From positions 1-33,151 of the forward strand of contig JADFPO010000010.1 of NCBI GenBank assembly GCA_022562295.1: a stretch of DNA of 33,151 nt, in the 5' to 3' direction. Source of the stretch: Gemmatimonadota bacterium. Lineage in GTDB: Bacteria > Gemmatimonadota > Gemmatimonadetes > Gemmatimonadales > GWC2-71-9. This document shows positions 1-33,151 of the stretch, piece after piece. Numbering within the stretch: the first letter of the stretch is position 1; each line of letters opens with the position of its first letter. Position numbers and translations under genes: made by a program. A model generated the notes under the pieces. It searched no databases and was not told the DNA's origin. It was given only the letters and a program-made list of their open reading frames with translations.

Positions 1-1659
1 GCCGGGGGTGGGGGGGGGGGCGGGGGTGGGGGCCCGGATGCTGGCGATATCGAGCGCGCCAGCTCCCTCATGCGGATGCAGTGGTCGCGCCGCCTAGAGT
101 CCATGGACGGCCGTGCCACGTTGTGGGCGGACTGTGAGGCGCTGGGCGGCCTGTCACTCGCGAACCGGTTCTATCGCCAGGTGTCCGACGTGACCGCCGA
201 CGAGGTCCGCGCCGCGGCTGAAAAACACCTCAAGGCTCAAGACCCATCAGCGGTCATCTACGGCGGGAACGGTCTCCACACGCGGCTCGAGGGGGCTGAG
301 TGGCCCCCGCCCCCGCCCCCGCCCACGCCCGTGTCCTCGAAGTCTTCCATCGCCACCTCGTTGGACAGGGTCACACTGCCCAAGATCGTGTCGCGTAGCG
401 TCTCCGCTTCGCAGACGGCCGGTGTTGATGAGATCGGCGAAGTGACACACCTGGCATTGCCCGGGGCGGATCTGCTCGTCCGACCCAAACGCGGGGCGGG
501 ACTCGTGTTCGTCGGTGCGTACGTTCTGGGCCTTCGTGCGAAGGAGTCGAGCCAGACGGCAGGCGTATCGGCGCTGCTCGTGCGAACCGCCGTTCGCGGG
601 GCGGCGGGATTGACGTCCGAACAAATCGCGCTGGCCGCCGAAATGCTCGGAGGGACTGTGGTTCCGTCGGTGTCGCTCGACGTAGTGGGGTGGGGCATGA
701 CGGTACGCGCGGACGCGCTGGCGGAAGCGGCTGAGCTGCTTTGCCGGGTTGCGCTCGAGGCGACGCTGGAACGGGAAGAGCTGCACGTCGAGCGTGCCCT
801 CCAGGCTAGCGACGCGGCCCGGCAGCGCGACGACATGTACGGCTACCCGATTCGCCGGGTCCTGGCACAGGCGTTTCCCGATTCGGCATACGGCCTTCCC
901 ACCCTGGGTGACCCCGATGGGGTGAGTCGTCTCGACGACGCCCTGGTGCACGAGTGGGCCTCGCAGCTGCGGAGTCGCCGCATGACCGTCGTCGCCGTGG
1001 GGGATCTCGAAGCCCAAGCGATGCTCGACGGCCTGCGGGGGGCGTTCGAGCGGTGGCCCGGGTCGGCCGTTGAGCACCACGACGAACGGCTGAACGTGAA
1101 ATGGGCTCCCGGCCGCGGGAGGGAAAAGCGGGACAAGTCCCAGTCGGCGATTGCCATGGCATTCCGCACGAGCCCGTACGGCTCGCCGGACAGGTTCCCC
1201 CTCATCGTGACCGGCTCCCTCCTGAGCGGCCTCGCCGGGAGGCTCTTCGAGGAACTGAGGGAACGGCGCTCGTTGGCGTACACGGTTTCAGCCATGCCCT
1301 GGCTGAAGCGCGATGTCGGTGCCGTGCTCGCCTATATCGCCACATCGCCGGAGCGCGAGGAGGAGGCCCGTAGCGCCATGCTAGAGGAACTCGCCGCTGC
1401 GGGCGCGAACCCGATTCCCGAATCCGAGATCGAACGCGCGAGGAACTATGCAGCTGGTGCGTTGCAGCTTCGGTTGCAGAGTGCCCATGCCGTTGCGGGC
1501 GAGATCCTTGAGGCGTGGACCCACGGCGGCCTGTCGTCGCTGCCATCGCTCGCCGCGGACCTGCGATCGGTCACCAGCGACGACGTGCGGCGCGTCGCCG
1601 ACGATGTGTTTGCGGCGGCTGATCGGGCGGAATTCGTCGTGGAGGGGAGGAGGGGGTAG
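1..1659 (+). CDS. M16 (insulinase/pitrilysin) family peptidase, 3' part; the frame stays open to the window start, so the Met at 70 is probably internal
   Basis: Frame 1 is open from nt 1 (AGGGGGGGGGGPDAGDIERASSLMRM...). End of one M16 domain, Pro-rich linker, then a second M16-like domain (ADLLVRPKRGAGLVFVGAYVLG..., FEELRERRSLAYTVSAMPW). The second domain lacks an HxxEH motif. Confidence 0.85.
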   Translation, partial: AGGGGGGGGGGPDAGDIERASSLMRMQWSRRLESMDGRATLWADCEALGGLSLANRFYRQVSDVTADEVRAAAEKHLKAQDPSAVIYGGNGLHTRLEGAEWPPPPPPPTPVSSKSSIATSLDRVTLPKIVSRSVSASQTAGVDEIGEVTHLALPGADLLVRPKRGAGLVFVGAYVLGLRAKESSQTAGVSALLVRTAVRGAAGLTSEQIALAAEMLGGTVVPSVSLDVVGWGMTVRADALAEAAELLCRVALEATLEREELHVERALQASDAARQRDDMYGYPIRRVLAQAFPDSAYGLPTLGDPDGVSRLDDALVHEWASQLRSRRMTVVAVGDLEAQAMLDGLRGAFERWPGSAVEHHDERLNVKWAPGRGREKRDKSQSAIAMAFRTSPYGSPDRFPLIVTGSLLSGLAGRLFEELRERRSLAYTVSAMPWLKRDVGAVLAYIATSPEREEEARSAMLEELAAAGANPIPESEIERARNYAAGALQLRLQSAHAVAGEILEAWTHGGLSSLPSLAADLRSVTSDDVRRVADDVFAAADRAEFVVEGRRG

Positions 1660-1746
1660 GGCGGGCAGTGGGGCAGATGGGAGGAAGAGAGGACGATCGA
1701 GGACGGACCGACCGCCTCGACCGCGGGAAGGGCTGGTGAGGGGAGT

Positions 1747-1849
1747 GGGACCGTCGGGATGGGTGGGCAGGTGGTAGGGGACCGTCGGGTGGGGGGTGGT
1801 GCTGGGCGGGACCGTCGGGTGGGGGGTGGTGCTGGGCGGGACCGTCGGG
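1747..1849. repeat. G-rich ~30-bp tandem repeat (minisatellite), core GGGACCGTCGGG
   Basis: GGGACCGTCGGG occurs at 1747, 1778, 1808 and 1838 (spacing 31/30/30). The copies at 1778-1807 and 1808-1837 are identical: GGGACCGTCGGGTGGGGGGTGGTGCTGGGC. Confidence 0.9.
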
Positions 1850-1870
1850 CGGTGTGGTGGTGTGGTGGGG

Positions 1871-2329
1871 CTAGAACATCGACATGGCCAAGAAGGAGCG
1901 GAGGTTGTCGTTGGTAATGCGCAGACGCTCGCACAGCAACTTTACGACCGCCCAAAGCACCTTGTACCCCAAGTCACGATTGAAGTCCAGCAACATCTCG
2001 AAGTCCGCTCGCGTGATCGTGATCAGCTTGCAATCGACATTGGCGATGGCATCGGTGGAGCGCTCCGAGCGGTCGAACACCGCCATCTCACCAAAGCACG
2101 CTCCGGGCTTGAGCACCGTGAGCGCCTCTTCCCCCGAGCCGGGCATCTCGCGAGAGATGCGGACTTCGCCTTCCTCGATGATATACAGCCGGTTTCCGCG
2201 CTCACCCTCTCTGAAGATCTTCTGCCCGAACTTGAAGGTCAGCTCCGAGCAAATCTCCAACACGGCTTCCACTTCCTCGTCATCGAGGTCTTTGAAGATT
2301 TGCGCCCGTTTGAGCAGTTCGGTGTCCAT
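1871..2329 (-). CDS. Cyclic nucleotide-binding domain protein (Crp-like sensor domain, no obvious HTH)
   Basis: MDTELLKRAQIFKDLDDEEVEAVLEICSELTFKFGQKIFREGERGNRLYIIEEGEVRIS...KPGACFGEMAVFDRSERSTDAIA. Likely start is the internal Met at 2329; the ORF track start is 2371. Confidence 0.85.
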   Translation of the reverse strand: MDTELLKRAQIFKDLDDEEVEAVLEICSELTFKFGQKIFREGERGNRLYIIEEGEVRISREMPGSGEEALTVLKPGACFGEMAVFDRSERSTDAIANVDCKLITITRADFEMLLDFNRDLGYKVLWAVVKLLCERLRITNDNLRSFLAMSMF

Positions 2330-2562
2330 ATGCTGCTTTCTTTCTTTGAGGGACAGCTTCGAATGTCGCAAGTTATCAGATCGACATGCAGCCCGGCAAG
2401 CTCAACGGCATGGCCAGCGCCCGTTTTTTTTGACGGTTTTCGAGGCTGGGAAGTCTTTACATTACCTTCGGTTTGCCCGATTTCCGCCCCGGCGGAGCGG
2501 TGCAACCCCCCGGCGGCATCCGTCGTGGCGATCTCACACCATACTAGGGAGGCGTTCCGTCC

Positions 2563-3123
2563 GTGACGAGACAATTACTGGTTCGCGCGATCGTGGTGCT
2601 GGCAGCTGCGGTGGGGCTGGCCCCGACCGGGGTGGAAGCTCAGGAATTCATTCCGCAGGATGCGGAGGAGCAGGCGACCAGCGGGAATGGGGGGCTCAAC
2701 CTCGGGCTCTACGGATTTAGCATGCGGATGGGGCTGGACATCGAGGGGGGGGGAGACGCTCAGCCGCTGCTGAGTCTCGCGTTGGATATGGGAGATGTAT
2801 TTACCCGGCGCCTCAGGTTGCGGCCGTCGGCGGAGATCGGTTTCGGCAACGCGGTAGATACTTACGTCGTGAATGCCGAGGTCATGTTCCGGTTGGCGGA
2901 CGACACGGAGGCTGCAGTGCCGTATATCGGCGGGGGCTTTGCCGTGGCGGGGCAAGACAATTGTGGACTTGCACCCAATTGCCCCGAGGTGTGGCTTCAG
3001 TTCGCCCTCGGGTTTGAGATTAGGATCCGTGAGTTTCTGAACTGGCTGTTGGAGTACCACGCCGAAGATGGCCTGCAACGGCACCGGCTCTTCATCGGGC
3101 TGTCCACCAGGAGAGCACCGTGA
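2563..3123 (+). CDS. Secreted outer-membrane beta-barrel-like hypothetical protein
   Basis: Sec signal peptide MTRQLLVRAIVVLAAAVGLAPTGVEA|QEF, followed by alternating Gly/aromatic strand-like sequence. Confidence 0.65.
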   Translation: MTRQLLVRAIVVLAAAVGLAPTGVEAQEFIPQDAEEQATSGNGGLNLGLYGFSMRMGLDIEGGGDAQPLLSLALDMGDVFTRRLRLRPSAEIGFGNAVDTYVVNAEVMFRLADDTEAAVPYIGGGFAVAGQDNCGLAPNCPEVWLQFALGFEIRIREFLNWLLEYHAEDGLQRHRLFIGLSTRRAP

Positions 3124-3542
3124 GCGCGGAGGCCACGCGATCCGTTCGACTCGATTGGACGGGCGACGGTCTGAAATTTCGCGGCGGAGGCACGAATCCA
3201 GCGACGCCCACGATTGAAATCGACGGCGACAACGAAACCAGCCCGGGGCCGATGTTGACCCTGCTGCTGGCGGCCGCGGGATGCTCGGCTGTCGATGTGG
3301 TTCTCATGCTCGAAAAAATGCGCGTGACGCTGACCGATTTATCGGTGGACGTGGAGGGTGTGCGCCGCGAGGGCGATCCTCGTCGCTACGACGCGCTGCA
3401 TCTTCGCTACCGGTTGAGTGGGGAATCATTGGACTCGGACAAGGCCGAGAGGGCGGTGAGCCTCTCCATCACGAAATACTGCTCGGTGTTGCACTCCCTC
3501 GCACCTGACATCGCGGTGAGCTACGACATCGAGATCGGCTAG
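3120..3542 (+). CDS. OsmC family protein
   Basis: GTG start overlapping the previous stop; SPGPMLTLLLAAAGCSAVDVVLMLEKMRVTLTDLSVDVEGVRREGDPRRY... ERAVSLSITKYCSVLHSLAPDIAVSYDIEI is typical OsmC. Confidence 0.85.
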   Translation: MSAEATRSVRLDWTGDGLKFRGGGTNPATPTIEIDGDNETSPGPMLTLLLAAAGCSAVDVVLMLEKMRVTLTDLSVDVEGVRREGDPRRYDALHLRYRLSGESLDSDKAERAVSLSITKYCSVLHSLAPDIAVSYDIEIG

Positions 3543-3657
3543 ACCAGGCGGGTGTCCGGAGCGTTCAATACGTCACGCGGCCGAGACGGCGCGCTCGTTG
3601 CGCAGGAGGCTTGCTGAGTTCTGTGGGGGTAAGTGGTGGCGCGATGAGGTGGAGAGT

Positions 3658-3927
3658 CTAGTTTGCCGCGGTAACCGGATTGTCCTTTCGGATCATGGGT
3701 CGGCAATATTGCTCGCCAAGCTGCCGAACGTCGCCCAATTCGGCATCGGTCAACCGCTCATACCGGTCGGCGAGATAGTCCATCGTGTCGTCGAACCATT
3801 CCTTCTGATGATCGGTGGTGGCGTCGAGAACGCCGCAGCGGAGGATGTGACTGAAGAGTTCGTCTCGGGCTTGCTGGAATCGATTTGGGGCCGACTCCGT
3901 CCGTCTTGCGGGTTTCTGACTTGCCAT
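3658..3927 (-). CDS. Small conserved-looking hypothetical protein (~89 aa)
   Basis: MASQKPARRTESAPNRFQQARDELFSHILRCGVLDATTDHQKEWFDDTMDYLADRYERLTDAELGDVRQLGEQYCRPMIRK. Normal composition; AGGAG upstream of the ATG at 3927. Preferred over the opposite-strand ORF 3598-3945. Confidence 0.65.
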   Translation of the reverse strand: MASQKPARRTESAPNRFQQARDELFSHILRCGVLDATTDHQKEWFDDTMDYLADRYERLTDAELGDVRQLGEQYCRPMIRKDNPVTAAN

Positions 3928-4121
3928 GCCTTCCAATTCTCCTAAGGGTATTTGATGCAGCCAACAAGTATAGACGGGGGCAACCCGGGTTTCAAGGTCG
4001 AGCGGTCGGGAGCGACCCTGGCGTCCGCGTGACCGTTAAAACGAGGTTACATTGCCTCGTGAGAACCACCCGCAGATGACCGGACTAGCGGTCTCGAGGC
4101 TGCAAAATCGCGGAGGGCGAC

Positions 4122-4442
4122 ATGGCAGAGGACCAAGTCTATGATGAGGGGGAACGCTCTGAGGGGTTGGTGATCCTGCTGCGGGCCCTTGCGGCTCGCA
4201 TTGACGCGCTGAAGGCCGATCAAGACCTCCTGTCAGCCGGACCGGAACTCTTGAAACTCATGGGCGACGTGAGAAGCGAGCTGTTCCACCACGAGGTGCG
4301 GAGCACGTACGATACGCCACAGGTCGTGGAATCTCGTCGGGTAGTCGAGGAGGCGAAGGAACAAGTGGATCATCTGAACCTGCCCGGCGACAACGGGTTT
4401 GAGATTGAAGATCTGGAGGAGACCCCCCCATGGCTGGAATGA
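4122..4442 (+). CDS. Hypothetical protein (106 aa), translationally coupled to the DsbA-like gene
   Basis: Good start context (ggagggcgacATG). Its stop overlaps the next gene; an ATGA overlap exists at 4439-4442. Confidence 0.65.
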   Translation: MAEDQVYDEGERSEGLVILLRALAARIDALKADQDLLSAGPELLKLMGDVRSELFHHEVRSTYDTPQVVESRRVVEEAKEQVDHLNLPGDNGFEIEDLEETPPWLE

Positions 4443-5101
4443 AGGGTTTTTACGTCGGTCTCGGTGCAATCGCGGTCTTTGGAGCCGGCGCGTTGGCGAC
4501 GGCGATGGTGCGTGGCGGAGCGTCGCTGCCGAGTGGGCCGATCGACATATCGGCGATCGAAGAGGCGCGCGGTTTTGGCGGGTATTCTGTGGGCGATCCC
4601 GGGGCGCCGGTCGAGATCGTTGAGTTTGCAGACTTCGAGTGCCCCGCATGCCGGCTGGCCTGGGTTCTGATCATCCATGACGTCAAGCAGCGCCTCGTGA
4701 ACACGGGTCGCGTTCGCTTGGTGTTCCGTGATTTTCCCCTAAACATGCATGTCAACGCGCGCCCAGCCCATCACTCGGCGGCGTGCGTCGCCGAACAGGG
4801 CAAGTTCTGGGAGATGCATGACCGGCTGTTCGAGACCCAATCGGAATGGACGGGCCGCTCGGGCGCGGAAAGGATGTTTCGCGGATATGCCCGTGATCTG
4901 GGCGTCGATCTCGACGAATATGATGCCTGTACGCGCGAAGGACGGTTTCGAGCCCGCATTCAGGCGAGTGTGGAGGGAGCCGTGTCCCTCGGTGTCGGCT
5001 CCACACCCAGCTATTTGGTCGGGGATCGGCTGTATACGTTCGAGAGCTACGATCAGGTGAAAGCCGTGGTCGATAGTCTGGCCGGTGCTGCGACGCAATG
5101 A
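4430..5101 (+). CDS. DsbA-like thioredoxin-fold protein, membrane-anchored
   Basis: N-terminal TM segment; VEIVEFADFECPACRLAW (CPAC active site), cis-Pro region GVGSTPSYLVGDRLY. Start may be 4430 or 4439. Confidence 0.9.
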   Translation: MAGMKGFYVGLGAIAVFGAGALATAMVRGGASLPSGPIDISAIEEARGFGGYSVGDPGAPVEIVEFADFECPACRLAWVLIIHDVKQRLVNTGRVRLVFRDFPLNMHVNARPAHHSAACVAEQGKFWEMHDRLFETQSEWTGRSGAERMFRGYARDLGVDLDEYDACTREGRFRARIQASVEGAVSLGVGSTPSYLVGDRLYTFESYDQVKAVVDSLAGAATQ

Positions 5102-5532
5102 AGCACCGGATGGCGACGGCAATGCTGTCGTTGATCGGGTTGTTTGTGGCGCTCTATTTGTCACTGTGGAAGATCGGGCTGATGGGTCCCATGCTGTGTG
5201 GCACCGGGTCATGTGAAGCGGTCCAGACCAGTCGATACGCGTCCTTGCTGGGCATGCCCGTCGCCTTCTACGGCGTGGGTGGGTTCCTCGCGATCCTCAC
5301 GGTGAGCATCGCCGGTCTGCAGCCCAAGTTCGCTGCGACGCGAGGCCCGACCAAGCTGCTCGTGGTGTTGGGTGGTGTCGGCGCGGCGTTTGCGGGCTAC
5401 CTCACGTATATCGAGGCTTTCGTCCTGCAGGCATGGTGCAGGTGGTGCGTCGTTTCGGCTCTGCTGATTGTGTGCGTCTTCGCCGTCGCGCTCGTCGGCC
5501 TGAAAGAGCGACCGCCCGACACATCTCATTGA
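5098..5532 (+). CDS. Vitamin K epoxide reductase (VKOR) family protein
   Basis: Four TMs; CGTGSCEAVQTSRYASLLGMPVAFYGVGG and CRWC motif, the VKOR signature. 4-nt overlap with the DsbA-like gene. Confidence 0.92.
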   Translation: MKHRMATAMLSLIGLFVALYLSLWKIGLMGPMLCGTGSCEAVQTSRYASLLGMPVAFYGVGGFLAILTVSIAGLQPKFAATRGPTKLLVVLGGVGAAFAGYLTYIEAFVLQAWCRWCVVSALLIVCVFAVALVGLKERPPDTSH

Positions 5533-5552
5533 TTCTCACTCCACAAGTCTCA

Positions 5553-5585
5553 GGCGCCGCCGGCGTAAACGCCGATGCCGGCGCC
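5553..5585. promoter_or_regulatory. Nested hairpin directly upstream of the ccmA Shine-Dalgarno
   Basis: GGCGCCG (5553-5559) pairs with CGGCGCC (5579-5585). Inner CGGCGT (5561-5566) pairs with ACGCCG (5569-5574). GGAG at 5586-5589; GTG start at 5601. Confidence 0.55.
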
Positions 5586-5600
5586 GGAGTTGGCGCGGCA

Positions 5601-6293
5601 GTGACTGATCCTTTGCTCGTGACAGAAGCGGTGACCAGGCGCTACGGATACCGGCGCGTGTTCGCCGATGTCACGTTCTCGCTGCGGCGAGGGGAAGTGT
5701 TGGCGCTCCTCGGGCCCAACGGGGCGGGAAAGACGACGCTGTTGCGAGTCTTGGCCGGGCTGCTGCGCCCCAGCGGCGGGAGCGTGACGCGGAACGGAAC
5801 CGTTGGGTTGGTGGCGCACAACTCCATGGCCTACGACGCCCTCACCGCCCGGGAAAACCTCGCCTTTGCCGCGAAGCTTTGGGGGATCGTGGACGCGGCG
5901 CGGGTGGAGGAACTCCTGGATCGTTTGGGATTGGTCCGGTGGCAGGATCAACGTGTGGCCACCTTCAGCCGCGGCATGACTCAGCGATTGGCCATCGCGC
6001 GCGCCCTGATCCATCAACCGGACATCCTGTTGCTCGATGAGCCGTTCCACAGTCTCGACGACCCAGGGGTGGCCGATGTGGTTCGGCTGCTCGGCGAACT
6101 GGTGAGCGAGGGGCGGGGGCGGGGGCGGGGGCGCGCGATTGTCCTGGTTACCCACCAGTTGGAACGCCTGGTCCAGCTGGCGACGAGCGTCGGATATCTC
6201 GTGCACGGCACGCTGGTGGGTCCGGAACCGATGGACGACCGGTCCGTGGAGACGATAGCGGCCAGGTACAGAGGCTTGCTCAACCGTGCGTGA
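5601..6293 (+). CDS. ccmA: Heme exporter ATP-binding protein CcmA
   Basis: Walker A LLGPNGAGKTTLLRVLAGLLRPSGG, signature FSRGMTQRLAIARAL, Walker B ILLLDEPFHSLDD; followed by ccmB/ccmC. GTG start at 5601. Confidence 0.88.
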   Translation: MTDPLLVTEAVTRRYGYRRVFADVTFSLRRGEVLALLGPNGAGKTTLLRVLAGLLRPSGGSVTRNGTVGLVAHNSMAYDALTARENLAFAAKLWGIVDAARVEELLDRLGLVRWQDQRVATFSRGMTQRLAIARALIHQPDILLLDEPFHSLDDPGVADVVRLLGELVSEGRGRGRGRAIVLVTHQLERLVQLATSVGYLVHGTLVGPEPMDDRSVETIAARYRGLLNRA

Positions 6294-6966
6294 TTACCTG
6301 GGTGTGGTGTGGGCCATCGTCGTGAAGGACGCGACGGTGGAGTGGCGTACGAAAACGGCGTTCATGTCGGCGGTAGTGTTTGCGATTTTGGTCCTCTCCA
6401 TTCTCTACTTCGCCCGCGATCCGACAGCCGTAAGCTCGATGGACATCGCGCCGGGGGCACTGTGGGTCACGTTCACCTTCGCCGCCATGGTGGGTCTCAA
6501 CAGGGCGTTCCTCCTCGAGCGGGAGAATCAAGCGATCGACGGGATGCTGCTGACGCCGGTGCCACGGACGGCGATCTTTGTGGGCAAGATGACCGGCAAC
6601 TTGCTTTTCGTCGGTTTCGTCGAGCTGATCAGCGTTCCCTTGTTCGTGCTCTTTTACAATGTTTCACTGGCCGGACGTTTGCCTCAGCTTCTCGCGGTGA
6701 CCGCGATGGCGACCGTCGCATTCGTTGCGGTGGGTACACTGCTGAGCGCCATGGCCGTGCGCACGCGCTTTGCAGAGCTGATGCTTCCGATTTTGTTATT
6801 ACCTTTCTTGATACCCCCGGTCGTAGGCGCCGTCCAGTTGACGTCCCGCATTCTGGCGGCGCGCCCCGCCAGTGAGTTGATGGGCTGGTTCAAGCTGCTT
6901 GCGGCGTTTGATATTGTTTTTTGCGTGCTGGCGATCCTCCTGTACGAGGCGACACTAGACGAATGA
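6286..6966 (+). CDS. ccmB: Heme exporter membrane protein CcmB
   Basis: KDATVEWRTKTAFMSAVVFAILVL...GLNRAFLLERENQAIDGMLLTPVPRTAIFVGKMTGNLLF is typical CcmB. Confidence 0.9.
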   Translation: MRDYLGVVWAIVVKDATVEWRTKTAFMSAVVFAILVLSILYFARDPTAVSSMDIAPGALWVTFTFAAMVGLNRAFLLERENQAIDGMLLTPVPRTAIFVGKMTGNLLFVGFVELISVPLFVLFYNVSLAGRLPQLLAVTAMATVAFVAVGTLLSAMAVRTRFAELMLPILLLPFLIPPVVGAVQLTSRILAARPASELMGWFKLLAAFDIVFCVLAILLYEATLDE

Positions 6967-7664
6967 CCGCTCGAGAAAGTGCTCTCCGGACCGCACGGCG
7001 GGGGCAAGCCATCACGGCGCTCGCGTTGGCGGGGTTGGCTGGTGTGTATGTTCGGGCGCTGGCGTTCACCCCGGTGGAGCGGCTACAAGGGCCGGCCCAA
7101 AAGATTTATTACGTTCACGTACCCGTCGCCATCTACGCGCTGGCGGCATTTGCGGTGACGGGGTTGTTGAGCATCGCGTATCTGTGGCTGCGAGACGAAC
7201 GGATCGACCGCGCGGCGGAAGCGTCGGCAGAGGTCGGCGTAGTATTTTCGGTGGTGATGCTGATCTCCGGTCCCTTGTGGGGGAAGCCGGTGTGGGGAAC
7301 ATGGTGGGCGTGGGACGCGCGGCTGACCTCGACCCTGTTCATTTTCCTGCTCTTCGTGGGGTACCTCATCATGCGTGGGGCCATCGTCGAAGTCGATCAG
7401 CGGGCGCGTTTTTCAGCGGTGCTCGGCATCCTGGGGCTCGCGCTCGTTCCATTCATCCATCTCACCGTCTATCTGTTTCGCACGATTCATCCGCAGCCGA
7501 TTCTCTTCAAACCGAGCGCGCCGTCGCTGCCGGGCGTGATGCTCACCACGATACTGCTCTCGTTGGGCGTGTTCACCTTGCTGTACGTGGGGTTTACGAC
7601 CCAGCGCTATGCCGTGGCTAGCCTGAGGGCGCTGCGGGAGGAGGAACTACTCAGTGACGCCTGA
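6963..7664 (+). CDS. ccmC: Cytochrome c biogenesis protein CcmC (heme handling)
   Basis: PAQKIYYVHVPVA, tryptophan-rich motif WGKPVWGTWWAWDARLTSTLFIFLLFVGYL, conserved His residues. Confidence 0.92.
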   Translation: MTARESALRTARRGQAITALALAGLAGVYVRALAFTPVERLQGPAQKIYYVHVPVAIYALAAFAVTGLLSIAYLWLRDERIDRAAEASAEVGVVFSVVMLISGPLWGKPVWGTWWAWDARLTSTLFIFLLFVGYLIMRGAIVEVDQRARFSAVLGILGLALVPFIHLTVYLFRTIHPQPILFKPSAPSLPGVMLTTILLSLGVFTLLYVGFTTQRYAVASLRALREEELLSDA

Positions 7665-7761
7665 CAACGGTGGCTACATGGTGGCCGCGTACATTGTGAC
7701 GGCCGTGATCATGGTGGGGTACGCCGTGTCTTTGGCTTGGCGGATTCGAAAGCTCAGGTAA
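7654..7761 (+). CDS. ccmD: CcmD-like 35-aa single-TM protein (below the ORF-track size cutoff)
   Basis: GTG start overlapping the ccmC 3' end: (M)TPDNGGYMVAAYIVTAVIMVGYAVSLAWRIRKLR*. Aromatic N-terminus, one TM, basic tail, located after ccmC. Confidence 0.75.
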   Translation: MTPDNGGYMVAAYIVTAVIMVGYAVSLAWRIRKLR

Positions 7762-7766
7762 TTTCT

Positions 7767-8453
7767 CTACTCGGCGTCCTCTTTCGGTAACAGGATCTTC
7801 CCCCACAGGAGTGCCGCCACGGCACCGCCGAGCAACGGTCCTATCCAGTACACTCCCTGGGCCACCCACTCCCAGGCGATAACGGCAGGGCCGAAAGCGC
7901 GCGCCGGGTTCATGGCGGCGCCGGTGAGCGGACCACCAACCAAAATGTCGAAGAGCAGTACCAGCCCGATGCCGAAGCCACCGATTCCGGACGGAGCCTC
8001 CGACGACACGGCGGTGCCGAACACCGCAGACACGAGGAAGAACGTGAGCACGGCTTCGATGACGATCGCTTGGACGAAGCTGACGTCCCCGGCAATCCTC
8101 GGTGTGCCGTAGCCGGTGACTTCGCCCGCGACCGCCGGGAAGAGCGACTTCACGAGGAAAGCTCCGGCTACGGCGGCAACCAACTGGACAGCTACGTACA
8201 GCCCGGCATCCTTTGCCTCGATCTTGTTCGCGAGCCAGAGTCCGAACGTCACCGCCGGATTGAAATGCGCCCCGGAGATGCGCATCAACGCCGTCACCAT
8301 CACGGAAAGCACCACCGCGTGCGCGAGGGCGATGCCGGGCAGCCCGAGCGCATTGCCCTTGGCGAAGTCGACAACGACCGCGCCCGCACCGATGAAGACG
8401 AATGCGAACGTGCCGACGAACTCGGCGGTCAGCGGACGGAGCTTGCCTCCCAT
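7767..8453 (-). CDS. Aquaporin / MIP family channel
   Basis: Two NPA boxes (SGAHFNPAVTFG and GAAMNPARAFGPA), six TM segments. Confidence 0.93.
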   Translation of the reverse strand: MGGKLRPLTAEFVGTFAFVFIGAGAVVVDFAKGNALGLPGIALAHAVVLSVMVTALMRISGAHFNPAVTFGLWLANKIEAKDAGLYVAVQLVAAVAGAFLVKSLFPAVAGEVTGYGTPRIAGDVSFVQAIVIEAVLTFFLVSAVFGTAVSSEAPSGIGGFGIGLVLLFDILVGGPLTGAAMNPARAFGPAVIAWEWVAQGVYWIGPLLGGAVAALLWGKILLPKEDAE

Positions 8454-8491
8454 GAATGTCTCCCTTGAAGTGTTCGCGCTTCCTAGCCCGG

Positions 8492-8974
8492 CTACACCGT
8501 CGTCGTGTAGCGGCCGCGGTAATGTATCAGCGGCGGTCGCTGGAAAGACTCCCCACCCGTCACCCTACCGAAGAAAACCGTATGATCGCCCGCTTCGAAA
8601 CTCCCCCACGGCGCGCAGACGATGTGAGCCACGGCCCCGTCCACGAGCGGCAAGCCTGCTTCTCCGAGCCGGAATGCCACGGTTGCAAAAGGATCCTCGC
8701 TGTCGGCCGCAAACGTCAGCGAGATGGCCTCCTGGTCCGCCGCCAAGACATTGAGGACAAAGCCGACTTCCGAGCCCAGCGCGGCATGGAAGTTGGCTTC
8801 CCGATTCACGCAGATCAATAGAAGCGGCGGCTCCAACGAAACGGCGGAGACAGCGCTCGCGGTCATGCCGCAGGCGCGACCTTCGGCGTCGAGGGTCGTC
8901 GCGAGCGTGACGCCGGTCGTGAAGCATCCCAACAAAGATCGATAGAGGTTGAGATTGGCGTGTTCGTCCACCAT
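8492..8974 (-). CDS. Flavin reductase-like domain protein (FMN-binding split barrel)
   Basis: MVDEHANLNLYRSLLGCFTTGVTLATTLDAEGRACGMTASAVSAVSLEPPLLLICVNREANFH...FVLNVLAADQEAIS is typical. Start 8974 or 8986. Confidence 0.88.
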   Translation of the reverse strand: MVDEHANLNLYRSLLGCFTTGVTLATTLDAEGRACGMTASAVSAVSLEPPLLLICVNREANFHAALGSEVGFVLNVLAADQEAISLTFAADSEDPFATVAFRLGEAGLPLVDGAVAHIVCAPWGSFEAGDHTVFFGRVTGGESFQRPPLIHYRGRYTTTV

Positions 8975-9016
8975 CGCACCTCGCAAGTGAAGTGACCGTC
9001 TCGGACTTGGGCCTTG

Positions 9017-9793
9017 CTAACCCATCGTCCAGAGCAGGGAGAGGGCCAATCCGGTGGCCGCACCCACGCCCGTGCCGGAGAGGTTCACGACATCGTTTGT
9101 GCACCAGGCGACCCCGCGGACCGACGGCGGGCGGCCACCGTCGGCGCGTCCATCCGAGAGGGAGTCGATCCGTTCCGCCGGCTCGGACGTCCCCTGAACG
9201 GTGGCCCCCAGTATAGAGTCGACCGTCAACCCCAAGCACCCGCCCAGCAGCCCAGCCAGCGCGGCGGGCGGTGGCGCCACGGCCCAGGTTGCCAACGCCA
9301 TGAGCGCAGCGCCCGCAACGCCGCCTGCCGTTCCGAGCCACGTGACACCGCCCGAGGTACCACGCTGAACCACTACCCCGGACGTGATGAGGCGGGGGGC
9401 GCGGGGGGCACGCGCTCCAATCTCGGTGGCCCACGTGTCCGCCTGCGCAGCACCGAGGGCTCCCGCCATGACCGACCAGCCGATCACAGGCGCTGCGTGG
9501 ATCGCGATCGCTCCGGCCGCGGCCCACGTTCCATTGGCGGCGACCTGGACACCGTCGCGGCGACTCCCCTTCGCGTCGATCGAGTGGAGACCGTCGCGTT
9601 CAGACCATCGGGTGAGAAGGCTGCCTGAAACGAAGAACAGCCCCATGAGCACCCCGCCACGCATCCCGGCTCCCTCGAGCACGGCTGCTCCCACCAACGA
9701 CGCCAACAGCACTCCCCAGGGCGTGAGCCACCCGAGGCGGCCGCCCGCCGCCGCGATAACGCCGGCCAACAAAACGGCCGATAGCAAGCTCAT
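9017..9793 (-). CDS. DUF92 family integral membrane protein (VTE6/phytyl-phosphate-kinase-like family)
   Basis: Multi-TM; RRDGVQVAANG, AAQADTWATEIG, GTSGGVTWLGTAGG motifs. Confidence 0.85.
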   Translation of the reverse strand: MSLLSAVLLAGVIAAAGGRLGWLTPWGVLLASLVGAAVLEGAGMRGGVLMGLFFVSGSLLTRWSERDGLHSIDAKGSRRDGVQVAANGTWAAAGAIAIHAAPVIGWSVMAGALGAAQADTWATEIGARAPRAPRLITSGVVVQRGTSGGVTWLGTAGGVAGAALMALATWAVAPPPAALAGLLGGCLGLTVDSILGATVQGTSEPAERIDSLSDGRADGGRPPSVRGVAWCTNDVVNLSGTGVGAATGLALSLLWTMG

Positions 9794-10053
9794 TCGTCGT
9801 GCGCCGCGCTGCTGATGTCGAGTTGGCCCAAAATGCGTTGCTTGAGGTCTGCGGGCGCTTCGGTTGACCTAGCTCGAAGGGCAACGAATCGCTTGAAAGC
9901 CTCCTCGAACTCGAAGACCGCCATGCAGTCGGCACAGTCCTCTAGGTGCTGACGCACGGCGGCTTCGACATCCGGCGTCAACTCATTGTCGAGCAACTCG
10001 TGAAACCGCCGAGCCGCTTCTTGGCAATCGAGTGTTGGCCTCTTGGAGTTCAT
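9790..10053 (-). CDS. Anti-sigma factor with zinc-finger (ZAS/zf-HC2) domain
   Basis: MNSKRPTLDCQEAARRFHELLDNELTPDVEAAVRQHLEDCADC...; HxxxCxxC. Overlaps the upstream ECF sigma gene. Confidence 0.85.
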   Translation of the reverse strand: MNSKRPTLDCQEAARRFHELLDNELTPDVEAAVRQHLEDCADCMAVFEFEEAFKRFVALRARSTEAPADLKQRILGQLDISSAAHDE

Positions 10054-10616
10054 CGCACGCTGCGCTTGATGTATCCCGCTTCGACGGCGTACTCGTATAG
10101 CTCGCGCTGTAACGCCTGCCGGGCGCGGAAAAGACGGGATTTTACGGTGCCCACGGGAACATTCACGACTTCGGCAATTTCGGCGTAACTCAAATCGGCC
10201 ATGTCGCTCAACACCAGACACTCTCTGAATTCCTCCGGGAGGGAGTCGATGGCGCGGAGCACTTCCTCATCAACGATCTGATCGAAGAATCGGCCTTCTG
10301 GATCGACCTCCTGAACCTCGTGGAAGACCGTAAATTTTTCATACTCGGTGACGTCCACGGTGTTGCCGCGTTGTTTGTCACGCCGATACTGGTTGATGAA
10401 TGTGTGTCGCAATATGGTGAGAAGCCACGCGCGGACGTTGGTGCCCCGCTGGTACTGGTGCCAGGCGCCGTACGCCTTGAGCATGGTGTCCTGAGCGAGG
10501 TCTTCGGCCTGCGTCTGGTCGCCGGCCAAGCGCAACGCAACTCGGTACACCGTATCGAGATGCGGTACAGCTTCTTTTTCGAACGCGCGTCGCTTTTCGT
10601 CGGCGCCTGGGTCCAT
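10050..10616 (-). CDS. ECF-family RNA polymerase sigma factor
   Basis: Sigma2 (DLAQDTMLKAYGAWHQYQRGTNVRAWLLTILRHTFINQYRR) and sigma4 (LPEEFRECLVLSDMADLSYAEIAEVVNVPVGTVKSRLFRARQAL). Confidence 0.95.
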   Translation of the reverse strand: MDPGADEKRRAFEKEAVPHLDTVYRVALRLAGDQTQAEDLAQDTMLKAYGAWHQYQRGTNVRAWLLTILRHTFINQYRRDKQRGNTVDVTEYEKFTVFHEVQEVDPEGRFFDQIVDEEVLRAIDSLPEEFRECLVLSDMADLSYAEIAEVVNVPVGTVKSRLFRARQALQRELYEYAVEAGYIKRSVR

Positions 10617-10762
10617 CGACAGAAACCCCGGATGCTCAAACAGTAGACATTGAAAGCCGGTTCAACCGCGTGTACAATCGCCTGCGGCTTGGCGCGGCGC
10701 AATGGCCTCGTAGCCGCGTTAGTACCCTGGGCCACCGTCGTTAGCTTTCCGGACGGCGCAGC

Positions 10763-11407
10763 GTGCGCCACGCAGAACCGCAACCCTATCGCCCCAGGTC
10801 TCGCTTGCATCCTGTTATCGCCATTTCGGTCCTTGAGGCGGTTCGGTCTCACGACGGCAAGGCGCAAGGGTCGTCGCCCGACGAAGAGACGGGTAGTGAG
10901 GCAATCAAGCTGGGCCGTACTCGGAGCGTCGCAGCCCAAATCGAGCGATACACCGCCATGGTCAAGAGCGGCGGTGACGTCGAGGCCCAAGAAATCGCGG
11001 CGCTGTTTACGCTCGTGGCGAGACGGCCGGATGCCGATCTCTTGTTCACCGACGCCGGCCGGCGCGCAGGCCGTCACGCCGCGAACCTCACACCACGCCT
11101 TCTGAAGCTGGCCCATGCCGGTTTGCCGGCCCACCTGCGCAACCGGTTGGGACGACGCTTGGTTCGACGCGCAGCGGCGAGGGTATTTGACATCGAGGTA
11201 ACTGCGGACTGCACCTCGGCAGCCGCTGGCAGCGAGTGTCCGGCGTCTCTGTCGCCAGGTGGGCAGGCATGTGGAGTGTACGGTTCCGGACTCGCCGAGT
11301 TGCTGCGTGGATTTACCCCCTTTGACGGCGCGTGCTTTCTCACCCAATGCCGAGCGCGCGGAAGCGATTGCTGTCGATGGAGCACCCAACACGAGCACGA
11401 GGATTGA
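10763..11407 (+). CDS. V4R-like (4-vinyl reductase-type) Cys-rich protein; start uncertain
   Basis: Helical N-terminal region, LLFTDAGRRAGRHAA, C-terminal CPASLSPGGQACGVYGSGLAELLRGFTPFDGACFLTQCRARGSDCCRW resembling a V4R Cys/His tail. Confidence 0.55.
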   Translation: MRHAEPQPYRPRSRLHPVIAISVLEAVRSHDGKAQGSSPDEETGSEAIKLGRTRSVAAQIERYTAMVKSGGDVEAQEIAALFTLVARRPDADLLFTDAGRRAGRHAANLTPRLLKLAHAGLPAHLRNRLGRRLVRRAAARVFDIEVTADCTSAAAGSECPASLSPGGQACGVYGSGLAELLRGFTPFDGACFLTQCRARGSDCCRWSTQHEHED

Positions 11408-11409
11408 CC

Positions 11410-12585
11410 ATGACACTGTTTCCAGGCATCGATCTAAGTGCCATTGGCCCGGCTTGTTCCTCGAGCGGAGCGGACGGCTGGCTTCTGTATGATTTCCGCG
11501 GCCTCAACCCTGTCGCGAAGCGAGTGGTTGGAGCCCATGGCATGGGCACGAGGAGATTGTTTATCTGGCTCCCCGTCGACGGCCAACCGGTGGCGATCGC
11601 ACACCGCATCGAGTTGCAGGGTATCGAGGGATTCCCCGGCGAAATCCGCCCGTACGCGACGTGGAGGGAGCTTCACGAGTTGCTGGGTCAGGTGGTGTCC
11701 GGCCGAACGGTGGCCATGGAGGTATCTCCTGACGACGCCGTCCCCTACCTGGATCGGGTGCCAGCCGGTGTCGTGGAGTTGATCAAAAGGCTCGGGGGCG
11801 CCGTCGTGCCGTCGTCGGGGCTCGTATCCCGATTCGCGGCCACCTGGTCGAGCGACGAATTGGAGGATCACCGAGCTGCAGCCGAGACGATAGCGGAGAT
11901 CGCACGGCAAACGATCCGGCAGGTCGTGGGACAGGTCGGTGCCGCCCGCGAGGCTTCCGTCCAACGAAAGGTTCTCGACGCAATGGACCGAGCCGGGCTT
12001 ACGACGGACCACCCGCCCATCGTTGCTTTTGGAGCCAATGCCGCAAATCCGCATTACGAGCCGCGGGAGGGCGCGGATGCGGAGCTGAAACAGGACGACG
12101 TCGTGTTGCTCGATCTGTGGGGTGGGAAGACGATGCATGCGGTTTTCGCGGATCAGACATGGATGGGGTTCGCAGGCTCTACGCCGCCCGATGAAGTCAT
12201 GCGTGTCTGGACTACGACGAGGGACGCACGAGACGCCGTGGTGCGGCACTTGGAGGAGGCGGCTGCCCACCACCGCACGATCGTCGGAGCCGATCTGGAC
12301 GATGTGGCGCGTCGTCACATCGCGGACGCAGGATACGGTGATGCGTTCGTACACCGTACCGGACACTCCATCGACTGCGAGCTACACGGTTCCGGGCCGA
12401 ACCTGGACAACTTCGAGACCAACGACCAGCGCGAACTGATACCGGGGATTGGCTTCTCGGTAGAGCCGGGAATCTACCTCGAGGGCCGTTTCGGCGTTCG
12501 CAGCGAGATCAACGTGTTTCTACACGAAGACCGGCCGGAGGTCACGCCCGCCAATCCGCAGCAGGACATGATCCTAGCTGGCTGA
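11410..12585 (+). CDS. M24 family Xaa-Pro aminopeptidase-like metallopeptidase
   Basis: M24 ligand set visible: LLDLWGG (D), FADQTW (D), RTGHSIDCELHG (H), SVEPGIYLEG (E), RSEINVFL (E). Confidence 0.9.
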   Translation: MTLFPGIDLSAIGPACSSSGADGWLLYDFRGLNPVAKRVVGAHGMGTRRLFIWLPVDGQPVAIAHRIELQGIEGFPGEIRPYATWRELHELLGQVVSGRTVAMEVSPDDAVPYLDRVPAGVVELIKRLGGAVVPSSGLVSRFAATWSSDELEDHRAAAETIAEIARQTIRQVVGQVGAAREASVQRKVLDAMDRAGLTTDHPPIVAFGANAANPHYEPREGADAELKQDDVVLLDLWGGKTMHAVFADQTWMGFAGSTPPDEVMRVWTTTRDARDAVVRHLEEAAAHHRTIVGADLDDVARRHIADAGYGDAFVHRTGHSIDCELHGSGPNLDNFETNDQRELIPGIGFSVEPGIYLEGRFGVRSEINVFLHEDRPEVTPANPQQDMILAG

Positions 12586-13545
12586 CTGGACCACCGGTCT
12601 CGGTGAAGGCGGAATGGCCAGCCCACGGGATTCTGCGGACGCTGGTCCCCGCGGCCGCGCCACCCACGCGAGCACCACCGTCGCAACCCATACCGCGGTG
12701 CCGGCGGCGACGTGTGTTGCGCGCCAATGGGGCTGGAGCACACTCAGCATCATGGCGGCGGCAACGGCTACCTGGAGTGCGGCAATCCCGAGCGTGGCGA
12801 CGGCGGCACGGCGTACTGCGGTCGGGGCGGTGGCGCCGCGCCGCACAGCCGCGATCACGAGCCCGATCAGCTGCGCCACCAGAGCGTATGCCACCAGGCG
12901 GTGAACCCAGTGGAGGTGCGCCAATCCCCCCCCCCGATTCGACTGGCTCGGCCACACCTCTCCGCTGCAGAGTGGGAATCCCAGACACGCCGAGGCCGCG
13001 CCCAGATTCGCCGTGAGGCCTCCCAGGAGTACTGCGACGGCCGCCATCACCAGCGCCGTCAGGGCCCCGCGCCAATACCGTCCATCGTGCTGCGCAGCGG
13101 CCGTGGAGTTCGCGCGCAAGCCCGCGACGATCAGGGCGGCAACCATGGCCATGGCGGTGGCCAGATGGAGTACCACCACGGTCGGTGGCAGCTCCAACCA
13201 CACCGTTACGGCGCCCAGCAACACCTGGATAACCAGCAAACCACCGGCCCACAGCGCGGGCTTGAGAGGACCGTCTCTCCCGGCGACTCCAGGCGTGGCG
13301 CGGCGCGACAGCGTGAGGGCCGCGAGACCGACCACGAGGACGCTCACGCCCAACGCAACGAGCCGGTGGCTCCATTCGATGAACGTTGCCGTGTCGCTGA
13401 GGGATGGAATCAACCGGCCGTTGCAAAGCGGCCAATCGTCTCCACAACCCATCCCGGAACCGGTGATGCGCACGACCCCACCGAGTACGATGAGCAGGTA
13501 TGTTGCGGCGCTGGCGACGAACGCGAGAATCCGGATTGGTTGCAT
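12574..13545 (-). CDS. ctaA: Heme A synthase (COX15/CtaA family)
   Basis: VVLGGVVRITGSGMGCGDDWPLCNGRLIPSL...FIEWSHRLVA...HLATAM...HWVHRLVAY, conserved His and Cys. Confidence 0.92.
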   Translation of the reverse strand: MQPIRILAFVASAATYLLIVLGGVVRITGSGMGCGDDWPLCNGRLIPSLSDTATFIEWSHRLVALGVSVLVVGLAALTLSRRATPGVAGRDGPLKPALWAGGLLVIQVLLGAVTVWLELPPTVVVLHLATAMAMVAALIVAGLRANSTAAAQHDGRYWRGALTALVMAAVAVLLGGLTANLGAASACLGFPLCSGEVWPSQSNRGGGLAHLHWVHRLVAYALVAQLIGLVIAAVRRGATAPTAVRRAAVATLGIAALQVAVAAAMMLSVLQPHWRATHVAAGTAVWVATVVLAWVARPRGPASAESRGLAIPPSPRPVVQSAS

Positions 13546-13600
13546 AGTTAAGGATCACAAGGCCGCACGACGGTAGCAACCCGAGTAACCCGTGCGCCTG

Positions 13601-13629
13601 CTGACGGCTTTCAATCGAGCCCCTATCTT
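13601..13629 (+). promoter_or_regulatory. Candidate sigma70-type promoter of nadC
   Basis: -35 CTGACG (13601-13606), 17-nt spacer, -10 TATCTT (13624-13629), about 40 nt upstream of the ATG. Confidence 0.4.
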
Positions 13630-13668
13630 TACGGCTCGTGAACCGTCGCTTCTGGAGGTCGGAGACGA

Positions 13669-14532
13669 ATGTCGACGCCCGATTGGACTCGTCACGCGGC
13701 ACGGGCCCTCACCGAGGATCGCGCCACGCACGACATCACGACGGCACTGCTTGGTGCGGGCCGGGAGCAGCCGGCGGTCGGTCGCATTCGGGCGGAGTGC
13801 GATTTCGTGGTGGCCGGCTTGCCCTTGGTAGACGCGGTGTTCCGCGAGTTGGAGCCCTCGGTGGCCGTCGAGCGGCTCGTGGACGAGGGTTCGTCTGTCG
13901 AGGCCGGCGAGGTGCTGGCGGTAGTTCGAGGATCGGCGGCGACGCTGTTGGCGGGCGAGCGGGTTGCGCTGAATTATCTGCAGCGGCTCTGCGGAGTCGC
14001 GACTGTCACCCGCCGCGCCGTGAACGCCATCGCTGGCACCACGAGTGTCATCACCGACACGCGGAAGACGACACCCGGCCTCCGCGAATTAGAAAAGTAC
14101 GCGGTCCGCATCGGTGGCGGCGAGAATCACCGCGCCTCATTGGCGGACGCCGTGCTGTGGAAGGACAATCACTGGGAGTTGCTGCGATCGTTGGGAGGCG
14201 ACTTGGGAACCGCACTCCGCCATGCGCCTGACGGTGTGGCGGTGTGTGTCGAGGTGGAGAGTGGCGAGCAACTCGACATCGCGTTGGCGGCAGGCGTCAA
14301 GTGGATTCTCGCGGACAACCAGTCCCCCGATGTGATCCGCGAGTGGGTGACCCGGTGCGGACCGGACGTGACGCTCGAAGCATCGGGCGGTATCACGCCG
14401 GAAACCGCCGTCGATTACGCCAACGCGGGGGCCCGTCGGATCTCGATGGGGGTGCTCACGTATGCGCCTGATCCGGCCCCGGTCAGTTTCGAAATCGGTC
14501 GTCCGGAATCAACCGGAGAGCATCGCGGCTGA
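13669..14532 (+). CDS. nadC: Nicotinate-nucleotide pyrophosphorylase (quinolinate phosphoribosyltransferase)
   Basis: EDRATHDITTALL, GERVALNYLQRLCGVATVTR, DTRKTTPGLRELEKYAVRIGGGENHR, VEVESGEQLDIAL, EASGGITPETAVDYANAGARRISMGVLT. Confidence 0.97.
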   Translation: MSTPDWTRHAARALTEDRATHDITTALLGAGREQPAVGRIRAECDFVVAGLPLVDAVFRELEPSVAVERLVDEGSSVEAGEVLAVVRGSAATLLAGERVALNYLQRLCGVATVTRRAVNAIAGTTSVITDTRKTTPGLRELEKYAVRIGGGENHRASLADAVLWKDNHWELLRSLGGDLGTALRHAPDGVAVCVEVESGEQLDIALAAGVKWILADNQSPDVIREWVTRCGPDVTLEASGGITPETAVDYANAGARRISMGVLTYAPDPAPVSFEIGRPESTGEHRG

Positions 14533-14549
14533 CCGACTTCACGCGCCGG

Positions 14550-15635
14550 TCAAGTCCTGACCCTTACCATCATTACGATGCCCGCCACCGCGAATATGAT
14601 GTTGGGCAGCCATGCTGCGAGCAGTGGAGGTAACAGGCCGCTGGATCCGATTCCCTGAGAAAGCTGCACCATCAAGAGAAATACGATCGTCGTCCCGAGC
14701 CCGATACCGATACCAAGGGCGCCACTAGTTCTCGGTGCAGAGACCGCGAGCGGCGCGCTGAATATGGCGACGACGAGGCAGGTAAAGGGTATCGCGATTT
14801 TGAGTTCCTGGGCGACGCGCAGGCGGCGGCCGTCGCCGCCAGACCGCTCCAGTGCGTCGATGTAGGAGCCCAGCTCTTCATACACCATCTCCTCCGGACG
14901 TTTGGGTTCGGAGAGGAGTGCCGACGGGGTTTCCGTGAAGTTTCGCATGTGAATCGAGTCGAACTCGAAGGCCAACTCGGAAGCCGAACCCGTAAGTATG
15001 CGCAGCCGTCCGTTCGTCATGGTCCATCGTGAAACCGAGTCGTCATACGTGCCGCGCGGGCTCTGCACTACGAGGGTCGGGTACTCGCCTCCTGTGCCCT
15101 TCCGTTCCATCTGCACGTTTCGCAGCAGACGTTGGCCCTCGTCCAGCGACCCGATGACGTACACCCAGCCCTCCTCAGCGCGATACACGAAGTTGAAGCG
15201 CCTCGAATCGGTGCGACGCTCACGCTCCCCGAGCAGTTCCGTTTGCTTGGTCGTTGCCGCGGGAGCGACTTCGCCCACGACCATGGCAAGTCCGGTCGCA
15301 ACCGCGGCTGCCAAGAGTATTGGTGTTACGAGCCGATGAAAGCTGGTACCGCACGCCTTGGCCGCAGCCAGTTCGAGATGCCTGCTGAACGCGCCCATTG
15401 TGAAGGCTGTGGCAAACAGCACCGCCGCCGGAAGAACGACGCGTAACGTCTCGGGAAAGCCGTAAACGTAGCTGAGCGCGATGTCGGCCGGGGGAATTCC
15501 CTGCGCCAGATAATCGTCGATCTTCTCGCTGATGTCGATGATGATGACGAAAAGAGGGAATCCGATGGCGGTCGCCGCGAAGATCTTGACCCACTCCCAC
15601 GCGAGATAGCGATCGAGAATGCCGCCCGGCTTCAT
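14550..15635 (-). CDS. lptG: LptF/LptG family LPS export permease (LptG-like)
   Basis: YjgP/YjgQ fold: GILDRYLAWEWVKIFAATAIGFPLFVIIIDISEKIDDYL..., C-terminal TM block; follows lptF with a 4-nt overlap. Confidence 0.88.
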   Translation of the reverse strand: MKPGGILDRYLAWEWVKIFAATAIGFPLFVIIIDISEKIDDYLAQGIPPADIALSYVYGFPETLRVVLPAAVLFATAFTMGAFSRHLELAAAKACGTSFHRLVTPILLAAAVATGLAMVVGEVAPAATTKQTELLGERERRTDSRRFNFVYRAEEGWVYVIGSLDEGQRLLRNVQMERKGTGGEYPTLVVQSPRGTYDDSVSRWTMTNGRLRILTGSASELAFEFDSIHMRNFTETPSALLSEPKRPEEMVYEELGSYIDALERSGGDGRRLRVAQELKIAIPFTCLVVAIFSAPLAVSAPRTSGALGIGIGLGTTIVFLLMVQLSQGIGSSGLLPPLLAAWLPNIIFAVAGIVMMVRVRT

Positions 15636-17149
15636 CCGGACGGCAACGGGGACCTGGACGTACTAACGGCTCTTGGGACCTTTGGTGTGCTGCCGAACCA
15701 GCTTGTCCAGCGCCGACTCCGTTGGGTTGCGCGGGTGCGAACATGGTACAGCCCCAGAAGGCCGATGGCGGTGAACACGAAATTGGGAGTCCACATGGCC
15801 CAAAAAGGACTCACAATGAGTTGGTTGCCGAGTGACTCGCCGCCGATTAACCCGACGTAGTAGATCGCAAACGCTCCAAGGCTCACGCTGATCACCAGGC
15901 CGATTCCCGCGCGCGGAAACAGAATAGCGATGGGTAACGCCACGATCACGAACACAATGGATGCGGCGGCGATCGCGTATTTCTTGTGGACTTCCACCAG
16001 ATAATTTGCGGCCCGTATCTCCGCGCTGCGCGCCCGATCGCGTAGGACCTTGGCCGCCGCGATTCGCGGAGGCGCCGCTCCTGTGGCGTAGGCTACGCGC
16101 CCAGGCTCGTTGAGGTGTTCGAACACCGCTTCCGTCCGGGGGTTTTGGGTTCGGCCGGTCTGGGCTTCGGCGGCGGGCACGAGCCAGTTCGCCATACTTC
16201 GCAGTGCTCGGCAATACCATTGACCTTGCAGGGCCGGCCCTACGGTGTCGACGGGCACCGACGCCAGACCCACCAGGCCGCGCAGACTGTTCAACTCGAT
16301 ACCGGCGGCTCGCCGCTCGGCGAAGTCTTGTTGCGTTCGGGCCGCGACAATCACCGAATCCATTTCGCAGACTCGCATCTCACGGTCGCCCTTGAACTGG
16401 TCGTTCACGCTTCGGCTGAAGTTGCCCCCGATACCCTCGACGCGGATCACTTTTTGGCGGAAATTCATTACCTGGAACTGCCGGCGATCGGTGCGGCTCG
16501 ACTCATGCATCATGCCGTCATACAGTGTGAGGTACAGGTCCGTTTGGGCGGAGTCGAAGGCCAGCCAGCCGCTGTCGGCGTAGATTGTGCGTCTTCTCGT
16601 TTGATTCGTAAGGTCGTAGATCGTAACATCCCGGAGAGCGTATGTGGCTTGGTCGATTTGGTTCGCTCGAAGGAAGAAGCGGTTCCGCTGCACCTCATTG
16701 ATGACCTGCTCTTCCAGAGCGAAGGTCGGCTTGGTGCGGTTGATGTCCGTTAATAGCGTGCGAAGGCGGTGATTCGACCGGGGAAGCACCTGGTCGCTGA
16801 ACAGGAACGCCACTGCCGTCATCACGAGCCCGGCCCCGAGCAACGGGCGCGCGAGCCGGCCCAAGGAAACACCTCCTGCTTGGAGCGCGGTGATTTCGTT
16901 CTCCGCCGCAAGCCGGCTCACGGCGTACAACACGGTGACCAGCACAGCCATGGGAAGGGTCATGGCAACTAGGAACGGCACCGACAGGGCGAAGACCTCG
17001 ACGATGACCATGACAGGCAGTCCCTTGCCCAGGAGATCAGGGAGACGCTTCGCAATCTGGTTCAACAGCAGAATGCTGGTGCACGCCGACATCGCGAACA
17101 CGAAAGGAACGAGGTGCAACTTGAGCAGATACTTGCTGATTATTGACAC
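15632..17149 (-). CDS. lptF: LptF/LptG family LPS export permease (LptF-like)
   Basis: MSIISKYLLKLHLVPFVFAMSACTSILLLNQIAKRLPDLLGKGLP..., ENEITALQAGGVSLGRLARPLLGAGL. GTG start at 17149. Confidence 0.88.
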   Translation of the reverse strand: MSIISKYLLKLHLVPFVFAMSACTSILLLNQIAKRLPDLLGKGLPVMVIVEVFALSVPFLVAMTLPMAVLVTVLYAVSRLAAENEITALQAGGVSLGRLARPLLGAGLVMTAVAFLFSDQVLPRSNHRLRTLLTDINRTKPTFALEEQVINEVQRNRFFLRANQIDQATYALRDVTIYDLTNQTRRRTIYADSGWLAFDSAQTDLYLTLYDGMMHESSRTDRRQFQVMNFRQKVIRVEGIGGNFSRSVNDQFKGDREMRVCEMDSVIVAARTQQDFAERRAAGIELNSLRGLVGLASVPVDTVGPALQGQWYCRALRSMANWLVPAAEAQTGRTQNPRTEAVFEHLNEPGRVAYATGAAPPRIAAAKVLRDRARSAEIRAANYLVEVHKKYAIAAASIVFVIVALPIAILFPRAGIGLVISVSLGAFAIYYVGLIGGESLGNQLIVSPFWAMWTPNFVFTAIGLLGLYHVRTRATQRSRRWTSWFGSTPKVPRAVSTSRSPLPSG

Positions 17150-17188
17150 TGTTGAGATCGTTTAACTACTGGTATTCCAAAGAGTTAG

Positions 17189-20100
17189 ATGCCTGTGAGG
17201 CGCTCCGGCGCCGTGCCTTCTAAGATGTACCCCCGACGGTGGGGTAAGGTGTCCCGGCAGTCAATGTTGGTCGTCGGGGCGGCGCTCGCGTGCCCCGCGA
17301 TTGCGTCGGCCCAGGGGCCAGGTCCCGCAGTCCGTTTCTATCTCATCACTGACACACTACACCTGGACCCCCCGCCGGCGCTACGGGACGGTGGCCTCTG
17401 GGACCGGCTCACCAGTCCCCGAGAGGTCGCGAGGCGATGGGTGGCGGAAACGCTCCGCCTGGTCCAAGCGAATCGAGCCCGCCGCCGCGGCCGGCTCGCA
17501 CTGAACCGCCCTGTGGTGGCAGCCGGCATTCTGCCGCGTCGGCCTATCGCCCTCGACTCGGCCCCTCCCCCCGTTGCGAGGCAGGACCTGGGCGACCTAG
17601 CTCGGTACGCCGACCTCAACATCGAGCTCGACGCTCACCTCGAAACACGCCTCGACCGGCTGCGCAACTTGAACTGCACGGCCGCGGACATCTCGAATCC
17701 AGCCTCGGGTTGCCAGGGTGGTTTTCCGACGCCTGCTCTCGACCAACAATTCGCGCTGCGGGCGGGTGGGGTGATCGCCGATCGCCTCAACGTCAACGTG
17801 GACTTCGACAGCCAGCGCGAGTTCAGTTCCAACAACAGAATCAACGTGTGGTACCAGGGACTGGAGGATGACATCGTGCGGCGAGTGGAAGTCGGCAACC
17901 TGGACTTTCAACTCCCGTCCTCGCCGTTCATCAGGTCGGCCATCCCTGCACAGTCGTTCGGTATTCAGGCGGAGGCGCAGCTCGGTCCCGTCGAGCTGCG
18001 TTCGATCCTGGCGCAGCAAAAGGGTTCCTCGGTTAGGACCCGCATTTTCACGGTGGGTGACCGCACCACCCAGCGCGTGAGTCGTGAGTCGCGCGACGTG
18101 GAGTTCGAGGACAGCCGGTTCTTCTTCATCGTCGATCCGGCGACCCTCCCGGCGCAGCCGAACATCGACGTGTTGAACATCGTGCGTGATGCGTTGCCGC
18201 CCGAAGCCCAGCTGGCCCAGGTGCGCGTTTACCGGCTGCGGGCCCAAAGCGGTCAGGTGGGCATCAACCCGAGTCTTCAGGGCATCGAAGCCGTGGCGTT
18301 TCGCGATGACAGTCCGCAGCGCGTCGGCCCGTTTTTTTGGGATCTGCTCGTCGAAGGCCAGGACTACTACTTGGATCCGTCGGGCACTTGGTTCGGGCTG
18401 AGAAATCGGGTGGGTCTGAACGAGTTCTTGGCCGTCTCGTATGTCACCGTATCGGGGGACACGGTGGGGACGTTTCCGTCGGTGACCGGCCCGTCCGATA
18501 CGCTCCGACTGATACACGAACCCCGCCGGGGGACCGACGTACCGACGTTCGAGCACGAGATGCGGAATTTCTATCGCATCGGAGGGAACATCAGCCGAAA
18601 CTCCATCAATCTCTCGCTCGTCGTCAACGATTCCGAACGACCGGTCGATGGCATCGGTACGTACCTGGCGCGACTGGGGCTGGCCAACTCGACGGATCCA
18701 TCCCAGCTCGACGAATTCAATAGGGTATTTCCGCGTGAGCGCGATCCGAACGGCGGCCTCCCGCTCCGCGACCTCTTCGTCGTCTTCCCGAATCTCAAAC
18801 CGTTTGCCGACAGCGCGCGGTTACAGGATCGCGAGCGCAACGACTCCATCTACCGTACGCCGACCTACTTGCGCAACACGCAGGGTCCGGCGCCGCGCTT
18901 CAGGTTTCTCTGGGACTATGACGCGTCGGGCTCCGGCGACCGGGCTCGGCTCAGTTTGGGCGCGGTGCAGGTACGCAGTGGGAGTGAGCGGATAAGAATC
19001 GGGAACCGCGATCTGGTTCGCGGACGGGATTACGATATCTCGTACGACCTCGGCGTGATCACGTTCGTCAACCCCGACTCGCTCTTTCCCGGACCGACCG
19101 AGGTGCAGGTGCAATTCGAGCAAAACCAGTTGTTCGACATTGCGCCGAGCAGCGTGTTCGGTTTGCACGGCACCTACAACCTCGGGTCGCGAGGACGTGT
19201 CGATGCGGTCACGCTGTTTCAGCGGGAGCGAACCATCTTCACACGTCCGATCCTTGGCTTAGAGCCGCAGGCGATGTTCATCGGGAGCCTCAGCACGAAC
19301 CTTCGGTTCCGTCCCGACTATCTCACCCGCGCGCTCAACGCGCTTCCCCTGCTGGAAACCAACGTGCCGTCCATCCTCGAGGTGACGGCTGAACTTGCCG
19401 TGTCTCGTCCCAACCCGAATCAAGCGGGGGAAGCTTACATCGAGGAATTCGAAGGCCAGCCGTCGACCATCATCGGCATGGAGGAGCAATCGTTTCAGCT
19501 CGGCAGCCGTCCGACTTCGGGCATCGGCCTGCCGCCCAGTCACTTGTCTCCGGCAGGGGAGTTCGACGTCAACGATGCCGCTACGCTGGTGTGGCAAAAC
19601 GCGATAGAAATCGATGGCGGTCCGCTCGAGCTGAGTCCCGGAGAAATCGATTCGAGCATCGTGCTCACCGGTGCTTCGAGGCCGAAGGAGACATTGCTCT
19701 GGCTCACGCTCAAGCCGGACACCATTGGAGGTGCCCCCCACCCGGTCACCGGCGCCCCGAGATGGTTCCGGACGCCAACCCCAGGCCCGCGATGGCGCAG
19801 CATCACCCGGCCACTCGATCGATCCGGTCTTGGGATCGATCTGTCGCGCATTGAGTTTCTCGAGTTTTGGGCCTTGGAGGACCTTCGCGTCTCGACGCTG
19901 CGGCAGAAAACCATCTTGGTCTTGGATTTCGGCACAGTGCTGGAAGACGCCGTGGCGTTCGGGCCCGACTCGCTCGAGGTGATCCGCAACGACACGGTGT
20001 TTTCCGGGTTCCAAACCCTGGGAATGGGTGTACTCGACTCCGAGAAGGATCGCTTCACCAATTTGTTCAATGCTGCTGTCAACGACGTCGGCATTCACGG

Positions 20101-23100
20101 CGATCGGATTCCGACGATCTTCAACATCAACACCGGTGAAACACTGACGGATTTCCCGATGTGCGAGCGTGTGTTCACCGGAGTGACCATTCCGACGTTC
20201 CCGCTTGGCCACCTGGGGGCCCGTTGCACCCGCCGCAACGGCTTTGTCGACTCGGAGGACCTCAACGGCGACAACCGGCTGGATCGCGCGATCGGCGTAT
20301 TGCAAGAGGATGTCGTGCGGTACATCGTGCCGCTGGGAGATGCGCGGCTCGTCGTCCGGCGCGGTGAGATCCTGCGGGATATCGCGGGCGTTACGAGAAC
20401 GTGGCGGCTGTATCGGATTCCGTTTCGCCGCGACACGGTGCAGATCGGGGCGCCCAACCTCAGACGAACTCGTTCCTTGCGTATCACGATGGTCAGTTCT
20501 GACCAGCAGGCCGGCGAGCAAGAGGTCTCGGTGGCGTTGGCGAGGATGAGGTTGGTCGGAGCACCGTGGGTGAAGAGAGCCGAGACACCGATCGCGGGGT
20601 TGGGGGGGCTGCGCGGCGAACCCCATGGGGAGGTGATCGCGTCGGTCATTTCGACGGAAGACCGCGATCTGGGGTATACGTCTCCACCCGGGGTGATCGA
20701 TGAGGCGGCGCGGAGGGGAGCGACGTTTGAGTTTGGGTCCCAACAAATCAATGAGCGATCGCTCCGCCTGATCGCGCGTGATCTGCGGGTGGGCGAGCGC
20801 GCGGAGGCCCTGCTACGATTCGCCGGTGGGGCGGACAAGAATTTCCTCCAGTATCGAACACTGCGTGCGTGGGTGCGGGGTCGTGGGTCCGGTTGGGAGG
20901 CCGGCGATCTACAGTTCGCCATCAAGGTTGGGAGCGACGAAGACAATTTCTACATGTACCGCACCGATGCGAGCACGCTCAGCTGGGAGCCCGAAGTGGT
21001 GGTGGAACTCGACCGCTGGCTCACGTTGCGGGCGCAGGTCGAAGGCGCGTGGGTTCTCGGTGAAAGTCCGTCCGGATCGGCCGAGTGTGGCGGCGATTCT
21101 ACGGCGTTCGTCCGGTGCGACGGACCGTACCTGATACAGGTCAAGGATCCCGGCGTGCGCCCACCGAACCTGGCTCGCGTATCTGAGATCTCGGTGGCAA
21201 TGTTGCGCACGCAGGAATCCGTGTTCATTCCCGAAGCAGAGATGTGGGTGGACGATATCCGCTTGAGCGACGTGGTCGCTGATGCGGGCTTCGCGGGAAT
21301 GGTTGAGGTGCACCTTACGGCGGCCGACTTCGCGGAGGTGAACTTCTCGTTCATGAAGACCGACGACCAATTTCGCCAGATCGACGAAACGCCGGACTAC
21401 TTGGCCGATGCGCAGACGCAGATCGGGACATCGGTGGCCATCGACAAGCTACTGCCCGAATCGTGGGGGCTGAGCGTCCCGTTTACGGCGCAGTACCGGC
21501 GGCTGAGCACCGACCCATTCTTCGTTCCGCGAACAGATGTTCGAGCGAAAGCGCTCGCGAATTTGCGCAAACCGGCGGCTTCGGCGACCTCGTATCAGCT
21601 GGCTTTGCGCCGATCACGACGCGGCGAATCTTTCGCGGAGCGGTTACTGCTGGATCCGGTATCGTTGGTCGGTATCAGGGAAGATGCTGAAAGTATCTCC
21701 GAGTTGAGCACGGCCCGCACGCGGAATCGTCAATTGCGCGTCGCCTATGACAACCGGCCCAACCCACGCACGATACAGGGTGCACCAAGCTTCCTGGTGA
21801 ACTTGGTGGAGAGAATGCCCGCATGGCTGCGCGAGAGCGAATTCGGCAGAGCGCTCCGCTCGTCGCGCCTTCGCTGGAACCCCTATCAGATTCGGTTCGG
21901 TTCCGAATTGATCGATAACGAAACCGACCGATCCACATTTCGCATTCCCGTGGCGCTCCCCGAAGACCTTCTTCTCGTTCCGCTCCGCAGCATTGTGCAC
22001 ACTTGGCGCAACAGCGTAACTGCCGACCTGCGGCCGTTCTCGTCGCTCGGGCTTCGCGTCGACTACGCCGTCATCCGCGACCTGCAGGACTATGGTGATT
22101 CGACGCAAGTGGGCAGACTGGTCGGCGAACAGAGAACGACGCTGTGGGGTAAGAACATCGGGTTCGAGCGGGATCGCAGCCTTTCGACGCGTCTCAACGC
22201 GGCGCCGGTGATCAATAGCTGGCTGCGTCCCCGTTTCAACCTCGCCAGCACGTTCATTTTTCACCGCGATCCGAATGGGCGAAGAGCCGTGGAAATCGAC
22301 ACCGACTCGGTGGTCACGTTCAAGGCGCCAGAGGCCATCTCGAATTTCCGGACGCGGCTCGTCGGATCGACGTTCGATCTGAGCCGACTCGCCGAAGCGG
22401 TCGCGGGAGACATGAGCTTCCTCGCCAGGGCCGCGCGTGGCATTTTCCCCGCAGACATATCGTTTCAGAAAGACCGGCGCTCCAACTTCGACCGCATTCC
22501 CTTCTCCGCCGATCTCCGCTACCGGCTCGGGATCGGGGCCATCGAAGAGTTTCGAGAGCAAGAGGGTGAGCTTGCCACGTCCGCGGTCGAAAGTGACGCG
22601 TGGACAGTCTCGGGTGGATCGCAGCTGCCATTTGGGTTCGGGGCGCGGGTAAATTTCCGGCGTACCGTCTCCAGCACTTGGGCGCGGCGGGGGGGGGCGC
22701 AAACCGAGATCAGGCAGCGATCTCGTGAGTGGCCGTCGGGGATTCTGTCGTGGGTCTACACCCCACCAGCTCCGGTGCGGAGCGTGATCTCCAGTGTGAC
22801 GGCCCAAACCCGCTACCGGCGGACCGAGGCATCGAGCTTCCAGCCCGGCGTGCTTGGTGTGCCGGGGCAGGGCGCACAGCCTGACGGGAGCAGCGCGACG
22901 GGGGTGTTTACCGAGAGCAACTCCACGAGCGTGACGCCGACGGTTACCTTGACTTGGGTTGCCGGAGTGGTGACGACCGGTCGGGTAACTCGATTGCAGA
23001 GTGAGGTGTTGACCTCGGGCAACATCACGGTAAGCGACGAAACGCGGTGGGGCGGCACGACGAGCTTCTCGTTTCGGGCACCTCGATACTTGATACGATT

Positions 23101-23371
23101 GCCGAACGAGGTCCGTACATCGCTGAGCGTCACCTCGACCAATGCCAACGTCTGTCTGCAGCGGACGGAGAGTCTCGTGTGTTCGTCCGTGTCGGAGAGC
23201 CGCCGCCGTCAAATCGACATTCGGCTGGATACCGGGTTTCCGCCGAGCATTCGCGGAGGAGCGAGCTTTAGTTACCTGTTGCGAGAGGAGCTGCACACGT
23301 CGAGCAAGGTCTCACAGATGGTATTTACCGTATTCATGGATATCAATTTCTTGGCCAGCCAGGTGCGATGA
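17189..23371 (+). CDS. sprA: SprA-like giant outer-membrane protein (cell-surface protein SprA / T9SS translocon family), 2060 aa
   Basis: Signal peptide ...ACPAIASA|QGPGP; SprA-type blocks RINVWYQGLEDDIVRRVEVGNLDFQLPSS, FGIQAEAQLGPVELRSILAQQKG, NPNQAGEAYIEEFEGQPSTI, RTDASTLSWEPEVVVELDRWL; long beta-strand C-terminus. Family call is from memory of the family. Confidence 0.8.
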   Translation: MPVRRSGAVPSKMYPRRWGKVSRQSMLVVGAALACPAIASAQGPGPAVRFYLITDTLHLDPPPALRDGGLWDRLTSPREVARRWVAETLRLVQANRARRRGRLALNRPVVAAGILPRRPIALDSAPPPVARQDLGDLARYADLNIELDAHLETRLDRLRNLNCTAADISNPASGCQGGFPTPALDQQFALRAGGVIADRLNVNVDFDSQREFSSNNRINVWYQGLEDDIVRRVEVGNLDFQLPSSPFIRSAIPAQSFGIQAEAQLGPVELRSILAQQKGSSVRTRIFTVGDRTTQRVSRESRDVEFEDSRFFFIVDPATLPAQPNIDVLNIVRDALPPEAQLAQVRVYRLRAQSGQVGINPSLQGIEAVAFRDDSPQRVGPFFWDLLVEGQDYYLDPSGTWFGLRNRVGLNEFLAVSYVTVSGDTVGTFPSVTGPSDTLRLIHEPRRGTDVPTFEHEMRNFYRIGGNISRNSINLSLVVNDSERPVDGIGTYLARLGLANSTDPSQLDEFNRVFPRERDPNGGLPLRDLFVVFPNLKPFADSARLQDRERNDSIYRTPTYLRNTQGPAPRFRFLWDYDASGSGDRARLSLGAVQVRSGSERIRIGNRDLVRGRDYDISYDLGVITFVNPDSLFPGPTEVQVQFEQNQLFDIAPSSVFGLHGTYNLGSRGRVDAVTLFQRERTIFTRPILGLEPQAMFIGSLSTNLRFRPDYLTRALNALPLLETNVPSILEVTAELAVSRPNPNQAGEAYIEEFEGQPSTIIGMEEQSFQLGSRPTSGIGLPPSHLSPAGEFDVNDAATLVWQNAIEIDGGPLELSPGEIDSSIVLTGASRPKETLLWLTLKPDTIGGAPHPVTGAPRWFRTPTPGPRWRSITRPLDRSGLGIDLSRIEFLEFWALEDLRVSTLRQKTILVLDFGTVLEDAVAFGPDSLEVIRNDTVFSGFQTLGMGVLDSEKDRFTNLFNAAVNDVGIHGDRIPTIFNINTGETLTDFPMCERVFTGVTIPTFPLGHLGARCTRRNGFVDSEDLNGDNRLDRAIGVLQEDVVRYIVPLGDARLVVRRGEILRDIAGVTRTWRLYRIPFRRDTVQIGAPNLRRTRSLRITMVSSDQQAGEQEVSVALARMRLVGAPWVKRAETPIAGLGGLRGEPHGEVIASVISTEDRDLGYTSPPGVIDEAARRGATFEFGSQQINERSLRLIARDLRVGERAEALLRFAGGADKNFLQYRTLRAWVRGRGSGWEAGDLQFAIKVGSDEDNFYMYRTDASTLSWEPEVVVELDRWLTLRAQVEGAWVLGESPSGSAECGGDSTAFVRCDGPYLIQVKDPGVRPPNLARVSEISVAMLRTQESVFIPEAEMWVDDIRLSDVVADAGFAGMVEVHLTAADFAEVNFSFMKTDDQFRQIDETPDYLADAQTQIGTSVAIDKLLPESWGLSVPFTAQYRRLSTDPFFVPRTDVRAKALANLRKPAASATSYQLALRRSRRGESFAERLLLDPVSLVGIREDAESISELSTARTRNRQLRVAYDNRPNPRTIQGAPSFLVNLVERMPAWLRESEFGRALRSSRLRWNPYQIRFGSELIDNETDRSTFRIPVALPEDLLLVPLRSIVHTWRNSVTADLRPFSSLGLRVDYAVIRDLQDYGDSTQVGRLVGEQRTTLWGKNIGFERDRSLSTRLNAAPVINSWLRPRFNLASTFIFHRDPNGRRAVEIDTDSVVTFKAPEAISNFRTRLVGSTFDLSRLAEAVAGDMSFLARAARGIFPADISFQKDRRSNFDRIPFSADLRYRLGIGAIEEFREQEGELATSAVESDAWTVSGGSQLPFGFGARVNFRRTVSSTWARRGGAQTEIRQRSREWPSGILSWVYTPPAPVRSVISSVTAQTRYRRTEASSFQPGVLGVPGQGAQPDGSSATGVFTESNSTSVTPTVTLTWVAGVVTTGRVTRLQSEVLTSGNITVSDETRWGGTTSFSFRAPRYLIRLPNEVRTSLSVTSTNANVCLQRTESLVCSSVSESRRRQIDIRLDTGFPPSIRGGASFSYLLREELHTSSKVSQMVFTVFMDINFLASQVR

Positions 23372-24260
23372 TGCGGATCCTTTCCGTTGCGGCGACGGTG
23401 TTCCTCTTGCTTGGATGTAGTCGTGGAGGAGAGGCAACTTTTCAGTTCGATGGCGAGGCCGCGCTTTCCTACGCCCAAGCGCAGATGGATTTCGGTGAGC
23501 GCATTCCCAATACGGAGGGGCACCGTCTCACGGGAGACTGGATACTCGAGCAGCTGGAGTCTCGCGCGGATTCTGTCGAGGTGCAGAGCTTCACGCACGT
23601 GACGGCCGATGGCGATACGCTGCGGCTGCGCAACTTCATCGGTCGATTTCGACCGGACGCCACCGAACGCATTCTCTTTCTCGCTCATTGGGATACACGC
23701 CCCCAGGCCGAGAAGGAATCGAATATGGCCAAGCGCCGGCTCCCCACGCCCGGAGCGAACGATGGCGCGTCCGGGGTGGCGATCCTGCTCGGTATAGCGG
23801 ATGAGCTCGAGCGGGAACCGCCGGCGTTCGGCGTGGACCTGTTGTTCGTCGATGGGGAAGACTACGGCACTTTTCTGATACGGACGTATTTCTCGGGTCG
23901 CGCTATTTCGCGGACCATCTACCCGAGGGATACTCGCCTCTGTTCGCCGTGTTGTTCGACATGGTGGGCGACGCGGACCTCAGAATCCCGCGCGAAGGCT
24001 ACTCCGTCAACGGGGCCCCCGAGGTGGTCGACCGAGTGTGGCGGAAGGCCATGGATCTCGGTTTCGGACACGTCTTCCGCTCAGAGATCGGCACTTGGGT
24101 ACGCGACGACCATATCGTGTTGCAGGAGGCGGGCATCCGCGCCATCAACGTCATCGACTTCACATATCCGTACCATCACACCACCGACGACACGATGGAC
24201 AAACTGAGCGCCCGCAGTCTCGCCATCGTCGGCAGCGTCGCTGTCGCACTCGTTCGCTGA
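23368..24260 (+). CDS. M28-family glutaminyl-peptide cyclotransferase-like lipoprotein, interrupted by an apparent -1 frameshift near 23871-23875
   Basis: Lipobox FLLLGCSRGG. Frame 1: ILFLAHWDTRPQAE...TPGANDGASGVAILLGIADELE...VDLLFVDGEDYGTF. Continues in frame 3: SDTDVFLGSRYFADHLPEGYSPLFAVLFDMVGDADLRIPREGYSVNGAPEVVDRVWRKAMDLG...YPYHHTTDDTMDKLSARSLAIVG. Confidence 0.85.
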
Positions 24261-24336
24261 TCGTTCCGCGCAAGCAGGATACACAGCGCCTTTTTTTGGT
24301 TATCGGGCAGGGCCCCGGATCGTCGATCTTTGGGCC

Positions 24337-24951
24337 ATGGCTACGAAAGACGATCGCCGGGCCGCGCTGCTACTCCTGGTAGTCGCGCTGGCCGGCGGTT
24401 TGGTCCGACTCGGCGGACTCGCCGTCGACGCTCCCGGCGCGATCGGATACCAATCGGGAAGCGAGCGCCGACCGGGGCGCGACTCCGTCGATGCCGCGTC
24501 CGCGCGGATGTCCCGTCCGCTTGGCATGGGAGAACGCATCGATCTCGACCGGGCGGAGGCCTCCGACCTGGCCCGGCTACCTCGAATTGGGCCCGCTCTG
24601 GCCGCGCGGATCGTCAACGATCGCAAGCTCAAGGGACCGTTCGGATCGCTGCAGGAGGTTGCCAGGGTGCCTGGGGTGGGGCCGGCGGTGCTCGAGGCCA
24701 TTCGAGTGCACAGCACGTTCTCAGGCGTAGCCCGTCGCGAGCCGGCCCCGGCGAGTGGAAAGGTGAGGCTGAACACAGCGCCGGAGAGCCTGTTGCAGCA
24801 GCTTCCGGGGATCGGGCCGATCAAGGCGCGGGCGATCGTCGACGATCGGCGTCGCCACGGCCGCTACCGGACGATCGATGATTTGGTGCGGGTTCCGGGT
24901 ATCGGAACCGCGACCGTCGAGCGCCTGAGAGACCTCGTTATCGTTCGTTGA
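24337..24951 (+). CDS. ComEA-like protein with two helix-hairpin-helix units
   Basis: N-terminal TM, then LARLPRIGPALAARIVNDRKLKGPFGSLQEVARVPGVGPAVLEAI and LNTAPESLLQQLPGIGPIKARAIVDDRRRHGRYRTIDDLVRVPGIGTATVERL. Confidence 0.88.
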   Translation: MATKDDRRAALLLLVVALAGGLVRLGGLAVDAPGAIGYQSGSERRPGRDSVDAASARMSRPLGMGERIDLDRAEASDLARLPRIGPALAARIVNDRKLKGPFGSLQEVARVPGVGPAVLEAIRVHSTFSGVARREPAPASGKVRLNTAPESLLQQLPGIGPIKARAIVDDRRRHGRYRTIDDLVRVPGIGTATVERLRDLVIVR

Positions 24952-24958
24952 CGGTCCC

Positions 24959-24986
24959 TTGACAGGGTAAGGGGGGCCGGTACCTT
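24959..24986 (+). promoter_or_regulatory. Candidate sigma70-type promoter for the pilBTC operon
   Basis: Perfect -35 TTGACA (24959-24964), 16-nt spacer, -10 TACCTT (24981-24986), 64 nt upstream of the pilB ATG. Confidence 0.45.
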
Positions 24987-25050
24987 ACCACGTTGGTGCA
25001 TAAGCAGTTAAGGGTGTTGCGCCCCATCGACTTCCTCCCCTAGGACAGGT

Positions 25051-26754
25051 ATGGCGACGGCCGCTGCCAGCTCTCATCGCATGGGCGATCTACTCATCGC
25101 CGAACGCCTGATCACACAAGACCAACTCGATCAGGCGTTGTCCGAGCAACGCGGCTCGGGCATGCGTCTGGGGTATGTCTTGGTGAAAATGGGTCTCGTG
25201 CGGGAACTCGAGATTACCAAGATGCTGGCCCGCCAGTATCGGGTACCGGCGGTGGATCTGTCGCAGTTCGACGTGGACGAGAAGATCGTCAAGTTGATCC
25301 CCTCAGAGGTTGCGCTGAAGCACACCGCACTTCCGCTGAAACGCGAGGGGCGCACGCTGACGGTGGCCATGGTCGAGCCTGCCAACGCTCAGATTCTGGA
25401 CGATCTCAAATTTATTACGCGCTGCGACATTTTCCCGGTGATCGCGGGCGAATACACGTTGCGCACCGCAATCGAGAAGTATTACGAGCAAACGGACGCG
25501 CAACTCGAGAACCTTCTCCAGGACATGGAGGAGCTGGATATCGAGGTCGTCGAAGAGAAAGATGACGATGAAGACGTCGGCAACATCGCGGACGACGCGC
25601 CGGTCGTGAAGCTCATCAACGGGCTCTTGACCGACGCGGTGCTACGTGGCGCGAGTGACATTCACATCGAGCCGTTTGAGCACGAGCTTCGGGTGCGGTA
25701 CCGGGTCGACGGAGCGTTGCAAGTGGTGATGAAGCCGCCGCTGAAGTTGAAGGCGGCATTGACGAGCCGGGTCAAGATCATGTCGAACCTCAACATCGCG
25801 GAGCGGCGGGTGCCGCAAGACGGCCGGATCAAGATCAAAGTCAAAAAGCGGGTGATCGATTTCCGCGTGTCTACACTGCCGTGCATCTTTGGCGAAAAAA
25901 TCGTCATGCGGATTCTGGACAAGAGCAACTTGACTCTGGATTTGCAGACGTTCGGCTTCGAGCCCAAAGCCGAGAAGGATCTCATGGACGCCATCTCGAA
26001 TCCTTACGGCATGGTGCTCGTGACGGGGCCGACCGGTTCGGGCAAGACAACCACGTTGTATTCGGCGCTCTCGCAAATCAACAACGAAGACGTCAACATC
26101 ATGACCGCGGAAGATCCCGTGGAGTACAACCTTGACGGCATCAACCAAGTCATGGTACGGAACGATGTCGGGCTGACGTTTGCGGCGGCGCTCAAGGCGT
26201 TCTTACGGCAAGATCCGAATATCATTATGGTCGGGGAGATCCGCGACCTCGAAACGGGCAGCATCGCCATCAAGGCCGCGCTCACCGGACACCTCGTGCT
26301 CTCCACGCTGCACACCAATGACGCGCCGTCGACGGTCACGCGCATGCTCGACATGGGTCTCGCGGCGTTCAACGTGGCGAGTGCCGTAAATCTCATCGTG
26401 GCTCAGCGGTTGATTCGGCGAATCTGCGCCGACTGCAAAGAGGAGTATTCATATTCCGAAGACGAACTGGCCCCTCTCGGATTGAGTCCGAAAGAACTCG
26501 ATGAGATCACGTTCCACAAGGGGGCCGGATGCGACACGTGCGCCGGATCCGGTTACCGCGGCCGCGCCGGGCTGTACGAGGTCATGACCGTCTCCCCGGA
26601 GCTGCGGCGTATGATTCTCGCAGGAGCATCGACGGCAGATATGCAGAAAACCGCGATCGAAGAGGGGATGCTTACGCTCCGGATGGACGGCATAATGAAG
26701 CTCCGAAAAGGCGTCACGACACCGGAGGAAGTGATCAAGGAGACGGCTGGGTAA
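25051..26754 (+). CDS. pilB: Type IV pilus assembly ATPase PilB (GspE/PilB) with N-terminal MshEN-like domain
   Basis: GPTGSGKTTTLYSALSQIN, DPNIIMVGEIRDLETGSIAIKAALTGHLVLSTLHTNDAPST, CADC...CDTC zinc motif; N-terminal MGDLLIAERLITQDQLDQALSEQ...RLGYVLVKMGLV. Confidence 0.95.
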   Translation: MATAAASSHRMGDLLIAERLITQDQLDQALSEQRGSGMRLGYVLVKMGLVRELEITKMLARQYRVPAVDLSQFDVDEKIVKLIPSEVALKHTALPLKREGRTLTVAMVEPANAQILDDLKFITRCDIFPVIAGEYTLRTAIEKYYEQTDAQLENLLQDMEELDIEVVEEKDDDEDVGNIADDAPVVKLINGLLTDAVLRGASDIHIEPFEHELRVRYRVDGALQVVMKPPLKLKAALTSRVKIMSNLNIAERRVPQDGRIKIKVKKRVIDFRVSTLPCIFGEKIVMRILDKSNLTLDLQTFGFEPKAEKDLMDAISNPYGMVLVTGPTGSGKTTTLYSALSQINNEDVNIMTAEDPVEYNLDGINQVMVRNDVGLTFAAALKAFLRQDPNIIMVGEIRDLETGSIAIKAALTGHLVLSTLHTNDAPSTVTRMLDMGLAAFNVASAVNLIVAQRLIRRICADCKEEYSYSEDELAPLGLSPKELDEITFHKGAGCDTCAGSGYRGRAGLYEVMTVSPELRRMILAGASTADMQKTAIEEGMLTLRMDGIMKLRKGVTTPEEVIKETAG

Positions 26755-26758
26755 TGGA

Positions 26759-27901
26759 ATGACTGAAGCTGCTACGGCGCCCGCGGCGGAGACCAAACTG
26801 AACCTGCGGTCGCTCCTCGACGAGATGATAAGTCGAGGCGCGTCCGATTTACACATCACCGCCGGCTGCTGCCCCAAACTGCGTATCGACGGGGTGATTG
26901 GCAACGCCAAATACGAGGCGGTTCTCTCTCCAAAAGAAACGCTCCAGATCGCCTATTCGGTGCTGACCGAGAACCAGAAAAAGACCTTCGAGATGGAGGA
27001 CGAGCTGGACTTCGCGTTCGGCATTCAGGATCTAGCTCGGTTCCGTGGGAATTGCTTCAAGCAACGGGGCTGTGTGTCCATCGTGATTCGACAGATTCCC
27101 ATCGAGATCAAGACCTTCGACGATTTGGGGCTGCCGCCGATACTGGCAGAGTTCACGGAACGCCCCAAAGGGCTCGTGCTGGTGACGGGGCCGACCGGGT
27201 CGGGCAAGTCGACTACCTTGGCGGCGATGATAGACCGCATCAATCGCAGAACCCACGGACACATCATCACCATCGAAGACCCGATCGAATTCGTGCACCG
27301 GCACCAATCGTGCATCATCAACCAGCGCGAAGTCGGCACGGACACGAAGTCGTTTTCCAGCGCCTTGAAATACGCGCTGCGGCAAGACCCCGATGTGGTG
27401 CTCATCGGCGAGATGCGGGACCTGGAGACCATCGCGGCCGCGATCACGATCGCCGAAACCGGACACCTGGCGTTTGCGACGCTCCACACGAACTCGGCCG
27501 CCGAGACGATCAACCGCGTGATCGATGTTTTCCCGTCCCATCAGCAGTCGCAAATTCGTGCTCAACTCGCGTTCGTGCTGGAGGGAGTCGTGACCCAGCA
27601 GCTGCTCTCGAAGGCCTCTGGATCGGGCCGTGCCATGGCATCGGAAATCATGGTGTGTACGCCGGCGATTCGCGCGCTCATCAGGGAGGACAAGATCCAT
27701 CAGATCATGTCGCAGATGCAGGCGGGCAAAAAATTCGGCATGCAAACCTTGGCGGACTCGCTGCATACCTTGTACATGCGGCGAGAAATTACTCTCGAGG
27801 AAGCGCTGCGGGTGGCGCCAGATCAGAACGAGCTTCTGCGCATGGTCGGAGAGCCCGTGCCCGGAGATGCGGCTGGGAAACGGGTCGCCGGCCGGCGCTA
27901 A
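26759..27901 (+). CDS. pilT: Twitching motility ATPase PilT
   Basis: SRGASDLHITAG, GPTGSGKSTTLAAMIDRIN, DPDVVLIGEMRDLETIAAAITIAETGHLAFATLHTNSAAETINRVIDVFP, AIRALIREDKIHQI. Confidence 0.95.
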   Translation: MTEAATAPAAETKLNLRSLLDEMISRGASDLHITAGCCPKLRIDGVIGNAKYEAVLSPKETLQIAYSVLTENQKKTFEMEDELDFAFGIQDLARFRGNCFKQRGCVSIVIRQIPIEIKTFDDLGLPPILAEFTERPKGLVLVTGPTGSGKSTTLAAMIDRINRRTHGHIITIEDPIEFVHRHQSCIINQREVGTDTKSFSSALKYALRQDPDVVLIGEMRDLETIAAAITIAETGHLAFATLHTNSAAETINRVIDVFPSHQQSQIRAQLAFVLEGVVTQQLLSKASGSGRAMASEIMVCTPAIRALIREDKIHQIMSQMQAGKKFGMQTLADSLHTLYMRREITLEEALRVAPDQNELLRMVGEPVPGDAAGKRVAGRR

Positions 27902-27921
27902 TGAGATAGGAGGACGGAGTC

Positions 27922-29115
27922 ATGCCCCTGTACGAGTACACAGCCGAGACGGCAGCGGGTGAAGAGCAGACTGCGACTATAGATCTGCCGTCCAAGGATG
28001 ATGTCATCGCCCACCTTCGTCGCAAGCGAATGAAGGTGGTGCGGGTGCGGGAAGCAAAAAAGAAGAAGCCGAAGGGCAAGGCGCCCATGAGGGACGTCGT
28101 GATCTTCACCCGGCAGTTCGCGACGATGATCAACTCCGGCCTGCCACTCGTGCAGTCGCTCACCATTCTAGGCAAGCAAACGGATAACAAAGTCCTAGCG
28201 GAAACGACGATGTTGGTTGTGTATGACGTGGAGAGCGGTAACACACTCGCCGACTCGTTGGCCAAGCACCCCAACGTGTTCAACGATCTCTTCGTCAACA
28301 TGGTCGCGGCGGGTGAGGCGGGCGGTATTCTCGATACCATCCTCAACCGGCTCGCCGTGTTCATGGAGAAGAACGACGCGATCATCAGAAAAGTGAAAGG
28401 AGCGATGATCTATCCGGTCGTGATTTTCTCGGTCGCCGGCATTGCGATTGTCATCCTGTTGATCTTCGTCATCCCCACTTTCGAAGTGATGTTTGCATCA
28501 GTGGATATGGAGTTACCGCTTCCCACGAAGATCGTGATCTGGTTGAGCGACACCCTCGTTGGATACTGGTGGGCAATCGGAGGGGCCGCGATCGGCGCGT
28601 TCTACGCCATCACGAACTGGTACAAAACCAGCACCGGTCAGTTGGTCCTCGACTCGCTCATGCTGAAGATTCCTGTCCTCGGCGACATGCTGCTCAAGTC
28701 CGCCGTATCGCGTTTCAGTCGTACACTGGGAACGCTCCTCTCTTCGGGTGTCTCGATTCTGGAAGGATTGGAAATCACCGCACGCACCTCGGGCAATCGC
28801 GTCATTCACGACGCCATCATGGAGTCCCGCACCTCGATCGCGGGCGGGGAAACCATCGCGACACCGCTCACGGAATCGGGGGTGTTTCCCCCGATGGTGA
28901 CCTCGATGATCGCCGTGGGCGAGGCGACCGGCGGATTGGACGCCATGCTGACAAAAATCGCCGATTTCTACGATGACGAGGTCGATACGGCCGTCGGCTC
29001 GCTGTTGGCCCTCCTGGAACCCGTCATGATCGTCGTGCTCGGTGTGGTGGTCGGTGGGATGATCGTCGCCATGTACCTGCCGATCTTCAACATGATCGAA
29101 TCGGTCCAGGGATAA
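27922..29115 (+). CDS. pilC: Type II secretion/type IV pilus inner-membrane platform protein PilC
   Basis: MPLYEYTAETAAGE..., FTRQFATMINSGLPLVQSLTIL, MVAAGEAGGILDTILNRLA, RFSRTLGTLLSSGVSILEGLEI, IAVGEATGGLDAML. Confidence 0.95.
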   Translation: MPLYEYTAETAAGEEQTATIDLPSKDDVIAHLRRKRMKVVRVREAKKKKPKGKAPMRDVVIFTRQFATMINSGLPLVQSLTILGKQTDNKVLAETTMLVVYDVESGNTLADSLAKHPNVFNDLFVNMVAAGEAGGILDTILNRLAVFMEKNDAIIRKVKGAMIYPVVIFSVAGIAIVILLIFVIPTFEVMFASVDMELPLPTKIVIWLSDTLVGYWWAIGGAAIGAFYAITNWYKTSTGQLVLDSLMLKIPVLGDMLLKSAVSRFSRTLGTLLSSGVSILEGLEITARTSGNRVIHDAIMESRTSIAGGETIATPLTESGVFPPMVTSMIAVGEATGGLDAMLTKIADFYDDEVDTAVGSLLALLEPVMIVVLGVVVGGMIVAMYLPIFNMIESVQG

Positions 29116-29147
29116 CGACTGCGTAGCCTGGCAACGCGGCGACATGA

Positions 29148-29177
29148 GGGCCCGACCCCATGGTCGGGCCCTTTTTT
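29148..29177 (+). terminator. Strong intrinsic terminator after pilC
   Basis: GGGCCCGACC-CCAT-GGTCGGGCCC followed by TTTTTT; perfect 10-bp stem, 33 nt after the pilC stop. Confidence 0.95.
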
Positions 29178-29256
29178 CCCTCTTCTGGCATTTTCCGCGG
29201 AAAACGATCGACGGATGATGAGAGCCCCTTCCGCGCCACCCCAGATCGCCACGGAA

Positions 29257-29326
29257 TGATAGCCAGCTGTCATCAGCTCTCAGCTATCGCTCTTGGCCAT
29301 CAGCTTTCAGCGTCCGGCGTTTCGCC
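29257..29326. repeat. Degenerate short repeat, TCAGCTNTCAGC-type, with two ~27-28-bp imperfect tandem copies
   Basis: ATCAGCTCTCAGCTATCGCTCTTGGCC (29272-29298) followed by ATCAGCTTTCAGCGTCCGGCGTTTCGCC (29299-29326). Related sequence in the opposite orientation at ~29480-29503 (TCAGCTGATCGCTGACTGATAGC). Confidence 0.6.
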
Positions 29327-29362
29327 GTCAGGGCAGCCGTCGGGGAACCCAACAAAGTATTT

Positions 29363-29404
29363 GATCCGTGTTCACCCGCATCTTCCGTGTCATCCGCGGT
29401 CTCC
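29363..29404. repeat. Degenerate 9-10-bp-period repeat with CCGTG/CCGCG cores
   Basis: GATCCGTGTTCACCCGCATCTTCCGTGTCATCCGCGGTCTCC; CCGYR cores at 29366, 29376, 29385 and 29394. Confidence 0.55.
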
Positions 29405-29575
29405 TGAAACCGGCGGGACCCACGGCGGCCGGAGCTGAAGGGGAATGTGAAATCGCCGATCGACGAGTTTTGACACAGCCTCAGCTGATCGCTGACTGAT
29501 AGCCTCCCTCTCGATCACGAGTTGACGCCGCACGAGTGTTGCGTTTTGCGAGAGTCACTACGATACTAACCAACA

Positions 29576-31258
29576 ATGGCCGATTCTGAGATCGCTGCAA
29601 AGGGCAAGAAACCGCATGGTGGGGTAAGGGTGGCCATGCCGTCGGTGACCGCGCTGATGCGTTGGGTCTACGTGGGTCGTGTCAGCGTGGCTATCACCAT
29701 CTTCGTGGCGGCGTCGTTCTACTTTGCCGAGACGCCCCCGGGTGTGATCGTCACGGTCGCCGTCGCCGCGGTGCTGAGCCTGATCGTCACGGGTGCGTCG
29801 ATCTTTCACACCCACATCAGGGGCGTGGTGCCCGGCCCCAATTTCCTGTACGCGCAGAACCTGTTCGACTTGGGATTGGTCACCACGGTCGTTCACGTGA
29901 CGGGTGGCGTCAACAGCGACTTTGCGTCGCTGTACATCCTGATCATTGCGGTCAGCGCGGTGACGATGCCCATCGCCTCGAGTCTGCTCGTCACCATCAC
30001 TGCTGCAGTCCTCTATGTCGCCGACGTGGTGCTGATGTATCCCGGCCAGCTTTCGATTGCGTTGTGGCTGCAGGTGGGAGTGTTCGTGGCCGTCGCGGTG
30101 GCCACCGGCTACCTGGCCAGCCGAGTCAGAGTAGTGGGCGCGGCCGGTAGCGAACTCGAGCAAGAGGTGAAGCGTCTTCGGCTCGAAGCCGCCGACATCC
30201 TGCGCCAAATCGGGAGCGGCGTCATCACCGTTGCCGGGGATGGGTCGCTGGTGTTTGCGAACTGGGCCGCGGAGCGTCTGTTGGCCTTCGTTGCTGCTGA
30301 ATACGTCGGGCGTCCTTTCATGGAGTACCTGAACGGAGTGGCGCCCGAAATTGCCATCGCGATCGACGCCACCCGCGGAGAAGGTGGAAGGCGGCTGCGG
30401 GTTTCGGGGTGGATCAGTACGCCCAACGAGAAACTGCCGATAGGGGTGACGACGACGCTGCACCAATTGGGTGAGGAGACTCCGTCGGTCACGGCCATTT
30501 TTACGGATATCTCCGACCAGATCCGCCTGGAGGAACTCAACCGCCGCCAGGAGCGTCTCGAAGCGGTCGCGGAGCTTTCGGCGTCGCTCGCCCACGAAAT
30601 CAAGAATCCGCTCGCGTCGATCCGATCGTCGGTGGAGCAGTTGGCCGCATCGGTGCATGTGGACCCCGACGATCGGTTTCTCTCCCAGTTGGTGGTTCGC
30701 GAGAGCGATCGACTGAGTCGGCTGCTGACAGAGTTCTTGGAGTTTTCACGGGTTCGCGTCGCGGCGTCGGAGCCGGTGGACCTTGCGGTGGTCGCACGCA
30801 CCGCGGTTGCCGTTGCGCGTGAGCATCCGGATTATCCGCCTGGGGCTCGAGTGACGGTAACCGGCCATTGCCAACCCATTCCCGGCGACGAGGACCTGTT
30901 GCACCGCGTCGTGCTCAACCTCGTCCTCAACGCCCTCCAGGCGGCGGACGGCGCGGTGGAGGTTCGCGTGACGATACAGAATGCGGAGGCCCGCGATTTG
31001 CCGAGTCCCGTGTCGATGGGTTCGTGGGTGCTGCTCGAGGTGAGAGACACGGGGCCCGGGATTCCCGCGTCGCTGATGGACCGGCTCTTCGACCCGTTCG
31101 TCACCGGCCGTGAGGGGGGGACCGGACTCGGCCTTTCGGTGGTCCAGCGGGCAGTGGAAGCTCACGGAGGATTGGTGTTCGTGGATTCGGAGTCGGGCGC
31201 GGGAACCGTCTTCAGCGTCTTCCTCCCGCGGACCAAGCGAGCGGAGGTGGCGGCGTGA
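29576..31258 (+). CDS. pilS: PilS-like sensor histidine kinase (N-terminal TMs, PAS, HisKA, HATPase)
   Basis: Multi-TM N-terminus, PAS region, LSASLAHEIKNPLASIRSSVEQLA, VVLNLVLNALQAAD, VRDTGPGIPASLMDRLFDPFVTGREGGTGLGLSVV. PilS assignment rests on context next to pilBTC. Confidence 0.88.
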   Translation: MADSEIAAKGKKPHGGVRVAMPSVTALMRWVYVGRVSVAITIFVAASFYFAETPPGVIVTVAVAAVLSLIVTGASIFHTHIRGVVPGPNFLYAQNLFDLGLVTTVVHVTGGVNSDFASLYILIIAVSAVTMPIASSLLVTITAAVLYVADVVLMYPGQLSIALWLQVGVFVAVAVATGYLASRVRVVGAAGSELEQEVKRLRLEAADILRQIGSGVITVAGDGSLVFANWAAERLLAFVAAEYVGRPFMEYLNGVAPEIAIAIDATRGEGGRRLRVSGWISTPNEKLPIGVTTTLHQLGEETPSVTAIFTDISDQIRLEELNRRQERLEAVAELSASLAHEIKNPLASIRSSVEQLAASVHVDPDDRFLSQLVVRESDRLSRLLTEFLEFSRVRVAASEPVDLAVVARTAVAVAREHPDYPPGARVTVTGHCQPIPGDEDLLHRVVLNLVLNALQAADGAVEVRVTIQNAEARDLPSPVSMGSWVLLEVRDTGPGIPASLMDRLFDPFVTGREGGTGLGLSVVQRAVEAHGGLVFVDSESGAGTVFSVFLPRTKRAEVAA

Positions 31259-32628
31259 GCACACACGGGCCGTCGTTACTCGTTATCGATGACGAATCGG
31301 GGATACTGCAGACCTTGCGGATTCTGCTCAGGAAATCGGGTTTCGAGGTTCGGACGGCCCAGGGAGGAAAGGCGGGGTTGGAAGCCATCAAGGCAGAGCC
31401 CCCCGACATCGTGTTGACGGATGTACGGATGCCGCACGTAGGGGGACTCGACATCCTTCAGGCGACGCGCGATCAAGACCCTGAAACACCGGTCATCCTG
31501 ATGACGGCGCAAGCGTCTCTCCAGACGGCGATCCAAGCGGTGAACGACGGCGCCTTTTACTACATACAGAAGCCGTTCTCCAACGACGACATGGTGGCGA
31601 TTTGCCGACGCGCATCGGAAACCCGTCAGCTCCGCGCCGAGAACAGGGAACTCAAGACCGAGATTCGGCGGCGGGATAAGTCGGTCGCCATCAAGCCGCT
31701 CGGCAAGGCCCGGTGTTTCGTCAACGTGCTGGAAATGGCGGAACAAGTGGCTCCGACCGACGCGACCGTGCTGCTGCAGGGGGAGAGTGGCACCGGCAAA
31801 GAGGTAATGGCCCGCTACATTCACGCGCTGTCCGAACGCAGCGAGGGCCCGTTCCTTTCGATCAACTGTGGCGCCTTACCCGAAAGCCTGCTCGAATCCG
31901 AGCTGTTTGGTCATGTAAAGGGCTCCTTCACGGGGGCGGTGAAAGACAAAGACGGGTTGTTCACCGCAGCGCGTGGCGGGACGTTCTTGTTGGACGAGAT
32001 CGGCGAGACCGTGCCGGCCACGCAAGTGAAGTTGCTGCGCGTGCTGCAAGAGCGAGAGGTGCTCCCGGTTGGGGGAACGGAGCCGATACCGGTCGACGTG
32101 CGGGTCATAGCAGCAACAAACCGCAATCTCGACGAAGAGATCCGGCGCGGAAGGTTTCGCTCCGATCTGTTCTATCGGTTGAATGTCATCGCGCTGCATC
32201 TTCCGCCGCTGCGTGAGCGTCCGGAGGATATCCCGCTCTTGGCCGAGGCGTTCCTCAAGCGGATCGCGGAGGCACGCGGACAAGAGGTCTGCCATCTGTC
32301 CCAGGACGCGCTCGATGCGATCATGGTGTTCGACTGGCCCGGGAACGTGCGCGAACTGGAGAACGCCCTAGAGCGCGCCGCGATTCTCAGCCGGGGAACC
32401 CAGATCACGCCGGAGGCCCTACCGGAGAGTGTTACGGCGCGCAAGTCGCATTCGCTGGTGGACGACCGGCCCATGGACAACCCAACACTCGACGTGATCG
32501 AGCACTCCTACATCATGTGGGTGTTGCAGGCCGAGGGCGGAAACAAAACGCGCACGGCCGAGGTGTTGGGAATTGATCCCTCCACCCTGTATCGCAAGCT
32601 TGCACGCTATCACGGTGACGCCGAGTGA
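31255..32628 (+). CDS. pilR: NtrC/PilR-family sigma54-dependent response regulator
   Basis: REC domain ([27 protein letters not shown]), AAA+ ([50 protein letters not shown]), C-terminal Fis-type HTH ([22 protein letters not shown]). Confidence 0.95.
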
Positions 32629-33151
32629 TGGTTTCGCCACTGCGGCCGGCCAAGGTTGCTGGCGCCGAGGCACGAGCACCGAGCCTGCCCACGGACTGGA
32701 ACGACCTCGTGATTTCGGCCGTGATGCCGGCGTACAACGAAGAAGCGACTATCGAGGCGGCGGTGAAGGCTTTGAGCGAGGTGCCACTGAACATCGAGCT
32801 CATCGTCGTGAACGACGGCTCATCGGATGGCACCGCCGAGGTCATTGAGCGGCTGAGCGCGGACGGGCTGATTCAAAAAGCGATCCACCAGCCCCGCAAC
32901 ATGGGCAAGGGCGCCGCTATTCGCGCCGGTATCCAGGCCGCGACCGGGCACGTCATCGTGATCCAAGACGCCGACTTGGAGTACGACGCCCAAGAATACC
33001 CGACTCTGCTCGAGCCCATTCGCACCGGCAGGGCCGACGCGGTATACGGCTCGCGCTTCCAGTCAGGCCCGCGTCGCGTCTTGTACTTCTGGCACTCGAT
33101 CGGCAACCGATTTCTCACCCTGCTGTCCAACATGTTGACGGATCTCAACCT
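32628..33151 (+). CDS. Family 2 glycosyltransferase (DPM1-like), 5' part, truncated by the window end
   Basis: ATG at 32628 overlaps the pilR stop (TGATG). [46 protein letters not shown]...[42 protein letters not shown]...YGSRF. Absent from the ORF track because no stop lies in the window. Confidence 0.93.

What the first reader, a model, noticed from the sequence alone, without database searches (positions are those of the whole stretch)
17189..23371. Intact 2060-aa SprA-like T9SS translocon homolog in a likely non-Bacteroidota genome
The ORF carries SprA-type blocks (RINVWYQGLEDDIVRRVEVGNLDFQLPSSPFIRSAIPAQSFGIQAEAQLGPVELRSILAQQKGSS; GEAYIEEFEGQPSTI) and an extended beta-rich C-terminus. SprA/Sov is the giant outer-membrane pore of the type IX secretion system, best characterised in Bacteroidota. 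No PorK/L/M/N/T/U/V genes are visible here. It may be the pore of a divergent T9SS encoded elsewhere or a repurposed stand-alone export pore.
Basis: partly seen in the sequence, partly recalled or inferred. Interest (0 to 1): 0.75.

Follow-up and report, generated by a model that had tools for sequence, protein, structure and literature searches.

The report
SprA secretion pore in Gemmatimonadota
This gene encodes the giant outer-membrane protein-export pore (SprA) best known from Bacteroidota, here in the phylum Gemmatimonadota, where it is inherited from ancestor to descendant with its partner PorV and a few tagged cargo proteins but, in the window's own class, without the usual sortase and without a motor that known models can detect.

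Summary
In detail: window 17189-23371 (+) is an intact 2060-aa SprA/Sov (NCBIfam TIGR04189, 537 bits, cut-off 200; PDB SprA 6h3i, E 8e-36). The host is a Gemmatimonadota MAG. The gene is not a stray: 106 of 150 sampled Gemmatimonadota genomes carry SprA. It sits at a locus conserved even in a second class (lptGF / sprA / [glutaminyl cyclase] / comEA / pilB), and its tree follows host families. It is not stand-alone. A PorV-family gene lies elsewhere in the same genome, next to era, exactly where genomes of the other class have era-porU-porV. PorU, the C25 sortase, is missing there and in every other family sampled. SprA, PorV and T9SS-type C-terminal-domain (CTD) proteins co-occur strongly (PorV 94/106 vs 3/44; CTD 97/106 vs 8/44). 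In eight relatives the CTD protein is a tiny signal peptide plus a lone CTD, mostly beside selB. GldL, GldM and GldN were not detected in any of 150 genomes, but those searches had no positive control. Best reading: the translocon of a reduced, sortase-less type IX system. T9SS in Gemmatimonadetes has been mentioned before as possible; the reduced architecture appears new.

The parts
17189..23371 (+). sprA/sov: 2060-aa T9SS outer-membrane translocon homologue
   Evidence: family models and PDB SprA; phylum-wide orthologues, synteny, tree
17189..17311 (+). Putative signal peptide of SprA (residues 1-41, ...CPAIASA), cleavage predicted before Q42
   Evidence: Sequence; crude signal-peptide scan. 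Inferred, not a trained predictor
23368..24207 (+). M28-family gene of the bacterial glutaminyl-cyclase type, overlapping the sprA stop by 4 bp. The open frame carries only the N-terminal ~168 residues of the family; a probable lipobox (LLGC) is present
   Evidence: PDB glutamine cyclotransferases 6qro 1.6e-35, 3gux 1.6e-37
23877..24257 (+). Rest of the glutaminyl-cyclase homology, in another reading frame (frameshift in this copy; sequencing error or pseudogene not resolved)
   Evidence: relatives L002, L005 and G013 read through in one frame
15632..17149 (-). LptF-type LPS export permease, divergent from sprA (39-bp gap); conserved neighbour
14550..15635 (-). LptG-type LPS export permease; conserved neighbour
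24337..24951 (+). ComEA-type helix-hairpin-helix protein; conserved downstream neighbour
25051..29115 (+). pilB (25051-26754), pilT family (26759-27901), pilC (27922-29115): type IV pilus genes, conserved neighbours, not T9SS parts

Best explanation
The gene encodes the outer-membrane translocon (SprA/Sov) of a reduced type IX secretion system that is ancestral in Gemmatimonadota. Proposed working: Sec exports a cargo with a signal peptide and a C-terminal Ig-like CTD; it folds in the periplasm, passes through the SprA barrel, and is received at SprA's lateral gate by PorV, which binds the CTD. In the class of this genome the sortase PorU has been lost from the ancestral era-porU-porV operon, so cargo is probably neither CTD-cleaved nor attached by sortase but stays bound to PorV or leaves the cell with its CTD on. 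Cargo is reduced to one or a few proteins: a lone-CTD miniprotein in many relatives, and giant CTD proteins each paired with their own PorV-like gene in others. Shown here: SprA identity, PorV-family genes, PorU present only in the other class at the syntenic site, and SprA/PorV/CTD co-occurrence. Inferred: all transport steps, the fate of the CTD and the energy source.
For: SprA models and PDB hits. Own PorV-family gene G000:C18:57405-58277, 118.6 bits over cut-off 90, with F. johnsoniae PorV 6h3i_F as its best PDB hit (E 0.0021, weak). era-PorU(C25)-PorV in f9 (L027-L030), era then PorU in L031 and PorU-PorV in L032 where the fetched stretch ends, against era directly followed by PorV in own L039 and in L056, L057, L058, L065, L066, L069. 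PorV (E<=1e-20) in 94/106 SprA+ vs 3/44 SprA- genomes; CTD in 97/106 vs 8/44, including one own match at 1.3e-5. In genus g31 the genome without SprA (G057) also lacks strong PorV and CTD, while its four siblings have all three (two of their CTD matches weak, 1e-4 range). Lone-CTD protein in eight genomes. SprA synteny and a tree that follows host families.
Against: The own genome's single CTD-like match (1.3e-5) was not located, because the hit list was cut, so its architecture is unknown. Mini-CTDs score below the TIGR04183 cut-off and resemble FlgD Ig domains too. No GldL, GldM or GldN hit over cut-off in any genome, not even in f9, which has PorU and 11-33 CTD proteins, so the energy source is unknown. 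The co-occurrence counts are not corrected for phylogeny. The own genome is 94.6% complete in 210 contigs.
Confidence: 0.62

Rival explanations
1. A complete canonical T9SS is present, with GldL/M/K/N and perhaps a PorU substitute too divergent for the Bacteroidota-trained models.
For: f9 has PorU and 11-33 CTD proteins, a functional-looking system, yet also no GldL/M/N hit, so the models may simply be blind in this phylum. The GldL, GldM (TIGR03517) and GldN searches rang in no control genome.
Against: SprA, PorV, PorU and CTD models from the same libraries do find their targets here. Gene order places PorV directly after era where PorU would stand, so PorU at least is missing rather than unseen.
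Confidence: 0.22
2. SprA is a repurposed pore that exports something unrelated to CTD cargo, for example a lipoprotein, glycan-linked or pilus-linked substrate, given its lpt and pil neighbours.
For: It is genomically tied to lptGF and comEA-pilBTC, not to por genes. Nine SprA+ genomes have no CTD match at 1e-3.
Against: Strong co-occurrence with PorV and CTD proteins, including losses inside genera. From general knowledge, lpt and pil systems work in many bacteria that have no SprA.
Confidence: 0.12
3. Contamination of the MAG by a Bacteroidota contig, or a recent horizontal transfer.
For: Fragmented MAG (210 contigs, contamination 2.84%).
Against: The region around sprA is syntenic with other Gemmatimonadota; the SprA tree follows host families; the nearest relatives are all Gemmatimonadota.
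Confidence: 0.01

Closest known systems
SprA/Sov, translocon of the Bacteroidota T9SS (F. johnsoniae SprA, PDB 6h3i/8gl6; P. gingivalis Sov)
   Same: Member by sequence over most of its length; a PorV-family partner and CTD-type cargo are in the phylum
   Different: 2060 aa against 2403 aa; different gene neighbourhood (lptGF/comEA/pilB); no PorU in the class; no GldL/M/N found
PorA-PorV-Sov complex of P. gingivalis (PMC8754138, PMC7712824) and Fjoh_0547, a 112-aa CTD protein of F. johnsoniae (described in PMC7712824)
   Same: A small CTD protein that stays with PorV-Sov is the closest precedent for the lone-CTD protein
   Different: PorA has an N-terminal FimH-like domain (246 aa); the mini-CTD proteins have essentially only the CTD. 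Both PorA and Fjoh_0547 reach the outside in translocon mutants, a warning against assuming SprA dependence
PorU C25 sortase with PorV (attachment complex)
   Same: f9 genomes keep era-porU-porV with an intact Peptidase_C25 domain
   Different: Absent in the window's class at the same site
Bacteroidota M28 glutaminyl cyclases (PDB 6qro, 3gux) and the Bacteroidetes Q-rule (PMC5837995)
   Same: A glutaminyl-cyclase gene overlaps the sprA stop; signal peptidase sites in this phylum often expose Gln
   Different: PMC5837995 describes the Q-rule as Bacteroidetes-specific and does not mention Gemmatimonadetes; the window's own copy is frameshifted

Membership tests
SprA/Sov translocon family (TIGR04189) | Score above the curated cut-off and collinear homology to F. 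johnsoniae SprA | tested here: met
   537 bits vs 200; PDB 6h3i
SprA/Sov translocon family (TIGR04189) | Giant ~36-strand outer-membrane barrel | tested here: inconclusive
   C-terminal-half model best matches SprA structures at mean pLDDT 51; N-terminal-half model unusable; strand count not established
Type IX secretion system | PorV partner | tested here: met
   NF033709 over cut-off in the own genome and 93/150 genomes; SprA binding itself not testable
Type IX secretion system | CTD-bearing cargo (TIGR04183 or similar) | tested here: inconclusive
   Phylum: met with the custom profile in 97/106 SprA+ genomes. Own genome: no TIGR04183 hit, one custom-profile match 1.3e-5, not located
Type IX secretion system | PorU C25 sortase | tested here: not met
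   No hit in the own genome; full-length only in the six f9 genomes; absent from the era-porV site
Type IX secretion system | GldL/GldM (PorL/PorM) motor | tested here: inconclusive
   0/150 for TIGR03513 and TIGR03517, no PF12081 match over cut-off; no positive control available
Type IX secretion system | GldK/GldN (PorK/PorN) ring | tested here: inconclusive
   GldN 0/150, no positive control; GldK not tested
Type IX secretion system | SprE/PorW, PorT, PorP, PorZ, PorQ, Plug | not tested
Type IX secretion system | SprA-dependent secretion of cargo | not testable with these tools
   Needs a mutant and a secretome

The most novel reading that the evidence does not exclude
Most of a bacterial phylum runs a minimal type IX system, SprA plus PorV, with no sortase and no GldLM motor, dedicated to a lone-CTD miniprotein or a few giant CTD proteins with private PorVs; the machine would have to be powered in some way other than GldLM, or by cargo folding and binding to PorV.
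Probability: 0.3. Interest if true: 0.78.

Novelty: new variant of a known kind. Interest (0 to 1): 0.58.

Why it matters
If SprA and PorV work without PorU and without GldLM, the phylum offers a natural minimal T9SS in which to ask what the pore alone can do, what powers export, and what a CTD does when it is not cleaved. The era-(porU)-porV comparison is a clean evolutionary record of sortase loss. It would also suggest that T9SS predates the split of Gemmatimonadota from Bacteroidota rather than being a Bacteroidota speciality; a 2016 survey found it only in Bacteroidetes (PMC4793230).

Tried and rejected
AlphaFold on two halves with a 7-row alignment: N-terminal half unusable (pLDDT 33; its fold search gave nothing significant). 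SprA on plasmids: no match. GldL, GldM, GldN searches empty with no control genome that rings, so recorded as 'not detected', not 'absent'. The ~1320-1470-aa CTD protein beside PorV2 was first suspected to be a divergent PorU; Pfam finds no C25 domain, so rejected. That giant protein as the own genome's cargo: no hit in G000. Contamination or transfer rejected by synteny and tree. Papers: no dedicated study of T9SS in Gemmatimonadota found in the held library, only one passing mention.

Full report
Observation. The ORF at 17189-23371 (+) is intact, 2060 aa. It passes the SprA equivalog model by a wide margin (TIGR04189, E 1.2e-160, 536.8 bits, cut-off 200) and Pfam SprA_N. Its only PDB relatives are F. 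johnsoniae SprA chains (E 8e-36, three collinear stretches); a profile of nine Gemmatimonadota SprAs reaches 4.6e-89, with one stretch covering chain residues 401-1896. The C-terminal-half model, although only moderately confident (mean pLDDT 51, strongest in the last ~350 residues), has the four SprA structures as its top four PDB matches (E 4e-17 to 9e-13), ahead of ordinary TonB-dependent barrels (1e-4). The N-terminal-half model was too poor to use. A 36-strand barrel was therefore not demonstrated.

Host. The seven nearest public loci are all Gemmatimonadetes/Gemmatimonadota MAGs. The window lies on contig C103 of a 3.79-Mb, 94.6% complete assembly, with a single SprA. One relative MAG (KW1-S21_193) shows two SprA contigs, perhaps strain mixture.

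Distribution and ancestry. SprA is in 106 of 150 sampled genomes of the phylum, at the same place: lptG-lptF divergent upstream, comEA downstream, and pilB after it wherever the stretch reaches that far. This holds in families f1, f2, f4, f5 and f8, and lptF and comEA flank sprA in f9, a different class of the phylum. The protein tree groups by host family. The gene is thus vertically inherited and old in this phylum, not a curiosity of one genome. T9SS in Gemmatimonadetes has been named as possible in a 2024 introduction (PMC11285876), while a 2016 survey found T9SS only in Bacteroidetes (PMC4793230).

Partners elsewhere in the genome. The own genome has three PorV-family hits, one over cut-off (G000:C18:57405-58277, 118.6 bits); that protein's best PDB match is F. 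johnsoniae PorV, weakly (E 0.0021). It lies directly after era and before a conserved ~280-aa outer-membrane-like protein. In f9 the same locus reads era-PorU-PorV-p316, with an intact C25 peptidase domain in PorU (Pfam E 2e-78). In own L039 and in L056, L057, L058, L065, L066 and L069 PorV follows era with no PorU between (the era match in L056 is partial). Full-length PorU occurs only in the six f9 genomes. The simplest reading is loss of PorU in the larger class.

Cargo. TIGR04183 finds 11-33 CTD proteins per f9 genome, at most 5 in other genomes and usually 1 or 2 where there are any, and none in the own genome. A profile built from Gemmatimonadota CTDs finds matches (E<=1e-3) in 97 of 106 SprA+ genomes and 8 of 44 SprA- genomes, including one in the own genome at 1.3e-5, whose place was not printed. 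Three SprA- genomes with strong PorV (G040, G096, G134) also have CTD matches and may simply lack the sprA contig. Two cargo types were seen. First, a 142-218-aa ORF with a signal peptide and little else but a CTD (YPNPFNPET...), in seven f5 genomes and one f1 genome, mostly beside selB. Second, a 1270-1470-aa protein ending in a CTD, directly upstream of a second PorV-family gene and usually downstream of a TonB-receptor-like gene (L041, L046, L068, L090; also L042). The CTD, PorV and SprA counts come from the same 150 genomes and are not corrected for phylogeny. Inside genus g31, though, the one SprA-less genome (G057) also lacks strong PorV and CTD, and in g29 the SprA-less G071 lacks both while G025 has all three.

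Motor. GldL, GldM (two models) and GldN gave nothing over cut-off in 150 genomes. No genome in which these families are known could be used as a control, so this is 'not detected'. That f9, with a seemingly full cargo set and PorU, is also negative warns that the models may miss divergent motors. GldK, SprE, PorT, PorP and Plug were not tested.

Mechanism. By analogy with SprA-PorV in Bacteroidota (established knowledge; 8gl6 is a RemA-CTD substrate-bound SprA complex), a Sec-exported CTD protein would pass through SprA and be handed to PorV. Without PorU the CTD would stay on. P. gingivalis offers a precedent: PorV and PorA, a small CTD protein, are the most abundant partners of Sov (PMC8754138). 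A caution comes from the same literature: PorA and the 112-aa Fjoh_0547 reach the outside even in translocon mutants (PMC7712824).

Glutaminyl cyclase. The gene overlapping the sprA stop by 4 bp belongs to the M28 glutaminyl-cyclase type and is conserved after sprA in f1, part of f2 and f8. The window's copy is frameshifted near 23870-23900; relatives L002, L005 and G013 read through. Signal peptidase sites of SprA, PorV, p280 and the mini-CTD proteins in this phylum mostly expose Gln, resembling the Bacteroidetes Q-rule (PMC5837995). The link to secretion is suggestive only.

Verdict. A genuine SprA and a new member of a known family, within what looks like a reduced, sortase-less variant of T9SS across Gemmatimonadota. 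Novelty lies in the architecture, not in the pore.

Noticed in passing
window 17189-17314; L039, L040, L056, L057, L065, L066, L069, L081-L088: Signal peptidase I sites in this phylum very often read AxA|Q (SprA, PorV, p280, all eight mini-CTD proteins, several TonB receptors), like the Q-rule described as Bacteroidetes-specific; crude scan by motif, no trained predictor.
   Followed up: partly
window 23368-24257: Glutaminyl-cyclase (M28) gene coupled to the sprA stop is frameshifted in the window; intact in relatives L002, L005 and G013.
   Followed up: partly
L041:2810-8053, L042:2192-7346, L046:2090-7044, L068:8316-13547, L090:2510-8036: Giant CTD protein (1270-1470 aa, no Pfam domain above its cut-off where scanned) directly followed by its own PorV-family gene, usually after a TonB-receptor-like gene; in f1 a GWxTD-domain protein follows. 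Most f9 genomes have about a dozen PorV-family genes each, several beside ~1100-aa CTD proteins.
   Followed up: partly
L081:4115-4642, L082:4729-5256, L083:4707-5309, L084:4469-4912, L085:4501-5007, L086:4368-4796, L087:4463-5119, L088:509-1129: Lone-CTD miniprotein with signal peptide; a selB-like gene is the next gene in six of these loci, including the f1 genome L086; function unknown.
   Followed up: partly
L039:8547-9389; L040:8317-9267; L065:3384-4214: Conserved ~280-316-aa probable outer-membrane protein after PorV, only a weak sub-threshold DUF5683 match; candidate extra component.
   Followed up: no
L055:6633-9943 (own genome, contig C4): A 784-aa protein with a sub-threshold Big_1 Ig-like match overlaps a weak PorV-family gene by 4 bp; a possible second cargo/PorV pair in the own genome.
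   Followed up: no
L003, L004: The MAG KW1-S21_193 carries two different SprA contigs, perhaps strain mixture.
   Followed up: no
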